A stretch of 64,000 nucleotides of DNA from Pseudoxanthomonas suwonensis 11-1 (GTDB taxonomy: Bacteria; Pseudomonadota; Gammaproteobacteria; Xanthomonadales; Xanthomonadaceae), in NCBI RefSeq assembly GCF_000185965.1, contig NC_014924.1:1488001-1552000 (forward strand), written 5' to 3'. The notes beneath the pieces were generated by a model. That model was not told the DNA's origin, did not search any database, and saw only the letters and a list, made by a program, of their open reading frames with translations. Positions 1 to 64,000 of the stretch are shown piece after piece. Each line of letters starts with the position of its first letter. Positions within the stretch are counted from its first letter, which is position 1. The translations under genes and the position numbers were made by a program.

Positions 1-630
1 GCGCACGATGCCGCGGCCGGAGATCGCGTTGATCCGGTAGTCGGCGTTGTAATGCTTCGCCACCTGCGGGCCGAACGCGGCGCTGGTGTCCGTGGTCATG
101 TCGACCTCCTCGCCACTGCACTCGCGCGTGGTGGAGACGCTGCCGTAGCCGACGGTGTGCGAGTCGCCGATGAACTCGATCCTGCGCTCCCGCCGTGGCA
201 GCTCCGCCGGGCTGGAACCCGGCGGCAACAGGAAGCCGCCGAAGACGTGCGCGGCGGACTGGCTCTCGCTGGCGGTTTCCAGGCGCAGCGCGTGCGTGCC
301 CGGATCCATTCCATCGATGCGGTAGCGCCCCGGCGACGGCTTGCGCAGGCTGGCCACGCGCTGGCCGTCCACTTCCACGTGCACGGTCAGCGGCGGCTCG
401 ACCAGCTCGAACCCGGCTGCGCTGCCCTCGAACGCGGTCTCGAAGTACACGCCGGGCCATTGGTGGGCGAGGCCGCGTGGATGGGCGACGGTGCGGCCGC
501 CCGTGGCGACCGGCGCGGGCGTGGCCTGCAGCGCCGGATCGGCGGCGACCCGCACCTGCGCATGCACGGGGGCGACCAGCGCCAGCAGCAGGACGAAGGC
601 TAAGGAATCGAAGCGGAGGCGGCGTGCCAT
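1..630 (-). CDS. CE2-family SGNH carbohydrate esterase (3' end outside window)
   Basis: This gene runs off the left edge; 210 codons are visible. Residues 1-24 form a signal peptide ending in a V-x-A|Q cleavage site, so the product is secreted or periplasmic. Residues ~45-140 resemble the N-terminal beta-sandwich of carbohydrate esterase family 2 (a QWPGVYFETAFEG stretch). The SGNH/GDSL motif GDSHTVG follows at 155-161, with Ser157 the expected nucleophile. CE2 enzymes deacetylate plant or microbial polysaccharides. The catalytic His block lies beyond the window, so activity cannot be confirmed. The ATG sits just downstream (in minus-strand terms) of the tRNA-Ala terminator, so the gene probably has its own promoter in the short gap. 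Confidence 0.85.
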   Translation of the reverse strand, partial: MARRLRFDSLAFVLLLALVAPVHAQVRVAADPALQATPAPVATGGRTVAHPRGLAHQWPGVYFETAFEGSAAGFELVEPPLTVHVEVDGQRVASLRKPSPGRYRIDGMDPGTHALRLETASESQSAAHVFGGFLLPPGSSPAELPRRERRIEFIGDSHTVGYGSVSTTRECSGEEVDMTTDTSAAFGPQVAKHYNADYRINAISGRGIVR

Positions 631-688
631 GCATGTCCTTGCGGCTCCAGCGGGAGCGCGAGGATGGCAGCGGGGGCCTGGAAAGAAC

Positions 689-713
689 AAGGCCCGGGGG
701 TTGCCCGGGCCTT
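689..713 (-). terminator. intrinsic terminator after tRNA-Ala
   Basis: A perfect 10-bp stem (AAGGCCCGGG with CCCGGGCCTT) and 5-nt loop is followed on the minus strand by the T-rich GTTCTTTCC. It lies 11 bp beyond the tRNA 3' end. Confidence 0.8.
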
Positions 714-724
714 GTCTGGAATAT

Positions 725-800
<76 letters not shown>

Positions 801-828
801 ACGGTCTGACGGTGACGTCAGGCCGCGC

Positions 829-857
829 ATTCTAGCGCGGGCTTCCGGCTTCGCCAA
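829..857 (-). promoter_or_regulatory. sigma-70 promoter of tRNA-Ala
   Basis: On the minus strand, -35 TTGGCG (852-857) and -10 TAGAAT (829-834) are separated by exactly 17 bp and lie ~30 bp upstream of the tRNA 5' end. The same -10 hexamer appears before ndk and rpmJ in this window. Confidence 0.7.
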
Positions 858-888
858 GCACCCCGTCGCGCTGGATCGCGGTGCGGCT

Positions 889-1518
889 TCAAACGGCGCT
901 GGTGGCGCGCTTGCGGGTGCGCTTGCGTGCGGGCGTGGCCTTGGCGGCCTTGCCGGCCTTCTCCGCGGGGCGCGGCGCCGGCGCTTCGACCTGGCCGATC
1001 CAGGCGAGGGTGTCGAGGTGGGCGAGGAAATGGCGCAGGTATTGCGGCGAGAGCCCGCCCATCAGGTTCAGCGCGCGGTGCACCAGCTTGCCCGAGTTGA
1101 GCGGGCCGGCATCCTCGGGCAGGTCCTGCAGCGAGCGCCGCAGCTGGCTCTCGCTGCGTACCTGCGCCCACAACCGGCGCAGCTCGCCGAGCATGGCCAT
1201 CTCCTGCACCTCGCCGGCGGAGGTGGTGCCGTGGCGCTGGCGGGCGATGCCGGCCAGCCGCGCCGTGACTTCCGCCAGCGGACCGGCGGTGGCCGACGCG
1301 GTGTTCCCCTGGGGGGAAGCCACCGCCGCATCGAGGTCCGCCGCGTAGCGTTCCAGCAGTCGCGCCAGGCGTTCCTCGATCCGTGCGCGCGCCAGGCCCT
1401 GTTGGGCCTGGGCACGCCGGGCCAGCGCCTCCAGCGCGGCGAAGCGCAGCGGCTGGGCGCGGTCGGCACCGGCCGCACGCCAGCGCGCGAGGCAGGCCTG
1501 GATCTCCTCAATCGGCAT
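889..1518 (-). CDS. DUF2894 family protein, last gene of motor-like cassette
   Basis: A 209-aa soluble protein with no signal peptide or membrane span. It is largely helical and rich in Ala, Arg and Leu. The central part (~115-175) contains the conserved LNSGKLVHRALNLMGGLSP block typical of DUF2894. The last ~25 residues are very basic (KAGKAAKATPARKRTRKR region), which could bind nucleic acid or acidic lipid. The start overlaps the 3' end of the upstream OmpA-like gene by 11 bp, so the two are translationally coupled. Family function is unknown. Its constant partnership with MotA/MotB-like genes suggests a cytoplasmic partner or output of that complex (inference). Confidence 0.85.
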   Translation of the reverse strand: MPIEEIQACLARWRAAGADRAQPLRFAALEALARRAQAQQGLARARIEERLARLLERYAADLDAAVASPQGNTASATAGPLAEVTARLAGIARQRHGTTSAGEVQEMAMLGELRRLWAQVRSESQLRRSLQDLPEDAGPLNSGKLVHRALNLMGGLSPQYLRHFLAHLDTLAWIGQVEAPAPRPAEKAGKAAKATPARKRTRKRATSAV

Positions 1519-2158
1519 CGCTGGCTTCCTCCTTGCGCGCGGGCCGGGGGATGGGCGCGATCTCCACGCGGCGGTTGCGCGCGCGGCCCTCCTCGTCGTC
1601 GTTCGGGCTGACCGGCTGCTGCGCGCCGAACGCGGCGGCGAACACCGAATCGGCCGGCACGCCTTCCTCGATCAGGGCGCGGGTGACGGTCAGGGCGCGC
1701 TGCGCCGAGAGTTCCCAGTTGTCGGCGAAGCGGCGGTTGCCCTCGTGCACGGGACGGTCGTCGGTGAAGCCGCTGACCATCAGCACCTGTTCGCCGGCCT
1801 CCAGGTAGCGCGCCAGCGGCGCGGCCAGCGAGCGCAGCACCTGGCGGCCCTCCGGCTGCAGCTGGTCGGAGTTGAGCGCGAACAGCACGTTGCCGCGGAT
1901 GCCGATGCGGCCATCGACAAGGGTCACGCGGCCGTCGGCCAGCGGCACAGCCAGCGCCTGTTCCAGCGCGTGGCGCTGTTTCGCCTCGGCCTGGCGCTGG
2001 CGCACTTCCTCGTCCAGCCGCGCCGACAGCTGCAACTGCACCCCGATCACACAGACCAGGATCAGCACGAACACGCCCAGCAGCACCGCCATCAGGTCGG
2101 CGAACGCCGCCCAGACCGGTGCGGCCAGCCCGTCCTCGTCGCCGGCCTGGTCGATCAT
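1508..2158 (-). CDS. MotB/OmpA-like membrane-anchored peptidoglycan-binding protein
   Basis: 216 aa. A single N-terminal membrane span (~17-40) carries FADLMAVLLGVFVLIL, in which Asp21 aligns with the ion-carrying aspartate of the MotB motif YADFMTAMMAFF. A helical linker (~45-70) leads to an OmpA-like domain (~75-205) with NWELSAQRALTVTRAL and NRRVEI, the usual peptidoglycan contacts. This is the layout of MotB, ZorB and related stator B subunits: a plug/span in the inner membrane and anchoring to the wall. The ATG overlaps the stop of the DUF802 gene by 4 bp. It most likely forms a 5:2 ion channel with that protein (inference from family architecture). Confidence 0.88.
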   Translation of the reverse strand: MIDQAGDEDGLAAPVWAAFADLMAVLLGVFVLILVCVIGVQLQLSARLDEEVRQRQAEAKQRHALEQALAVPLADGRVTLVDGRIGIRGNVLFALNSDQLQPEGRQVLRSLAAPLARYLEAGEQVLMVSGFTDDRPVHEGNRRFADNWELSAQRALTVTRALIEEGVPADSVFAAAFGAQQPVSPNDDEEGRARNRRVEIAPIPRPARKEEASDAD

Positions 2159-4233
2159 GCCGCGCTCCGCGCCGACAGGCGCTGCAGGTCCTCGACGATC
2201 TGCTTCTGGCTGAGCATGCCGAGGTCGATCACCTCGCGGGCCTGGGCCACGTAGTAGGCCAGCTGCTCGTCGCTACGGCTGGCGGCCTTCTCCAGCGCCG
2301 CCTCGATCTGCTGCATGCGCTCCACCAGCAGGGCGTTGCCCTGGGCGAAGGCCTCGACCGCGGCGCCGAAGGCCTCGGCCAGGCTGGCGACCTCGGCGGC
2401 GCCGGCGGCCACCTGGGCGCCGGCTTCCTGCAGCTGCTCGCCGCGGCTGTGGACCTGCTCCTCGAAGCGGGCGCCGGTGCGCTCGAGCAGGGCAGCGGTG
2501 GATTCAACCAGCGACTCCAGCGCGGCGCGCTGCTCACCGGAGGCACGGTTCACGCCTTCCAGCAGCTGGCCGAACATGGCCATGTGCTGGCTGCGCTCCT
2601 CCAGCAGGGCGGTGTCGCGGGCCAGGCTCTCGGAGAGCTGGCGGCGCACCTCGGTGATGACCTCGGCCGCGGCCTGCGGCGCCTCGGCGGCGGTGCGGGC
2701 CAGCTGCGAGATCTCGGCGATGGTCGCCTCGGCCTGGGCCTGGGTACGTTCGCTGATCTGCGCCGCGGTGCTGGCGAGGGTGTCGCACACCGCCTGCTGG
2801 CGCGCGGCGGCCTCGTCGCCGGCCTGCTGCCACTGCTCGCGCAGGGCGGTGCCGGCGGTTTCCAGGGTGGCGCTCCAGCGGGCCAGGCGCTCATCCTCCT
2901 GGCTGGCGAAGGCCGCCTGCAGCTGGGCATGGGCCTGTTCCAGCGAGGCCAGCAGGGCGGCGGACTGGCGCTCGATCGCGCTGGCGGCCTCGGCCAGGGC
3001 CTGGCGCTGCTGCGCGGCGGCTTCGTGGTTGGCTTCCTCCTGGCGCGACAGCACCTGCTCCCAGCCGGCGGCCAGGCTGCTGCCGGCCTGCCCGAGCTGG
3101 GCGCCGATGCGCTCGACCAGGGTTTCGGCATGGGTGCCCATGGTCGCGGCCAGCTGTTCCTGGCCGCCGCGCAGGTCCTGCAGCAGGGCGTCGCCGGCCT
3201 CGCGCTGGGCCTGCAGGGCGACGCTCCACTGGCCGGCGATCTCCGTGCCGAGGGCGCGCAGGGCCTCGCCGCTGCCCTCGAGGTGGCGCTGGACCGCGCC
3301 GGTGACGCTGTCGCGGGTGGACTCGGCATGGCTGGCGATCGCCGCCAGGGTCGATTCCAGCACCGGCTGCACCGCGGCGCGGGCCTCGCGCGCGCTGCTG
3401 GCGACGCTGTCGGACAGGGTGGCCTGCACGGCACCGGCCAGCTCGCGGAAGGTGGCCTCGGTGCGGGCGTGGAAGGCTTCCTGCTGCGCGAGCTGGCGCT
3501 CGGCGCCGGCGGCGTCGCGCTGCTCCAGCGCCGTCGCCATCTGCTCCAGGCGCTCGACCAGGGCAGGCAGCAAGCCGGCCTGGGCCTGCAGCAGCTGCAC
3601 GGTCTGCTCGCGCTGGTACGCCTGCGACCAGGGGCGCAGGGTGGTGGCGGTTCGGGCATCCAGCTGCTGCGCGGCGCGGGCGCGGGCGCGACGGCTGAGG
3701 GCCGAAAGCAGGCCCAGCGCGGCCGAGGCGGCCACGCCGGCGATCGAGGTGCCGAAGGCGAAGCCCAGGCCGCGTACCGGCGCGGCCAGCGCGTCGCGGA
3801 TCGCGTCCAGTTCGGCCGTGCCTTCCAGGGCCACGCCGGTGCCGCGCAGGGTGGTCATCATGCCCAGCAGGGTGCCGAGCATGCCCAGCAGCACCAGCAG
3901 GCCGACCAGGTACGGCACCAGGGCCGGGCCCGGCAGCGGCAGGCGGCCACCCTCGATGCGGATCCGCACCGGCTCGCGCAGGCCCGGATCCAGCTGCGCC
4001 AGCCAGCCTTCGAGGCTGGACGGCGTCGCCTCCAGCCCGGACAGCGCGCGCTCCAGGCCCAGGGTGGCCTGGCGGTAGCGGTACAGCTCCAGCACGCCGA
4101 CCAGGTAGAAGGCCAGCACCAGCAGGGTGAACAGCAGGGCAAGCGGGTGCCCGGCGGCGTAGCCGGCGCCGATCCAGAGCACGGCGGCCAGGCCGGCGAG
4201 GAAGGTGGCCAGTTCAGGAAGGATTCGTTGCAT
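2155..4233 (-). CDS. DUF802 protein: MotA/TolQ/ExbB-like core with long coiled-coil tail
   Basis: 692 aa. Four hydrophobic segments (~7-27, 31-50, 104-127, 155-179) precede ~500 residues of Ala/Gln/Glu/Arg-rich, almost proline-free helix. Segment 3 (LVLLGMLGTLLGMM) and segment 4 (AFGTSIAGVAAS) match the conserved third and fourth spans of MotA/TolQ/ExbB proteins. The tail resembles the long cytoplasmic tails of ZorA-type stators. I chose the ATG that gives MQRILPEL; an upstream ATG would add 32 residues of frame-shadow sequence inside the preceding gene. It overlaps the upstream DUF3348 gene by 20 bp and the downstream MotB-like gene by 4 bp. Role unknown; probably an ion-driven inner-membrane motor. 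Confidence 0.85.
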   Translation of the reverse strand: MQRILPELATFLAGLAAVLWIGAGYAAGHPLALLFTLLVLAFYLVGVLELYRYRQATLGLERALSGLEATPSSLEGWLAQLDPGLREPVRIRIEGGRLPLPGPALVPYLVGLLVLLGMLGTLLGMMTTLRGTGVALEGTAELDAIRDALAAPVRGLGFAFGTSIAGVAASAALGLLSALSRRARARAAQQLDARTATTLRPWSQAYQREQTVQLLQAQAGLLPALVERLEQMATALEQRDAAGAERQLAQQEAFHARTEATFRELAGAVQATLSDSVASSAREARAAVQPVLESTLAAIASHAESTRDSVTGAVQRHLEGSGEALRALGTEIAGQWSVALQAQREAGDALLQDLRGGQEQLAATMGTHAETLVERIGAQLGQAGSSLAAGWEQVLSRQEEANHEAAAQQRQALAEAASAIERQSAALLASLEQAHAQLQAAFASQEDERLARWSATLETAGTALREQWQQAGDEAAARQQAVCDTLASTAAQISERTQAQAEATIAEISQLARTAAEAPQAAAEVITEVRRQLSESLARDTALLEERSQHMAMFGQLLEGVNRASGEQRAALESLVESTAALLERTGARFEEQVHSRGEQLQEAGAQVAAGAAEVASLAEAFGAAVEAFAQGNALLVERMQQIEAALEKAASRSDEQLAYYVAQAREVIDLGMLSQKQIVEDLQRLSARSAA

Positions 4234-4924
4234 GGGGTCCAGTCGGGGCGGGGCCGAGGGCGGCAAGCAGGCCTTCGGCGGGTTGCAGGCGGATGTCCAG
4301 TTCGGCGAGCAGCAGCTCGCGCATGTCATGGCGGAAGCTGTCCAGCCAGGCCGGGGCCGCGGCGGAGGCCGATGCCTCCTGGTTCTCTGGCGACAGTTCG
4401 CGGAAACGGTGTTCCAGCACCGGGGTGGCGCGGGCCAGCAGGCTGCGGGTAGGACGGGCCAGGGACTGCTCCATCACCGCGTCCACCGCCGCCAGCCGCG
4501 CAAGCGCGGGCGAGCGCGCGGCCAGGTGCTGGCGCAGGGACTCGCGCAGGCGGCCGGTGCCGCTCTCCAGCAGGTGCTGCAGGGCCATGTGCCGCTGCTG
4601 GAAATAGGTCCACTCGAATGGCGGGCGCGGACCGTCCGGCGGCGCGGCGAAGGCGCGGTCGCGGGCGATGGACTGGGCCAGCGAGGCACGGGCCTGGGCC
4701 AGCTCGGCCGCCGCGTCGCCGGTTTCGCCGGCCACGGTCCCGGTGGCGTCCCCGGCAGGCGCATCCAGTACCCGCGCCAGTGCCACCGCCTGCTTCCATT
4801 CCAGCCAGTGGCTGAGCAGCTGCGACAACGGGTGGCTCGGGGCGTCCACGCCCGTACCCGCCAGCTGGGCGAGCTGGCGGACGAAACGGGGGCCGCTGGG
4901 CGTGGTGCGGGACGGGGACTGCAT
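4214..4924 (-). CDS. DUF3348 family protein, first gene of motor-like cassette
   Basis: 236 aa, cytoplasmic by sequence (no signal or membrane span). It is mostly helical, with WLEWKQAVALARVLD near the N-terminus and a FEWTYFQQRHMALQHLLE block in the middle, typical of DUF3348. It opens the overlapping four-gene operon DUF3348-DUF802-MotB/OmpA-DUF2894, so its promoter should lie in 4925-5135. No catalytic motif is recognisable. Function is unknown; the fixed neighbourhood suggests it assembles with the long cytoplasmic tail of the DUF802 protein (inference). Confidence 0.82.
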   Translation of the reverse strand: MQSPSRTTPSGPRFVRQLAQLAGTGVDAPSHPLSQLLSHWLEWKQAVALARVLDAPAGDATGTVAGETGDAAAELAQARASLAQSIARDRAFAAPPDGPRPPFEWTYFQQRHMALQHLLESGTGRLRESLRQHLAARSPALARLAAVDAVMEQSLARPTRSLLARATPVLEHRFRELSPENQEASASAAAPAWLDSFRHDMRELLLAELDIRLQPAEGLLAALGPAPTGPHATNPS

Positions 4925-5135
4925 CGGGCGGAAGGTGTTCTCTCGACCGGGCGGGGCCGCGACCTGCCGCTGGACCGGCGCGACGCCGGAACGGGGGCGG
5001 GCGGGGGTTCCTGCGGTGAGCGACTCCGGCGACGGACCTGGGGCCGGGCTGCGGCCAATGGCTCCAGCGCGGGCCGGCAGGCGGCCCGGTTACGGGCGGG
5101 GCCGGGGCGTGGCCCGCCCGGAAAGGCCCGCGATT

Positions 5136-6230
5136 CTAGCCCGCGGCGCCAGTGCGGGCCAGCAAGGGCTGCAGCACCGGCTCCAGCTCGCGCTGGCGCC
5201 AGCCATGCAGCGGCTGCGGCCAGTCGCCGCTTTCCAGCAGGGCTTCCAGGTGCTTGCGCGAGGCCAGCACGCCATCCGGCAGGCCCAGCGCGGCGCTGTG
5301 GCGGGCAACCGCGTCCTGCAGCTTGCGCACGGCGTTGCGGTCGGGTTCGGCGGCGATCGCGGGCATTTCCGCTTCGTCGCCGAGGGGGGTGGTCAGGGCC
5401 TGCCACAGGGCCTTGCCCAGCTTGCGCGGGGCCTTGGGGGTGGAATCCAGGCGGGCCTGCAGGTCGGTGCCATCGGCCGGCGGGTTGCGGGCCAGGTCCA
5501 GGGCCAGGTCGTTGTCCAGGATCCAGCTGCGCGGATTGTCCTGGGCGCGGGCCTGCTGCTCGCGCCAGCGCAGCAGGCGCAGCAGGCGGCGCTGGCCGGC
5601 GGCGTCGAGGAACTGGCCGGCGCGCATGGCCAGGTGCGGCCAGCGCTCGGGTTCGTCGTGGGAGGCCTGCTCCACGGTGCGGGCCATGTCCTCGTCCAGC
5701 CATGCCTCGCGGCCGAGCTCGCGCAGGCGGGCGAGGGTGGCCTGGTAGACCGCATCGAGATGGCGCACGTCGTCGGCGGCGTATTCCAGCTGGGCCGGGC
5801 TCAGCGGGCGGCGCATCCAGTCCGAGCGGGTCTCGCCCTTGGCCAAGGTGGTGCCGGTGACCTGGGCGACCAGGCGCTGGTAGCCCATGCCGGCGCCGAA
5901 ACCGGCAAGGGCGGCGGCGACCTGGGTGTCGTACATCGGCCGCGGCACGGTGCCGCAGGCGCAGCGGAAGGTCACCAGGTCCTCGCTGGCGCTGTGCATC
6001 ACCTTGAGCACATGCGGGGCATCCAGCCAGGCGGCGATGGCCTCGGGCATGCCCGGGACCAGGGCGTCGACCAGCAGCACGTCACCGCCCACGGCCATCT
6101 GCACCAGGGCCAGGCGCGGCCAGAAGGTGCGTTCGCGGATGAACTCGGTATCCAGGCCGATGCGGGAGGGGGCGGACTGCAGGCGGCGCAGCAGTTCGGC
6201 GGGCTGGTCGATCCAGAGGACTTCTGACAC
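5136..6230 (-). CDS. rnd: ribonuclease D
   Basis: 364 aa, close to E. coli RNase D. The DEDD exonuclease domain is at ~1-200, with Asp/Glu in GLDTEFIRE, the second Asp region near MHSASEDL, and the YAADDVRHL block containing the Tyr and last Asp. An HRDC-type helical region follows (~205-290). It is a 3'-5' exoribonuclease that trims tRNA precursors. The start is GTG (VSEVLWIDQ); the reading frame stays open upstream but codes no recognisable sequence. The Shine-Dalgarno is weak. The gene diverges from the FGE-like lipoprotein gene across ~100 bp. Confidence 0.95.
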   Translation of the reverse strand: MSEVLWIDQPAELLRRLQSAPSRIGLDTEFIRERTFWPRLALVQMAVGGDVLLVDALVPGMPEAIAAWLDAPHVLKVMHSASEDLVTFRCACGTVPRPMYDTQVAAALAGFGAGMGYQRLVAQVTGTTLAKGETRSDWMRRPLSPAQLEYAADDVRHLDAVYQATLARLRELGREAWLDEDMARTVEQASHDEPERWPHLAMRAGQFLDAAGQRRLLRLLRWREQQARAQDNPRSWILDNDLALDLARNPPADGTDLQARLDSTPKAPRKLGKALWQALTTPLGDEAEMPAIAAEPDRNAVRKLQDAVARHSAALGLPDGVLASRKHLEALLESGDWPQPLHGWRQRELEPVLQPLLARTGAAG

Positions 6231-6329
6231 GTGGGGGATCCGGTCTTGCGTTGGTCTTGCGCGTATTGGCTGGGATAGCCTAACGGCAAACCCGCCCATG
6301 GGCGGCATGGTTTCTTCAAGGGAGGCGTC

Positions 6330-8204
6330 TTGCGCGCGAGTGGCCGGGCATTGCTGTGGACGGGAGTGCTGGTGGGCCTGGTGGCCTGCGGCGGTCCGCA
6401 GCCGCCGGAGCCCGGCGACGCGGCGGCCGCGGACGGGGCGCCGGCGTCGAAGCTGGATATCTCCCTGCCCAGCGTGACCGTCAGCGGCGACGAGAGCGCC
6501 CAGGTGGTCGAGGCCTGGACCCCGCCCGAGGTCCCGATCGACGACGACACCGATCGCGCCGCCCTGCGCCGCCAGGCCGAGGCCGCGCTGCGCCGGGGCG
6601 ACCTGTACGAGGACGCGGAGGCCGCCGCGCCGATCTACCTGGCCCTGGTGCGCAGCGATGGCGACGACCGCCTGGCCCGCGACGGCCTGCGCCGTACCAC
6701 CGCGGCGGTGCTGGCCGCGGCCGACCGCGCACTGGACGCGGCCGCGATCGACCCGCAGTCCGGCGCCCTGGCCCAGGCCGTGGCCCTGGCCGCGGTGGCG
6801 CGCGCGCTGGCGACCGACGATGCCAAGGTGCGCGAGCTGCAGGCGCGGGTGGAACTGGCGCGGCGGGCCGCGGCCCTGGTCCATGCCGGCCGCGAGGACC
6901 TGCGCGCCGGAGTGCTGGATGGCAGCGGAGCGCTGGGCTGGTTCCAGGAGGCGCTGGCGCTGTCGCCGGGCCACCGCGACGCGCGCCAGGGCCTGGCGGC
7001 GGTCGAGAGCGCCCTGATCGACCGCGCCCAGTCCGCCGCCGACGCGGTGGAGTTCGATGCCGCCGGGCGCTGGCTGGACCAGGCCGCCAGCGTGCGCGGC
7101 GACGGGGCAGGCGCGGTCGCCGATGCGCGGGCGCGGATCGAGGCCCAGCGCGCGCGCAACATCGCCGGCCTGCGCGATGCCGCGCTGCGCGACCTGCTGC
7201 GCCCCAACGGCCTGCGCGACGCCCGCGTGCGCCTGGCCGAGGTGCTGCGCATCGCCCACCCGGGCGATCCGGTGGCGGCCAACCTGCGCGAGCGCATCGA
7301 CCTGGTGACCTACTACGGCCCGTTCCGTCCCGGCCAGGTGTTCACCGACGCCCTGGCAGACGGCAGCCGCGGCCCGCAGATGGTGGTGGTGCCGCACGGC
7401 GGCTTCCGCATGGGCGCGGAAGAGACCGATCCGCTGGCTTCGGACGCCGAGAAGCCGGCCCACTACGTGCGCTTCAACCGCGGCTTCGCCATGTCCCTGA
7501 CCGAGGTGACGGTGGCCGAGTTCGGCCGCTTCGTGGCCTCCGCCGGCGCCCGCCCGCGCGCCACCCGGCGCGGCAACTCGCTGGTCTACGACGAGCGCAG
7601 CGGCAACTTCGTGCGCCGCAGCGGGGTGGACTGGCGTTCCGGCTACGACGGCCGCCCGGCCGGGCCTGGCGATCCGGTGCTGCACGTCAGCGTGCGCGAC
7701 GCCGAGGCCTACGCGGCCTGGCTTTCGGAGCAGACCGGGCGCCACTACCGGCTGCCCAGCGAGGCCGAGTTCGAGTACGCCATGCGTGCCGGCAACCCGG
7801 GCCGCTATCCCTGGGGCGACGCCGGCGTGCCGCCGCCGGACAGCGGCAACTTCACCGGCGGTAACGACATGTCGCCCAGCGGCCGGACCTGGAACAACGC
7901 CTTCGTCGGCTATGGCGACGGCTACTGGGGCGTGGCCCCGGCCGGACGCTTCAAGCCCAATGCATGGGGCCTTCACGACATGGCCGGCAATGTCGCCGAA
8001 TGGGTTGCCGACTGCTGGCACGCGAGCTACAAACGCGCCCCGGCCGACGGTGCCGCCTGGTTCAACCCCGGGTGCCGCGCGCGCGTGGTGCGCGGCGGTT
8101 CCTGGGCAGGCTCGCCGGCCCAGACCCGGGCGGCGTTCCGCCTGCGGGTGGATTCGGACGTGACCAGCGCGCGCATCGGCTTCCGCGTGGTGCGTGGTAT
8201 CTGA
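6330..8204 (+). CDS. lipoprotein with helical repeats and C-terminal FGE-sulfatase-like domain
   Basis: 624 aa, starting at TTG behind a strong GGGAGG. A lipoprotein signal ends in LVAC with Cys20 as the lipidation site. Residues ~60-330 are Ala/Arg-rich helical, TPR-like repeats. Residues ~347-624 form an FGE-sulfatase (SUMF1/C-type-lectin-like) domain with MVVVPHGGFRMG, YRLPSEAEFEYA, YPWGD, GLHDMAGNVAEW, VVRGGSW and the terminal RIGFRVVR. Where true formylglycine-generating enzymes have two reactive cysteines after the GGS motif, this protein has none. It is therefore probably a non-enzymatic binding or scaffold domain. An M48 peptidase gene follows 19 bp downstream and is probably co-transcribed. 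Confidence 0.85.
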   Translation: MRASGRALLWTGVLVGLVACGGPQPPEPGDAAAADGAPASKLDISLPSVTVSGDESAQVVEAWTPPEVPIDDDTDRAALRRQAEAALRRGDLYEDAEAAAPIYLALVRSDGDDRLARDGLRRTTAAVLAAADRALDAAAIDPQSGALAQAVALAAVARALATDDAKVRELQARVELARRAAALVHAGREDLRAGVLDGSGALGWFQEALALSPGHRDARQGLAAVESALIDRAQSAADAVEFDAAGRWLDQAASVRGDGAGAVADARARIEAQRARNIAGLRDAALRDLLRPNGLRDARVRLAEVLRIAHPGDPVAANLRERIDLVTYYGPFRPGQVFTDALADGSRGPQMVVVPHGGFRMGAEETDPLASDAEKPAHYVRFNRGFAMSLTEVTVAEFGRFVASAGARPRATRRGNSLVYDERSGNFVRRSGVDWRSGYDGRPAGPGDPVLHVSVRDAEAYAAWLSEQTGRHYRLPSEAEFEYAMRAGNPGRYPWGDAGVPPPDSGNFTGGNDMSPSGRTWNNAFVGYGDGYWGVAPAGRFKPNAWGLHDMAGNVAEWVADCWHASYKRAPADGAAWFNPGCRARVVRGGSWAGSPAQTRAAFRLRVDSDVTSARIGFRVVRGI

Positions 8205-8223
8205 CTAGGGAGAGGGACAGGCG

Positions 8224-9111
8224 ATGCGCATGGATCCACAACGCGGGCAGACGACCCGCAGGCGTGGCGGTGGCTTCGGTGGCGGGTTGCGGATACTGGT
8301 GGTGCTTGGCTTCCTGGTCTACGGAGGCTGCTACTACCTGTCCAACCGCACCCAGGACCCCTACACCGGCGAGACGGTGCTGATCGACAGCAACCTCGGC
8401 CCCGAGCAGGAACGCGCGCTGGGCCTGCAGGCCTACGAGGAGATCCTCGGCCAGGAGCCGCCGCTGCCACGCTCGGATCCGGCGGCGCAGCAGGTCACGC
8501 GCATCGCGCAGCGGCTGATCGACAAGGTCGACGAGGTCACTGCGGAGCTGGCGGCCGGGCACGGCCTGGAAGCGCCCACCCACTGGCAGCAGTTCGACTG
8601 GGACGTCAACGTGATCCAGTCCGACCAGGCCAATGCCTTCTGCCTGCCGGGCGGGAAGATGGCGGTCTACACCGGCCTGTTCCCGGTGGCCCAGAGCGAG
8701 GACGCGCTGGCAGTGGTGATGGGCCACGAGATCGCCCATGCGCTGTTGCGCCATGGCGCCCAGCGCATGAGCCAGCAGAAGCTGACCCAGATCGGGCAGA
8801 TGGCCGGTGCCGCCGGCGGCCTGGATCCGCAACAGCAGCAGATGGTGATGGCGGCGATGGGCTACGGCTACCTGCTGCCCTACGCGCGCAGCCACGAAAC
8901 CCAGGCCGACGAGGTCGGGCTGATGCTGGCGGCGGCGGCCTGCTACGACCCCAACGAGGCGATCGGGCTGTGGGAGCGGATGTCCGCCAGCGGCGGCGAG
9001 GCGCCGCCGGAGTTCGCCTCCACCCATCCCAATCCGGGCACGCGCATCCAGACCCTGCAGGCACTGATGCCCAGGGCGATGGAGTACCGGGAGAAGTTCT
9101 GCCGGCAGTGA
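8224..9111 (+). CDS. M48 family zinc metallopeptidase, membrane-anchored (BepA/LoiP-like)
   Basis: 295 aa. A basic N-terminus and one hydrophobic segment (~22-37) end in GGC, either a weak lipobox or a signal anchor, so the enzyme should face the periplasm. The gluzincin motif HEIAH is at 168-172, and the SHETQADEVG segment (~225) gives the third zinc ligand, Glu. Related M48 lipoproteins remove misassembled outer-membrane proteins. It follows the FGE-like lipoprotein gene closely with GGAGAG as ribosome site. It is convergent with phaR, the stops being only 18 bp apart. Confidence 0.9.
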   Translation: MRMDPQRGQTTRRRGGGFGGGLRILVVLGFLVYGGCYYLSNRTQDPYTGETVLIDSNLGPEQERALGLQAYEEILGQEPPLPRSDPAAQQVTRIAQRLIDKVDEVTAELAAGHGLEAPTHWQQFDWDVNVIQSDQANAFCLPGGKMAVYTGLFPVAQSEDALAVVMGHEIAHALLRHGAQRMSQQKLTQIGQMAGAAGGLDPQQQQMVMAAMGYGYLLPYARSHETQADEVGLMLAAAACYDPNEAIGLWERMSASGGEAPPEFASTHPNPGTRIQTLQALMPRAMEYREKFCRQ

Positions 9112-9129
9112 TGCCGGCAGTCGTTGCAC

Positions 9130-9627
9130 TCAGCGGCGCGGCTTGCCGGGCGGCGGAGTCGTGGTGTCGGGGCGGCCGGTCGGGCGGCCCAGGCTGCCGG
9201 CCAGCCCACGCTGGAATTCCTGCCACAGCTCGAGGTTGCGCTCGGTCAGCTGGTTCATGGCCGTCCATGGGGTCTGGCCCAGCAGGTTCCCCATCTGCTG
9301 GCGGAAGGTCTGCTGCTGCTCGAGGAACAGCTGCATGCTGCGCTCGAGGTAGTTGCCCATGAAGCCCTGCAGCGAGTCGCCGTAGAAACGGATGATCTGG
9401 CTCAGCAGCTGGGTGGAGAGCATCGGCTCGCCGTCCTGTTCCTGCTCGGCGATGATCTGCAGCAGGACCGAACGGGTCAGGTCCTCGCCGCTCTTGGCGT
9501 CACGGACCTCGAAGGACTCCCCGTCGAGGATGAGCTGGCGCACGTCCTCGATGGTGATGTAGCTGGAAATCTCGGTGTCGTACAGCCGGCGGTTCGGGTA
9601 CTTCTTGATGATGCGGGTGGCAGCCAT
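9130..9627 (-). CDS. phaR: polyhydroxyalkanoate synthesis repressor PhaR
   Basis: 165 aa. The N-terminal DNA-binding domain (~1-65) begins with the hallmark IIKKYPNRRLYDTE, followed by SSYITIEDVRQLI. The PHB accumulation regulatory domain (~68-115) contains LLSQIIRFYGDSLQGFM. The tail is low-complexity Pro/Gly/Arg. PhaR binds nascent PHB granules and represses phasin and biosynthesis genes. It sits 87 bp downstream of the acetoacetyl-CoA reductase gene on the same strand, consistent with a shared PHB role; no PHA synthase is in the window. Confidence 0.93.
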   Translation of the reverse strand: MAATRIIKKYPNRRLYDTEISSYITIEDVRQLILDGESFEVRDAKSGEDLTRSVLLQIIAEQEQDGEPMLSTQLLSQIIRFYGDSLQGFMGNYLERSMQLFLEQQQTFRQQMGNLLGQTPWTAMNQLTERNLELWQEFQRGLAGSLGRPTGRPDTTTPPPGKPRR

Positions 9628-9714
9628 CTAGAGCGCTCACTCGGGGTTTCAATGTGTACCCGAGCATGGCGCACTGCAGCACCGCTTGCAACTGCCGTCC
9701 GTCCTGCCGGTGGG

Positions 9715-10455
9715 CTACCAGCCCATGTGGTGGCCGCCGTTGATGTCCAGGTTGGAGCCGGTGATCCAGGCCGCTTCCTCGGCGACCAGGAAGCCGACCG
9801 CGTAGGCGATCTCCTCCGGACGGCCCAGGCGGCCGGTGGGGATGTCGGCCACGATCTTGGCGCGGACCTCCTCCGGCACCGCCATGACCATGTCGGTGGC
9901 CACGTAGCCGGGGGACACGGTGTTGACGGTGATGCCCAGGCGGGCGTTCTCGCGCGCCAGCGAAATGGTGAAGCCGTGCATGCCGGCCTTGGCGGCGGCG
10001 TAGTTGGCCTGGCCGTACTGGCCTTTCAGGCCGTTGATCGAGCTGATCTGGATGACCCGGCCCCACTTGCGCTCGCGCATGCCGTCGATGACCGGACGGG
10101 TGACGTTGAACACCGAGTTGAGGTTGGTGTTGATGACCTCGTGCCACTGCTCGGCGGTCATGCGGTGGAAGGTCGTGTCGCGGGTGATGCCGGCGTTGTT
10201 GACCAGGATCTCGACCGGACCCAGCGCCTGCTCGACGCCGCGCACGAGGTCAGCGGCGCCTTCCGGGGTGCCGACGTCGCCGGGGACGAGGGTGATGTCA
10301 TAACCCTCGGCCTTCATCTGCTGCTGCCAGGCGCGGGCCTTTTCCTCGTTGCGGTAGTTGGTCGCGACCCGGTGGCCCATGTCCGCCAGGCGTTTGCAGA
10401 TAGCGGTACCAATTCCGCCGGTGCCACCAGTGACAAGTGCGACGCGACTGCTCAT
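9715..10455 (-). CDS. phbB: acetoacetyl-CoA reductase (NADPH), SDR family
   Basis: 246 aa. Classical short-chain dehydrogenase: TGGTGGIG cofactor loop near residue 9, NNAG at ~88, catalytic Ser in QISSIN (~138) and the YxxxK pair in QANYAAAKAG. The terminal INGGHHMGW is typical of PhbB. It reduces acetoacetyl-CoA to (R)-3-hydroxybutyryl-CoA, the second step of polyhydroxybutyrate synthesis. It lies 20 bp downstream of gluQ and upstream of phaR on the minus strand. FabG is the nearest alternative, but the C-terminus and phaR context favour PhbB. Confidence 0.9.
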   Translation of the reverse strand: MSSRVALVTGGTGGIGTAICKRLADMGHRVATNYRNEEKARAWQQQMKAEGYDITLVPGDVGTPEGAADLVRGVEQALGPVEILVNNAGITRDTTFHRMTAEQWHEVINTNLNSVFNVTRPVIDGMRERKWGRVIQISSINGLKGQYGQANYAAAKAGMHGFTISLARENARLGITVNTVSPGYVATDMVMAVPEEVRAKIVADIPTGRLGRPEEIAYAVGFLVAEEAAWITGSNLDINGGHHMGW

Positions 10456-10475
10456 GGGGTTCCTTGCCGGCTCGG

Positions 10476-11399
10476 CTATTCAGACAGTTCCGGGCCAGTT
10501 GTAGTGAGCGCTTCGTGAAAGTGCAAGCGCGCCGGAAGCCGTGCACGCTCGAAGTGCATGATCGCGCGCCGAAGTAGTGCGTCGACCTTGTTCTGGCCCC
10601 GTAATGGTGCCGGGTCCTGTCCGAGCAGGGACCAGCAATGTTGCAGTGCAGGAACCGGATCCGCCGGATCCACGGGCAGCGCGGCGCTGGACTTGGACAG
10701 TTTGTGGCCGTCGGCATCCAGCAGCAGCGGCAGGTGCAGGTAGCGCGGGGTGGGCAGGCCGAGCGCGCGCTGGAGCAGGATCTGGCGCGGGGTGGAGTCG
10801 AGCAGGTCGGCGCCACGCACCACATCGGTGACGCCCTGTTCGGCGTCGTCGACCACCACCGCCAGCTGGTAGGCCCAGAAGCCGTCGGCGCGCAGCAGCA
10901 CGAAGTCGCCGACCGCGCGGTCCACGTCCTGGGCGTAGCGTCCCTGCAGGCCGTCCTCGAATTCCACACGGCTGCCATCGGCCACCCGCAGCCGCACCGC
11001 CGGATGCGGTCGGGGCACGGTGGTGACGCAGCGGCGATGGATACCGCCGGCGGCGGCCAGCTCGCTGCGGCTGCAGGAACAGGGGAAGGCCATGCCCGAG
11101 GCGAGCAGGCGGTCGAGCGCATCCCGATAGATCGCGCCGCGGTCGCTCTGCCGCACCACCGGCAGGTCGGACTCCATGCCGAACGCGGCCAGCGCGGCCA
11201 GCTGCGCATCGGCCGCGCCGGGCACTTCGCGCGGGCGGTCCACGTCTTCGATGCGCACCAGCCACTGGCCACCGGCGACCCGCGCCAGCAGCCAGCTGCC
11301 CAGCGCGGCGACCAGCGATCCGGCGTGCAGCGGCCCGGTGGGCGAGGGTGCGAAGCGGCCGCGGTAGGGAACGTCGGATGCCTGGGATTCTTGCGCCAT
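10476..11399 (-). CDS. gluQ: glutamyl-Q tRNA(Asp) synthetase
   Basis: 307 aa. A truncated GluRS-like class I synthetase without an anticodon-binding domain. It has the HIGH-like block [14 protein letters not shown] and KMSKS-like HKLSKS. It attaches glutamate to queuosine in tRNA-Asp. The zinc site reads CSCSR...GGIHRRC: two Cys plus a third Cys are kept, but the usual Tyr ligand is His here and the loop is one residue shorter. I start at MAQESQAS; an upstream in-frame ATG only adds low-quality sequence overlapping the divergent htpX promoter region. Confidence 0.92.
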
Positions 11400-11491
11400 C
11401 GGCGCATGGTCGCGGCGCGGCGGGCTTGATTTCAAGGGTGGCGGCATCCATCTGCCGGATGTCCCCAACGAACAATCCCGGAGCCTGCAGA

Positions 11492-12367
11492 GTGTTCAGC
11501 CGTATCGCCCTGTTCCTTGCCACCAACCTCGCGGTGCTGTTCCTGGCCAGCATCGTGATGTCGCTGCTGGGCGTCAGCCCCGACCAGATGGCCGGCCTGC
11601 TGGTGCTGGGCGCCATGTTCGGCTTTGGCGGCTCGCTGATTTCGCTGCTGACTTCCAAGTGGATGGCCAAGCGCGCCACCGGCGCCCAGGTCATCACCCA
11701 GCCGCGCAACGAGGCCGAGCGCTGGCTGCTGCAGACGGTGCGCCGCCAGGCCGAGGCCGCCGGCATCGGCATGCCCGAGGTGGCGGTGTACGACGCGCCG
11801 GAGATCAACGCCTTCGCCACCGGCGCCAACCGCAACAATGCGCTGGTGGCGGTGTCCACCGGCCTGCTGCGCAACATGAGCGCCGACGAGGCCGAGGCCG
11901 TGCTGGGCCACGAGGTCGCGCACGTGGCCAACGGCGACATGGTGACCATGGCCCTGCTGCAGGGCGTGCTCAATACCTTCGTGATCGTGCTTGCGCGCGT
12001 GGTCGGCGGCATCGTCGACACCTACCTGTCCGGCAACCGCGAGGGCGAGGGCCGCGGCATGGCCTACTTCGCGATCGTGCTGGTGCTGGAGATGGTGTTC
12101 GGCCTGTTCGCGACCATGATCGCGATGTGGTTCTCGCGTCGCCGCGAGTTCCGCGCCGACGCCGGCGGCGCGCAGCTGGCCGGTCGCCACAAGATGATCG
12201 CCGCGCTGGAGCGGCTCTCGCTCAACCATGGCCAGAGCACGCTGCCGAACCAGATCGCCGCCTTCGGTATCTCCGGCGGCATCGGCGAGGGCCTGCGCAG
12301 GCTGTTCCTGAGCCATCCGCCGCTGGCGGAGCGGATCGCGGCGCTGCGCGCCTCGACCGCGGCCTGA
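11492..12367 (+). CDS. htpX: membrane protease HtpX
   Basis: 291 aa. The GTG start gives [17 protein letters not shown], matching the conserved HtpX N-terminus, and has GGAG 8 bp upstream. Two N-terminal membrane spans are followed by the M48 zinc motif HEVAH at 140-144 and two more hydrophobic segments (~150-200). [12 protein letters not shown] supplies the third ligand. HtpX cleaves misfolded inner-membrane proteins and is typically envelope-stress induced. The gene ends in a strong terminator shared with the convergent MliC gene. Confidence 0.95.
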
Positions 12368-12384
12368 TCCGGTCGACCGGAAGC

Positions 12385-12411
12385 AAACGGCCCGCCAATG
12401 GCGGGCCGTTT
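12385..12411. terminator. bidirectional intrinsic terminator between htpX and MliC gene
   Basis: A perfect 12-bp stem AAACGGCCCGCC/GGCGGGCCGTTT with a 3-nt loop, flanked by A-rich and T-rich sides so that it can serve both convergent transcripts. Confidence 0.85.
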
Positions 12412-12433
12412 CCGTTGCAGGCCGCGGCACGGG

Positions 12434-12880
12434 TCAGCCGGCAGCGCCGGGAACCTGCTGGCACTGCACCGGCTCCTGGCCGGACTGGGTCAGGGTGGCT
12501 TCGTTGCCCTTGTTCCAGAATTCGTTGCCGTTGGCGTCCGCGTAGCGCGCGCCGGAAGCGGAGCGCGCCTGCATCAGCACCAGTTCGCCGCGGTCATGGA
12601 CCAGGGTGACGGTGCCGGCGCCATTGTCGAAACGCGCGGAGAGGCGCTGTTCGCCGCACTGGAAGGCGCTCTGGACGATGTCTTCGTTGATCGCGCCGGA
12701 CATGGCCGGATCGAGCTCGGCGCTGGAGGGATCGCCAGCGGTTACCGCCGCCGCATCGCCGGCCGGGGGCGGTGCGGCGCCGGGGTCGGTGGCCGGCTCT
12801 CCCGGTTCCGCGTCGCGCTGGCACGCCGCCAGCGCCACCACCATCAGCAGCGGGGCGATGGCATGGATGGATCTGTTCAT
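12434..12880 (-). CDS. MliC-family lysozyme inhibitor lipoprotein
   Basis: 148 aa. A lipoprotein signal ends in ALAAC (Cys20). An acidic, Pro/Ala-rich linker (~21-65) leads to an MliC-like beta-barrel (~70-145): FQCGEQRLSARFDN, then VTLVHDRGELVLMQ, SGARYADANGNEFWNKGNEA and a final Cys in VQCQQV that can pair with the first. MliC proteins protect Gram-negative cells from c-type lysozyme. The ATG overlaps the stop of the upstream DJ-1/PfpI gene (ATGA), so the two are translated together. Confidence 0.85.
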   Translation of the reverse strand: MNRSIHAIAPLLMVVALAACQRDAEPGEPATDPGAAPPPAGDAAAVTAGDPSSAELDPAMSGAINEDIVQSAFQCGEQRLSARFDNGAGTVTLVHDRGELVLMQARSASGARYADANGNEFWNKGNEATLTQSGQEPVQCQQVPGAAG

Positions 12881-13443
12881 GCGGAACGCTCCTGGCCCTT
12901 GTGGCGACCTTCGGCGATTTCCTCGACCAGCTTGGAGCAGAAGGCCGGCAGGTCGTCGGGGGTGCGGCTGGTGACCAGGCCCTGGTCGACCACGACCTCG
13001 CGGTCGACCCAGCGGGCGCCGGCGTTCTCCAGGTCGCGCTGGATGTTCTGCACCGAGGTCAGCTCGCGCTTGCCCACCACGTCGGCATTCACCAGCACCC
13101 AGGGGCCATGGCAGATCGCGCCGACCGGCTTGCCTGCCTGGAAGAAGGCGCGGGTGAAGCGGACGGCGTTGTCGTCTGCGCGCAGGGCGTCCGGATTGAA
13201 CAGGCCGCCCGGGATCACCAGGGCGTCGTAGTCGGAGGCGTCGGCATCGGCCAGGGCCTGGTCGACGTCGACCTTCTCGCCCTTGTCGAAGTGGCGCATG
13301 CCCTGGATCGAGCCCTTCTCGGGCGACACCACGTCGACCTCGGCGCCGCTCTCGCGCAGGGCGCGCAACGGCTCGAGCAGTTCGGATTCCTCGAAACCGT
13401 TGCTGGCCAGGATGGCGACGCGCTTGCCGGAAAGCTTGCTCAT
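12877..13443 (-). CDS. DJ-1/PfpI family protein (YhbO-like)
   Basis: 188 aa. Class I glutamine-amidotransferase-like fold: AILASNGFEESEL at the start, ALVIPGG at ~75-80 and the nucleophile elbow AICHGPW with Cys111. It most resembles the PfpI/YhbO group, proposed to act in stress survival, as a protein or nucleotide deglycase or chaperone. I start at MSKLSGKR; a longer form would add 28 unrelated residues. It is coupled by a 4-bp overlap to the MliC-like lipoprotein gene downstream. Confidence 0.9.
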   Translation of the reverse strand: MSKLSGKRVAILASNGFEESELLEPLRALRESGAEVDVVSPEKGSIQGMRHFDKGEKVDVDQALADADASDYDALVIPGGLFNPDALRADDNAVRFTRAFFQAGKPVGAICHGPWVLVNADVVGKRELTSVQNIQRDLENAGARWVDREVVVDQGLVTSRTPDDLPAFCSKLVEEIAEGRHKGQERSA

Positions 13444-13550
13444 GGGGGCTCCTTGCGGGGGAATGGGGAGCGCCCACGATAGGTGCCACCCTGCGCCGCA
13501 GGCGCGAAGGTGGCGTGGTCGAAACATTAAGCGCCGACCGTCGTTCAGCC

Positions 13551-15329
13551 TCAGCGCGGCGCCTGCTCCAGCCGCAGCACCGGGTACAGGCCATGGCGCT
13601 GGTCCCAGGCTGGATGCCGGCGGTAGAAGAACTCCAGCCGCGCCGCCGGGTCGGCCGCGAAGGCCTCGTCTTCGGCCAGGCGCCGCTCGAATTCGCCGCG
13701 CACCGCCGGATCGCGCAGCATCTCCCGCGCGACCTGTTCGGCGACGTAGTCCTCCATGTACTCCTTGCGCTCGAAGGCGTTGTTGAAGCTGCCCCAGGCC
13801 ACCAGCGAGTCCGGCGCCCGTGGCTCGAGCAGCGCCAGCACCACGCGGGCCAGCGGTTGCGCGACCGGCACGTACAGTGCGCCGGCGCGCACGTCATGGC
13901 GCTCGCGCTGCCAGTCGCCCTGCAGTTGCAGGCCTTGGCGGCCCTCGAACGATCCGTCGGCAAAACCGATCATGGTGGCGCGGAAGGCATCGGCCTCCAC
14001 GCCTTCGAGCGGCTGGTCCAGTCGCCGGTACTGCACGCCGTGGGTGTCCAGCACGCGCTGCACCTGCGCCGCCCATGCCGGCGGCACCAGGTAGCCCCCC
14101 GCCGGCACCTTGACTTCCACGCTGGGTACCAGCTGGTAGCGCAGCGGCAGCTTCCAGACCTGCGGGGTGGTCTCGTCGTAGCGGGTCATCAGCGCGCCGG
14201 ATACGTCCGACGGCGTGCGGGCGTAGGCGTAGCCGCGGAAATCGATCGTACGGGTCGCGTCGGTGGCATCCCAGGCCAGCGCCTCGACCTTGCCAGCCAG
14301 GCGCGCGGCGCGCGCATCGGCGGCATCGGCCTCGGCACGCCAGCGTGCGCCATGCCGGGCGATCTGCTCCAGCACCGCGACCACGGTGTTGCGGGTGGTG
14401 CGCACGCGCTCGGGATAGGTGCGCCAGGAATGGGTCTCGACCAGCATGCCCAGGCGGTTGCGCAGCACGAAATAGCCGTGGGAGAAGCGCGGCGGCGGCA
14501 CGTCGTCGGCGAACCCGGTGGAGGGGTCGTCCTCGACCAGGAACGAGGGATAGAAGTCCAGCGGCAGCGAGCCGGCCTTCGCCAGGTCGGCGATCACCGC
14601 GTCGCGCCACCGGCGGCCGGCCTTGCGCAGGACCGCATCGCCGGAATGCAGCGGCTCGACCTGGATGGAGACGTCGTGCTCGAACTGGGCGCCGTCGGTG
14701 GCGTGCAGGTCGACCATCGCCAGCGGATCCCATTCGCGCACCAGGGCCAGCATGGCCTGCATCTCGGGCGAATCTGCCTTCAGGTAGTCGCGGTTGAGGT
14801 TGTAGCCCTGGGCCGTGGTGCGCCAGCCGGTTTCCTCCGGGCCGCGCTGGTTGGGACGGTTCCACGCGCCGAAGCGCTCGTGGCCATCGACGTTGAACAC
14901 CGGCACGAACAGCCACACCACCTTGTCCAGCACGCCAGGCGCCGCCTTGCCTTCCAGCACCTCGCGCAGGGCCAGGAAGCCCGCGTCCTTGCCGTCCACC
15001 TCGCCGGCGTGGATGCCACCCTGGACCAGCACCACCGGCAGCTTGCGGCGGCGGGCCTCGGCGGGATCGAACGCACCGGTCGCGGTGACCACCAGCAGCT
15101 GCATCGGCCGGCCCTCGGGCGTGGTGCCGAACTGCAGGGCGCGGACCCGGTCGGGCCAGCGCTGCTGGAACGCGCCTGCCAGGGCCGGGACCTCGTCGTA
15201 GCGGCCGGTGCGCAGGAAGCCGGAGCGCTCGGCCACCGTGGCCAGCGGCTCGACGGGCTGGGCGGAGGCGGGCAGGGCGGGCGTGGCGGCGAGCAGGCAG
15301 GCCAGGAGCAGGCGGGAGCGGAGCGTCAT
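13551..15329 (-). CDS. M14 family zinc carboxypeptidase, secreted
   Basis: 592 aa with a signal peptide (~1-23, ASA|Q). Carboxypeptidase M14 fold: zinc ligands HAGE (His107, Glu110) and His209 in VDLHATDG, a NLNRDYLK substrate block at ~177, and the probable general base Glu in LVETHSW. The C-terminal ~200 residues extend beyond a minimal M14 catalytic domain and are seen in large Xanthomonad M14 proteins. It probably degrades periplasmic or extracellular peptides. It diverges from the POT peptide transporter gene across ~130 bp, suggesting linked peptide use. Confidence 0.9.
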   Translation of the reverse strand: MTLRSRLLLACLLAATPALPASAQPVEPLATVAERSGFLRTGRYDEVPALAGAFQQRWPDRVRALQFGTTPEGRPMQLLVVTATGAFDPAEARRRKLPVVLVQGGIHAGEVDGKDAGFLALREVLEGKAAPGVLDKVVWLFVPVFNVDGHERFGAWNRPNQRGPEETGWRTTAQGYNLNRDYLKADSPEMQAMLALVREWDPLAMVDLHATDGAQFEHDVSIQVEPLHSGDAVLRKAGRRWRDAVIADLAKAGSLPLDFYPSFLVEDDPSTGFADDVPPPRFSHGYFVLRNRLGMLVETHSWRTYPERVRTTRNTVVAVLEQIARHGARWRAEADAADARAARLAGKVEALAWDATDATRTIDFRGYAYARTPSDVSGALMTRYDETTPQVWKLPLRYQLVPSVEVKVPAGGYLVPPAWAAQVQRVLDTHGVQYRRLDQPLEGVEADAFRATMIGFADGSFEGRQGLQLQGDWQRERHDVRAGALYVPVAQPLARVVLALLEPRAPDSLVAWGSFNNAFERKEYMEDYVAEQVAREMLRDPAVRGEFERRLAEDEAFAADPAARLEFFYRRHPAWDQRHGLYPVLRLEQAPR

Positions 15330-15400
15330 TGATCGGGCCAGGGCGGAAAGCGGACATGATGCCAGCGGCGTCTGGTCGCGGCAGCCGCACGATCCCCTCG

Positions 15401-15454
15401 GGTACCGGCCGCGATGCGGGATCAGGTACCCTCCGTTTCTTTTGTGACGGTACC
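15401..15454. repeat. three GGTACC palindromes spaced exactly 24 bp
   Basis: GGTACC occurs at 15401, 15425 and 15449 in the divergent region between the M14 peptidase and POT transporter genes. The last copy ends 5 bp before the transporter ATG. The exact 24-bp phase is visible; function is unknown. Confidence 0.6.
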
Positions 15455-15458
15455 CGGG

Positions 15459-17021
15459 ATGAGCACGACCACCGCCGGACAGGGGCGCATGCCCCGGCAG
15501 ATCCCCTTCATCATCGGCAACGAGGCCTGCGAGCGCTTCAGCTTCTACGGGATGCGCAACATCCTGGTGCAGTTCCTGATCACCTCGACCCTGCTGCAGC
15601 ACATCATGGCCGGGCAGGAGCGGGAGCTGGCCGCCAAGGACCTGATGCACAGCTTCATGATCGGGGTGTACTTCTTCCCGCTGCTGGGCGGCTGGCTGTC
15701 CGACCGCTTCTTCGGCAAGTACAACACGATCCTCTGGTTCTCCCTGGTGTACTGCGCCGGCCATGCCTGCCTGGCGCTGTTCGAGGACAACCGCGCCGGC
15801 TTCTTCACCGGCCTGGGCCTGATCGCGCTGGGTGCCGGCGGCATCAAGCCGCTGGTGGCCTCGTTCATGGGCGACCAGTTCGACAGGACGAACAAGCACC
15901 TGGCGCGGGTCGTGTTCGACGCCTTTTACTGGATCATCAACTTCGGTTCGCTGTTCGCCTCGCTGCTGATGCCGCTGTTCCTGAAGAACTTCGGTCCCTC
16001 GGTGGCGTTCGGCATTCCCGGCCTGCTGATGTTCGTGGCCACCCTGGTGTTCTGGCTGGGTCGCAAGCGCTACGTGCTGGTGCCGCCGCAGCGGGTGGTG
16101 GACCAGCACGCCTTCTCCCGGGTCATCCGTACCGCGCTGCTGGCGCAGGCGCCGGGGCAGGGCAGGGCCGGCCTGTGGCTGGCCTGGATTGGCGTGGCAC
16201 TGGCGGTGGCCTCGTTTGGCCTCATGCCCTCCCTGGGCTTCGTGATCTCGTTCTGCGTTGCGCTGGTGGTGCTGCTGGCAGGCGTCGGCGGCGGTGCCTG
16301 GATGCAGCTGGAGCGCGCGCGTGGCGTGCATCCGGACGAGGCGGTGGACGGTGCGCGTTCGGTGCTGCGGGTGCTGGTGATCTTCGCCCTGACCACGCCG
16401 TTCTTCTCGCTGTTCGACCAGAAGGCCTCCACCTGGGTGATCCAGGGCAACGAGATGACCAAGCCGGAATGGTTCGTGTCCTCGCAGATGCAGGCACTGA
16501 ACCCGGCGCTGGTGATGATCCTGATCCCGTTCAACAACCTGGTGCTGTACCCGGCGCTGCGCCGCTTCGGCTGGGAGCCCACCGCGCTGCGCCGGATGAC
16601 CGCGGGCATCGCCTTCAGCGGCCTGGCCTGGATCGTGATCGGCGGCATCCAGGTGGTGATGGATGGTGGCGAGCCGATGTCCATCGTCTGGCAGGTGCTG
16701 CCGTACGCGCTGCTGACCTTCGGCGAGGTGCTGGTCTCGGCCACCGGCCTGGAGTTCGCCTACAGCCAGGCGCCGGCGGCGATGAAGGGCGTGGTCATGA
16801 GCTTCTGGAACCTGACCACCACCATCGGCAACCTGTGGGTGCTGCTGGCCAACGCTGCGGTGCGCAACGACACGGTCACCGGCAGCATCGCCACGACCGG
16901 GCTCAGCACCACCGCCTTCCAGATGTTCTTCTTCGCCGTGTTCGCCCTGGTCGCCGCCCTGGTGTTCGGCATGTACGCGCGCAGTTACCGCATGGTCGAC
17001 AACTACCGCGCCGCCGCCTGA
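15459..17021 (+). CDS. POT/PTR2 family proton-dependent oligopeptide transporter
   Basis: 520 aa. An MFS-type inner-membrane protein with about 12-14 spans. The POT signature ExxERFxxYG is present (EACERFSFYGMR, ~27-38), as is the PTR2 signature GAGGIKPLVASFMGDQFD (~127-144). It imports di- and tripeptides with protons. I use the ATG giving MSTTTAGQG, which precedes the conserved MPRQIPFIIGNE; an upstream in-frame ATG would add 15 unsupported residues. It is followed 9 bp later by a rhomboid protease gene, so the two are probably one operon. Confidence 0.93.
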   Translation: MSTTTAGQGRMPRQIPFIIGNEACERFSFYGMRNILVQFLITSTLLQHIMAGQERELAAKDLMHSFMIGVYFFPLLGGWLSDRFFGKYNTILWFSLVYCAGHACLALFEDNRAGFFTGLGLIALGAGGIKPLVASFMGDQFDRTNKHLARVVFDAFYWIINFGSLFASLLMPLFLKNFGPSVAFGIPGLLMFVATLVFWLGRKRYVLVPPQRVVDQHAFSRVIRTALLAQAPGQGRAGLWLAWIGVALAVASFGLMPSLGFVISFCVALVVLLAGVGGGAWMQLERARGVHPDEAVDGARSVLRVLVIFALTTPFFSLFDQKASTWVIQGNEMTKPEWFVSSQMQALNPALVMILIPFNNLVLYPALRRFGWEPTALRRMTAGIAFSGLAWIVIGGIQVVMDGGEPMSIVWQVLPYALLTFGEVLVSATGLEFAYSQAPAAMKGVVMSFWNLTTTIGNLWVLLANAAVRNDTVTGSIATTGLSTTAFQMFFFAVFALVAALVFGMYARSYRMVDNYRAAA

Positions 17022-17030
17022 GGAGCACCG

Positions 17031-17648
17031 ATGCTGCAACCCGTGACCCTGGCCCTGATCGCCATCACCGCACTGGTGTCGTGGCGGGCCTTCAGCGACC
17101 GCCGCCTGCTGGACCGCATGATCCTGTGGCCGCCGGCGGTCGCGCGGCAGCGCGAGTACTGGCGCCTGCTGACCCATGGTTTCCTGCATGCGGATTTCCC
17201 GCACCTGCTGTTCAACATGTTCACCCTGTTCTTCTTCGGTGGCCTGATCGAGCGGCTGATGACGGGCATCACCGGCAGCCGGTTGACCTTCCTGCTGTTC
17301 TACCTGTCGGCGATCGTGGTGGCGATCCTGCCCAGCTACCTGAAGAACATCGGCAACCCGCGCTACTTCAGCCTGGGGGCGTCGGGCGCGGTGTCGGCGG
17401 TGCTGTTCGCCTTCATCATGGTCAAGCCGTGGTCGCTGATCCTGGTGTTCTTCGTGCCGATGCCGGCGATCGTCTACGCCGTGTTCTACGTCGGCTACAG
17501 CATCTGGATGGACCGCCGCGGTGGCGGCAACATCAACCACAGCGCGCACCTGGCCGGCGCCGCCTACGGCGTGCTGTTCATGGTGGCGATGGCGCCGGAA
17601 GTCCTGGAGCTGTTCTGGCAGCAGCTGCTCAACCCCCGCTTCGGCTGA
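17031..17648 (+). CDS. rhomboid family intramembrane serine protease
   Basis: 205 aa, about six membrane spans. HxxxN-type helix THGFLHADFPHLLFNMFTLF (~48-67), catalytic Ser in GASGAV (~117) and catalytic His in NHSAHLAG (~171-176) complete the rhomboid dyad. It cleaves transmembrane segments of unidentified substrates. It sits 9 bp downstream of the POT transporter, with GAGGAGC as ribosome site. Confidence 0.92.
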   Translation: MLQPVTLALIAITALVSWRAFSDRRLLDRMILWPPAVARQREYWRLLTHGFLHADFPHLLFNMFTLFFFGGLIERLMTGITGSRLTFLLFYLSAIVVAILPSYLKNIGNPRYFSLGASGAVSAVLFAFIMVKPWSLILVFFVPMPAIVYAVFYVGYSIWMDRRGGGNINHSAHLAGAAYGVLFMVAMAPEVLELFWQQLLNPRFG

Positions 17649-17716
17649 GCGGGGATCACCTGCCGTGAATGCGGCGCGTGCCAGCCTGCCCCGGTCACCC
17701 AGCGACGGAGGCATCC

Positions 17717-18697
17717 ATGGCGACACGCAAGGCCCGCACGCCCGCCACCCCGGCAGGCACCCGCGCTTCGCGCCCCGGGACATCCGCCCGCGGCAGCGCG
17801 AAGAAGACCGCAAGCCGCGCCAGCGCTGACAGCGCGGAGCCCAGGCGCAAGACCGCCAGCGCGTCCCGCACTACGGTGGCGAAGAAAGCCAGTGCGGCCA
17901 GCGGTAGTACCGCACGCAAGAGCGCCGCCAGGAAATCGACCGCGACCGCGGCGAGAAAGGCTGGGGCTCGCAAGGCCGCGACAGGTGCCACCAGAAAGGC
18001 TCCGGCGAAGAAGGCCGTGGCGAAGACGACCGCGGCACGGAGGTCACCCGCCAGCAAGGCCGCTACGACCCGCAAGCCCGCGGCGAAGAAGGCAGCGCCG
18101 GCAAGGAAAGCGACCGCGAAGAAGACGTCGACTGCCAGCAAGTCGGCAGCGGCGAACAAGCCGGCCGCGAAGTCTGCTGCCAGGAAGACCACCGCCAGGA
18201 AGGCCGCGACGAAGAAAGCCGCGGCGAAGAAGGCCGTAGCGAAGAAGGTTGTAGCGAAGAAGGCCGCCACGAAGAAGACCGTGGCAAGGAAGGCGCCCGC
18301 TTCGAAGGCCACGAGAACGCGCACTGCCGCCAACACTTCGGCGCCGAAGCCCACGGCACGCAAGCCGGCTATCGGCCAGGCGACGCGTGCGGCGGCCAGC
18401 GGCAAGCCCGATGGCGCCCGTCGTACGCGCCGCCCGCGCAAGCCCACGCCGGAGGAGGCGCTGCAGCGCACGCACGAGTTGCTCGAGGCGCACAACGAGC
18501 AGGCCAGGCAGGTCCCGGCATGGCGCCTGCTGGAGGGCGGGCAGGGTGGTGGCACCGCTCCGGCGCCGACCGAGGCCTCGCCCGAACTGGCGGTGCGCCA
18601 GAACGAACTGCACCTGGCCGAAACCCGGGCCAAGGCCACCCAGGGCAGCGCCAGCATCCAGGACCGTCGCAACCAGCGGCGGCGCGACCAGCGCTGA
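17717..18697 (+). CDS. histone H1-like Lys/Ala-rich repeat protein (AlgP/Hc1-like)
   Basis: 326 aa. Residues ~1-235 consist of irregular KKA, AKK and RKA pentad-like repeats rich in Lys, Ala, Thr and Ser, like bacterial H1-like proteins such as AlgP. This part should bind DNA non-specifically. Residues ~245-326 form a distinct, less repetitive tail starting RKPTPEEALQRTHELLEAHNE. The ATG follows GGAGG by 5 bp. The GCGAAGAAGGCC-type DNA repeats make length changes by slippage likely between strains. Confidence 0.85.
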   Translation: MATRKARTPATPAGTRASRPGTSARGSAKKTASRASADSAEPRRKTASASRTTVAKKASAASGSTARKSAARKSTATAARKAGARKAATGATRKAPAKKAVAKTTAARRSPASKAATTRKPAAKKAAPARKATAKKTSTASKSAAANKPAAKSAARKTTARKAATKKAAAKKAVAKKVVAKKAATKKTVARKAPASKATRTRTAANTSAPKPTARKPAIGQATRAAASGKPDGARRTRRPRKPTPEEALQRTHELLEAHNEQARQVPAWRLLEGGQGGGTAPAPTEASPELAVRQNELHLAETRAKATQGSASIQDRRNQRRRDQR

Positions 18698-18723
18698 GAG
18701 CAGGGCAGCGCCCGGCGGCCGCC

Positions 18724-18906
18724 TCAGGCGGTGCCGGGCGCTTCGTCGGGGTAGTTCGCTTCCAGGCGGCTGTAGACGTCGGAGGCGAGCTGTTCGCACT
18801 CCGTGGTCTCGGTGCGGCCGTCCACCGCCATCTGGTAGAGGCCTTCGAGCAGGGAAGCCTCGCTGGGATTCCACTGCGCCTGTTGCTTCGGGTTCGTCGT
18901 GCTCAT
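18724..18906 (-). CDS. small conserved-looking protein of unknown function
   Basis: 60 aa, soluble and acidic, with no signal or cysteine pattern. It begins MSTTNPKQQAQWNPSEASLL and has ETTECEQLASDVYSRLEANYPDEA at the end. Strong G/C third-position bias supports coding. A longer form (13 extra residues) would start upstream, but the MSTTNP start is more plausible. I do not recognise the family. Confidence 0.6.
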   Translation of the reverse strand: MSTTNPKQQAQWNPSEASLLEGLYQMAVDGRTETTECEQLASDVYSRLEANYPDEAPGTA

Positions 18907-19036
18907 GCGGCGCCTGTTCGCGCACTCTTCACTTGGCTGAATCAAACCTCAGGTCAGGGGCGTATGCAAGCAGTCATCACGCAGGCTTGGCAGTCAGGTA
19001 CGTGAAAATGCGCCCGTCCAACGTCCAGGGCGACCG

Positions 19037-19321
19037 ATGACCACCAACCCCGAGATCCACCACGACGCCAACGCCCACCGCTTCCGCACCGAGGTGGAAG
19101 GCGAGGTCGCCGAGCTCAGCTATCGCCTTGATGGCGGGCTGCTGGTGATCGACCACACCTGGGTTCCCGAGGCGATCGGTGGCCGGGGCATCGCCGGGGA
19201 GCTGGTGCGCACCGCGTTCGAACATGCGCGCGGGGCGGGCCTGCGGGTAGTGCCGGCCTGTTCCTATGCCGCTTCCTGGGTGACACGACATCCCGAATTC
19301 GCCGACACCCTCGCCGGCTGA
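19037..19321 (+). CDS. GNAT-like N-acetyltransferase, short NATD1/YjdJ type
   Basis: 94 aa. One compact GNAT domain: LSYRLDGGLLVIDHTWVP strands, the acetyl-CoA loop GGRGIAGELV (R/Q-x-x-G-x-G/A type) and the RVVPACSYAASWVTRHPEF C-terminal block typical of the small YjdJ/NATD1 group. Substrate unknown. The gene diverges from the small minus-strand gene. Confidence 0.85.
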   Translation: MTTNPEIHHDANAHRFRTEVEGEVAELSYRLDGGLLVIDHTWVPEAIGGRGIAGELVRTAFEHARGAGLRVVPACSYAASWVTRHPEFADTLAG

Positions 19322-19373
19322 AACAACGCAACACACGGGGCGCGACCCCACGGCGCCCGCCAAGGAAGCACGC

Positions 19374-20219
19374 ATGACCCGCCCCCGGACCTGGACCGTC
19401 CTGCTCCTCCCGCTCCTGATCGCACTTGCCTTGCCGGGTTGTCGCGACGAACCGGCCACTGCGCCCGGTGATGCCACTACCGCTGATGGCACCGCCGGCC
19501 AGGAGCCGGATCCCGCCGCACCCGTGGCGCAGCCGCCGGTGGACCTGAAGGACGTGATGGAGCGCGATCCGCGCTACCTGATCGGCATCAGTTATCCGCC
19601 GGGCATGTCCACCCATCCGGGCCTGGCCGCCGCACTGCACGCCTACGCCGAAGGCGCACGCGCCGAACTGCTGGATGCGGTCGGATCCCTCGATGCCCCG
19701 CCGACCGTGCCCTACGACCTGTCGCTGGGTTTCCGCCTGCTGCTGCAGACGCCGCAGGTGATCGCGGTGGCGGCCGACGGCAGCGTCTATACCGGGGGCG
19801 CCCATGGCCAGCCGCTGGTGGCGCGCTTCGTCTGGCTGGTCGGGCGCGAGGAGATGCTCACCGCCGACCGTCTGGTCCAGGATCCCCGCGGCTGGGAGGT
19901 TGTGGCCCGCCAGGTGTCCGAGCAGCTGGCCGCCTCGGCGCAGATCCGGGCGATCGACGGCTCGCTGAGCCCGGAGGAGCGCAAGAACCTGCTTTCCTCG
20001 GCGCTGCGCATGATCGACGAGGGCACCGGGGCCGATCCGGAGAACTTCGCCCAGTTCGAGCCGGTGCCCGCCGCGGACGGGCGGATCGCGGCCCTGCGCT
20101 TCGTGTTCCCCCCCTACCAGGTCGGTCCCTACGCGGACGGGGTACAGTACGCCGAGGTGCCGGCCGCTACGCTGCTGCCTTACGTGGCCGGGGAGTACCG
20201 GGAGCTGTTCGCGCAGTAG
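19374..20219 (+). CDS. DUF3298/RsiV-like lipoprotein
   Basis: 281 aa. A lipoprotein signal ends in LALPGC (Cys at ~23). A Pro/Ala linker is followed by a DUF4163/DUF3298-type region (~60-280), with YTGGAHGQ in the middle and the conserved FVFPPYQVGPYADGVQ near the end. In B. subtilis RsiV the same domain binds lysozyme, but here the protein is an outer-membrane or periplasmic lipoprotein of unknown role. It lies 10 bp upstream of cfa. Confidence 0.83.
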   Translation: MTRPRTWTVLLLPLLIALALPGCRDEPATAPGDATTADGTAGQEPDPAAPVAQPPVDLKDVMERDPRYLIGISYPPGMSTHPGLAAALHAYAEGARAELLDAVGSLDAPPTVPYDLSLGFRLLLQTPQVIAVAADGSVYTGGAHGQPLVARFVWLVGREEMLTADRLVQDPRGWEVVARQVSEQLAASAQIRAIDGSLSPEERKNLLSSALRMIDEGTGADPENFAQFEPVPAADGRIAALRFVFPPYQVGPYADGVQYAEVPAATLLPYVAGEYRELFAQ

Positions 20220-20229
20220 GAGGACGCTG

Positions 20230-21351
20230 ATGGGGGCGGGATCCCTTGCCAGGCGTCGGGTCGAAGCGCTGCTCGCCGATGCCGACGTGAGGATCGGCGG
20301 CGATCGCGCCTGGGACCTGGAGCCACGTGACGAGCGGTTGTGGACGCGCCTGCTGGCGCAGGGCTCGCTGGGACTGGGCGAGTCGTACATGGATGGCTGG
20401 TGGGACACCGGCTCGCTGGACGGCCTGCTACTGCGGCTGATCCAGGCGCGGCTGGGCGAAAAGGTGCGTGGCCTGGCCGGGCTGCGCGACGTACTGGTCG
20501 CGCGCCTGACCAATCCGCAGACCCGCAGCCGTAGCGGCGAGGTCGGGCGCCGCCACTACGACCTGGGCAACGACCTGTACGCGGCGATGCTGGGCCGGCG
20601 GCTGGTCTACAGCTGCGGATACTGGCGCGATGCCGCCGACCTCGATGCCGCCCAGGAAGCCAAGCTCGACCTGGTCTGCCGCAAGCTGCGCCTGCAACCG
20701 GGCATGCGCGTGCTGGACATCGGCTGCGGCTGGGGCGAAGCGCTGAAGTTCGCGGCCGAGCGCTACGGCGTCTCCGGGGTGGGCGTGACCATCTCCGCCG
20801 AGCAGGCCGCCTACGCGCGCCAGCTGTGCGAAGGCCTGCCGATCGAGATCCGCCTGCAGGACTACCGCGACCTGGACGAGCGCTTCGACGCCGTGTTCTC
20901 CATCGGCATGTTCGAGCACGTGGGCGTGCGCAACTACCGCGAGTACTTCGAGGTGGTGCGCCGCTGCCTGCCGCCTGGCGGGCTGTTCCTGCTGCACACC
21001 ATCGGCAGCAACGTCTCGGTGCGGCGCACCGATCCCTGGATCGCGCGCTACATCTTCCCCAACTCGATGCTGCCCTCGGCCGCACAGGTCACCCGCGCCA
21101 GCGAGGGGAAGTTCGTGGTCGAGGACTGGCACAACTTCGGCCCGGACTACGACCGCACCCTGCAGGCCTGGCGCGACAACATCGAGGCGGCGTGGGAGCG
21201 GCTGGGTCCGCGCTACGACGAGCGCTTCAGGCGCATGTGGCGGTTCTACCTGGCCGGGTCCATGGCCAGCTTCCGCGCGCGCCGCGCACAGCTGTGGCAA
21301 GTGCTGCTTTCGCCGGAGGGCGTGCCGGGCGGGCTACGGGTGCCGCGCTGA
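20230..21351 (+). CDS. cfa: cyclopropane-fatty-acyl-phospholipid synthase
   Basis: 373 aa. N-terminal lipid-binding part (~1-105), including GESYMDGWWD, then an AdoMet methyltransferase domain with LDIGCGWGEALKFAAERYG (~162-181) and GVTISAEQAAYA. FSIGMFEHVG and RRTDPWIARYIFPNS are characteristic of Cfa. It transfers a methylene group from AdoMet to unsaturated phospholipid acyl chains at the inner membrane, typically in stationary phase. It follows the DUF3298 lipoprotein gene by 10 bp. No terminator is obvious at its 3' end. Confidence 0.94.
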   Translation: MGAGSLARRRVEALLADADVRIGGDRAWDLEPRDERLWTRLLAQGSLGLGESYMDGWWDTGSLDGLLLRLIQARLGEKVRGLAGLRDVLVARLTNPQTRSRSGEVGRRHYDLGNDLYAAMLGRRLVYSCGYWRDAADLDAAQEAKLDLVCRKLRLQPGMRVLDIGCGWGEALKFAAERYGVSGVGVTISAEQAAYARQLCEGLPIEIRLQDYRDLDERFDAVFSIGMFEHVGVRNYREYFEVVRRCLPPGGLFLLHTIGSNVSVRRTDPWIARYIFPNSMLPSAAQVTRASEGKFVVEDWHNFGPDYDRTLQAWRDNIEAAWERLGPRYDERFRRMWRFYLAGSMASFRARRAQLWQVLLSPEGVPGGLRVPR

Positions 21352-21411
21352 GGCGTGGCGAAAATCTAGCCAACCCTCTTGACACCCCCGCCACTGCTGG
21401 CGCGCAGACGC

Positions 21412-21457
21412 TTATCCACAGCTTCGTGCAGGTTTGATCCACACCGATTGTGGAAAA
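21412..21457. other. cluster of three DnaA-box-like 9-mers
   Basis: Between the convergent ends of cfa and dcp lie TTATCCACA (21412-21420, + strand, a perfect consensus box), TGATCCACA (21435-21443, one mismatch) and, on the minus strand, TTTTCCACA (21449-21457, one mismatch). No promoter is needed here, so a transcriptional role is less likely than DnaA titration. Confidence 0.55.
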
Positions 21458-21484
21458 CCCCCGCGAGCGGCGATCGCAGGAAAG

Positions 21485-21510
21485 AAGACGCCGCCCGTAG
21501 GCGGCGTCTT
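21485..21510 (-). terminator. intrinsic terminator of dcp
   Basis: A perfect 11-bp stem AAGACGCCGCC/GGCGGCGTCTT with a 4-nt loop, followed on the minus strand by TCTTTCC. It lies 8 bp beyond the dcp stop codon. Confidence 0.8.
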
Positions 21511-21518
21511 CGTGGACC

Positions 21519-23702
21519 TCAGCGGCCGGCCTTGTCCAGGCCGCGCTTCTCGAGCAGCGGTTCGATCCGCGGCTCGTGTCCGGCGAAGTCGCGGAACAGG
21601 TCCAGCGCCTCGCGGGTGCCGCCGCGCGAGAGCAGGGTGGCGCGGAAGCGGTCGCCGTTCTCGCGCTTCAGGCCGCCGTTCTCCAGCATCCAGGCCTGGG
21701 TGTTGGCGTCCAGCACCTCCGACCAGATGTAGGCGTAGTAGCCGGCCGAGTAGCCGCCCATGATGTGGCTGAAGTACGGGGTGCGGTAACGCGGCGGCAC
21801 CGGGGCGTAGGCGATGCCGTCGGCGGCCAGCGCATCGGCCTCGAACTTCATCACGCCATCGGCTTCCGGCAGCTTGTCGGCTCCGACCTGGTGCCAGCGC
21901 TGGTCGAGCATGGCCGCGCCCAGGTACTCGGTGGTGGCGAAGCCCTGGTTGAAGGTCGAGGTGGCCTTGACCTTGTCCAGCAGCGCCTGCGGCATCGGCT
22001 CGCCGGTCTCGTGGTGCTTCGCGTAGTTGGCCAGCACTTCCGGCCAGTCGGCCCACATCTCGTTGACCTGCGAGGGGAACTCGACGAAGTCGCGCGGGAC
22101 CGAGGTGCCGCTGAAGTACGGGTAGGTCACGTCCGAGAACATGCCGTGCAGGGCGTGGCCGAACTCGTGGAAGGTGGTGGTGACCTCGTCCCAGGTCAGC
22201 AGGGTCGGGCCGCTGGCCGGCTTGGTGATGTTGAGGTGGTTGGCCACCACCGGCTTGGTGCCGCGCAGCCTGGACTGCGACACGTACGAGTTCATCCAGG
22301 CACCGCCGCGCTTGGACGCGCGTGCGTACGGGTCGAAGATGAAGATCGCCAGCTGGCTGCCGTCGGCGTCGAGCACGTCGTACACCCAGGTGTCGGGGTG
22401 GTACTTCGGCAGGTCGGTACGCTCCTTGAAGCTGATGCCGTAGAGCTTGCTGGCGGCGAAGAACACGCCGTTCTCCAGCACGCTCTTCATCTCGAAGTAG
22501 GGCTTGAGCTGCGACTCGTCGAAGTCGTAGGTCGCCTTGCGCACCTTCTCGGTGTAGTAGGCCCAGTCCCAGGCCTCGAGCTGGAAGGTCGGCTCGCCCT
22601 TGGCGGCCTGCTCGCGGTCGATCATCTTCTGCAGCTCGGCGGCCTCGCGCCTGGCGTTGGCGACGGCGGCGGGCGCCAGCTTGCCCAGCATCTCATTCAC
22701 CGCTTCCGGGGTTTTGGCGGTGGACTGCTCCAGCGAGAACGCGGCGTGGTTCGGGTACCCGAGCAGGGCGGCGCGCTCGGCGCGCAGCTTCATCACCCGG
22801 GCGACGATGCCGGTGTTGTCGTACTCGTTGCCGCGGGCGCCACGGCCGACCGAGGCCTCGTGGATGCGGCGGCGGGCCTCGCGGTTCTCCAGGTAGGCCA
22901 GCGGCGGCTGGCCGGTGGTGTTGAGCAGGGTCACCACGTACTTGCCATCGAGGCCGCGCTTCTTCGCTTCCTCGGCGGCCGCGGCCACCTGGGCGTCGGT
23001 CGAACCGGCCAGCTCCTCGGCGCTGTCAAACACCACGGCCGAGGCGTTGACCTCGTTGAGCACGTTCTGGTCGAACTGGGTGCCCAGCTTGGCCAGCTCG
23101 GCGTTCATGTCCCGCAGCCGCGCCTTGTCCTCGTCGGACAGGTTGGCGCCGGAGCGGACGAAATCGGTGTAGTAACGCTCGACCAGGCGCACGCCCTCGG
23201 CGTCCAGGCCCAGGCTGTCGCGCTGGTCATGCAGCGCCTTGATCCGCTCGAACAGGGCGCCGTCGAGCATGATCGCGTCGCGGTGCGCGGCGAACTTCGG
23301 CGAGTAGTCGGCCTGGATGGCCTTGCGCGCGTCGTTGGTGTCGGTGCCGACCAGGTTGAAGAACACGGCGCGGGCGCGGTTGAGCACCTGGCCGCTGTTC
23401 TCCAGGGCGATGATGGTGTTCTCGAAGGTCGGCGCCTCGCTGTTGGAGGTGATCGCCTCGATTTCCTCCAGCTGCTCGGCCATGCCGGCGTCGAACGCCG
23501 GGGCGAAGTGCTCGTCCTTGACCCGGTCGAAGTGCGGGTACTGCAACGGCAGCTCGCTCTCGACCATGAACGGGTTGTCCTGGGTCGAAGCGGCCGTGGA
23601 GGCCTCGGCGTTGCCGGGGGAGGGACCCTCGGCGCTGGTGCAGGCGGTCATGCCGAGTCCGAGGGCGGCAGCGAGTGCCAGGGAAAGGCCGGTCTTCTTC
23701 AT
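21519..23702 (-). CDS. dcp: M3 family peptidyl-dipeptidase (Dcp-type), lipoprotein
   Basis: 727 aa. A lipoprotein signal ends in GMTAC (Cys21), which places this Dcp in the periplasm or outer membrane, unlike the unlipidated E. coli Dcp. The M3 catalytic domain carries HEFGH at 512-516, and the distal Glu region follows near ~540. The family cleaves dipeptides from peptide C-termini. The start MKKTGLSLALA is chosen because it gives a proper signal peptide; 12 residues upstream do not. A small hairpin CTTGGGA/TCCCAAG sits ~14 nt before the ATG. Confidence 0.93.
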   Translation of the reverse strand: MKKTGLSLALAAALGLGMTACTSAEGPSPGNAEASTAASTQDNPFMVESELPLQYPHFDRVKDEHFAPAFDAGMAEQLEEIEAITSNSEAPTFENTIIALENSGQVLNRARAVFFNLVGTDTNDARKAIQADYSPKFAAHRDAIMLDGALFERIKALHDQRDSLGLDAEGVRLVERYYTDFVRSGANLSDEDKARLRDMNAELAKLGTQFDQNVLNEVNASAVVFDSAEELAGSTDAQVAAAAEEAKKRGLDGKYVVTLLNTTGQPPLAYLENREARRRIHEASVGRGARGNEYDNTGIVARVMKLRAERAALLGYPNHAAFSLEQSTAKTPEAVNEMLGKLAPAAVANARREAAELQKMIDREQAAKGEPTFQLEAWDWAYYTEKVRKATYDFDESQLKPYFEMKSVLENGVFFAASKLYGISFKERTDLPKYHPDTWVYDVLDADGSQLAIFIFDPYARASKRGGAWMNSYVSQSRLRGTKPVVANHLNITKPASGPTLLTWDEVTTTFHEFGHALHGMFSDVTYPYFSGTSVPRDFVEFPSQVNEMWADWPEVLANYAKHHETGEPMPQALLDKVKATSTFNQGFATTEYLGAAMLDQRWHQVGADKLPEADGVMKFEADALAADGIAYAPVPPRYRTPYFSHIMGGYSAGYYAYIWSEVLDANTQAWMLENGGLKRENGDRFRATLLSRGGTREALDLFRDFAGHEPRIEPLLEKRGLDKAGR

Positions 23703-23771
23703 GGGTTGGAACAGTTCCTTGGGAAACAAACCTCCCAAGGGTACCCCAGCCCGCGCCGGCCCGGGGCGGCC

Positions 23772-23900
23772 TCAGCCTCCCGGCTGCGGCAGGTCCCTGC
23801 GCGGCGGCCGGTTCTTCACCTGTTCCGGCAGCAGCGACAGGATGTCATCGACGATGCCGGGTATGGCGTCACTTCTCCACGAAGGCGCGTTCGAACACAT
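23772..23900 (-). CDS. possible small protein overlapping the fpr 3' end
   Basis: A 42-codon reading frame starts at ATG inside the last codons of fpr and runs past its stop. From IPGIVDDILSLLPEQ to the end the codons have the strong G/C third-position bias of real genes here; the first ~12 codons do not. It could be a genuine small gene with an unrecognised start, or a remnant of one. No family is recognised. Confidence 0.3.
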   Translation of the reverse strand: MCSNAPSWRSDAIPGIVDDILSLLPEQVKNRPPRRDLPQPGG

Positions 23901-24651
23901 ACTGGCCGAGGCTGCCGATGCGCGGCGAGGCGGTGAAACCACGGCTGTCGAGCAGGGTGCGGAAATCGGCCAGCATCTGCGGGCTGCCGCAGATCATGGC
24001 GCGGTCATGTTCCGGATCCAGCGGCTCCAGGCCGAGGGTGCGCATCATCTCGCCGCTGGCCATCAGGTCGGTCAGGCGGCCGCGGTTCGGGAACTCCTCG
24101 CGCGAGACGGCCGGGTAGTACAGCAGTTTCTCGCGGATGATCTCGCCCAGGATCTCGTGGTTGGGCAGTTCCTTCTCGAAATAGTCGCGGTAGGCCAGGT
24201 CCTGCACGTGGCGCACACCGTGGCAGATGACGATCTTCTCGAAGCGCTCGTAGGTTTCCGGGTCCTTGACCACCGACAGCCACGGGGCCAGGCCGGTGCC
24301 GGTGCCCAGCAGGTACAGGTTGCGGCCGGGGTGCAGGTCGCTGATCAGCAGGGTGCCGGTGGGCTTGCGCCCGATCAGGATGCTGTCGCCGGGCTTGATG
24401 TGCTGCAGGCGCGAGGTCAGCGGGCCGTCCTGGACCTTGATCGAGAAGAACTCCAGCTGCTCTTCCCAGTTGGCGCTGGCGATCGAATAGGCGCGCAGGA
24501 TCGGCTTGCCGCTCTCGGTGGGCAGGCCGATCATCACGAACTGCCCGTTCTCGAAGCGGAAACCGTCGTCGCGGGTGGTGGTGAAGCTGAAGTAGGCGTC
24601 GGTCCAGTGACGGACGTCGAGCACCGTTTCGGTGCCGTAGGCGGAGGACAT
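23869..24651 (-). CDS. fpr: ferredoxin-NADP reductase
   Basis: 260 aa. FAD domain with RAYSIAS (Arg/Tyr/Ser flavin contacts, ~54-60), then NADP domain with GTGTGLAPWLS (~111-121) and CHGVRH. The C-terminus YVFERAFVEK matches the bacterial Fpr subclass ending in AFVEK. It exchanges electrons between NADPH and ferredoxin or flavodoxin and is often oxidative-stress linked. I start at MSSAYGTETV, preceded by a CCTCCCCG stretch; the longer in-frame version has no support. Confidence 0.94.
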   Translation of the reverse strand: MSSAYGTETVLDVRHWTDAYFSFTTTRDDGFRFENGQFVMIGLPTESGKPILRAYSIASANWEEQLEFFSIKVQDGPLTSRLQHIKPGDSILIGRKPTGTLLISDLHPGRNLYLLGTGTGLAPWLSVVKDPETYERFEKIVICHGVRHVQDLAYRDYFEKELPNHEILGEIIREKLLYYPAVSREEFPNRGRLTDLMASGEMMRTLGLEPLDPEHDRAMICGSPQMLADFRTLLDSRGFTASPRIGSLGQYVFERAFVEK

Positions 24652-24772
24652 CGGGGAGGGATTGCCGGTTCTGGTTCGCCGCCCATTGTATCCGACCGCC
24701 CGGGCCCGACCCTTGAGCGTGGTCAAACGGCCGGATGGCGGCGGCCCGGGCGAGGCCGCCGCCGGCGTGCGC

Positions 24773-25951
24773 TCAGCCCTGCGGCGGCTCCAGCTTCAGC
24801 AGCTTGCCGTCGGCCTCGTCGGTGACCAGGTAGATGTTGCCGTCGGTCCCGGCGCGGACGTCGCGGATGCGCTCGCCCAGGCTGTCCAGCAGGCGCTCCT
24901 CGCCGACCACCCGCTCGCCCTCCAGCTGCAGCCGGATCAGGTTGCGGTGGGCCAGCGCGCCCAGGAACAGGCTGTCGTTCCAGGGCTTGCCCTCGTGGCC
25001 GGTGTAGAACGCCATGCCCGACAGGCCCGGCGAGATCTCGAACACGTGGTGGGCCGATTCGGTGCCCTCGTATTCCTTGCCCCGGGCCTCGGCGATCGGC
25101 TGGCCGGAGTAGTCGATGCCGTGGGTGGCCAGCGGCCAGCCGTAGTTGAGGCCCGGCAGGGGCAGGTTGATCTCGTCGCCGCCGCGCGGGCCGTGCTCGC
25201 TCTCCCACAGCTTGCCGGTGCGCGGGTCGAAGGCCAGGCCCTGCGAGTTGCGGTGGCCGTAGCTCCAGATCTCCGCGCGCGCGTCGTCGCGGCCGACGAA
25301 CGGGTTGTCCTCGGGGATGCCGCCGTCCAGGCGCAGGCGCACCAGCTTGCCCTGCAGCTTGTCCAGCTGCTGCGCCATCGGCTTGAACGAGCGGTCGCCC
25401 TGGCTGATGAACACATGCCCCTGGTCGTCGAATGCCAGGCGCGAGCCGTAGTGGTGCTCGGCGTCGACCTTCGGTTCCTGGCGGTAGATCACGGTCAGGT
25501 CGGTGAGGGTGTCGCCGTCGAGGGTGGCGTAGGCGGCCGCGGTGCCGGAGGTGTTGTTCTCGCCCGGCTCGGCGAAGGTCAGGTAGATGCGCTGGCTGGT
25601 GGCGAAGTCCGGGGCCAGGGCCACGTCGAGCAGGCCGCCCTGGCCGCGCGCGGCGACCACGGGCACGCCCTTGACCGGCGCGGAGATGCTGCCGTCGGCG
25701 CCGATCCGGCGCAGGTTGCCGCCGCGCTCGGTGACCAGGAAGCCGCCCTCCGGCAGCGGGGCCACCGCCCACGGGTGCGCCAGGCCGCTGGCGACCACGC
25801 TCAGCTTCGCCTGGCCCTGCTGGCTCTCCAACACCTGCGGCTCGCTGGCCTGCGGTGCGTCCACGGCGGGCGCCGGGGCGCGGTCGCAGGCGGCCAGGCC
25901 TGCGGCCAGGGCGATGGCAAGGAGGGAGGGCAGGTGCCGGGTGTGCTGCAT
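24773..25951 (-). CDS. PQQ-dependent sugar dehydrogenase-like lipoprotein (YliI/Asd type)
   Basis: 392 aa. Lipoprotein signal ending in GLAAC (Cys22), followed by a six-bladed propeller of the soluble glucose dehydrogenase/YliI family. Visible blocks are HPWAVAPLPEGGFLVTERGG, HHYGSRLAFDDQGHVF, HRNSQGLAFDPRTG, ESEHGPRGGDEINL, LNYGWPLATHG and the terminal DGNIYLVTDEADG. The family oxidises aldose sugars with PQQ. No PQQ synthesis genes are in the window, so the cofactor source is unknown. It follows the ABC exporter gene by 29 bp, with GGAGC ~9 bp before the ATG. Confidence 0.9.
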   Translation of the reverse strand: MQHTRHLPSLLAIALAAGLAACDRAPAPAVDAPQASEPQVLESQQGQAKLSVVASGLAHPWAVAPLPEGGFLVTERGGNLRRIGADGSISAPVKGVPVVAARGQGGLLDVALAPDFATSQRIYLTFAEPGENNTSGTAAAYATLDGDTLTDLTVIYRQEPKVDAEHHYGSRLAFDDQGHVFISQGDRSFKPMAQQLDKLQGKLVRLRLDGGIPEDNPFVGRDDARAEIWSYGHRNSQGLAFDPRTGKLWESEHGPRGGDEINLPLPGLNYGWPLATHGIDYSGQPIAEARGKEYEGTESAHHVFEISPGLSGMAFYTGHEGKPWNDSLFLGALAHRNLIRLQLEGERVVGEERLLDSLGERIRDVRAGTDGNIYLVTDEADGKLLKLEPPQG

Positions 25952-25980
25952 GCGTGGACGCTCCAATGGTGCAAAGAGCG

Positions 25981-27861
25981 TCAACGATAGCCGGCGGCCT
26001 GCAGCTCGAACAACTCGGCGTAGCGCCCGCCCTGGGCCATCAGCTCGGCGTGGGTGCCGCTGGCCTCGACTTTGCCGCCGGACAGCACGAGGATCCGGTC
26101 GGCCATGCGCACGCTGGAGAAACGATGCGAGATCAGCACGGCGGTGCGGCCCCGCGAGAGTTCCTTGAAGCGCTGGAACACCTCGAACTCGCTGCGCGCG
26201 TCCAGCGCCGCGGTGGGCTCGTCGAGGATCATGACCTGGGCGTCGCGCATGTAGGCGCGCGCGATCGCCAGCTTCTGCCACTGTCCGCCGGACAGGTCCA
26301 CGCCGGTCTTGAAGCGGCGCCCGATCAGCTGGTCGTAGCCCAGCGGCAGGCCTTCGATTACTTCGTCGGCCATGCCGCGGCGGGCGGCGTCGCGGATCCG
26401 CTCCATGTCCTCCAGCGCCTCGATCCGGCCCACGCCGATGTTCTCGCCGGCGGTCAGGTGGTAGCGCACGAAGTCCTGGAAGATCACGCCGGTGTTGGAG
26501 CGCAGGTCGTCCAGGTCGTAGTCGCGCAGGTCGCGGCCATCGAGCAGGATGCGTCCCTCGTCCGGGTCGTACAGGCGCGCGAGCAGCTTGACCAGGGTGG
26601 TCTTGCCCGCGCCGTTCTCGCCGACCAGGGCCAGGACCTCGCCGGCGCGCAGCTCGAAGCTGAGCCCGCGCAGCGCCCAGTGCTCGTTGCCCGGGTAGCG
26701 GAAACCGACGTCCTCGAACACGAAGCCGCGCTGGATCGGGCGCGGGACCGGCACCGCGTCGGGACGCGAAGCGATCTCCGGCTCGATCTCGAAGAAGGAG
26801 AACAGGTCGTCCAGGTACAGGGCCTGGCCGGCGACCTGGGAGAAGCCGACCAGCAGGCCCTCCAGCAGCTGGCGCAGGCGCATGAAGCTGCCGGCCAGGA
26901 AGGTGAGGTCGCCGATGCTGAAGTCGCCGCGCACCGTGCGCCAGGCGATGTAGGCGTAGGCCACGTAGTAGCCCAGGGTGCCAAGCGCCGCCAGCACCGT
27001 GCCCCACAGCGCACGGCGGCGGGCGAGGGCGCGGTTGGCCAGGTAGAACTTCTCCGCCAGCACCTTGTAGCGGTCGACCAGGAAGCGGTGGAGGTTGAAG
27101 ATCTTCACCTCCTTGGCCGTTTCCACGCTGGCGCCGGTCTGGCGCAGGTATTCGAGCTGGCGCCGCTCCGGGGTCCACTGGAAATTGAGCGAGTAGCCCA
27201 GCGCGTTGAAGTGCGCCTCGCCGACGAAGGCCGGGACCAGGGCCACCGCCAGCAGCAGGATCAGCCAGGGTGCGTACACGAGCAGGCCGACCGCGAAGCT
27301 GACCACGGTGATCGCGTCCTGGACCTGGCCGAACAGCTGGCTCATCAGGTTCATGCGGCTCATGGTCTGGCGCCGCGCGCGGTCCAGCTTGTCCTGCAGG
27401 TCCGGGTCCTCGAAGTCCTCCAGGTCCAGGGTCGCCGCGTGCTCCATCAGGCGCACGCTGCTGGCGTTGGTGAACAGCTCCGAGAGCAGGCTGTCGGCAT
27501 AGCTGACCAGGCGGCCGGTCAGGTCCGAACCCACCGCCACCGCCAGCTCCAGTGCCAGCAGCCACAGCAGCGGCGACAGCAGCCCGCTGCGCATGGCATC
27601 GCCGAGGCGGTCGAAGCCGACGCCCAGCCCGGCCAGGCGGATCACCTCGTCGATGATCAGCTTGCCGATGTAGAGCATCAGCACCGGCATCAGCGAGCGG
27701 ACCAGGCGCAGGCCGAGGCTGGCCAGGGTCAGCCCGGGGCTGGTGGCCCAGATCTGGCGCAGGAATGGCGGCAGGTTGCGCAGGGCATCGAAGCGCTCGC
27801 GCAGGCTGGGACTGCCCTGGCCACGGGCGGGCCGGGTCTTCGGTTCGGGAGAGGCACTCAT
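25981..27861 (-). CDS. ABC exporter, fused permease and ATP-binding protein
   Basis: 626 aa. The membrane domain (~50-350, about six spans) is followed by an ABC ATPase: Walker A GENGAGKTT, Q-loop VIFQDFVRYHLTAGENIG, signature LSGGQWQKLAIARAYM, Walker B VMILDEPTAALD and H-loop LISHRFS. This is the homodimeric half-transporter layout (MsbA-like family). The substrate cannot be read from sequence. The start MSASPEPKTRP is chosen; an upstream ATG lies within the AATCCCG repeats. The gene is upstream of the sugar dehydrogenase gene on the same strand. Confidence 0.92.
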   Translation of the reverse strand: MSASPEPKTRPARGQGSPSLRERFDALRNLPPFLRQIWATSPGLTLASLGLRLVRSLMPVLMLYIGKLIIDEVIRLAGLGVGFDRLGDAMRSGLLSPLLWLLALELAVAVGSDLTGRLVSYADSLLSELFTNASSVRLMEHAATLDLEDFEDPDLQDKLDRARRQTMSRMNLMSQLFGQVQDAITVVSFAVGLLVYAPWLILLLAVALVPAFVGEAHFNALGYSLNFQWTPERRQLEYLRQTGASVETAKEVKIFNLHRFLVDRYKVLAEKFYLANRALARRRALWGTVLAALGTLGYYVAYAYIAWRTVRGDFSIGDLTFLAGSFMRLRQLLEGLLVGFSQVAGQALYLDDLFSFFEIEPEIASRPDAVPVPRPIQRGFVFEDVGFRYPGNEHWALRGLSFELRAGEVLALVGENGAGKTTLVKLLARLYDPDEGRILLDGRDLRDYDLDDLRSNTGVIFQDFVRYHLTAGENIGVGRIEALEDMERIRDAARRGMADEVIEGLPLGYDQLIGRRFKTGVDLSGGQWQKLAIARAYMRDAQVMILDEPTAALDARSEFEVFQRFKELSRGRTAVLISHRFSSVRMADRILVLSGGKVEASGTHAELMAQGGRYAELFELQAAGYR

Positions 27862-27930
27862 CGACGCATTGTGCCGGGACCAAGGTGGCCCCGTCGTCCA
27901 CGGCCCCCGCCAGCCGCGAATGCCGCCCCC

Positions 27931-27958
27931 AATCCCGAATCCCGAATCCCGAATCCCG
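27931..27958. repeat. four tandem 7-bp AATCCCG repeats
   Basis: Four perfect heptads lie between the ABC exporter start and the cytochrome terminator. Read on the other strand they are CGGGATT, the same family as the GATTCG-type repeat at 50755-50876. Such motifs are dispersed in Xanthomonad intergenic DNA. Confidence 0.75.
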
Positions 27959-27960
27959 CC

Positions 27961-27996
27961 CAATAAAAAGGCCCGCCGAAGCGGGCCTTCTTATTG
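27961..27996 (-). terminator. strong terminator of the cytochrome c operon
   Basis: A long stem CAATAA-AAGGCCCGC/GCGGGCCTT-TTATTG with one mismatch and a 4-nt loop. On the minus strand the stem ends in TTTTTATTG, a good U-tract. It lies 14 bp beyond the cytochrome stop. Confidence 0.88.
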
Positions 27997-28009
27997 GGCT
28001 GAACCAGAC

Positions 28010-28444
28010 TCAGAACGCGCCGTGCAGATCCTTCAGCTGCGACTCGCGCGAACCGAAGTAGGCCGCCAGGTCGGCGATCTCCTGGTCGTTCAGGTCGGTG
28101 GCCTGCGGGGTCATCAGCGCGTGCTGGCGGGCGCCGCTGCGGTATTCCTTCAGGGCGTGGGCCAGGTAGTCCGGGTACTGGCCGCCGAGCTTGGGGTAGC
28201 TGGCGTCGATCGGGGCATTGCCTTCGGCACCGTGGCAGTCGATGCAGCTCTGGGCGGTGGCCTTGCCCTTGGCGGTGGCAAGCTGCTCGCCGATCGGGGC
28301 GCGGCCGGCCGGCAGGCCGGCGGAGGAGCTGGCCGGCGCGTGGCCTTCGGCGGCGGTGGAGCCGTCGCCGCCACCACAGGCAGACAGGGCCAGGACGGCG
28401 GTCAGGGCGAGGGCGAGACGCGGGGCGTGCACGGCTTTCGACAT
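28010..28444 (-). CDS. c-type cytochrome lipoprotein
   Basis: 144 aa. Lipoprotein signal ending in LALSAC (Cys23), a Gly/Ser/Ala spacer, then one small class I cytochrome c domain. The haem motif is CIDCH (67-71) and the distal Met lies in ALMTPQATDL; KLGGQYPDYL is typical of the c4/c5 group. It probably carries electrons in the periplasm while tethered to a membrane. The related cytochrome gene ends 14 bp upstream, and the pair ends in a strong terminator, so this is a two-gene unit. Confidence 0.9.
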   Translation of the reverse strand: MSKAVHAPRLALALTAVLALSACGGGDGSTAAEGHAPASSSAGLPAGRAPIGEQLATAKGKATAQSCIDCHGAEGNAPIDASYPKLGGQYPDYLAHALKEYRSGARQHALMTPQATDLNDQEIADLAAYFGSRESQLKDLHGAF

Positions 28445-28458
28445 GGGCGGCTGGCTGC

Positions 28459-28851
28459 TTACTTGATGGTGGAAAGGAAGGCGGAGATGTCGGCGATGTC
28501 CTGCTCGGTGAAGCTCTGCGCCTGGGCACGCATGGTCGGGTGCCGGCGCTTGTTGTCGCGGTACTCGTGCAGGGCCTGGCTCAGGTACTCCGCCGACTGG
28601 CCGCCGATCTTCGGCACCTTGAAGCTGGGGTACGCATTCTTGTAGCCGGTGATGCCGTGGCAGCCCTGGCAGGTGTAGGCCAGGGAGCGGCCGCGCTCGG
28701 CGTCCCCGGCGACGGAGGCGGGAGCTTCGGTCGTGGCCCCGGTCGCGGCCTCCGGCCCGGTCGGCTGGGTGGCGTCCTGGGCGATGGCGCCGAAGGACAG
28801 GGAGGTAACCAGGGCAAGGCAGGCGGCTAGCGGCAGCGGGCGGCGCATCAT
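28459..28851 (-). CDS. periplasmic c-type cytochrome
   Basis: 130 aa. Signal peptide (~1-24, AIA|Q), then a single haem domain with CQGCH (61-65), KIGGQSAEYLSQALHEY and the axial Met in HPTMRAQ. Its layout parallels its neighbour (probably a duplication), but it is soluble rather than lipid-anchored. Two ATGs are adjacent at the start. A TATACT -10-like hexamer lies on the minus strand at 28922-28927, suggesting a promoter within the divergent gap to the RND operon. Confidence 0.9.
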   Translation of the reverse strand: MMRRPLPLAACLALVTSLSFGAIAQDATQPTGPEAATGATTEAPASVAGDAERGRSLAYTCQGCHGITGYKNAYPSFKVPKIGGQSAEYLSQALHEYRDNKRRHPTMRAQAQSFTEQDIADISAFLSTIK

Positions 28852-29106
28852 TCGTTAGTCCGGTCGGTCTCGTATGGAGTCGGTCGTGCCGGTCTACCCC
28901 TCCGGACACGAAAACCGCCGCAGTATAGCCCTGCCTTAACGAAAGCGGGAACCGCCCGCATTGCGCTCGATCAATGACCCCGTCCCGGCAACCGCCAACC
29001 GGTCGATCATGGGTGGACCATGACCTTCGGCGCATGGCGGCTGACCGTCTGGGTGATCTACTTGCATACAACACCTGATCACACTCCTTCCTGGACCCCG
29101 ACCCGC

Positions 29107-30264
29107 ATGGACACCCTTATGTCCCGTCCTACCATTCGTAACCTCGCGCGCACCGGCCTGCGGGCCACTGCCATCGCCCTGGCGCTGGCCACCGCCCTGG
29201 CGGCGTGCAAGGGCGGAGCCGGCGGCCCGCCCGCCGCGGAAGGCGACAAGCCCGCCGCCGTGGACGCCACCCCGGTCGAGGTGGCCAACGCCACCCGCCG
29301 CGCGATCGCCGCCAGCTACGCCGGCACCGCCGCCCTGGAGCCGCGCGCCGAGTCCCAGGTCGTGGCCAAGACTTCCGGCGTCGCGCTCGCGGTGCTGGTC
29401 GAGGAAGGCCAGCAGGTCCGTGCCGGCCAGCCGCTGGTGCGCCTGGATCCGGACCGCGCGCGCCTGGCCGTGGCCCAGAACGAGGCCCTGGTGCGCAAGC
29501 TGGAGAACAACTACAACCGCGCCCGCCAGCTGATCCAGCAGCAGCTGATCAGCGCCGGCGAGGTCGACCAGATGCGCTACGACCTGGAGCAGGCACGCGC
29601 CGCCTACGACCTGGCCCGGCTTGAACTGTCCTACACCACGGTGGTGGCGCCGATCTCCGGCGTGGTCGCCTCGCGCGACATCAAGCCGGGCAATTTCGTG
29701 CAGATCAACTCGCCGATCATCCGCATCGTCGACAGCAGCCGCCTGGAAGCGACCCTCAACGTCCCCGAGCGCGAGATGGCCAAGCTGCGCGCCGGCCAGG
29801 CCGTGACCCTGGCCGCCGACGCGCTGCCGGGTCGCAGCTTCACCGGCGTGGTCGACCGCGTCTCGCCGGTGGTGGACACCGGCACCGGCACCTTCCGCGT
29901 GGTGACCTCGTTCTCCGGCGACAACGAGCTGACCGCCGGCATGTTCGGCCGCCTGAGCATCAACTACGACCAGCGTGCCGATGCCCTGGTGGTGCCGCGC
30001 ACGGCACTGCTGGAGGATGGCGGCGAGCCGGCCGTGTACGTGGTGCGCGACGGCCATGCCGCGCGCGTGGGCCTGAAGCTGGGCTACAACGACAGTGGCT
30101 GGGTCGAGGTCCGCGAGGGCCTGTCCGAGGGCGACGCGGTGGTGGTGGCCGGCAAGGCCGCGCTGCGCGAGGGCACCGCGGTGCAGGTGCTGGACCGTGA
30201 TCCGCCGGCCGAGGTCGCCGGCAAGACGCCGGCGCAGGCGGCCGCGGCGCAGGCGGCCAACTGA
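29107..30264 (+). CDS. RND efflux periplasmic adaptor (membrane fusion protein), lipoprotein
   Basis: ~385 aa. Lipoprotein signal ending in ALAAC. Barrel-sandwich and hairpin: VEEGQQVRAGQPLVRLDPDRA and the coiled-coil QNEALVRKLENNYNRARQL (~120-165), with the IPGV-type return APISGVVASRDIKPGNFVQ. A beta-barrel and membrane-proximal domain follow. It links an inner-membrane RND pump to an outer-membrane channel. Two ATGs (29107 and 29119) are possible; neither has a clear Shine-Dalgarno. CTGACC/GCATAC at ~29041-29070 is a weak promoter candidate. Its stop overlaps the next ATG. Confidence 0.92.
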   Translation: MDTLMSRPTIRNLARTGLRATAIALALATALAACKGGAGGPPAAEGDKPAAVDATPVEVANATRRAIAASYAGTAALEPRAESQVVAKTSGVALAVLVEEGQQVRAGQPLVRLDPDRARLAVAQNEALVRKLENNYNRARQLIQQQLISAGEVDQMRYDLEQARAAYDLARLELSYTTVVAPISGVVASRDIKPGNFVQINSPIIRIVDSSRLEATLNVPEREMAKLRAGQAVTLAADALPGRSFTGVVDRVSPVVDTGTGTFRVVTSFSGDNELTAGMFGRLSINYDQRADALVVPRTALLEDGGEPAVYVVRDGHAARVGLKLGYNDSGWVEVREGLSEGDAVVVAGKAALREGTAVQVLDRDPPAEVAGKTPAQAAAAQAAN

Positions 30265-33200
30265 TGAGCGCGCACGAACCCGCACCCGCACGCGGATTCG
30301 ACCTGGTCGAGTTCGCCACCCGGCGCCGCGTCACCATCGCGATGATGACGCTGACCCTGGTGCTGTTCGGACTGATCTCGCTGTCCAGCCTCAAGGTCGA
30401 GCTGCTGCCGGACCTGAGCTACCCGACCCTGACCGTGCGCACCGACTACGAGGGTGCGGCGCCGTCGGAGGTCGAGACCCTGATCTCGCAGCCGGCCGAG
30501 GAGGCCCTCGGCGTGGTCAAGGGCCTGCGCAAGCTGCGCTCGATCTCCCGCACCGGCCAGAGCGACGTGGTCCTGGAATTCGCCTGGGGCACGGACATGC
30601 AGCAGGCCGGCCTGGAAGTGCGCGACAAGATGGAGACCCTGCAGCTGCCGCTGGACGCCAAGCCGCCGGTGCTGCTGCGCTTCAATCCCTCGACCCAGCC
30701 GATCATGCGCCTGGCGCTGAGCGCGAAGCAGGAGCCGGCCGACGAGGCCGACGCCGTGCGCCGGCTGATGGAGCTGCGCCGCTATGCCGACGAGGACCTC
30801 AAGCGCAAGCTGGAGGCGGTCAGCGGCGTGGCCGCGGTCAAGGTCGGCGGTGGCCTGGAGGACGAGATCCAGGTCGACATCGACCAGCGCAAGCTGGCCC
30901 AGCTGGGCCTGTCCCTGGACAAGGTCATCGAGCGCCTGAAGCAGGAGAACGTGAACCTGTCCGGCGGCCGCCTGGAGGAGGGCACACAGCGCTACCTGGT
31001 GCGCACGGTCAACCAGTTCTCCTCGGTCGAGCAGATGCGCGAGATGCTGCTGACCACCGCCGGCGGGCAGTCCTCCAGCGCCACTGGCGAGAACCGGCAG
31101 CTGATGATGGCCATCCTCGGCAGCCGCGATCCCAACGTGATCGCCGCCCTGCGTGGCGACGGCAGCGGCGGCAGCGGCATGGCGCCGGTGCGGTTGAAGG
31201 ACGTGGCCGAGGTGCGCCAGGGCTACAAGGAGCGCGAGGCCGTGATCCGCAGCGGTGGCATGGAGGCGGTCGAACTGGCGGTCTACAAGGAAGGCGACGC
31301 CAATACCGTGGCCGCGGCCGATGCCCTGGCGCAGAAGCTGGAGCAGGTGCGCAAGAGCCTGCCGAAGGACATCGAGCTGACCGCGGTCGAGGACCAGTCC
31401 ACCTTCATCCGCCACGCCATCAAGGACGTAAAGGTGGACGCGCTGGTCGGCGGCATGCTGTCGATCCTGATCATCTTCCTGTTCCTGCGCGACGGCTGGA
31501 GCACCTTCGTCATCTCGCTGTCGCTGCCGGTCTCGATCATCACCACGTTCTTCTTCATGGGCCAGCTGGGCCTGAGCCTGAACGTGATGTCCCTGGGCGG
31601 CCTGGCCTTGGCCACCGGCCTGGTGGTGGACGACTCGATCGTTGTGCTGGAATCGATCGCCAAGGCGCGCGAGCGTGGCCTGGGCGTGCTGGAGGCGGCG
31701 ATCAGCGGCACCCGCGAGGTGTTCATGGCCGTGGTCGCCTCGACCCTGACCACCATCGCGGTGTTCCTGCCGCTGGTGTTCGTCGAGGGCATCGCCGGCC
31801 AGCTGTTCCGCGACCAGGCCATGACCGTGGCCATCGCGATCGCCGTGTCGCTGGTGGTGTCGATGACCCTGGTGCCGATGCTCAGCGCGCTCAAGGGCCG
31901 TCCCCCGCTGGAGTTCCAGCCCGAGCCCGAGCGCGCGCCCTGGCGCCCGCAGCGCACCTGGCAGAAGCCGGCGGCGCTGACCGGGCGCGGCATCGGCGCC
32001 CTGTTCCGCTACGGCTTCTACGCGGTGGCGTGGCTCGTGGTGCGCGCCTTCCGCCTGGTCGCCGCGGTGGTTGGCCCGGTGATGCGCAAAGCCAGCGACC
32101 TGGCCATGTACCCGTACAACCGCGCCGAGGCCGGCTACCTGCGGATCCTGCCGCGCGCGCTGGAACGTCCCACCCTGGTGCTGGGCGGCGCGGCCCTGGC
32201 TTTCGCCCTGACCATGGCGACCCTGCCGCTGCTGGGCGTGGACCTGATCCCGCAGCTGGCCCAGGACCGCTTCGAGATGACCGCCAAGCTGCCTCCTGGC
32301 ACGCCGCTGGCGCAGACCGATGCCCTGGTGCGCGAGGTGCAGCGCAAGCATGCCGGCGAGGAGGGCGTGAGCCTGCTGTACGGCGTGTCCGGCACCGGCA
32401 CCCGGCTGGATGCCAGCCCCACCGAAAGCGGCGAGAACATCGGCAAGCTCACGGTGGTGATGACCGACACCTCGCGCGAGGCCGGACTGCTGGAGAAGCT
32501 GCGCCAGACCATGAAGGCGTACCCGTCCGCGCAGGTCGACTTCGCGCGGCCGGAGCTGTTCGCGCTGGCCGCGCCGCTGGAGATCGAGATCGAGGGCAAC
32601 GACCTGGAGACCATCCGCGTGGCCGGCACCCGCCTGGCCGGGATGCTGCGCCAGAACCCGCACTACGCCGACGTGAAGTCGACGGTGGAGCAGGGCTTTC
32701 CCGAGATCCAGGTGGTCTTCGACCAGGACCGCGCCGCGGCCATGGGCCTGACCACCCGGCAGATCGCGGACGCGGTGGTCAACAAGGTGCGCGGCAACGT
32801 CGCCACCCGCTACAGCTTCCGCGACCGCAAGATCGACGTGCTGGTGCGGGTGGGCGAGGCCGAGCGCTCGTCGGTGGAGGACATCCGCCGGCTGATCGTC
32901 AACCCCAGCGGCAGCAACCCGATCGAGCTTGCGGCGGTGGCCGACGTGGTTTCCACCAGCGGCCCCAGCGAGATCCACCGCGTCGACCAGCGCCGGGTGG
33001 CGATCGTCTCGGCCAACCTGCGCGGCATCGACCTCGGCGCGGCCGTGGCCGAGGTCCAGCAGATGGTGGCGCAGAACCCGCTGGGCACCGACGTCGGCAT
33101 GCGCATCGGCGGCCAGGGCGAGGAGCTGGGCGAATCCCTGCGCTCGCTGCTGTTCGCCTTCGGCCTGGCGGTGTTCCTGGTCTACCTGGTGATGGCCTCG

Positions 33201-33743
33201 CAGTTCGAGTCGCTGCTGCATCCCTTCGTGATCCTGTTCACCATCCCCCTGGCCCTGGTCGGAGCGATCGCGGCGCTGCTGCTGACCGGCTCGCCGATAT
33301 CGGTGGTGGTGTCGATCGGCCTGATCCTGCTGGTCGGGCTGGTGGTCAAGAACGCGATCATCCTGATCGACAAGGTCAACCAGCTGCGCGAGGCCGGGGT
33401 TGCCAAGCGCGAGGCCCTGGTCGAGGGCGCGCGTTCGCGCCTGCGCCCGATCATGATGACGACCCTGACCGCGGTGTTCGGCTTCATGCCGCTGGCGCTG
33501 GCGCCGCTGTTCGGCAGCCCCGGCGCGGAGGTGCGTTCGCCGATGGCGATCACCGTGATCGGCGGCCTGCTGGTCTCGACCCTGTTGACCCTGGTGGTGA
33601 TCCCGCTCGTGTACGACCTGCTGGACCGCAAGCCGGACGGCTACTACGCCGAGCGTGGCGCGCGGGCGCGGCGCGACGCTCGCGAGGCGGGGCAGGTGCT
33701 GGCGCACGACCAGGACCCGATCGGCGGCGGCGCGGAGGCCTGA
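30264..33743 (+). CDS. RND efflux permease, long form
   Basis: 1159 aa, longer than the usual ~1030-1050. Twelve-span RND fold with two periplasmic porter regions. The proton-relay residues are intact: Asp456-Asp457 in GLVVDDSIVVLE (span 4) and Lys1029 in LVVKNAIILID (span 10). Residues ~543-630, between spans 6 and 7, are an extra cytoplasmic insertion that itself has two hydrophobic stretches. Start overlaps the adaptor stop (TGATG), so translation is coupled. Likely a HAE1-type drug or lipophile exporter; no outer-membrane channel gene is nearby. Confidence 0.93.
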   Translation: MSAHEPAPARGFDLVEFATRRRVTIAMMTLTLVLFGLISLSSLKVELLPDLSYPTLTVRTDYEGAAPSEVETLISQPAEEALGVVKGLRKLRSISRTGQSDVVLEFAWGTDMQQAGLEVRDKMETLQLPLDAKPPVLLRFNPSTQPIMRLALSAKQEPADEADAVRRLMELRRYADEDLKRKLEAVSGVAAVKVGGGLEDEIQVDIDQRKLAQLGLSLDKVIERLKQENVNLSGGRLEEGTQRYLVRTVNQFSSVEQMREMLLTTAGGQSSSATGENRQLMMAILGSRDPNVIAALRGDGSGGSGMAPVRLKDVAEVRQGYKEREAVIRSGGMEAVELAVYKEGDANTVAAADALAQKLEQVRKSLPKDIELTAVEDQSTFIRHAIKDVKVDALVGGMLSILIIFLFLRDGWSTFVISLSLPVSIITTFFFMGQLGLSLNVMSLGGLALATGLVVDDSIVVLESIAKARERGLGVLEAAISGTREVFMAVVASTLTTIAVFLPLVFVEGIAGQLFRDQAMTVAIAIAVSLVVSMTLVPMLSALKGRPPLEFQPEPERAPWRPQRTWQKPAALTGRGIGALFRYGFYAVAWLVVRAFRLVAAVVGPVMRKASDLAMYPYNRAEAGYLRILPRALERPTLVLGGAALAFALTMATLPLLGVDLIPQLAQDRFEMTAKLPPGTPLAQTDALVREVQRKHAGEEGVSLLYGVSGTGTRLDASPTESGENIGKLTVVMTDTSREAGLLEKLRQTMKAYPSAQVDFARPELFALAAPLEIEIEGNDLETIRVAGTRLAGMLRQNPHYADVKSTVEQGFPEIQVVFDQDRAAAMGLTTRQIADAVVNKVRGNVATRYSFRDRKIDVLVRVGEAERSSVEDIRRLIVNPSGSNPIELAAVADVVSTSGPSEIHRVDQRRVAIVSANLRGIDLGAAVAEVQQMVAQNPLGTDVGMRIGGQGEELGESLRSLLFAFGLAVFLVYLVMASQFESLLHPFVILFTIPLALVGAIAALLLTGSPISVVVSIGLILLVGLVVKNAIILIDKVNQLREAGVAKREALVEGARSRLRPIMMTTLTAVFGFMPLALAPLFGSPGAEVRSPMAITVIGGLLVSTLLTLVVIPLVYDLLDRKPDGYYAERGARARRDAREAGQVLAHDQDPIGGGAEA

Positions 33744-33747
33744 GCGG

Positions 33748-36700
33748 ATGAACATCACCGAGCTGTCCATCCGCCGCCCGGTCACCACCATCATGCTGTT
33801 CGTGTCGATGGTGGTGATCGGCCTGATCGCCGCGCTGCGCCTGCCGCTGGAGGCCGAGCCGGAAGCCACGATCCCGTTCTTCTTCGTCTGGCTGCCGTAC
33901 GACGGCTCGACCCCGGAGGAGATCGAGCGCAACGTGCTGCGGCCGGTCGAGGAGGCGCTGTCGACCATGCCCGGCATCCGCTCGATGAACTCGCGCGCCA
34001 ATGCCGACAGCGCCCAGATCCAGGTCGAGTTCAGCGACTGGAACCGGGACATCGCCATCGCCGCTTCCGAGGCGCGCGAGCGCATCGACGCGATCCGCGA
34101 CCAGCTGCCTGACGACTTCCGCCGCTACTACGTCTACCGCTGGACCACCTCCGACCGCGAGGCCATGAGCCTGCGCCTGGACAGCGAGGAGGACCTGACC
34201 TCGCGTGCCGACCTGATCGAGCAGGTGATCAAGCGCCGCCTGGAACGCGTTCCGGGCGTTGCCCGCATCCAGGTCGAGGGCGTGGCCAGCCAGGAACTGC
34301 TGGTGGCGCTGGACAAGGACCGGCTCAGCGCCCACGGCGTGGCCCTCAACGAGCTGGTGCAGCGGCTGCAGGCGGCCAACTTCTCGGTTTCCGCGGGGCA
34401 GATCACCGAGGCCGGGCGCCGGCTGCGGGTGCAGCCTCGCGGCGAACTGCAGGAGGTGCAGGCGCTGCGCGACCTGCCGGTCAACAACCGCGGCGTGCGC
34501 CTGTCCGATGTCGCCGAGGTCTCGTTGCAGCCGCAGCGCATGAACTACGTGCGCAAGCTCGACGGCCGTCCCAGCGTGGCGGTGGACATCTTCAAGGAGC
34601 GCGCCGCCAACCTGGTCGACCTGTCGCGCTCGGTGCGCAAGGAGATCGAAGTCCTGCGGGAGGACCCGGCGATGCGCGGCATCGGCATCGAGGTCATCGA
34701 CGACCAGGGCCAGGCCGTGACCAGTTCGCTGGCGGCGCTGGCCGAGGCCGGCGCGATCGGCCTGGCGCTGTCGGTGATCGTGCTCTACGGTTTCCTGCGG
34801 CACTGGCCCTCGACCCTGATGGTCAGCCTGGCGATCCCGATCTGCTTCGCCATGACCCTGGGCTTCATGTACTTCGCCGGCATCACCCTCAACATCATCT
34901 CGATGATGGGCCTGCTGCTTGCGGTCGGCATGCTGGTGGACAACGCCGTGGTGGTGGTGGAGAGCATCTACCAGGAACAGGAGAAATACCCGGGGCGCCA
35001 GGCCCTGGCCTCGATCATCGGCACCCGCCACGTGGCCATCGCGCTGTCGGCCGGCACCCTGTGCCACTGCGTGGTGTTCCTGCCGATGCTGTTCGGCGAG
35101 AAGAACATCATCAGCATCTACCTGGGGCAGCTGGCGGTGACCATCTCGGTCTCCCTGCTGGCCTCGTGGCTGGTGGCCATCAGCCTGATCCCGATGCTGT
35201 CGGCACGGATGAAGACCCCGCCGGCGGTGAAGTCGCCGCTGATCAGCCGGCTGCAGTCGCGTTATGCCAACGCACTGCGCTGGACCCTGCAGCACCGCGG
35301 CTGGAGCGTGGCCGGCATCGTCTTCATCACCCTGGCCAGCATCGTCCCGATCATCAATGCCAGGAGCGGCGGGGACGACAGCTCGCCGGACGAGATCAAC
35401 ATCTTCTACCAGTGGAAGGGTGCCTACTCGAAGGAGGAGATGGGCCGCGAGGTGGCGCGCGTGGAGGCGTTCATCAACGCCAACCGCGAGGAGTTCAAGG
35501 TCGACCGCGTGTACAGCCGCTACAGCGAGCAGGGCTGGGCCTCGACCCGCCTGTACCTGACGATCGACGACAGCGAGCTCAGCAGCCAGATCCAGGAGAA
35601 GATCCGCAAGGGCCTGCCGCAGTCTGCGCGCGCCAGGATCGGGCTGGGCTGGCCGGGCAGCTCCGGCAACCAGAACCAGGGCGTGAGCTTCTCCCTGATC
35701 GGCGATTCCTCGCAGACCCTCGAGGAGCTGGCCGCCGACATCGTGCCGCTGCTCAACCGCAACGAGAACCTGCGCGACGTGCGCGTGGACACCGGCGACG
35801 CCAACACCGAGCTGTCGGTGCGGGTGGACCGCGAGCGCGCGGCGGCCTACGGCTTCAGCGCCCAGCAGGTGGCCGAGTACGTGGGCATGGCCCTGCGAGG
35901 CTCCTCGCTGCGCGACTTCCATCGCGACAACGTGGAGATCCCGGTGAACGTGCGCTTCGCCGGTGCCGAGCACTACGGCGTGGAGGACCTGGCCTCGTTC
36001 ATGGTGCGCGCGCCCAACGGCGTGGAGGTGCCGCTGCTGGCGATGGTGGACGTGGGCTTCAATCCGTCCGCCACCTCGATCCAGCGCCTGAACCGGCAGA
36101 CCATGCTGAAGGTGGAGTCGGGCGTGGCCAAGGACGTGTCGGTGGCCGACGCGCGCAAGGCGATCGAGGAATCGCTGAAGGCGGTGCAGTTCCCGCCGGG
36201 CTATGGCTACACCTTCGACAGCGGCAGCTTCAACATCAACTTCGACGGCATGAACCAGATGCTGATGGCCATCGCGATCGCGCTGGTGCTGATGCTGGTG
36301 ATCATGGCCGCGGTGTTCGAGTCGATGCTGTTCCCGGTGGCGATCATGTCCTGCGTGCTGTTCTCGATCTTCGGCGTGTACTGGCTGTTCTGGATCACCG
36401 GCACCGAGATGAACATCATGGCAGTGATCGGCATCCTGGTGCTGATGGGCGTGGTGGTGAACAACGGCATCGTGATGATCGAGCACATCAACAACCTGCG
36501 CCGCCGCGGTATGCCGCGTACCGATGCGCTGGTGGAAGGCAGCCGCGAACGCCTGCGCCCGATCATGATGACCATGGGCACGGCGATCCTGGCGATGATC
36601 CCGATCGCGCTGAACACCCAGACCGTGGACGGCATGCCGCCGTACTACCCGATGGCGCGTGCCATCGCCGGCGGCCTGGCGTTCTCCACGGTGGTCAGCC

Positions 36701-36831
36701 TGCTGTTCCTGCCGACCATCTACGCGATCCTGGACGACCTGCGCACCGGCACCTCGCGGCTGGTGCGCAAGGCCCGGGGCCTGGACCGTGGCGACCCTGG
36801 CGCCCAGGTGCCGGCCGTCGTCGTGGAGTAG
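33748..36831 (+). CDS. second RND efflux permease with altered proton-relay residues
   Basis: 1027 aa, starting 4 bp after the first permease stop. Typical RND fold beginning NITELSIRRPVTTIMLF. In span 4 the motif is GMLVDNAVVVVE: Asp398 is followed by Asn399 instead of a second Asp. In span 10 it reads GVVVNNGIVMIE, with Asn905 where AcrB-type pumps have Lys. It belongs to a different RND subgroup from its neighbour, so the operon resembles MdtABC (one adaptor, two permeases) in layout only. A strong terminator follows. Confidence 0.92.
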   Translation: MNITELSIRRPVTTIMLFVSMVVIGLIAALRLPLEAEPEATIPFFFVWLPYDGSTPEEIERNVLRPVEEALSTMPGIRSMNSRANADSAQIQVEFSDWNRDIAIAASEARERIDAIRDQLPDDFRRYYVYRWTTSDREAMSLRLDSEEDLTSRADLIEQVIKRRLERVPGVARIQVEGVASQELLVALDKDRLSAHGVALNELVQRLQAANFSVSAGQITEAGRRLRVQPRGELQEVQALRDLPVNNRGVRLSDVAEVSLQPQRMNYVRKLDGRPSVAVDIFKERAANLVDLSRSVRKEIEVLREDPAMRGIGIEVIDDQGQAVTSSLAALAEAGAIGLALSVIVLYGFLRHWPSTLMVSLAIPICFAMTLGFMYFAGITLNIISMMGLLLAVGMLVDNAVVVVESIYQEQEKYPGRQALASIIGTRHVAIALSAGTLCHCVVFLPMLFGEKNIISIYLGQLAVTISVSLLASWLVAISLIPMLSARMKTPPAVKSPLISRLQSRYANALRWTLQHRGWSVAGIVFITLASIVPIINARSGGDDSSPDEINIFYQWKGAYSKEEMGREVARVEAFINANREEFKVDRVYSRYSEQGWASTRLYLTIDDSELSSQIQEKIRKGLPQSARARIGLGWPGSSGNQNQGVSFSLIGDSSQTLEELAADIVPLLNRNENLRDVRVDTGDANTELSVRVDRERAAAYGFSAQQVAEYVGMALRGSSLRDFHRDNVEIPVNVRFAGAEHYGVEDLASFMVRAPNGVEVPLLAMVDVGFNPSATSIQRLNRQTMLKVESGVAKDVSVADARKAIEESLKAVQFPPGYGYTFDSGSFNINFDGMNQMLMAIAIALVLMLVIMAAVFESMLFPVAIMSCVLFSIFGVYWLFWITGTEMNIMAVIGILVLMGVVVNNGIVMIEHINNLRRRGMPRTDALVEGSRERLRPIMMTMGTAILAMIPIALNTQTVDGMPPYYPMARAIAGGLAFSTVVSLLFLPTIYAILDDLRTGTSRLVRKARGLDRGDPGAQVPAVVVE

Positions 36832-36855
36832 GCGGCGCGCTAAAAGCCGGAACGG

Positions 36856-36886
36856 AAAAAGCCCGGCGCGAGCCGGGCTTTTTTTC
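36856..36886. terminator. bidirectional terminator between RND operon and TraB-like gene
   Basis: The 12-bp stem AAAAAGCCCGGC/GCCGGGCTTTTT with a GCGA loop is followed by further T residues on the + strand, and A residues precede it, so it can also serve the convergent minus-strand gene. Confidence 0.92.
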
Positions 36887-36909
36887 TTCCACCACGTTTG
36901 CCGGCTGCT

Positions 36910-38133
36910 TCAGCCAACCAGCTTGCCCAGCATGCGCAGGCCGCCGGTCCACACGCCGATGGCCGTGCCCAGGCTGGTGAGGAAGAAGTTCAGCAGGATC
37001 CGCGCCACCCGGTTGCGCCACCAGCCCTTCAGGCTCTGCACGTCGTCGCGCAGGGCCATGAAGTCGGCGTAGGTCGGCTTGCGCAGGTTCGCCTCGACGA
37101 ATGCGCTGACCGTGCCCGAAGCCAGCGCCGGATGCAGCGGGGTGAGCGGGGAGGCGATGAAGGCAGCGAGGATGCTCAGCGGATGGCCGCCGGCCAGCAG
37201 GCAGCCCAGCGCGCCGAGCAGGCCGGTGGCCAGCACCCACTGCAGCAGCAGGTCCGCGCCCACGTCGACGCCGCCCTGCCAGAAACCCCAGGCGAAGCCG
37301 CCCACCAGGAAGGCGCCGATGATGGTTTCCAGCCACGGGAAGCTGGACTTCTCGCGCACCGACTCCAGTTCTCCAAGGGCCGCCGCAGGCTCGTCCTGGT
37401 CCTCGGCCAGGTGCCGGGCCAGGCCGGGCAAGTGGCCGGCACCGACCACCGCCAGCACGTTGCGCGCGCCGCGCTCCTGCCGCAGCCGGGTGGCCATGTA
37501 GCGGTCGCGCTCGGCGATCACGGTGTCGTACAGCGCCGGGCTGTGCGAGGCGAACTCGCCGAAGCTGGCCTCCAGCATGTCGCCCTGCTTGAGCTTCTCG
37601 ATCTCGTCGTCGCCGACTTCCTCGTCGCCGAACATCGCCAGCAGGATGCCCGCGCTGGTCTTGGCACGGCCCCACCAGCCCAGCCGCTCCATCGCGCGGC
37701 GGAAGGTCAGGCCGACCTCGCGGTCGATCAGCTGCACCGGCAGGCCACGCTCGCGTGCATCCAGCACCGCCGCCTTCAGTTCCGCGCCGGGCTCCACGCC
37801 CAGTTGTTCGGCAAGGCGCCGCTGGTAGGCAGACAGGGCCAGGTTGGCGGCGAACAGGCTGGTCTTGCCGTTGCGGATCACCTGGACGATGTCCATCTTC
37901 GCCAGCACGTCCGGATCGGTCAGCGACTGCAGGCGGCCGGGATCGAGCTCGACCGCGACCGCGTCGTACTCGCCGCTGGCTACCGCGGCGCGCACCGCCT
38001 CGATGCTGGCCTGGGAAACGTGCGCGGTGCCCAGCAGGGTGTAACGCACGCCATCGCGTTCGACCACGCGCAGCGGCTGGTCGGTGAGCGGGCTCTCGGT
38101 AGCGGATTCGGGCTGGGCGTCGATCGTGGTCAT
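36910..38133 (-). CDS. TraB/PrgY family membrane protein
   Basis: 407 aa. TraB domain (~20-235): LLGTAHVSQASIEAVR, AVAVELDPGR, LIDREVGLTFRRAME, and GAGHLPGLARHL, matching conserved Gx2H and GxxH-type motifs proposed to build a metal-binding site. The C-terminal half holds about four hydrophobic segments (~270-400), the TraB/PrgY layout. Enterococcal PrgY limits pheromone activity, and related domains are thought to be proteases; the function here is unknown. It lies 66 bp downstream of aguB on the same strand. Confidence 0.88.
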   Translation of the reverse strand: MTTIDAQPESATESPLTDQPLRVVERDGVRYTLLGTAHVSQASIEAVRAAVASGEYDAVAVELDPGRLQSLTDPDVLAKMDIVQVIRNGKTSLFAANLALSAYQRRLAEQLGVEPGAELKAAVLDARERGLPVQLIDREVGLTFRRAMERLGWWGRAKTSAGILLAMFGDEEVGDDEIEKLKQGDMLEASFGEFASHSPALYDTVIAERDRYMATRLRQERGARNVLAVVGAGHLPGLARHLAEDQDEPAAALGELESVREKSSFPWLETIIGAFLVGGFAWGFWQGGVDVGADLLLQWVLATGLLGALGCLLAGGHPLSILAAFIASPLTPLHPALASGTVSAFVEANLRKPTYADFMALRDDVQSLKGWWRNRVARILLNFFLTSLGTAIGVWTGGLRMLGKLVG

Positions 38134-38198
38134 CTCTGGCGTGCTGTCGGCGTCCCGGCGGGACCCGTCATGGGGGAGGGCGGCCGGGGCCGGCGGCG

Positions 38199-39083
38199 TC
38201 AGTCGATGTAGCGCTTGAGCAGGTCGCCGTAGGCGTCGATCCGGCGGTCGCGCAGGAACGGCCAGATCCGGCGGACGTGCTCGCTGCGCTGCAGGTCGAC
38301 CTCGCACACCAGCACGGTGGCGTCCTCGCCGGCCTGGGCCAGGAACTCGCCCTGCGGGCCCAGCACGTGGCTGTTGCCCCAGAACCGGATGCCCGAGGCG
38401 CCCAGCGGCGAGGGCTCGTGGCCGACGCGGTTGCAGGACAGCACCGGCAGGCCGTTGGCCACGGCATGCCCGCGGTGGCTGAGGATCCAGGCGTCGCGCT
38501 GGCGGTCCTTCTCGTCCTGGGCGTCGTCCGGGTCCCAGCCGATGGCGGTGGGGTAGAGCAGCAGCTCGGCGCCGGCCAGCGCCATCAGGCGCGCGGCCTC
38601 CGGATACCACTGGTCCCAGCACACCAGCACGCCGAGGCGGCCGATGGAGGTGTCGATCGGCCTGAAGCCGATGTCGCCCGGGGTGAAGTAGAACTTCTCG
38701 TAGAAGCCAGGATCGTCCGGGATGTGCATCTTGCGGTACTTGCCCAGCAGGGTGCCGTCCTTCTCCAGGACCACCGCGGTGTTGTGGTACAGGCCGGGGG
38801 CACGGCGCTCGAACAGCGAGCCGACGATGACCACGCCGTGCTTCCTGGCCAGCGCACCCAGGCGCTCGGTGCTGGGTCCGGGGATCTGCTCGGCCAGGTC
38901 GAACTCGGACACCGACTCGTGCTGGCAGAAGTAGGCGCCGTTGTGCAGTTCCTGCAGCAGCACCAGCTGCGCGCCGGCTGCGGCGGCCTCGGCCACGCGG
39001 GCTTCGATCGCGGCCAGGTTGGCGTCGGCATCGCCCTGGTTGCGTTCCTGCACCAGGGCGACGGTAAGGGTCTTGCGGCTCAT
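38199..39083 (-). CDS. aguB: N-carbamoylputrescine amidase
   Basis: 294 aa. Nitrilase-superfamily enzyme with the catalytic triad Glu45 (LLQELHNG), Lys118 (GKYRKMHIPDDP) and Cys155 (LVCWDQWYPEAAR). GFYEKFYFTPGD and SHRGHAVANG are characteristic of AguB. It converts N-carbamoylputrescine to putrescine, CO2 and ammonia in the cytoplasm. The gene that makes its substrate, aguA, lies 110 bp upstream on the same strand, so this is a complete agmatine-to-putrescine route. Confidence 0.95.
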   Translation of the reverse strand: MSRKTLTVALVQERNQGDADANLAAIEARVAEAAAAGAQLVLLQELHNGAYFCQHESVSEFDLAEQIPGPSTERLGALARKHGVVIVGSLFERRAPGLYHNTAVVLEKDGTLLGKYRKMHIPDDPGFYEKFYFTPGDIGFRPIDTSIGRLGVLVCWDQWYPEAARLMALAGAELLLYPTAIGWDPDDAQDEKDRQRDAWILSHRGHAVANGLPVLSCNRVGHEPSPLGASGIRFWGNSHVLGPQGEFLAQAGEDATVLVCEVDLQRSEHVRRIWPFLRDRRIDAYGDLLKRYID

Positions 39084-39120
39084 GGGCGGGGGCGTCTTGC
39101 GTAGTGGAAGCGGATGGTAA

Positions 39121-39171
39121 CCCGTGCCCTGCGCACGGGGCCTGAAGCCCGGCGCGTGGCGCGGGCTTCAG
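39121..39171. other. two hairpins between aguA and aguB
   Basis: CCCGTGC/GCACGGG (39121-39139) and the perfect 10-bp stem CTGAAGCCCG/CGGGCTTCAG (39142-39171) sit back to back in the 110-bp gap. No T-run follows on either strand, so they look like mRNA-stabilising or processing structures rather than terminators. Confidence 0.6.
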
Positions 39172-39193
39172 CGGGCATTGCCTGCGTGGGGGC

Positions 39194-40225
39194 TCAGCGG
39201 CCGAGGCCGGCCGGCAGCTGCATGCTGATGCAGTGCAGGCTGCCGTTCTGCCAGATCAGGGCACGGCACGGCACCTGCACGATCTCGCGGCCGGGGAATG
39301 CCTGCGCCAGAACCGCGGCAGCGGCATCGTCGGCCGGATCGCCATAGGCTGGCATCAGCACCGCGCCGTTGACGATCAGGAAGTTCGCGTACGAGGCGGC
39401 CAGGCGGCGGCCTTCGTCGATCACCGGTGCCGCCCACGGCAGCGGGAACAGGCGGTACGGCCTGCCGTCGGTGGTGCGCAGCGCGGCGATCTCGTCGGCC
39501 ATCGCCTTCAGTTCGGCATGGTGGCTGTCGGTCTCGTCGTCGCAGGCCTGGAACACGATGGCGTCGCCCGGCGCGAAGCGGGCGAGGGTATCGATGTGGG
39601 CGTCGGTGTCGTCGCCCTCCAGGTAGCCGTGATCCAGCCACAGCACCCGGTCCTGGGCCAGCCAGCCGGCCAGCTTCGCGGTCAGCTCCTCGCGGCTGGC
39701 CTGCGGGTGGCGTTCGTGCAGGCAGCGCCAGGTGGTCAGCAGGGTGCCGGCGCCGTCGGTCTCGATGCCGCCGCCTTCCAGGGCGAAGTCGATGCGCTGG
39801 TGCGCGGCGTCGCCGAACAGGCCCTGCGCGGCCAGCGCCTGGACCAGGCGGTCGTCGCGCCCGGCCTCGAACTTGCCGCCCCAGGCGGTGAAGCGGAAAT
39901 CCAGCACCCGGAAGCCTTCGCCTTCGCGCAAGGTAATGGGGCCGGAGTCGCGCAGCCAGGTGTCGTCATAGTCGAACGGGATGAAACGCACCCGCTCCAT
40001 GTCGATCCGGGCCGAGCGCAGGCGCGCCTCGGCGTAGGCCTCGACATCGTCGTCGGCCACGCAGATCCACGCCTCCTGGAAACGGGTGATCGCGGCGACC
40101 AGGGCGATATAGGTCTCCTCGACCTCGCCCAGGCGGTCGGCCCAGTCGGTGCCGGCGTGCGGCCAGGCGACCAGGATCGCGGACTGGGGTTCCCACTCCG
40201 CGGGGAAGCGCAGGTTCTCGGTCAT
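39194..40225 (-). CDS. aguA: agmatine deiminase
   Basis: 343 aa. Pentein-fold guanidine-modifying enzyme. Visible blocks are AEWEPQSAILVAWPH at the N-terminus, DDTWLRDSGPI (substrate-binding Asp/Arg), ALEGGGIETDG, and the C-terminal nucleophile Cys332 in NGSLHCISMQLP. It hydrolyses agmatine to N-carbamoylputrescine and ammonia. It is the first gene of the aguA-aguB pair; the upstream 40226-40360 gap is GC-rich with a CCCGGCC/GGCCGGG hairpin, and no clear promoter is visible. Confidence 0.95.
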   Translation of the reverse strand: MTENLRFPAEWEPQSAILVAWPHAGTDWADRLGEVEETYIALVAAITRFQEAWICVADDDVEAYAEARLRSARIDMERVRFIPFDYDDTWLRDSGPITLREGEGFRVLDFRFTAWGGKFEAGRDDRLVQALAAQGLFGDAAHQRIDFALEGGGIETDGAGTLLTTWRCLHERHPQASREELTAKLAGWLAQDRVLWLDHGYLEGDDTDAHIDTLARFAPGDAIVFQACDDETDSHHAELKAMADEIAALRTTDGRPYRLFPLPWAAPVIDEGRRLAASYANFLIVNGAVLMPAYGDPADDAAAAVLAQAFPGREIVQVPCRALIWQNGSLHCISMQLPAGLGR

Positions 40226-40360
40226 TCCATTCGGGTCATGCAGGCCCGGCCAGGCCGGGCGGGGCGGGGGACGCAGCGGGGGCTGCGGCGGTGCCGGCAG
40301 GCGCCGGCCGGACTTCGCCGCCCCGCGTGGCAGGGCGGCACTGGAGCGGGTACGGCTGGA

Positions 40361-40687
40361 TCAGCGGACCGGCGGCTTGGGGCCGATCTCGTTCGGCGAG
40401 GCCTTGTGCGCGACCACGTCGATCACGCGGCTCTTCTCGAAATACACCACGAATTCCGGATAGACCCAGCGGTTGATGGTCGGCCACTGGCTCTTCTGGC
40501 CGCCGCGCGGGTCCAGCTTCTCCTGCGGCGCGCCGAAGCGGGCCTCGACCTGGGCCATGGTCAGGCCGCGCGCGGGCGTGGCGGCCGCCGGCTTGTCGAC
40601 GCGCTCGATCAGCAGGGTATCGGCCTGCGCACCGGCCGACAGGGCGGCCAGCGCGAGCAGGGACAGGACTTGGAAGCGGTGCTTCAT
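40361..40687 (-). CDS. small periplasmic protein, SmpA/OmlA-like motif, unknown function
   Basis: 108 aa. Signal peptide (~1-22, AQA|D). The mature part has GLTMAQVEARFGAPQEK, then INRWVYPEFVVYFEKSRVIDVV, a small alpha-beta unit like those in SmpA-type and related conserved gammaproteobacterial proteins that are usually left unnamed. The minus strand has a TACAAT -10-like hexamer at 40749-40754, ~62 bp upstream of the ATG. Role unknown. Confidence 0.8.
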   Translation of the reverse strand: MKHRFQVLSLLALAALSAGAQADTLLIERVDKPAAATPARGLTMAQVEARFGAPQEKLDPRGGQKSQWPTINRWVYPEFVVYFEKSRVIDVVAHKASPNEIGPKPPVR

Positions 40688-40809
40688 CGTGGTGTCTCCC
40701 CAGACAAGGATCCGCGCGGCCGGGGTGGCCGGGCGGGGTACAGGGCCGATTGTAAGCAGAACGGGTGCAGATGCGGTCGCGGCCGGCTGGCGGGGCCCGG
40801 AAACGCGAA

Positions 40810-40829
40810 AGGCCGCATCGCTGCGGCCT
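40810..40829 (-). terminator. intrinsic terminator of rpmJ
   Basis: An 8-bp stem AGGCCGCA/TGCGGCCT with a 4-nt loop, followed on the minus strand by TTCGCGTTTCC. It is ~40 bp beyond the rpmJ stop. Confidence 0.7.
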
Positions 40830-40869
40830 CCCGGTTACAAGCCTGCGGCCTGGCGGCCGCCTGCCGGCT

Positions 40870-40995
40870 TCAGCGCTGGCGGGCCTTGAAGCGCGGGTTG
40901 GACTTGCAGATCACGAAGACCTTGCCGCGGCGGCGGACCACCTTGCAGTCGCGGTGACGGGTCTTCGCCGACTTCAGGGAGGACAGGACTTTCAT
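40870..40995 (-). CDS. rpmJ: 50S ribosomal protein L36, type B
   Basis: 41 aa, beginning [17 protein letters not shown] and ending [10 protein letters not shown]. It matches the YkgO/type-B form: only two cysteines remain (Cys17 and the one in VICKSN), so the zinc-binding four-residue site of the classical L36 is incomplete. Such copies are zinc-independent. It stands alone outside the ribosomal protein operons, with its own promoter and terminator, and is preceded by GGAGG-like sequence (CCTCGGAGG on the other strand). Confidence 0.95.
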
Positions 40996-41064
40996 GACAC
41001 ACCTCGGAGGACGACGGATAGGGAAGCCAGGGCCGGACGGCCGAGGCATGAAAATAAGCCCGCC

Positions 41065-41094
41065 ATTCTAGCCATGTTTCCACAGCCCTTTCAA
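41065..41094 (-). promoter_or_regulatory. sigma-70 promoter of rpmJ
   Basis: On the minus strand, -35 TTGAAA (41089-41094) and -10 TAGAAT (41065-41070) are 18 bp apart, ~70 bp upstream of the rpmJ ATG. Confidence 0.65.
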
Positions 41095-41170
41095 GCAGTT
41101 GCGCAAACGGGGCGTGTGAAGGGCGTCGCGGGCTACAATTCCGGCATCCCCACGACCCCCTGGAGCCGCC

Positions 41171-41848
41171 ATGTCCCACCCTGTTCCCGTCCTGACGATC
41201 GACGGTCCTTCCGGGGCGGGCAAGGGCACGGTGAGCCGGATCGTGGCCGGCCGGCTGGGCTGGCATTACCTTGATTCCGGGGCACTTTACCGGGCGGTGG
41301 GCGTGGCGGCCAGCTGGGCCGACCTGGACCTGGCGGACCCCTCGGCCCTGGTCCGCTGCACCTTCGACACCTCGATCGAGTTCCGCGACGGCGCCGAGGG
41401 CCTGCGGGTGCTGGTCAACGGCACCGACGCCACCTCCGAACTGCGCCTGGAGACCGCCGGCGCCGTGGCTTCGGCCATCGCCGCCATCCCCGAGGTCCGC
41501 GAGGCGCTGAAGGAGCGCCAGCGCGCGTTCCGCCAGGCACCGGGCCTGGTGGCCGACGGCCGCGACATGGGTACGGTGATCTTCCCCGACGCCACCGCCA
41601 AGGTGTTCCTCACCGCCAGCGCCGAGGAGCGCGCCCGGCGGCGCTATAAGCAGTTGAAGGAAAAAGGGGTTTCGGTTACCTTAGACGGTCTGCTGCGAGA
41701 GATCCTCGCCCGCGATGCCCGCGACGCCCAGCGCGCGGTCGCACCGCTGAGGCCGGCTGATGATGCCGTCCTCATCGATACGACCGGGCTGGACATCGAC
41801 CAGGTCGTCGCACGCGTGCTGGCCACCGTGCCGTCGCACGCCGCCTGA
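41171..41848 (+). CDS. cmk: cytidylate kinase
   Basis: 225 aa. P-loop GPSGAGKGT at 12-20, [11 protein letters not shown] (~33-43), [16 protein letters not shown] (CMP-binding Arg/Asp, ~125-140) and [11 protein letters not shown] in the lid. It phosphorylates CMP and dCMP. It precedes rpsA by 183 bp, the classical cmk-rpsA pairing. A TACAAT hexamer at 41134-41139 is a plausible -10, but no good -35 is visible. Confidence 0.96.
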
Positions 41849-41882
41849 CCCGGCCAGCCGGACCGTCGCGGAAACAGCAGAA

Positions 41883-42010
41883 GGCGCATCCTGCGCCAGG
41901 TCCCGTCGCGGGAACGCGACGGGGTTCAATCAACCAACCACACAGGGCGCCTGCACGGGCCTGCTACAGGGGGGCGCGGTAGCCATCGCGAGCGATGGGC
42001 CACGCCCGTG
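41883..42010 (+). promoter_or_regulatory. structured rpsA leader (three hairpins, no Shine-Dalgarno)
   Basis: Three stems precede the rpsA ATG: GGCGCA/TGCGCC (41883-41897), CCCGTCGCG/CGCGACGGG with a GGAA loop (41902-41923), and a long-range CACGGGC/GCCCGTG (41954-42010) enclosing CCATCG-CGAG-CGATGG (41983-41998). The 20 nt before the ATG hold no purine-rich ribosome site. The E. coli rpsA leader is likewise hairpin-rich with no good Shine-Dalgarno and mediates S1 autorepression. Confidence 0.6.
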
Positions 42011-42031
42011 TGTTCAACCGAGTATTCACTA

Positions 42032-43720
42032 ATGACCGAATCTTTTGCCGAGCTGTTCGAACAGAGCCAGGCCAACCTTGCCAAGCTGAAGCCGGGCGCG
42101 ATCGTCGTCGGCACCGTCGTGGACGTCCGCGGCGACGTGGTGGTGATCAATGCCGGCCTGAAGTCGGAAGGCATCGTGCCGATCGAGCAGTTCCGTAACG
42201 ACGACGGCGAGATCGACGTGGGCGTGGGCGACCAGGTCAAGGTCGCGCTCGACTCGCTCGAGAACGGCTTCGGCGAGACCGTGCTGTCGCGCGAGAAGGC
42301 CAAGCGCGCGATGGTGTGGGACGAGCTGGAAGAGGCGCTGGAGAAGAACGAGACCATCACCGGCCGCATCAGCGGCAAGGTCAAGGGTGGTTTCACCGTC
42401 GACATCAAGGACGTCCGCGCGTTCCTGCCGGGCTCCCTGGTCGACGTCCGTCCGGTGCGCGATCCGGCCTACCTGGAAGGCAAGGAACTGGAGTTCAAGC
42501 TCATCAAGCTGGACCGCAAGCGCAACAACGTGGTCGTCTCCCGCCGTGCGGTGGTCGAGAGCGAGCACAGCGAGGAGCGCGAGCAGCTGATGGAGAAGCT
42601 GGTCGAGGGCGCCAAGCTGAAGGGCGTGGTCAAGAACCTGACCGACTACGGCGCGTTCGTGGACCTGGGCGGCATCGACGGCCTGCTGCACATCACCGAC
42701 ATGGCGTGGAAGCGCGTGCGCCATCCGTCCGAGGTGGTCAACGTCGGCGACGAGCTGGAAGTGCGCGTGCTGAAGTTCGACCGCGAGCGCAACCGCGTCT
42801 CGCTGGGCCTGAAGCAGCTGGGCGAGGATCCGTGGGACAACATCGCCCGCCGTTACCCGGCCAACAGCCGCGTGTTCGGCAAGGTCTCCAACGTCACCGA
42901 TTACGGCGCGTTCGTCGAGATCGAGCCGGGCGTCGAGGGCCTGGTGCACGTGTCCGAGATGGACTGGACCAACAAGAACGTCAACCCGTCCAAGGTCGTG
43001 CAGGTCGGCGACGAGGTCGAGGTCATGGTCCTGGACGTGGACGAGGAGCGTCGCCGCATCTCGCTGGGCATGAAGCAGGTCGCCGCCAACCCGTGGGAGA
43101 CCTTCGCCGCCATCCACAAGAAGGGCGACAAGGTTTCGGGCCAGATCAAGTCCATCACCGACTTCGGCATCTTCATCGGCCTGGACGGCGGCATCGACGG
43201 CCTGGTCCACCTGTCGGACATCAGCTGGAACACCACCGGCGAGGACGTGCTGCGCAACTTCAAGAAGGGCGACACCCTGGACGCCGTCGTCCTGGCCGTC
43301 GACCCGGAGCGCGAGCGCATCTCCCTGGGCCTGAAGCAGATGGAGCAGGATCCGTTCGGCCAGTACATGGCCGCCAATCCGAAGGGCTCCAAGGTTTCCG
43401 GCGTGGTGAAGGAAGTCGACGCGAAGGGCGCCGTGGTCGAGCTGGCCGACGGCATCGAGGGTTATGTCGCCGCGCGTGACATCTCCTACGACCGCGTCGA
43501 CGACGCCACCCAGCACCTGAAGGTCGGCGACAAGGTCGAGGCCAAGTTCGTGGGCATGGACCGCAAGGGCCGCAGCCTGCAGCTGTCGATCAAGGCCAAG
43601 GACGAAGCCGAGACCGCCGAGGCCCTGGCCGAGTACAACAAGGCCGCCGCCGAAGCCGCTACCGGCACCACCAGCCTGGGCGCGCTGCTGCGTGCGCAGC
43701 TGGGCAACAAGTCCGAGTAA
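42032..43720 (+). CDS. rpsA: 30S ribosomal protein S1
   Basis: 562 aa, six S1 (OB-fold) motifs in series. The first begins at ~20 ([14 protein letters not shown]) and later ones are marked by repeated [33 protein letters not shown] and [17 protein letters not shown] blocks. S1 binds mRNA and brings structured or leaderless messages to the 30S subunit. Start [11 protein letters not shown] is chosen over an upstream ATG because it matches S1 N-termini. No Shine-Dalgarno is seen, as expected for an S1-dependent start. It is followed by a 14-bp hairpin before ihfB. Confidence 0.98.
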
Positions 43721-43740
43721 TACCGAAAGTGCGTTAGGCC

Positions 43741-43773
43741 CCGCGGCGACCCGGTGATCCCGGGTCGCCGCGG
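43741..43773. other. perfect 14-bp hairpin between rpsA and ihfB
   Basis: CCGCGGCGACCCGG (43741-43754) pairs without mismatch to CCGGGTCGCCGCGG (43760-43773) around a TGATC loop. No T-run follows, so it is probably a partial terminator or mRNA 3'-end stabiliser. Confidence 0.7.
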
Positions 43774-43800
43774 CGTATCGGCCCGCTTCCATAGTCCGAG

Positions 43801-44112
43801 ATGACCAAGTCCGAACTGATCGAGATCCTGGCCCGCCGCCAGTCGCACCTGAAGGCCGAGGACGTCGACCTCGCCGTCAAGTCGCTGCTGGAAATGATGG
43901 CCGGTTCGCTGGCTTCCGGCGAGCGCATCGAGATCCGGGGCTTCGGCAGCTTCTCGCTGCATTACCGTCCGCCGCGCATCGGCCGCAACCCGAAGACCGG
44001 CGAGTCCGTGGCCCTTCCGGGCAAGCACGTGCCGCATTTCAAGGCCGGCAAGGAACTGCGCGAGAAGGTCAGCGACGTGGTCCCGGCGCCGTCCGAGCCG
44101 CAGGACGCCTGA
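43801..44112 (+). CDS. ihfB: integration host factor subunit beta
   Basis: 103 aa. DNABII fold: [15 protein letters not shown]-terminal helices and the DNA-binding arm [24 protein letters not shown] with the intercalating Pro. It pairs with IHF-alpha to bend DNA. The location directly after rpsA is the conserved gammaproteobacterial order, and lapA follows. The C-terminal tail ([11 protein letters not shown]) is slightly longer than in E. coli. Confidence 0.96.
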
Positions 44113-44177
44113 TCCACCGCGCCGTACCGGTTCCGGTCGGCTAAGCTTGGGGGTGCCCGCGCACGGAGCCTCCGCCC

Positions 44178-44474
44178 ATGAACATCTTCCGCCTGCTGGT
44201 CCTGCTCGCGTTCCTTGCGATCGGGCTGGTAGTGGGGTCGCTCAATTCGCAGCAACTCCGACTCGACTTCGGCATGATCGAGGTCAACACCACTTCGGGC
44301 ATCGCCCTCGTCACCTCGCTGCTCGCGGGCGTCCTGCTCGGCGGTGGCCTGGTCGTCGCCAGCACGGTGCTGCCGCTGCACGCGCGCCTGCGCCGGCTCG
44401 AGCGGACCCGCACGGCCGACGGCACCGCCGTCGATGCCATCCAGACACCGGCACCGTACCGGGAAGGCAACTAA
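44178..44474 (+). CDS. lapA: lipopolysaccharide assembly protein LapA
   Basis: 98 aa. Two membrane spans (~3-20 and ~40-62) around the conserved GSLNSQQLRLDFGMIEVNT segment, followed by a short cytoplasmic helix LPLHARLRRLERTR. LapA works with LapB and FtsH in control of LpxC and LPS assembly at the inner membrane. lapB starts 4 bp after its stop, so the pair is coupled. Confidence 0.92.
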   Translation: MNIFRLLVLLAFLAIGLVVGSLNSQQLRLDFGMIEVNTTSGIALVTSLLAGVLLGGGLVVASTVLPLHARLRRLERTRTADGTAVDAIQTPAPYREGN

Positions 44475-44478
44475 GCAA

Positions 44479-45657
44479 ATGGAATTCATCTCCGAGTGGT
44501 TCTGGTTCTTCCTGTTCCTGCCGCTGGCCGCGCTCAGTGGCTGGGTCGTCGGCCGCAGGGGCGGGCAGCGCCACGGTGACACCCAGGTCAGCCGCCTGTC
44601 CGGCACCTATTTCCGCGGCCTGAACTACCTGCTCAACGAACAGCCGGACAAGGCGATCGAGCTGTTCCTGCACATCGCCGAGCTCGACAAGGAAACCTTC
44701 GAGACCCAGCTGGCCCTGGGCCACCTGTTCCGCCGCCGTGGCGAGGTCGACCGCGCGATCCGCCTGCACCAGGGCCTGGTCCAGCGCAGCGACCTGTCCG
44801 ACGCGCAGCGCGTCCAGGCCCTGCTGGCGCTGGGCGAGGACTACATGAAGTCCGGCCTGCTGGATCGTGCCGAGACCGTATTCACCGACCTGGCCCGGAT
44901 CGACCAGCGCGCGCCGCAGGCGCTCAGGCACCTGATCGGCATCTACCAGGCCGAGCGCGACTGGGAGCGGGCGATCGAGAACGCCATGCGCTTCGAGGAA
45001 GCGACCGGCGAGCCGATGGGCAAGCTGGTGGCCCAGTTCGAGTGCGAGCTGGCAGAGCGCCTGCGCGGCAACGGTGACCTGGCCAGCGCCCGCGCCGCGA
45101 TCGCGCGTGCCTACCAGGCCGATGCCACCTGCGTGCGCGCCGGCATCCTCGAAGGCCGCATCGAATCCGATGCCGGCAACCCCGAGGGGGCGATCCGCGC
45201 CTTCGAGCGCGCCGCCCGCCACGACCCCGACTACCTGCCGGAAGTGCTGCCCGGCCTGCTGGCCGCGTACGCCCAGGTCGGCGACACCAGCGGCGCGCGT
45301 GCCTTCCTGGCCGAGATGAGCGAGCACTACCGCGGCATCGCCCCGGTGCTGGCCCTGACCCGCCTGATCGAGCAGCAGGAAGGCGCCGTGCAGGCGCGCG
45401 ACTACCTCGGCCGCCAGCTCAAGGACCGCCCCTCGGTGCGCGGCGAGGCCGCCCTGATCGACCTGACCCTCGCGGTCGGCGCCGACAGCACCGCGACCCT
45501 GCACGACCTCAAGCACATCACCGACCAGCTGCTGGTGCGCAATCCCAGCTACCGCTGCACCCGCTGCGGCTTCGGCGCGCGCACCCACCACTGGCAGTGC
45601 CCGAGCTGCAAGGAGTGGGGCACGGTCAAGCCGCTGCTCAACTACGCGGTGGTGTGA
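44479..45657 (+). CDS. lapB: lipopolysaccharide assembly protein LapB (YciM)
   Basis: 392 aa. N-terminal membrane anchor (~6-24, WFWFFLFLPLAALSGWVVG), about nine TPR motifs (~35-340), and a rubredoxin-like C-terminal metal site with Cys360, Cys363, Cys374 and Cys377 (CTRC...CPSC). LapB presents LpxC to FtsH for degradation and so balances LPS against phospholipid. Start MEFISEWFW is fixed by the lapA spacing and anchor. The next gene begins 2 bp after the stop. Confidence 0.96.
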   Translation: MEFISEWFWFFLFLPLAALSGWVVGRRGGQRHGDTQVSRLSGTYFRGLNYLLNEQPDKAIELFLHIAELDKETFETQLALGHLFRRRGEVDRAIRLHQGLVQRSDLSDAQRVQALLALGEDYMKSGLLDRAETVFTDLARIDQRAPQALRHLIGIYQAERDWERAIENAMRFEEATGEPMGKLVAQFECELAERLRGNGDLASARAAIARAYQADATCVRAGILEGRIESDAGNPEGAIRAFERAARHDPDYLPEVLPGLLAAYAQVGDTSGARAFLAEMSEHYRGIAPVLALTRLIEQQEGAVQARDYLGRQLKDRPSVRGEAALIDLTLAVGADSTATLHDLKHITDQLLVRNPSYRCTRCGFGARTHHWQCPSCKEWGTVKPLLNYAVV

Positions 45658-45659
45658 GC

Positions 45660-46643
45660 ATGATCGCGGCCGCGGGCACCGTGGCGCTGCTGGCCGCGGT
45701 CTCGGCGGTGGCGACCTGGCTGACCCTGCGCTACGCGCGACGGCGCCTGCTCGACCTGCCGGGCGAGCGTCGCAGCCACAGTGTCCCAACCCCGCGCGGC
45801 GGTGGCCTGGGCATCACCGTCGCCCTGTTGCTGGGCACGCTGCCTGCAGTCGCCGGCGGCGTGCTGGCGCCAATGCCCGCCGCGGCGTTTGCCGTCGGCC
45901 TGGTGCTGGTCGCAGGGATCGGATGGATCGACGACCACCGCCCGCTGTCGCCCTGGTCGCGACTTGCGATCCAGTGCCTGGCCGGACTGGTCCTCGGCGC
46001 GGGCGTGCATGCAGGGCAGGGTGAGCTTCGCTGGGCACTGCTGGCCTTCGCCGCCGTACCGGTGCTGGTAAACGTCTGGAACTTCATGGATGGCATCGAC
46101 GGCATCGCCATCACCCAGGCGATGATCGCGCTGGCCAGCTTCGCCATGGTCACGCCGCCGGCCGTCTCGCTGCTGGCATGGGCCGCGTGCGCGGCCTGCC
46201 TGGGCTTCCTTCCGTTCAACTGGCCGCGGGCGCGCATCTTCCTGGGCGATGTCGGTTCCGGGACGCTCGGTTACCTGCTGGCCGCGGTGCTGGTATGGAC
46301 AGTGGCCTCGCTCTGGGAAAGCCGGGGCTGGAACGTGCTGGTGCTGGTGCTGCCGCTCTCGGCCTTCCTGGTCGACGCCTCCATGACCCTGGCGCGACGG
46401 GTGCTGCAGGGGGAGCGTTTCTGGCTTCCACATGTATCGCACCTGTACCAGCGCTGGGCGAAGCATGCAGGCAGTCATCCAGCAGTTAGTAACTACTACG
46501 GTTTGTTCAGTCTGCTGGCAGGTTTGCTCACGTATGTTGCGGTGGCATCTGGAACAGTTATTGCCGTCGCAGCAACGGTCCTGTGGCTCGTGCTCGCGGC
46601 CGTGATCTGGCTGGTCCAGGGGAGACGCATCCAGCACACCTGA
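45660..46643 (+). CDS. WecA-like polyprenyl-phosphate sugar-1-phosphate transferase
   Basis: 327 aa, about ten membrane spans. Family motifs: RSHSVPTPRGGGLGI (~39-52), the Mg-binding Asp91-Asp92 in GWIDDHRPL, NFMDGIDG (141-148), FLGDVGSG, and the substrate-recognition HVSHLYQR block. These enzymes attach a sugar-1-phosphate to undecaprenyl phosphate, starting O-antigen or exopolysaccharide synthesis. The context (lapB upstream, WbpM-like dehydratase and galU downstream) fits the O-antigen side. Which sugar is used cannot be told. Confidence 0.88.
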   Translation: MIAAAGTVALLAAVSAVATWLTLRYARRRLLDLPGERRSHSVPTPRGGGLGITVALLLGTLPAVAGGVLAPMPAAAFAVGLVLVAGIGWIDDHRPLSPWSRLAIQCLAGLVLGAGVHAGQGELRWALLAFAAVPVLVNVWNFMDGIDGIAITQAMIALASFAMVTPPAVSLLAWAACAACLGFLPFNWPRARIFLGDVGSGTLGYLLAAVLVWTVASLWESRGWNVLVLVLPLSAFLVDASMTLARRVLQGERFWLPHVSHLYQRWAKHAGSHPAVSNYYGLFSLLAGLLTYVAVASGTVIAVAATVLWLVLAAVIWLVQGRRIQHT

Positions 46644-46659
46644 CAGGACCGCCGTACGC

Positions 46660-48570
46660 ATGAAAACCGGCCCAGCACTGCCAGTCTCACTCCCGCGTAC
46701 GGCCATCGTCCTGCACGACCTGCTCATGGCGGCCGTGTGCTGGCAGGCACTGCACGTGCTGCGTTACGGCGCCCGCTCCGAGACGTACGACTGGACCCAG
46801 CTGACGCCGACCCTCGCCATCGTGCTGGTCGCACAGGGCCTGGTGTTCTGGCGGGTCGGGCTCTATCGCGGCCTGTGGCGTTTCGCCAGCGTTCCGGACA
46901 TCTGGAACATCCTCAAGGCCGCCGGTCTTGGCACCGTCGCCATCGTCATCTGCCTGGCAATCTACAACCGCATGGACGCGCTGCCGCGTGCAGTGCTGTT
47001 CCTCTATCCGCTGGCCCTGGCCGCGATGCTCGGCGTGCCGCGCCTGCTGTACCGGGTGTGGAAGGACTACAACCTTTCCCGCAGCACCGCGACCCAGCAG
47101 CGCGTCCTGATCATGGGTGCCGGCCAGGCGGCCGACGCCCTGGTGCGCGACCTGCGCCGCTCCGGCGCCTACCAGCCGGTCGGTTTCCTCGACGACGCCC
47201 CGCACCTGCAGGGATCGCAGCTGCACGGCATGCCGGTGCTGGGAACGCTTGAGGAAGCGGCTACCGTGGCCCGCGAGGTCGGCGCCGGCATGCTGGTGAT
47301 CGCCATTCCCTCGCTCGACGCCGCCGGCATGCAGCGCGTGCTCGGCATCTGCGAGCACAGCGGCCTGCCGTTCCGCACCGTGCCGCGCCTGACCGACGTG
47401 CTCGAGGGCAAGGCCCTGCCGGGCGAGCTCAAGGAAGTGGCGATCGAGGACCTGCTGCACCGCAAGCCGGTGACGCCGGACTGGGGCCTGATCCGCGACT
47501 GGCTGGGCGGCCGCACCGTGATGGTGACCGGCGCCGGTGGATCGATCGGCTCGGAGCTGTGCCGCCAGTGCGCGCGCCACGGTGCCAGCCGGATCGTGCT
47601 GCTGGAGATTTCCGAACTGGCCCTGCTGACCATCCATGCCGAGCTGCAGGACGCGTTCCCCGGCGTCGAGGTCGTGGCGGTGCTGGGCGACTGCGGTGAC
47701 CCGGCGGTGACCCGCCGTGCCCTGGAGCGTTGCGCACCCGACGCTGTCTTCCATGCCGCCGCCTACAAGCAGGTCCCGCTGCTGGAAGGCCAGCTGCGCG
47801 AGGCCGTGCGCAACAACGTGCTGGCGACCCACACCGTGGCCGAGCTGTGCCGCGAGTACCGGGTGGGCACCTTCGTCCTGATCTCCACTGACAAGGCGGT
47901 CGATCCGGCCAACGTGCTGGGCGTGTCCAAGCGGGTGGCCGAGATGATCGCCCAGTCCATGGACGAGCGGGTCGAGGGCACGCGCTACGTCACCGTGCGG
48001 TTCGGCAACGTGCTGGACTCGGCCGGCAGCGTGGTCCCGCTGTTCCGCGAGCAGATCCGCCGCGGTGGCCCGGTGACCGTCACCGACCCCGAGGTCACCC
48101 GCTACTTCATGACCATCCCCGAGGCCTGCCAGCTGATCATGCAGGCCGCCGCCTCCGGTTCGCACGCGGCGATCTACACCCTGGACATGGGCGATCCGGT
48201 GCCGATCCGGCTGCTGGCCGAGCAGATGATCCGCCTGGCCGGCAAGCAGCCGGGGCGGGACATCGCCATCGTCTATACCGGGCTGCGCCCGGGCGAGAAA
48301 CTGCACGAAACCCTGTTCTACCCGGACGAGCACTACCGTCCCACCGCCCACCCCAAGATCCTCGAGGCGGGGGCGCGGGGGTGCCCGGCCGACCAGGTCC
48401 TGCAGGAAGTCGAACACATGCGCTTCGCAGTCTCGCGCTATGATGAGAGCACGTTGCGGCAGGCCCTGCAGGTCCTCGTCCCCGAGTTCTCGCCCCGGGC
48501 TGCCGCTGAACCCGAAAACACCGCAACGGTGGTTCAGTTCCCAGCTCGAGAGGCAGCAAGGACAAGATGA
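46660..48570 (+). CDS. WbpM/CapD-type UDP-sugar 4,6-dehydratase, membrane-bound
   Basis: 636 aa. Four N-terminal membrane spans (~15-125), a CoA-binding-like Rossmann region (~145-255: RVLIMGAGQAADALV) and a large C-terminal SDR domain (~280-600) with TGAGGSIGSELCRQ, FHAAAYKQVPLLE, and the catalytic ISTDKAVDPANVLGVSKR, where the usual Met after Asn/Ala is Val-Leu. It probably makes UDP-4-keto-6-deoxy-HexNAc for O-antigen or capsule. The last codons overlap the galU start (ATGA), so the two are coupled. Codon use matches neighbours; no sign of recent transfer. Confidence 0.9.
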   Translation: MKTGPALPVSLPRTAIVLHDLLMAAVCWQALHVLRYGARSETYDWTQLTPTLAIVLVAQGLVFWRVGLYRGLWRFASVPDIWNILKAAGLGTVAIVICLAIYNRMDALPRAVLFLYPLALAAMLGVPRLLYRVWKDYNLSRSTATQQRVLIMGAGQAADALVRDLRRSGAYQPVGFLDDAPHLQGSQLHGMPVLGTLEEAATVAREVGAGMLVIAIPSLDAAGMQRVLGICEHSGLPFRTVPRLTDVLEGKALPGELKEVAIEDLLHRKPVTPDWGLIRDWLGGRTVMVTGAGGSIGSELCRQCARHGASRIVLLEISELALLTIHAELQDAFPGVEVVAVLGDCGDPAVTRRALERCAPDAVFHAAAYKQVPLLEGQLREAVRNNVLATHTVAELCREYRVGTFVLISTDKAVDPANVLGVSKRVAEMIAQSMDERVEGTRYVTVRFGNVLDSAGSVVPLFREQIRRGGPVTVTDPEVTRYFMTIPEACQLIMQAAASGSHAAIYTLDMGDPVPIRLLAEQMIRLAGKQPGRDIAIVYTGLRPGEKLHETLFYPDEHYRPTAHPKILEAGARGCPADQVLQEVEHMRFAVSRYDESTLRQALQVLVPEFSPRAAAEPENTATVVQFPAREAARTR

Positions 48571-49457
48571 CGAAAAGGATTCGCAAGGCAGTCTTCCCGG
48601 TAGCCGGTCTTGGTACCCGGTTCCTCCCCGCAACCAAGACCGTTCCCAAGGAAATGCTGCCGATCATCGACCGGCCGCTGATCCAGTACGCGGTGGATGA
48701 GGCCATCGAGGCCGGGTGCGACACCCTGGTGTTCGTCACCAACCGCTACAAGCATTCGATTGCCGACTATTTCGACAAGCACTACGAGCTGGAGCAGAAG
48801 CTCGAGCAGGGCGGCAAGCTGGAGCAGCTGCAGCTGGTCAGCAAGCCGCTGCCGGACCACGTCCGCGTGGTGTACGTCACCCAGAAGGAAGCCCTGGGCC
48901 TGGGCCACGCCGTGCTCTGCGCCAAGGACGTGATCGGCGACGAGCCGTTCGCGGTCCTGCTGCCGGACGACCTGATGTGGAACCGCGGCGACGGCGCGCT
49001 GAAGCAGATGGCCGACCTGGCCGAGCGCACCGGCGGCGGCGTGATCGCGGTCGAGGAAGTGCCGCGGGAGAAGACCTCCAGCTACGGCATCGTCGCCACC
49101 CGCGACTTCCAGGGCCGCAGCGGCCGCATCGAGGCCATGGTCGAGAAGCCCAAGCCCGAGGACGCGCCGAGCAACCTGGCCGTGGTCGGCCGCTACATCC
49201 TGCCCGGCGGCATCTTCCAGAAGCTGGAGACCACCGGCCGCGGTGCCGGCGGCGAGATCCAGCTGACCGACGCGATCGCCGCGACGATCAAGGACGGCGG
49301 CCATATCGATGCCTACCACTTCGTCGGCCGTCGCTTCGACTGTGGTGCGCACATCGGCCTGATCGAGGCGACCGTGCACTTCGCGCTGGAGCACCCGAAG
49401 CATGGTGCGGCCGCGCGCGAGGCGATGCAGGCGGCGCTGGACGAGAAGCGCGGCTGA
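48567..49457 (+). CDS. galU: UTP-glucose-1-phosphate uridylyltransferase
   Basis: 296 aa. Nucleotidyltransferase signature GLGTRFLPATKTVPKEMLPI at ~14-33, KHSIADYFDKHYELE, VTQKEALGLGHAVL, LLPDDLM, YGIVA, and EKPKPEDAPSNLAVVGRYILP. It makes UDP-glucose for LPS core, O-antigen and exopolysaccharide (xanthan-type) synthesis. It is the last gene of the lapA-lapB-wecA-like-wbpM-like-galU run and ends in a bidirectional terminator. Confidence 0.97.
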   Translation: MTKRIRKAVFPVAGLGTRFLPATKTVPKEMLPIIDRPLIQYAVDEAIEAGCDTLVFVTNRYKHSIADYFDKHYELEQKLEQGGKLEQLQLVSKPLPDHVRVVYVTQKEALGLGHAVLCAKDVIGDEPFAVLLPDDLMWNRGDGALKQMADLAERTGGGVIAVEEVPREKTSSYGIVATRDFQGRSGRIEAMVEKPKPEDAPSNLAVVGRYILPGGIFQKLETTGRGAGGEIQLTDAIAATIKDGGHIDAYHFVGRRFDCGAHIGLIEATVHFALEHPKHGAAAREAMQAALDEKRG

Positions 49458-49479
49458 CCGGCCCGCGAAGCTGCAAACG

Positions 49480-49505
49480 AAAACGGCGCCCGAGGGCGCC
49501 GTTTT
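49480..49505. terminator. bidirectional terminator between galU and thiolase gene
   Basis: A perfect 11-bp stem AAAACGGCGCC/GGCGCCGTTTT with a 4-nt loop; A and T tracts sit on the outer edges for both convergent transcripts. Confidence 0.88.
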
Positions 49506-49526
49506 CATGTCCGCGAGGGGCGAGGC

Positions 49527-50735
49527 TCAAAGCGCCTCGAAGATGCCCGCCGCGCCCATGCCGGTGCCAATGCACATGGTGACCATGCCGTACTTCTGCT
49601 GGCGGCGGCGCAGGCCGTGGACCAGGGTGGCGGTACGGATGGCGCCGGTGGCGCCCAGCGGGTGGCCCAGGGCGATGGCGCCGCCCAGCGGGTTGACCTT
49701 GGACGGGTCCAGCTGGCTGTCGCGGATCACCGCCAGCGCCTGCGCGGCGAAGGCCTCGTTGAGCTCGATCCAGTCCAGCTGGTCCTTGCTGAGGCCGGCC
49801 TGCCTGAGCGCCTTCGGGATCGCGGCGATCGGGCCGATGCCCATCACCTCCGGGCGCACGCCGGCCACGGAGAAGCTGACGAAGCGGGCGAGGGGAGTCA
49901 GGCCGTATTCCTTGATCGCCTTCTCCGAGGCCAGCAGCACTGCACCGGCGCCGTCGCTCATCTGCGAGGAGTTGCCGGCGGTGACGCTGCCGCCGAACTG
50001 GCCGTTGCGGAACACCGGCCGCAGCTTGCCCAGGCCCTCGATCGAGGTGTCCGGACGCGGGCCTTCGTCGGTATCGACCAGGCGCTTCTTCAGCTGGATG
50101 GTGTTGCCGGCCAGGTCGGGCAGGTGCGAGACGACCTCGTACGGCGAGATCTCGTCGCGGAACTCACCGGCGGCGATGGCGGCCAGCGCCTTCTGGTGGG
50201 AGGCGAGGGCAAAGGCGTCCTGGTCCTCGCGCGAGACCTTCCATTCCTCGGCGACCTTCTCGGCGGTGATGCCCATGCCATAGGCAATCGCCACGTTCTC
50301 GTCGTGGGCGAACACCTGCGGGCTCAGGGCGACCTTGTTGCCCATCATCGGCACCATCGACATCGACTCGGTGCCGCCGGCCAGCATCAGGTCGGCGTTG
50401 CCCAGGCGGATCTGGTCGGCGGCCAGGGCCACGGCCTGCAGGCCGGATGAGCAGAAGCGGTTGATGGTCTGGGCGGCGATGGTGTTCGGCAGGCCGGCCA
50501 GCAGCAGGCCAATGCGGGCCACGTTCATGCCCTGCTCGCCCTCCGGCATGGCGCAGCCGATGATGGCGTCGTCGATGCGGCTGGTGTCGATGCCCGGGGC
50601 CTGGGCGACCACGGCCTTGAGCACGTGGGCCAGCATTTCATCGGGACGGGTGTTGCGGAAAACGCCCTTGGGCGCCTTGCCAACCGGGGTGCGGGTGGCG
50701 GCGACGATGTAGGCGTCCTGGATCTGCTTGGTCAT
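49527..50735 (-). CDS. fadA: acetyl-CoA C-acyltransferase (3-ketoacyl-CoA thiolase)
   Basis: 402 aa. Thiolase catalytic residues: Cys95 (INRFCSSGLQ), His in NPLGGAIALGHPLGATGAI and the second Cys in CIGTGMGAAG near the end. It completes beta-oxidation by thiolysis. Start MTKQIQDAYIV is chosen because upstream in-frame codons lie in the GATTCG repeat element. It follows the FadN-type gene by ~140 bp on the same strand, forming the third gene of the PsrA-like-fadN-fadA unit. Confidence 0.95.
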   Translation of the reverse strand: MTKQIQDAYIVAATRTPVGKAPKGVFRNTRPDEMLAHVLKAVVAQAPGIDTSRIDDAIIGCAMPEGEQGMNVARIGLLLAGLPNTIAAQTINRFCSSGLQAVALAADQIRLGNADLMLAGGTESMSMVPMMGNKVALSPQVFAHDENVAIAYGMGITAEKVAEEWKVSREDQDAFALASHQKALAAIAAGEFRDEISPYEVVSHLPDLAGNTIQLKKRLVDTDEGPRPDTSIEGLGKLRPVFRNGQFGGSVTAGNSSQMSDGAGAVLLASEKAIKEYGLTPLARFVSFSVAGVRPEVMGIGPIAAIPKALRQAGLSKDQLDWIELNEAFAAQALAVIRDSQLDPSKVNPLGGAIALGHPLGATGAIRTATLVHGLRRRQQKYGMVTMCIGTGMGAAGIFEAL

Positions 50736-50754
50736 GGCTTTCTCCGAAAGCCGG

Positions 50755-50876
50755 GATTCGTGATTCGTGATCCGTGGTTCGCGATAGCGCATCACGGTCG
50801 AATCCTTCACGCCGGCATCAATGGTTTCCCGGGAGGGGATGCGCTCTTGCGAATCCCCGATCCCGAATCACGAATC
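50755..50876. repeat. imperfect inverted repeat of GATTCG type within the fad operon
   Basis: Two 26-bp arms (50755-50780 and 50851-50876) match inverted at 22 positions, with the perfect core GATTCGTGATTCG. They enclose ~70 bp and end 1 bp before the stop codon of the FadN-type gene. The element fills most of the gap before the thiolase gene and belongs to the same family as the heptads at 27931-27958. In mRNA it can fold into a long hairpin. Confidence 0.75.
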
Positions 50877-53249
50877 TCAGTTCCTGAGCGGCTTGCCGGT
50901 CTTGAGCATGTGGCCGATGCGCGCCTGGGTCTTTTCCTGCTGGGCCAGTTCGACGAAGTGCTTGCGCTCCAGGCGCAGCAGCCACTCCTCGTCGACCTGG
51001 CTGCCGCGGTCGACTTCACCGCCGCTGACCACGGTCGCGATGCGGGTCGCGATCTCGTCGTCGTACGGGCTGATGAAGCGGCCTTCCAGCATGTTGACCA
51101 GCAGCATGCGGAAGGTGGCGATGCCGACGTCGCCGGCGACCTGGATGCGGCGCTCCGGCAGCGGCGGGCGGTAGCCACCCTCGGCCAGGTTGCGCGCCTC
51201 GGCCTTGGCCACGTGCAGCAGCTCGTAAGCGTTGAACACGATGCGGTCGGTCGGGCGCAGCAGGCCCAGTTCCTTGGCCTCGAAGGCCGAGGTCGACACC
51301 TTGGCCATCGCCACGGTCTCGAAGGTCTTCTTCAGCTCGGCGAACACGTCGCCGCCCGGACCGGCCGCACGCGAGGCACGCACCGCCAGCTCCTTCAGGC
51401 CGCCGCCGGCCGGCAGCAGGCCCACGCCGGCCTCGACCAGGCCGATGTAGCTCTCCAGGTGGGCCACGGTGCGGGCGCTGTGCATCTGGAACTCGCAGCC
51501 GCCACCCAGGGCCAGGCCGCGCACGGCCGCGACCACCGGGACCAGCGCGTACTTGATGCGCTGGCTGGTGCGCTGGAAGTTGGCGACCAGGGCGTCGAAC
51601 TCGTCGACCTTGCCGGCCTGGAGCAGGCCCAGCGCGCCGGCCAGGTCGGCGCCGGCGGAGAAGGGCTCCTTCTGCTGCCAGATCACCAGGCCCTGGAAGT
51701 CGCGCTCGGCGATCGAGATCGCTTCCTGCAGGCCGTTGAGCACGTGGTCGGACACGGTGTTCATCTTGGTCTTGAACGAGACCACGGCGATGCCGTCGCC
51801 GTCGTGCCACATGCGCACGCCGTCGTTCTCGTAGACCGTGGTGCCCTGGTCGAACTTCTCGCCCAGCAGCGGATCGGGGAAGCGCTGGCGCTGGTAGACC
51901 GGCAGCGACGAGCGCGGCACAACGGAATTACTGGCCGGGCTGTAGCTGCCCTCGGCGGCGTGCACGCCCTCGCGGCCGTCCAGCACCCACGCCGGCAGCG
52001 GGGCGTCGCTCATGGCCTTGCCGGCGGCGATGTCGTCGGCGATCCACTGCGCCACCTGCTTCCAGCCGGCGGCCTGCCAGGTCTCGAACGGGCCCAGCGA
52101 CCAGCCGTAGCCCCAGCGGATGGCCAGGTCGACGTCGCGCGCGGTGTCGGCGATGTCGGCCAGGTGGTAGGCGCTGTAGTGGAACAGGTCGCGGAACGCG
52201 GCCCACAGGAACCGGGCCTGCGGGTGCTGGCTCCCGCGCAGTTTCGCGAACTTCTCGGCCGGATTCCTGATCTTGAGGATCTCGACGACCTCGTCGGCGG
52301 CCTTGCGGTCGGCCGGGCGGTAGTCCTGCTTCTCCAGGTCCAGGACCACGATGTCCTTGCCGACCTTGCGGAAGATGCCGGCGCCGGCCTTCTGGCCCAG
52401 GGCGCCCTTGGCGATCAGCGCCTGCAGCCAGTCGGGCGACTGGAAGTACTTGTGCCACGGATCCTGCGGCAGGGTGTCGGCCATGGTCTTGATGACGTGG
52501 GCCATGGTGTCCAGGCCCACCACGTCGGAGGTGCGGTAGGTGGCCGACTTCGGACGGCCGACCAGCGGGCCGGTGATGGCGTCGACCTCGTCGAAGCCCA
52601 GGCCGAACTGGCGGGTGTGGTGGATCACCGACAGGATCGAGAACACGCCGATCCGGTTGCCGATGAAGTTCGGGGTGTCCTTGGCGTAGACCACGCCCTT
52701 GCCGAGGTTGGTGGTCAGGAAGGTCTCAAGGCCCTCCAGCACCGCCTTGTCGGTGGTCTCGGCCGGGATCAGCTCGGCCAGGTGCATGTAGCGCGGCGGG
52801 TTGAAGAAGTGCACGCCGCAGAAGCGGTGGCGCAGCTGCTCCGGCAGCACCGCGGCCAGGGCGTTGATGCCCAGGCCCGAGGTGTTGGAGGCCAGCACCG
52901 CGGTGTCGTTCACGAACGGCGCGATCTTCTTGTACAGGTCCTGCTTCCAGTCCATCCGTTCGGCGATCGCCTCGATGACCAGGTCGCAGTCGCGCAGCTG
53001 CTCCAGGCCGGTCTCGTAGTTGGCCGGGGTGATGGCGGCCGCCAGCGACTTGCTGGCCAGCGGGGCGGGGCTGAGCTTGGCGAGGTTGCCGATGGCCTTC
53101 AGGACGATGCCGTCGGCCGGGCCCTCCTTGGCGGGCAGGTCGAACAGCACGGTGTCCACGCCGGCATTGGTGAGGTGGGCGGCGATCTGCGCACCCATGA
53201 CGCCGGCACCAAGCACCGCGGCGCGACGTACAAGCAGTTTCTGAGACAT
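50877..53249 (-). CDS. fadN: FadN-type 3-hydroxyacyl-CoA dehydrogenase/enoyl-CoA hydratase
   Basis: 790 aa. Dehydrogenase first: Rossmann VLGAGVMGAQIAAHL at 12-26, SNTSGLGINALA, HFFNPPRYMHLAELIP with catalytic His, and FIGNRIGVFS (~200). The crotonase domain is C-terminal (~470-760), with FSAGADLAGALGLL as oxyanion hole. This is the reverse of E. coli FadB and matches B. subtilis FadN. It performs the hydration and NAD-dependent oxidation steps of beta-oxidation. It is preceded 28 bp upstream by the PsrA-like regulator and followed by the thiolase. Confidence 0.92.
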   Translation of the reverse strand: MSQKLLVRRAAVLGAGVMGAQIAAHLTNAGVDTVLFDLPAKEGPADGIVLKAIGNLAKLSPAPLASKSLAAAITPANYETGLEQLRDCDLVIEAIAERMDWKQDLYKKIAPFVNDTAVLASNTSGLGINALAAVLPEQLRHRFCGVHFFNPPRYMHLAELIPAETTDKAVLEGLETFLTTNLGKGVVYAKDTPNFIGNRIGVFSILSVIHHTRQFGLGFDEVDAITGPLVGRPKSATYRTSDVVGLDTMAHVIKTMADTLPQDPWHKYFQSPDWLQALIAKGALGQKAGAGIFRKVGKDIVVLDLEKQDYRPADRKAADEVVEILKIRNPAEKFAKLRGSQHPQARFLWAAFRDLFHYSAYHLADIADTARDVDLAIRWGYGWSLGPFETWQAAGWKQVAQWIADDIAAGKAMSDAPLPAWVLDGREGVHAAEGSYSPASNSVVPRSSLPVYQRQRFPDPLLGEKFDQGTTVYENDGVRMWHDGDGIAVVSFKTKMNTVSDHVLNGLQEAISIAERDFQGLVIWQQKEPFSAGADLAGALGLLQAGKVDEFDALVANFQRTSQRIKYALVPVVAAVRGLALGGGCEFQMHSARTVAHLESYIGLVEAGVGLLPAGGGLKELAVRASRAAGPGGDVFAELKKTFETVAMAKVSTSAFEAKELGLLRPTDRIVFNAYELLHVAKAEARNLAEGGYRPPLPERRIQVAGDVGIATFRMLLVNMLEGRFISPYDDEIATRIATVVSGGEVDRGSQVDEEWLLRLERKHFVELAQQEKTQARIGHMLKTGKPLRN

Positions 53250-53277
53250 ATCTTGCAACCTCTTGATAAATGAATGA

Positions 53278-53907
53278 TTACTTGGTTTCCGCCTGCAATC
53301 CTGCGGCGGCAAAGCGGATGAGTTCCCGGGCGGCCCGGCTGCGATGGGCGGCCTCGCTGGCGCTGGCCGGGCGCTTGATCAGGCCGAAATCGGACATCGC
53401 ATAGGTCAGGGCGCCGGCCAGGAAGTCCAGGCGCCAGTACAGGGTTTCCTTGTCCAGCCCCGGCAGCAGGCCGGACAGCGCCTTGCCGAACTCCCGCAGC
53501 ACGTGGCCGTAGTGGTCGGACAGGAACCGGCGCAGGCTTTCGTTGTGCTCGGCGTAGGCGCGGGCGATCAGCCGCACGAAGGCGGCGCCGCCGTTGCGAT
53601 CCTGCGCCAGGGCCAGGGCAGGATCGATGAAGGCGGCCAGGATCGGCTCCAGCTGGCCGGGGTGGTCGCGCAGGGCGGTCTCCAGCTGCCGCAGGCGGTC
53701 GGCCGTCATCACGTCCATGCGCCGGCGGAACACCTCGTTGATGAGGTTTTCCTTGGAGCCGAAGTGGTAGTTCACCGCGGCGATGTTGACCGCGGCCTGG
53801 CTGGTGACCTGGCGCAGCGAGGTGCCGGCGAACCCGTGCTGGGCGAACAGCTCCTCCGCCGCGGCCAGGATGCGTTCCTTGGTGGAGAAGTGGGTGGGCT
53901 TGCCCAT
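53278..53907 (-). CDS. TetR-family regulator of fatty-acid metabolism, PsrA-like
   Basis: 209 aa. N-terminal helix-turn-helix (~10-55) with ERILAAAEELFAQHGFAGTSL and VNIAAVNYHFGSKENLI, very close to the PsrA type. The C-terminal half is a helical ligand-binding dimer domain. Pseudomonas PsrA senses long-chain fatty acids and represses beta-oxidation genes while activating rpoS. Here it heads the operon with a FadN-type enzyme and thiolase. A PsrA-type palindrome lies 18 bp before its ATG, which suggests autoregulation and acyl-responsive control of the whole unit. Confidence 0.9.
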   Translation of the reverse strand: MGKPTHFSTKERILAAAEELFAQHGFAGTSLRQVTSQAAVNIAAVNYHFGSKENLINEVFRRRMDVMTADRLRQLETALRDHPGQLEPILAAFIDPALALAQDRNGGAAFVRLIARAYAEHNESLRRFLSDHYGHVLREFGKALSGLLPGLDKETLYWRLDFLAGALTYAMSDFGLIKRPASASEAAHRSRAARELIRFAAAGLQAETK

Positions 53908-53924
53908 CGGTCCAGGGTGTGAAT

Positions 53925-53938
53925 CAAACGATTGTTTT
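53925..53938 (-). promoter_or_regulatory. PsrA-type operator
   Basis: CAAAC-GATT-GTTTT is a palindrome (AAAC...GTTT with 4-nt spacer) matching the reported PsrA box (G/C)AAAC-N2-4-GTTT(G/C) except for the last base. It lies 18 bp upstream of the regulator ATG. Confidence 0.65.
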
Positions 53939-53990
53939 ATCCTGCGCCGGGCCCGCTCCGGTGTCATTTTGCGGTGCAACATCCGGCTCC

Positions 53991-54019
53991 CTGCAAAGGC
54001 CGGCCGCGGATGCTAGAAT
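53991..54019 (+). promoter_or_regulatory. sigma-70 promoter of ndk
   Basis: -35 CTGCAA (weak) and -10 TAGAAT (54014-54019) are 17 bp apart. Transcription would start near 54026, giving a ~95-nt leader. Confidence 0.6.
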
Positions 54020-54042
54020 TGTCCAACGCTACCCAAGCTAAG

Positions 54043-54065
54043 CCCGCGCCCCGTCGCGGGTTTTT
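54043..54065 (+). terminator. attenuator-like hairpin in the ndk leader
   Basis: CCCGCG-CCCCGT-CGCGGG is followed at once by TTTTT and then CC. It looks like an intrinsic terminator, but it sits between the predicted ndk promoter and the ndk ATG. Confidence 0.6.
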
Positions 54066-54120
54066 CCTTCAAGGCCCGGTCCCGGGCCGGTCCCGTCCCC
54101 TCTACCTGGAAGCAGAACCA

Positions 54121-54546
54121 ATGGCGCTGGAGCGCACCCTTTCGATCATCAAGCCCGATGCCGTCGCCAAGAACGTGATCGGTGAGATCTACACCCGTTT
54201 CGAGAAGGCCGGCCTGAAGGTCGTCGCCGCCAAGTACAAGCAACTGTCGCGCCGCGAGGCCGAGGGCTTCTACGCCGTGCACCGCGAGCGTCCGTTCTTC
54301 AACGCGCTGGTCGAGTTCATGATCTCCGGCCCGGTGATGATCCAGGTCCTGGAAGGCGAGAACGCCGTGCTCAAGCACCGCGAGCTGCTGGGCGCCACCA
54401 ACCCGAAGGAAGCCGCGCCGGGCACCATCCGCGCCGACTTCGCCGAATCCATCGACGCCAACGCCGCCCACGGCTCGGACTCGGTCGAGAATGCCGCCAT
54501 CGAGGTGGCGTACTTCTTCGCCGCCACCGAAGTCGTGTCGCGCTGA
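54121..54546 (+). CDS. ndk: nucleoside diphosphate kinase
   Basis: 141 aa, normal length. [18 protein letters not shown] at the start, [16 protein letters not shown] nucleotide loop and phospho-acceptor His117 in NAAHGSDS. It equalises NTP pools. The ATG is preceded by CTGGAAG. rlmN follows 26 bp downstream, so the two are probably co-transcribed. The leader carries a terminator-like hairpin. Confidence 0.97.
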
Positions 54547-54572
54547 GCGCACTGAAGTAGAAGGTCGAATAC

Positions 54573-55829
54573 GTGTCCGGACTGCAGCCGATCCCCAGCG
54601 TGACCACCACCGGCGAGCCGATCGCCGCGGCGGCGCCCGCGCGCGCGGACCTGCCGCAGGCCGCGGCTCCGGGGAAGCAGAACCTCCTGGAGCTGGACCG
54701 CGAGGGCCTGGAGCGCTTCTTCGAGGAAACCCTCGGCGAGAAGCGCTACCGCGCCCACCAGGTGATGAAGTGGATCCACCACCGCTATGTCACCGACTTC
54801 GACCAGATGACCGACCTCGGCAAGGCGCTGCGCGCCAAGCTGCATGCGCATGCCGAGGTCGTCGTCCCCAACGTCGTGTTCGACAAGCCCTCCGCCGACG
54901 GCACCCACAAGTGGCTGCTGGCGATGGGCGCCGATGGCAAGAACGCCATCGAGACCGTGTACATCCCCGACAAGGGGCGCGGCACCCTGTGCGTGTCCTC
55001 GCAGGTCGGTTGCGGCCTCAACTGCACCTTCTGCTCGACTGCCACCCAGGGCTTCAACCGCAACCTGACCACCGCCGAGATCATCGGCCAGGTCTGGGTC
55101 GCCGCCCGCCACCTGGGCAACGTGCCGCACCAGCAGCGCCGCCTCACCAACGTGGTGATGATGGGCATGGGCGAGCCGCTGATGAATTTCGACAACGTCG
55201 TGCGCGCCATGAGCGTGATGCGCGACGACCTGGGCTACGGCCTGGCCAACAAGCGCGTGACCCTGTCGACCTCCGGCCTGGTGCCGCAGATCGACCGGCT
55301 CTCGGTCGAGAGCGACGTCTCCCTGGCGGTGTCGCTGCATGCGCCCAACGATGCGCTGCGCGAGACCTTGGTCCCGCTCAACAGGAAGTATCCGATCGCC
55401 GAGCTGATGGCGTCCTGCGCCCGCTACCTGCGCGCCAACAAGAAGCGCGAGTCGGTGACCTTCGAATACACCCTGATGAAGGGCGTCAACGACCAGCCGG
55501 AGCATGCCCGCCAGCTGGCCAGGCTGATGCGCCAGTTCGACAACGCGGTGCAGGCGCGCGATTCGGGCAAGGTCAACCTGATCCCGTTCAACCCGTTCCC
55601 GGGCACCCGCTACGAGCGCTCGGACGAGGCCACCATCCGCGCCTTCCAGAAGATCCTGCTCGACTCGCAGGTGCTGACCATGGTCCGCCGCACCCGCGGC
55701 GACGACATCGATGCGGCCTGCGGCCAGCTGAAGGGCCAGGTCATGGACCGCACCCGCCGCCAGGCCGAGTTCCGCCGCAGCATGGAACGCAACGACCAGT
55801 CACCGGCCGGGGGCCATGCGGCGCTCTGA
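54573..55829 (+). CDS. rlmN: dual-specificity 23S rRNA/tRNA methyltransferase RlmN
   Basis: 418 aa. Radical-SAM Cys147-x3-Cys151-x2-Cys154 (GCGLNCTFC), [12 protein letters not shown] and VSLHAPND. It methylates A2503 of 23S rRNA and A37 of some tRNAs, using the radical SAM site and a conserved Cys near the C-terminus. The GTG start gives a Pro/Ala-rich ~35-residue extension before the conserved [12 protein letters not shown]. The stop overlaps the pilF start by 14 bp. Confidence 0.95.
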
Positions 55830-56628
55830 GCGGATCCTGCTGATCCTGCTTGGCGCCCTGCTTCTGGCAGGCTGCGCCCGCCCGGCGACGGTCAAATCCC
55901 CGAAGATCCGCGGCGCCGAGCGCATCGCCCCGGTGTACAAGCTGGGCGACGGCGCCGACACCAAGCGCCGGGTGCAGTTCCGCGACACCGTGGGCCTGGC
56001 CGCGCAGCGCCTGGCCGCCGGCGACCTCGCCGAGGCCGAGCGCCTGGCCCGCCGTGCCCTGTCGCTCGATGCCTCCGTCGCCGACGGCCACACCCTGATG
56101 GGTGCGATCGAGTCGGCCCGTGGCAACCACCAGGCCGCCGGCGGGTATTACCGCAAGGCCGCCGAGCTGGCGCCCAACGACGGCGACGTGCTCAACAACT
56201 ACGGTGCCTGGCTGTGCGCCAATGGCTTTGCGGCCGAGTCGCTGGTCTGGCTGGACCGGGCGATGGCCGCGCCGACGGCGGGTTCGCGCGCCTCGGCCCT
56301 GGCCAATGCCGGCGCCTGCGCGCTGCGCAGTGGCCAGTCCGAGCGCGCCGAGCAGGACCTGCGCAAGGCGCTGGAGCTGGAGCCGTCGCATCCGGGCGCG
56401 CTGGAACAGATGGCGACCCTCGCCTACGGGCAGGGCAGGCTGATGCAGGCGCGGGCATTCGCCGAGCGTCGGCTGGCGGCTGCGCCCGCCGACGCATCCG
56501 TGCTACAACTCGCGGTCAGGATTGAACAGGGGCTCGGCGACAGGGTGGCCGCCAGCCGGTATCAACAGCGGCTAAGGGAGGAGTTCCCGCAGGCCGTCAC
56601 TGGAAAAACCGGGGAAGATCCACAGTGA
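55816..56628 (+). CDS. pilF: type IV pilus assembly lipoprotein PilF (PilW)
   Basis: 270 aa. Lipobox LLLAGC (Cys20), then about six TPR-like helices (~55-250: [36 protein letters not shown]). PilF is the pilotin that inserts and multimerises the PilQ secretin in the outer membrane. The position between rlmN and rodZ is the standard order. It overlaps rlmN by 14 bp and rodZ by 4 bp (GTGA). Confidence 0.92.
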
Positions 56629-57464
56629 TCCAAGCTGACAACGCGAACGTCGGGGGAGACGCTCGGGGTTGCGGAGAGCTGCTGAGGGAGGCACGCATCG
56701 CAGCCGGACTGGACGTGCGGGAGGTCGCATCGCGGCTCCACATGCCGGTACACGTGGTCGAAGCGCTTGAACAGGGCCGTTGGGACGTCATCGGCGCGCC
56801 CGTGTTCGTCCGTGGCCAGCTGCGCAGCTATGCGCGGCTGCTGCGCGTGGACCTGGAGCCGCTGCTGCAGGCCCAGGTCGCCGCGCCGGTGCCGGTCGAA
56901 CTGGTCAGCCATGCGCATACGCCGCGGCTGCAGCGGATCATGGAGAACGTCGGCCGCCGTGCGGTCTACGTGGTGATCACCGCCACCATCGCCGTGCCGG
57001 TATGGCTGGCGACCCGCTCCCACTTCACCGAGCAGCCGCCGGCTACCGCGTCGCTGGACGTGGTGCCGCCGGCGGTGGTGGAAGGCGCCCCGGTCGGCAG
57101 TCCGGCCCCGGCGCCGCGCGTCGTCGCACCGTCCGCGCAGGACGGCACGCCGTACGTGGCCTCGCTGGCCCCGGCGGTACGCCAGGCCCAGGCCGCCGCG
57201 CCGGCGACCCTGGAACTGGCCTTCGATGGCGACAGCTGGCTCGAAGTCACCGGCCGCGACGGACAGGTGCTGGAGCAGCGACTGGTGCGCCAGGGCGAGT
57301 CCCGCAGCTTCCAGGCCACCGAGGTGGCCGGGGTCGTGCTCGGCAATGCCGCGGCGGTACGCGTTCAGCGGGCGGGCAGTATCGTGGACCTGTCGCCCTT
57401 CAAGCGGGCGAACGTGGCCCGCTTTGCGGTATCCTCTGACGGCTCCGTCAAGCCCGCGCAGTAA
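56625..57464 (+). CDS. rodZ: cytoskeletal protein RodZ
   Basis: 279 aa. HTH_25-type helix-turn-helix (~15-80: LLREARIAAGLDVREVASRL), a basic juxtamembrane stretch, one membrane span (~112-130), a Pro/Ala-rich linker, and a C-terminal DUF4115 beta-domain (~193-275: LELAFDGDSWLEVTGRDG). RodZ anchors MreB filaments to the membrane and maintains rod shape. The start is GTG within the pilF stop. In E. coli ispG and hisS follow rodZ; here the next gene is yfgM. Confidence 0.93.
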   Translation: MIQADNANVGGDARGCGELLREARIAAGLDVREVASRLHMPVHVVEALEQGRWDVIGAPVFVRGQLRSYARLLRVDLEPLLQAQVAAPVPVELVSHAHTPRLQRIMENVGRRAVYVVITATIAVPVWLATRSHFTEQPPATASLDVVPPAVVEGAPVGSPAPAPRVVAPSAQDGTPYVASLAPAVRQAQAAAPATLELAFDGDSWLEVTGRDGQVLEQRLVRQGESRSFQATEVAGVVLGNAAAVRVQRAGSIVDLSPFKRANVARFAVSSDGSVKPAQ

Positions 57465-57538
57465 CACGCGGTCCGCGGACCCATCCAACAAGAACAAGAA
57501 CACAACCCCGCTGCGTACCGCGCGGGGCAGGACACCGC

Positions 57539-58162
57539 ATGGCAATCGACGACCTTCTGGACGAGCACGAACAGGGCGAACGCGTCCGCGCATGGCTGCG
57601 CAAGAACCTCCCCGGCATCATCGCCGGCCTGGCCTTGGGCCTGGCTGCGATCTGGGGCATGCGCCAGTGGCAGGAACGCAACCTGGGCGCGCAGCAGCAG
57701 GCCCATGCCGCCTACACCCAGGCGCTGGCCAAGGTCGAGGCGGGCGAGGAAGACCCCGGCGCGGCACTGGCTGGCCATGAAGGCGTGTACGCCACCCTCG
57801 GCGCGCTGCACGTGGCCAAGGCCCAGGTCGAGGCCGGCAAGACCGAGGACGCGATCACGACCCTGCGCGGGATCAAGGCCGAGCCGGAGCTGGAGCCGGT
57901 GGTCAAGCAGCGCCTGGCGCAGCTGCTGGCGGCGACCGGCAAGGCCGACGAAGCGGTCAAGCTGCTGGAAGGCGACGATTCGGGCCTGGGCCTGGAGCTG
58001 CGCGCCGACGCCCTGGTGGCCGCGGGCAAGCCGGAAGAGGCGCGCGCGCAGTACCAGCGTGCGCTCGAGGTGCTGGACGCCGAAGCGCCCGCGCGCCGGC
58101 GCATCGAACTGAAGTTGCAGGACGCCGGTGGCGACCTGCCGGAAGTGGCGGAGTCGAACTGA
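57539..58162 (+). CDS. yfgM: YfgM-like membrane chaperone/TPR protein
   Basis: 207 aa. Short cytoplasmic N-terminus, one membrane span (~23-41, LPGIIAGLALGLAAIWG) and a periplasmic TPR-like region. The conserved start is DDLLDEHEQGERVRAWLRKN. E. coli YfgM associates with SecYEG and PpiD. The stop shares bases with the bamB ATG (TGATG). Confidence 0.92.
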   Translation: MAIDDLLDEHEQGERVRAWLRKNLPGIIAGLALGLAAIWGMRQWQERNLGAQQQAHAAYTQALAKVEAGEEDPGAALAGHEGVYATLGALHVAKAQVEAGKTEDAITTLRGIKAEPELEPVVKQRLAQLLAATGKADEAVKLLEGDDSGLGLELRADALVAAGKPEEARAQYQRALEVLDAEAPARRRIELKLQDAGGDLPEVAESN

Positions 58163-59361
58163 TGGAGCGCACCGACATGATCAAGCGCGTGGCGGTAGCA
58201 CTCGTCATGGTTTCGCTGCTGGGCGGTTGCAGCACCATGAAGAGCTGGTTTGGCGGCAAGAACGCCGCGGCCAAGAAGGCGGCCGAGCCGGCCGAGCTGG
58301 TCAAGTTCGATGCGACGATCAAGCCGCGCAAGGCCTGGTCGGTCGACCTCGGCGACGGCGAGCGCCGCATCGGCGCCCGCCAGGGCCCGGCGGTGGCCGA
58401 TGGCCGCGTGTTCGCCGCGGCCGGCGAGGGCAGGGTGCTCGCCCTGGACCTGCAGACCGGCAAGCGCGTGTGGGAATTCAAGGCCGACAAGAAGGAAGGC
58501 CTGCGCCTGACCGGCGGCCCCGGCGTGGGCGGTGGCCTGGTCGCGGTCGGCGGTCTGGACGGCACGGTGCTCGTGCTGGACGCCCAGGACGGCAGCGAGC
58601 GCTGGCGCGCCAAGGTGCGCAGCGAGATCATCGCCGCCCCGACCGTGACCCAGGGTGTGGTCGTGGTCCGCGGCAACGACGGCCGCATCACTGCGTTCGA
58701 CGCCGCCAACGGCGAGGAGCGCTGGTCCGTCACCCGCGAGCTGCCGAACCTGACCGTGCGCGGCAACGCCAAGGTCACCGCGGCGCCCGGCCTGCTGTTC
58801 GTCGGCCACGATGACGGCGCGCTGGTCGCGCTGGCGCTGCAGGACGGCCGCGTACTGTGGGAACAGGCCGTGGGCCTGCCCGAGGGCCGCACCGAGCTGG
58901 AGCGCATGGCCGACGTCGACAGCCCGGTGGTGATCGACGGCACCATGCTCTATTCCAACAGCTACCGCAGCCGCACCCTGGCCATCGACGGCCCCAGCGG
59001 CCGGCCGATGTGGCAGAGCGACCACGGTGGTGCCGGCGCGATCGGCGTCGCCCCGTCGGCGGTGCTGGTGTCCACGGCCGCCGGTTCGGTCTATGCGCTG
59101 GACAAGTCCAACGGCGTGGCCCTGTGGTCGCAGCCGGCGCTGGCGCGCCGTTCGCTGACCGGCCCGGCCGTGCAGGGTGATTACGCGGTGGTCGGCGACT
59201 ATGCCGGCTACCTGCACTGGCTGCGCCTGGACAACGGCGAGATGGCCGGCCGCGCCAAGGTCGGTCGCAAGCGTGCCATCCGCGGCGCGCTGGTCGAGGC
59301 GGACGGATTGCTGCTGGTGCAGGACGTCAAGGGAGGCCTGACCGCCTTCCGCCTGGACTGA
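58162..59361 (+). CDS. bamB: outer-membrane assembly lipoprotein BamB
   Basis: 399 aa. Lipobox LLGGC (Cys23 from the first ATG), then an eight-bladed PQQ-like beta-propeller built of [22 protein letters not shown] and DAANGEERW type repeats. BamB supports BamA in folding outer-membrane proteins. The ATG at 58162 overlaps the yfgM stop; a second ATG 15 bp downstream (MIKRVAVAL) has the better-spaced GGAG and is an equally possible start. der follows after 28 bp. Confidence 0.95.
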
Positions 59362-59389
59362 CCGGACGGATGCGGGCAGGAATTTCGCG

Positions 59390-60787
59390 ATGCTACCGCT
59401 GGTTGCCCTGGTCGGACGGCCCAATGTCGGCAAGTCCACCCTTTTCAATGCGCTGACGCGCAGCCGTGATGCGCTCGTCCACGACGAGCCCGGCGTCACC
59501 CGTGACCGCCACTACGGCGTGTGCCGGCTCGATCCCGATCGCCCGTTCCTGCTGGTGGACACCGGCGGCATCGCCGGCGACGAGGAGGGCCTGGCCGGCG
59601 CCACCGCGCGCCAGGCGCGCGCCGCCGCCGCCGAGGCCGACCTGATCCTGTTCGTGGTCGATGGCCGCGAGGGCACCTCCGCGCTGGACGACGAGATCCT
59701 GTCCTGGCTGCGCAAGCTGGCGCGTCCGACCCTGCTGGTGGTCAACAAGATCGACGGCACCTTCGAGGAGGCCGTGCGCGGCGAGTTCGCGCGCTACGGC
59801 TTCGCCGACATGCTGGCCGTGTCCGCTGCCCACCGCCAGGGCCTGGACGACCTCCATGCCGAGGTCCTCGAGCGCCTGCCGGAAGAGGGCAGCGTCGAGG
59901 AACTGGACAACGATCCGGACCGCCTGCGCATCGCCTTCGTCGGCCGCCCCAACGTGGGCAAGTCGACCCTGGTGAACCGCGTGCTGGGCGAGGAGCGCAT
60001 GATCGCCTCCGAGGTCCCCGGGACCACCCGCGACTCGATCGCGGTGGACTTGGAGCGCGACGGCCGCCTGTACCGGCTGATCGACACCGCCGGCATCCGC
60101 CGCAAGGGCAAGATCGAGGAAGCGGTCGAGAAGTTCAGCGTGGTCAAGACCCTGCAGGCGATCGAGCGCTGCCAGGTCGCGGTGCTTATGCTCGACGCCA
60201 CCGAGGGCGTGACCGACCAGGACGCCACCGTCCTGGGCGCCGTGCTCGACGCCGGCCGCGCCCTGGTGATCGCGGTCAACAAGTGGGACGGCCTGACCAC
60301 CTACCAGCGCGAGCAGGCCGAGGCACTGCTGGAGCGCAAGCTCGGCTTCGTGCCCTGGGCCGAGGCGGTGCGCATCTCCGCCAAGCACGGTTCGGGCCTG
60401 CGCGAGCTGTTCCGCGCCATCCACCGCGCGCACGCCTCGGCGATCCGCACCTTCAGCACCAGCGAGGTCAACAAGGCGCTGGAGATCGCGGCCGAGACCA
60501 ATCCGCCGCCGAGCATCCGCGGCCACGTGTCCAAGCTGCGCTACGTGCATCCGGGCGGCGAGAACCCGCCGACCTTCGTGGTCCACGGCACCCGCCTGAA
60601 GGTGCTGCCGGATTCGTACAAGCGCTACCTCGAGAACTTCTTCCGCAAGCGCTTCAAGCTGGTGGGTACCCCGGTGCGGATGCTGTTCCGCGAGGGCGCC
60701 AACCCGTACGAAGGCAAGAAGAACGAACTGACCGACCGCCAGGTGCAGCGGAAGCGCCGGCTGATGCGGCACGTCAAGCGCAAGTGA
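59390..60787 (+). CDS. der: ribosome-associated GTPase Der (EngA)
   Basis: 465 aa. Two tandem G domains, with GRPNVGKS at 9-16 and again at ~185-192, DTGG and DTAG G3 boxes, NKID and NKWD G4 boxes, and a C-terminal KH-like domain ending in basic [14 protein letters not shown]. Der is essential for 50S subunit maturation. It closes the envelope-to-ribosome run. mobA starts inside its stop (GTGA). Confidence 0.97.
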
Positions 60788-61377
60788 GCCTCGCGCCCGC
60801 CGCCGCGGAGATCACCCTGGGCCTGCTGGCCGGTGGTCGCGGCAGCCGGCTCGGCGGGATCGACAAGGCCTGGATGCAACGCGATGGCCAGCCGCAGGTG
60901 CTGCGGCTGGCGCGGCGTTTCCCGGGTGAGACCGGCCCGGTGCTGGTGAGCGCCAATCGCGACCCCGAACGCTACGAGGCCGAAGGCCTGCAGGCGGTGG
61001 CCGACCGCCTGCCACCTGGCAGCGGGCCGCTGGCCGGGATCGATGCACTGGCCGCCGCCTGTCGCACGCCGTGGCTGCTGACCCTGCCGGTGGACCTGTT
61101 CGATACCAACGACTGCCTGGTGCGTACCCTGGTGTCCTGCCGCGACGCCGACGGCGCGGTGGCCGAGGATGCCGACGGGCTGCAGCCGCTGGTCGCGCTG
61201 TACCGGGTGGAGGCGCTGCGCGAGGTCCTGTCGGTGGCGCTGGCCGCCGGCGAGCTTGCGCCGCGGCGGATGCAGGAACGCCTGCGCATGGCCCGGGTGG
61301 GTTTTGCTGGCGTACGCTTCGGCAACCTCAATACCCCCGAAGACCTGGCCGCGGTGCGCATCGTGCCGCCGCGCTGA
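60784..61377 (+). CDS. mobA: molybdenum cofactor guanylyltransferase
   Basis: 197 aa. NTP-transferase loop [19 protein letters not shown] (~13-31), which binds GTP, followed by [13 protein letters not shown] and the LQPLVALYR block. It makes Mo-molybdopterin guanine dinucleotide. The GTG start overlaps the der stop by 4 bp; no ATG is available in frame within the conserved region. moeA follows after 34 bp. Confidence 0.9.
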
Positions 61378-61411
61378 GGCGCACCTCCCGACCCATCGCA
61401 AAGGAGCCGCG

Positions 61412-62629
61412 ATGACCGACGCATTCCCCAGCCGCATCACCGTCAAGCACGCCCTGGAGCTGCTGCGCGCCGCCGCGGCCGAACGCGGACGCGCGACCGA
61501 GCAGGTGGCGACCCGCCGCGCCGACGGCCGCGTGCTGGCGGCCGACGTGGTCGCACCGATCCCGTTGCCGGCATTCGACAACAGCGCGATGGACGGCTTC
61601 GCGGTACGCCATGCCGACCTGTCCGCCGCTGCACCGGTGACGCTCGAGCTGGCCGGCGAACAGTTCGCCGGTCCGGACCTGGGCCTGGCCGTCGGCCCCG
61701 GCCAGTGCGTGCGCATCACCACCGGCGCGCCGCTGCCGTCCGGTGCCGACACCATCGTCATCCGCGAGGACGCCATCGAACAGGATGGGCGCGTGCAGGT
61801 GCCGGCAGGCATCCGCGCCGGTGCACACGTGCGCCGCCAGGGCGAGGACGTGGCCACGGGCGACGTGGTGCTGCGCGCCGGCCAGGTACTGACCCCGGCG
61901 CGGATCGGCCTGGCCGCTGCGCTGGGCATCGACCGCCTCGAGGTGGCAGCCCGGCCCACGGTCGCCGTATTCGCCAGCGGCGACGAGCTGGCCGAGCCGG
62001 GCATGCCGCTGCGCCCGGGCCAGGTCTACAACAGCAACCGCGAGCAGCTGATGGCCCAGCTGCGCGACGCGGGCCTGGAGCCGGTGGCCTGGCCGACCCT
62101 GCCGGACGACCCGGTGCTGATCGCCGCGGTGCTGGACGACGCGGTGGAGAACTTCGACCTGGTGCTGACCTGCGGCGCGGTCTCGGCGGGGGAGAAGGAC
62201 CACCTGCCGCGCTGGCTGCAGGCGCGTGGCCGCATCCGCTTCTGGAAGGTGCGCATGCGCCCGGGGATGCCGGTGCTGTTCGGCGAGGCCGGACGGGCGC
62301 TGGTGCTGGGACTGCCGGGCAACCCGGTATCGGTGCTGGCGACCTTCCACGTCTTCGGACGGACGCTGCTGGACGCGCTCCAGGGCCGGGAGCCGCGCCC
62401 ATGCTGGCGCGCGCGCCTGGCCGCGCCCTGGCACAAGCGCCACGACCGCCTGGAGTTCCTGCGTGGACGCCTGGACCAGGACGCCAACGCCACCCTGTGC
62501 GTGCATCCGGAGCCGGCCGACGGCTCGCACCGGCTGCGCGCCGCCGCATCCAGCGACGTGCTGATCGTGCTGGAGGACGGCGCGAATGCCTACGTGGCCG
62601 GCGACGTGGTCGAGGTGCTGCCGCTCTAG
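61412..62629 (+). CDS. moeA: molybdopterin molybdotransferase
   Basis: 405 aa. MoeA domains: FDNSAMDGFAVRHADL (~49-64), RITTGAPLPSGADTIVIRED, SGDELAEPG, YNSNREQL, TCGAVSAGEKDHL, GLPGNPVSVLATF and a C-terminal MoeA_C domain. It inserts molybdate into adenylylated molybdopterin. AAGGAG lies 7 bp before the ATG. Together with mobA and the ThiF-type gene it forms a molybdenum-cofactor cluster; the early-step moaABC genes are not in the window. Confidence 0.95.
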   Translation: MTDAFPSRITVKHALELLRAAAAERGRATEQVATRRADGRVLAADVVAPIPLPAFDNSAMDGFAVRHADLSAAAPVTLELAGEQFAGPDLGLAVGPGQCVRITTGAPLPSGADTIVIREDAIEQDGRVQVPAGIRAGAHVRRQGEDVATGDVVLRAGQVLTPARIGLAAALGIDRLEVAARPTVAVFASGDELAEPGMPLRPGQVYNSNREQLMAQLRDAGLEPVAWPTLPDDPVLIAAVLDDAVENFDLVLTCGAVSAGEKDHLPRWLQARGRIRFWKVRMRPGMPVLFGEAGRALVLGLPGNPVSVLATFHVFGRTLLDALQGREPRPCWRARLAAPWHKRHDRLEFLRGRLDQDANATLCVHPEPADGSHRLRAAASSDVLIVLEDGANAYVAGDVVEVLPL

Positions 62630-62715
62630 GCCCGGAGGCGCGGCGACGCAGCGTTGCGCGAGGCCGGTGCAATCCCGCTTCCGCCCGCGGGGCGATGGCG
62701 TCGATAATCCGGCGC

Positions 62716-63852
62716 ATGGAGAGCGTAATGGTGACGCCGCGGCAGGCCCGCGAACGCCAGCGGCAGGGCGTGCTGCTGATCGACATCCGCGAGCCGCACG
62801 AGCGCGTTTCCGGCCAGGCCGAGGGCGCGCTCGCGGTGCGCCGCGCCGAGCTGGAGGCCGAGCCTGCGCGCCACCTGCCGGACCCAGCGGCCGAGGTGCT
62901 GCTGATCTGCCAGGTCGGCAAGCGTTCGCAGGCGGCCGCCGAGGCCTTGCGCGGTGCCGGTTTCGCCAGGGTGTACTCGGTCGATGGCGGCACCAGTGCC
63001 TGGTCCCGCGACGGCCTGCCGCTGGTGCGGCCGCAGCTGGAACCGGCCGAGGCCGACTTCCTCGAGCGCTATTCGCGGCACCTGCGCCTGCCCGAGGTCG
63101 GCATCGAGGGCCAGAAGCGCCTGGCTGGCGCGCACGTGCTGATGGTCGGCGCCGGTGGCCTCGGCTCGCCGGCGGCGTTCTACCTGGCCGCGGCCGGCTT
63201 GGGCCACCTGCGCCTGGTCGATGACGACATCGTCGACCGCAGCAACCTGCAGCGCCAGATCCTGCATACCGAATCCTCGATCGGCACGCCCAAGGTGGAG
63301 TCGGCTCGCGAGCGGCTGCAGGCACTCAATCCCTCGATCAGGGTCGAGCCGGTGCAGGCACGGGTCACCTCGGAGAACGTCGAGGCGCTGCTGGAAGGCA
63401 TCGACGTGGTGGTCGACGGGTCGGACAACTTCCCGCTGCGCTACCTGCTAAACGACGCCTGCGTGAAGCTGGGCAAGCCGCTGGTGTACGGCGCCGTGCA
63501 GCGGTTCGAAGGCCAGGTGTCGGTGTTCGACGCCGGCCGCCATCGTGGCCGGAAGCCCTGCTACCGCTGCCTGTTCCCGGAACCGCCACCGCCGGAGTTC
63601 GCACCCAGCTGCGCCGAGGCCGGGGTGCTGGGCGTGCTGCCGGGCATCGTCGGCCTGCTCCAGGCCAACGAGGCGATCAAGCTGCTGCTGGGGATCGGCG
63701 AACCGCTGGCCGGGCGCCTGCTGCAGTTCGACGCGCTGGCCATGCGCTTCCGCGAGCTGCGCCTGCCGGCGGATCCGGATTGCCCGGTCTGTGCCGCGGG
63801 CCGGCCGTTCCCGGGTTACATCGATTACGCGGCGTTCTGCGCCTCAAGCTGA
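62716..63852 (+). CDS. moeB: rhodanese-ThiF/MoeB fusion, sulfur-carrier adenylyltransferase
   Basis: ~378 aa. N-terminal rhodanese domain (~5-105) with active Cys65 in CQVGKRS, then an E1-like ThiF/MoeB domain (~115-378): Rossmann GAGGLGSPA (145-153), RSNLQRQ adenylylation Arg, and zinc cysteines in CYRC and CPVC. It activates a ubiquitin-like carrier (MoaD or ThiS) and may supply sulfur itself. The order is opposite to eukaryotic MOCS3, where rhodanese is C-terminal. Three nearby ATGs (62695, 62716, 62728) could start it; I use the middle one. Confidence 0.9.
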   Translation: MESVMVTPRQARERQRQGVLLIDIREPHERVSGQAEGALAVRRAELEAEPARHLPDPAAEVLLICQVGKRSQAAAEALRGAGFARVYSVDGGTSAWSRDGLPLVRPQLEPAEADFLERYSRHLRLPEVGIEGQKRLAGAHVLMVGAGGLGSPAAFYLAAAGLGHLRLVDDDIVDRSNLQRQILHTESSIGTPKVESARERLQALNPSIRVEPVQARVTSENVEALLEGIDVVVDGSDNFPLRYLLNDACVKLGKPLVYGAVQRFEGQVSVFDAGRHRGRKPCYRCLFPEPPPPEFAPSCAEAGVLGVLPGIVGLLQANEAIKLLLGIGEPLAGRLLQFDALAMRFRELRLPADPDCPVCAAGRPFPGYIDYAAFCASS

Positions 63853-63886
63853 GCAGCGGGCCACGGCCCGCGGGGAGACGATACCG

Positions 63887-64000
63887 ATGGCGGTTGAAGC
63901 CGGAAGCGGGGAACTGGTCAAGGTGGTGGCCCTGCTGGGCGCCGCCGTGGTGATGGTGCCGCTGTTCCGGCGCCTGGGGCTGGGCTCGGTGCTCGGCTAC
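63887..64000 (+). CDS. KefB/CPA2-type cation:proton antiporter (5' part only)
   Basis: Only 38 codons are visible before the right edge. MAVEAGSGELVKVVALLGAAVVMVPLFRRLGLGSVLGY matches the start of KefB/KefC-like monovalent cation:proton antiporters, in which the first membrane span precedes the (R/K)LGLGSVLGY turn. GGGGAGACG precedes the ATG. Subtype cannot be decided from this fragment. Confidence 0.78.
   Translation, partial: MAVEAGSGELVKVVALLGAAVVMVPLFRRLGLGSVLGY

Follow-up and report, generated by a model that had tools for sequence, protein, structure and literature searches.

The closest described systems are the DARS elements of Escherichia coli, which promote ADP release from DnaA and raise initiation when present in additional copies, and, more distantly, datA, where DnaA-bound ATP is hydrolyzed. 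In the DARS2 type, binding sites for Fis and IHF flank the core. The DnaA boxes of DARS1 and DARS2 have the same spacing in both elements, with box I inverted relative to boxes II and III and a head-to-head contact at boxes I and II, and DARS1 is active in vitro without added factors (available text of PMC5742627). This box arrangement is described as functionally essential and box III as stimulatory (available text of PMC10380432), and the head-to-head I/II pair is given as an essential feature of the E. coli DARS (parts available of PMC10380432, PMC8682772, PMC5742627). At datA, an IHF site lies between the boxes and DnaA assembles head to tail (PMC5742627, same text). What the available sections of the cited papers say on DARS function comes from work in E. 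coli, with a general mention of conservation among other proteobacteria; DARS-like sequences are said to occur in many proteobacteria (PMC10380432). No paper on DARS in Xanthomonas was found in the open-access literature. Comparison of the E. coli K-12 sequences revealed the layout box(+)-5-box(-)-3-box(-), i.e. I-5bp-II-3bp-III, in the cores of both DARS1 and DARS2.

The window analyzed here is a stretch of 64,000 nucleotides from the genome of Pseudoxanthomonas suwonensis 11-1, a single 3.42-Mb contig. A sequence-only reading had pointed to three DnaA boxes on both strands within 46 bp, lying between the ends of convergent cfa and dcp genes where no promoter is expected, and had proposed that the site titrates DnaA (datA-like) or re-activates it (DARS-like). 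The three boxes were located by sequence search at 1.509 Mb of the contig. They lie inside the 167-bp gap between a cfa-like and a dcp-like gene, which are indeed convergent, and the promoter scan detected no promoter-like hexamers at the site. The coordinates of all features are listed in Table 1.

Table 1. Features of the window site and its surroundings (positions within the window)
Feature	Position	Strand	Remark
DnaA box I TTTTCCACA	21449-21457	-	module positions 1-9
DnaA box II TGATCCACA	21435-21443	+	inverted relative to box I, 5-bp gap, module positions 15-23
Weak partial box TCGTGCAGG	21424-21432	+	II-III spacer, module positions 26-34
DnaA box III, perfect TTATCCACA	21412-21420	+	orientation as box II, 14-bp gap
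TTGACA	21379-21384	+	TGTCAAG flank on the module strand
Dyad TGGCGAAAATCTAGCCA	21356-21372	no strand	62 bp from box II
Whole module (~102 bp), I-5-II-14-III-39-dyad	21356-21457	-	
Terminator-like hairpin, dcp end	21484-21511	-	assigned to dcp, not to the module
CMAS-family (cfa-like) gene	20230-21351	+	
Peptidase M3 (dcp-like) gene	21519-23738	-	

Read on the minus strand, the site has the form TTTTCCACA-5-TGTGGATCA-14-TGTGGATAA. Box I is a full match to the usual DnaA-box consensus TTWTNCACA. The window copy of the spacer box is poor and agrees with TTATCCACA at 4 of 9 letters, or 5 if the fifth base is left free. The dyad starts a few bases past the stop of the cfa-like gene. Two further motifs had been noted in the gap. 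The TTGACA is real and belongs to a conserved flank: of the 13 loci linked to dcp or cfa, 11 contained TGTCAAG, the window included (read by hand), and it was also seen, among the modules listed, in many from Pseudoxanthomonas, Xanthomonas, and Stenotrophomonas. The motif GCGATCGC at 21470 is likewise present, but of the 13 linked loci (60 bp searched) the window's own was the only one to contain it, and it looks incidental. The stretch with the hairpin at the dcp end folded with -28.6 kcal/mol (z -4.57) and was not among the results of the consensus terminator scan. An Rfam scan of 20500-22500 gave no family at the curated threshold. Elsewhere in the window, 17669-18697 (+) encodes a lysine/alanine-rich protein that matches the histone H1-like HC2 family.

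As a mere count, three boxes in the window are nothing unusual. With one mismatch allowed, TTATCCACA has no match in the whole 64 kb besides these three; shuffled sequences gave a mean of 2.04, and 33 of 100 shuffles reached three. Genome-wide, seven perfect copies of TTATCCACA were found, against six for a reversed-string control. By contrast, with a box density of 0.116 per kb (37 boxes in 320 kb sampled), a simple Poisson estimate predicts about 0.004 clusters of three boxes within 46 bp per genome. As to random box density, a point raised by the sequence-only reading, the count is at chance level, and the unusual feature is the clustering within 46 bp. The order, orientation, and spacing of the boxes are far more specific than clustering as such. 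Five of the seven perfect copies lie inside DARS-like sites; the other two are single boxes at 1382334 and 2788351. No perfect TTATCCACA was found beside dnaA (first 4000 bp and last 4 kb of the contig).

The window site and the E. coli DARS have three boxes in common, with box I opposite to II and III, in a non-coding location. The I-II gap is exactly 5 bp, and a candidate site for a nucleoid protein is found on the box III side. The differences concern, first of all, the II-III gap of 14 bp instead of 3 bp, which places box III 11 bp, or about one helical turn, further out. In addition, the window module has a weak partial box between II and III, it is compact (102 bp) and without a consensus IHF site, and such modules often occur several times per genome and close to the terminus. 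As the 3-bp II-III gap was not found, the site is termed DARS-like and not classed as a DARS. With datA and the DnaA-box clusters of Bacillus and Streptomyces it shares an intergenic cluster of DnaA boxes away from oriC. Unlike datA, with its IHF site between the boxes, the 5/14 modules (named after their two gaps) show no recurrent IHF consensus. Judging from sequence and layout, we favor with moderate confidence the reading that the window site is a DARS-like cis-acting element for DnaA nucleotide exchange, combined with a site for a nucleoid protein, perhaps Fis.

The inverted pair with 5-bp spacing (≤2 mismatches) was found at four places in the genome and at none with the control. These are the window site, a tandem pair at 1375810 and 1375936 with the same 5/14 layout as the window site, and 3007868-3007902. 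Across the family, the 5/14 core (≤3 mismatches) was detected in 107 of 297 genomes and 16 of 54 genera, including all 17 genomes of the own genus, and reversed-pattern controls gave no match. Positive genomes carried one to seven modules; with the search pattern used, 190 of the 297 genomes had none. A scan of named genomes gave at least 119 stretches. Among the 119 listed, 110 had titles naming Lysobacterales taxa, seven came from MAGs labeled otherwise or broadly, and two bore bracketed [Pseudomonas] names. When both gaps were left free, all 12 matches were 5/14, and among the 150 matches listed for a second free-gap design, 142 were 5/14 and eight were 5/15. Gap counts among the retrieved loci are biased because most of these loci were fetched with a 5/14 pattern. 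The module set for the following comparisons comprised 215 distinct places (≤4 mismatches), 213 of them with full flanks and 135 non-redundant (<80% mutual identity).

Tandem arrays of three to five modules were seen in Luteibacter anthropi, Stenotrophomonas humi, and one further locus; in L. anthropi, five modules follow one another at steps of about 181 bp. Strict helical phasing of tandem copies was considered and dropped. A periodicity near 10.5-11.3 bp is a hint only, derived from 23 start-to-start distances, each counted once, with five periods tried and relatedness uncorrected.

The fixed geometry bears on the main rival explanation, a DnaA titration site. Such a site, whether a cluster of the Bacillus type or a passive datA-like sink, would lower free DnaA and leave its nucleotide unchanged. 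Near-perfect boxes and several copies in many genomes would suit this function, and chromosomal DnaA titration is supported in E. coli (available text of PMC12371093). However, a titrating site could do without a constant spacing, an inverted pair, and a dyad, and the 150 listed free-gap matches fell into two gap combinations. One to seven copies per positive genome would make few sinks. Furthermore, the box-dense region described in the same text lies near the origin (PMC12371093), whereas the 5/14 modules lie near the terminus. We regard titration as rather unlikely.

Conservation of the modules extends beyond the boxes. The II-III spacer is conserved outside the search letters, with A at module position 34 in 95% of the 135 non-redundant modules. 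In 50 of these 135, the weak box in the spacer had at most three mismatches to TTATCCACA, compared to about 0.9% of background 9-mers. A dyad of the type TGG-AT-rich-CCA is conserved at module positions 86-102. At this offset, 43% of modules have TGG-N11-CCA without deviation, and in 73% the dyad core is AT in at least six of seven positions, compared to 1.6% in the flanks. Most often the dyad begins 62 bp after box II (43% exact; 14% at 61), and the same holds for sites with the E. coli-type 5/3 core described below (74% of 31 exact; 19% at 63). This common offset indicates one shared scaffold, in which box III differs by 11 bp.

A similar dyad, TGGCGAAAGATCAACCA, is found at E. coli DARS2, though at 162 bp from box II and not at 62; DARS1 has no such dyad within 162 bp of box II. 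The DARS2 dyad (1321-1337 of the retrieved E. coli stretch) ends 9 bp before a perfect box at 1347, which is presumably DnaA box V and would put the dyad in the FBS2-5 stretch. As dyads of the TGG-CCA type are not rare in E. coli (three in 14 kb), the DARS2 dyad was not taken as proof.

The dyad ends match the end-to-end geometry of the Fis 15-mer, for which the consensus is given as GnnYAnnnnnTRnnC (available text of PMC8682772, PMC4245941); the window copy has one mismatch (read by hand). This consensus was fully matched in 17% of the 135 modules and within one mismatch in 42%, and at the corresponding offset of the 5/3 sites the values were 6% and 26%. Fis is encoded in the genome (119.5 bits, cut-off 99) and may be named as the first candidate for the dyad binder, an assignment that is a guess. 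The IHF consensus WATCAAnnnnTTR did not recur at any fixed place in the 5/14 modules. An apparent IHF site at module position 33 was rejected, as this 2-mismatch signal (47%) was produced by the DnaA boxes themselves. Of the two functions proposed by the sequence-only reading, the datA-like one is not supported by the sequence, since no IHF consensus recurs at a constant position of the modules. The DARS-like one is well supported in its architecture by the inverted pair, its 5-bp spacing, the orientation of box III, the conservation, and the dyad shared with a DARS-type core.

That DARS-type core lies at 3007868-3007902 of the same genome, where an exact E. coli-type 5/3 core precedes, by about 113 bp, a reading frame for a protein that we take to be PriA. 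The 5/3 core was detected in 96 of 119 family genomes and 45 of 54 genera (controls 0), and priA lay beside 27 of the 30 loci examined. It shares the I-5-II pair and the dyad 62 bp from box II with the 5/14 module. It differs in that box III follows box II at the E. coli distance of 3 bp and that relatives have an IHF consensus. It also usually occurs once per genome and lies closer to the origin, at 0.21-0.31 of the replichore in six genomes. The IHF consensus WATCAAnnnnTTR is placed 98 bp after box II (26% exact, 71% within one mismatch, n=31). In a single genome, three 5/3 cores were seen within 800 bp (contig C13 of G115, 48420-49193), and three genomes of one group had two each. The 5/3 type may already be published, given the statement on DARS-like sequences in proteobacteria in the available text of PMC10380432. 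Among the open-access papers listed on DARS conservation or DnaA boxes, nothing on the 5/14 module was seen.

The existence of this core also matters for the idea that some unrelated dimeric protein recognizes the inverted CCACA-5-TGTGG pair, whose likeness to DnaA boxes would then be secondary. Position 5 of box I is C in 98% of modules, partly since the search patterns required C, although DnaA tolerates any base there. Box III, on the other hand, stands alone and is asymmetric, yet it is a near-perfect DnaA box whose letters are equally strict. Moreover, an exact core of the E. coli DARS type exists in this genome, and that type carries the same dyad. An unrelated protein appears very improbable to us.

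In the own genome, dnaA lies at the contig start. GC skew, determined for 21 sampled stretches, was predominantly positive between 0.18 and 1.72 Mb and predominantly negative beyond 1.80 Mb; minor exceptions occurred at 1.26, 2.52, and 3.40 Mb. This switch places the terminus near 1.72-1.80 Mb; a weak dif-like match (three mismatches) was found at 1714734. The window site, at 1.509 Mb, was rejected as oriC in view of the position of dnaA and the skew switch elsewhere, and the 1.376-Mb sites were ruled out likewise by dnaA at the contig start. With the terminus assumed at contig half, the window site lies at 0.88 of the right replichore and the tandem pair at 0.80. On the same assumption, 85 of 87 modules in 21 genomes from six genera were in the terminus-proximal half (minimum 0.47). 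These genomes had been chosen for having a module and a single contig, except G287 (two contigs), and one of them, G282, is 57% complete. For comparison, E. coli DARS1 lies at 0.66 and DARS2 at 0.41 of the replichore, DARS1 being co-oriented and DARS2 not.

The modules are also polar. In the 21 genomes, 80 of 87 were oriented from origin to terminus, switching strand at the terminus. The seven exceptions were five dcp-linked copies, the window site among them, one copy in G276, and one in G250, which sits at 0.97, beside the terminus. Position and polarity would suit a terminus-zone element, i.e. a polar complex of DnaA and the dyad that organizes the terminus or affects forks, with the boxes serving as an anchor and not for exchange. 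However, the dcp-linked copies were inverted in all five genomes carrying them, the window included (neighbors checked), and the 5/3 relative lies nearer the origin. Moreover, the polarity may reflect inherited synteny or strand skew, and orthologous copies are not independent. We consider such an element improbable.

The genes flanking the modules vary widely. Among the 215 module places, 13 lie beside dcp or cfa and 53 beside a NUDIX gene, and 137 match no reference gene within 700 bp. The gene arrangement at 155 classed modules was convergent for 79, same-direction for 65, and divergent for 11. These counts are approximate, because the automatic choice of reading frames assigned at least one gene to the wrong strand (NUDIX, one locus); 49 of the 215 modules fell inside a chosen, possibly spurious, reading frame. 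Of the 215, the 60 left out of this classing comprised 31 far from a gene and 29 at the edge of a locus. The modules could also be sites where DnaA and another protein regulate cfa, dcp, or other neighbors; DnaA is known to act as a transcription factor, and the 5/3 site precedes the presumed priA frame. At the window, however, the genes converge and no promoter-like site was detected, the neighbors of the modules are many and different, and few of the classed modules lie between divergent genes. Regulation of transcription is the least probable of the explanations weighed here. For a DARS-like element, few divergent placements are what is expected if transcription disturbs it. Transcription through plasmid-borne DARS or datA abolishes their effect, and position matters (available text of PMC5010248); the intergenic placement of the modules would fit this sensitivity.

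If the window site acts in a DARS-like way, boxes I and II would be occupied by DnaA protomers in the head-to-head manner of the E. coli DARS. Box III, perhaps via the weak intermediate box, may then load or stabilize a further DnaA protomer. The dyad at 62 bp would be the target of a nucleoid protein, Fis being the foremost candidate, that gives the complex its shape. ADP would thereby be released from DnaA and ATP-DnaA regenerated. In this scheme, the 5/3 core beside priA would be the DARS that is replicated earlier on the same chromosome, and the 5/14 modules, usually several per genome, would form a set that is replicated late.

As a more tentative and on the whole doubtful proposal, Lysobacteraceae such as Xanthomonas, Stenotrophomonas, and Pseudoxanthomonas might recharge DnaA in two tiers. 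The first tier would be an E. coli-type DARS beside priA, usually one and replicated earlier; the second would consist of one to seven compact 5/14 modules, most of them polar, on the terminus side of the chromosome. Late duplication of the latter would tie regeneration of ATP-DnaA to a round of replication near completion, and the window site would be one such late module.

The 5/14 module offers a natural 11-bp displacement of box III and a compact version without IHF consensus for studies of the mechanism. Its terminus-near position in six genera makes it a testable idea that late replication of DARS-like elements times the next initiation. In a family that includes crop- and hospital-associated species, an element that is precise and easy to locate would reveal how the reactivation of DnaA is organized outside E. 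coli.
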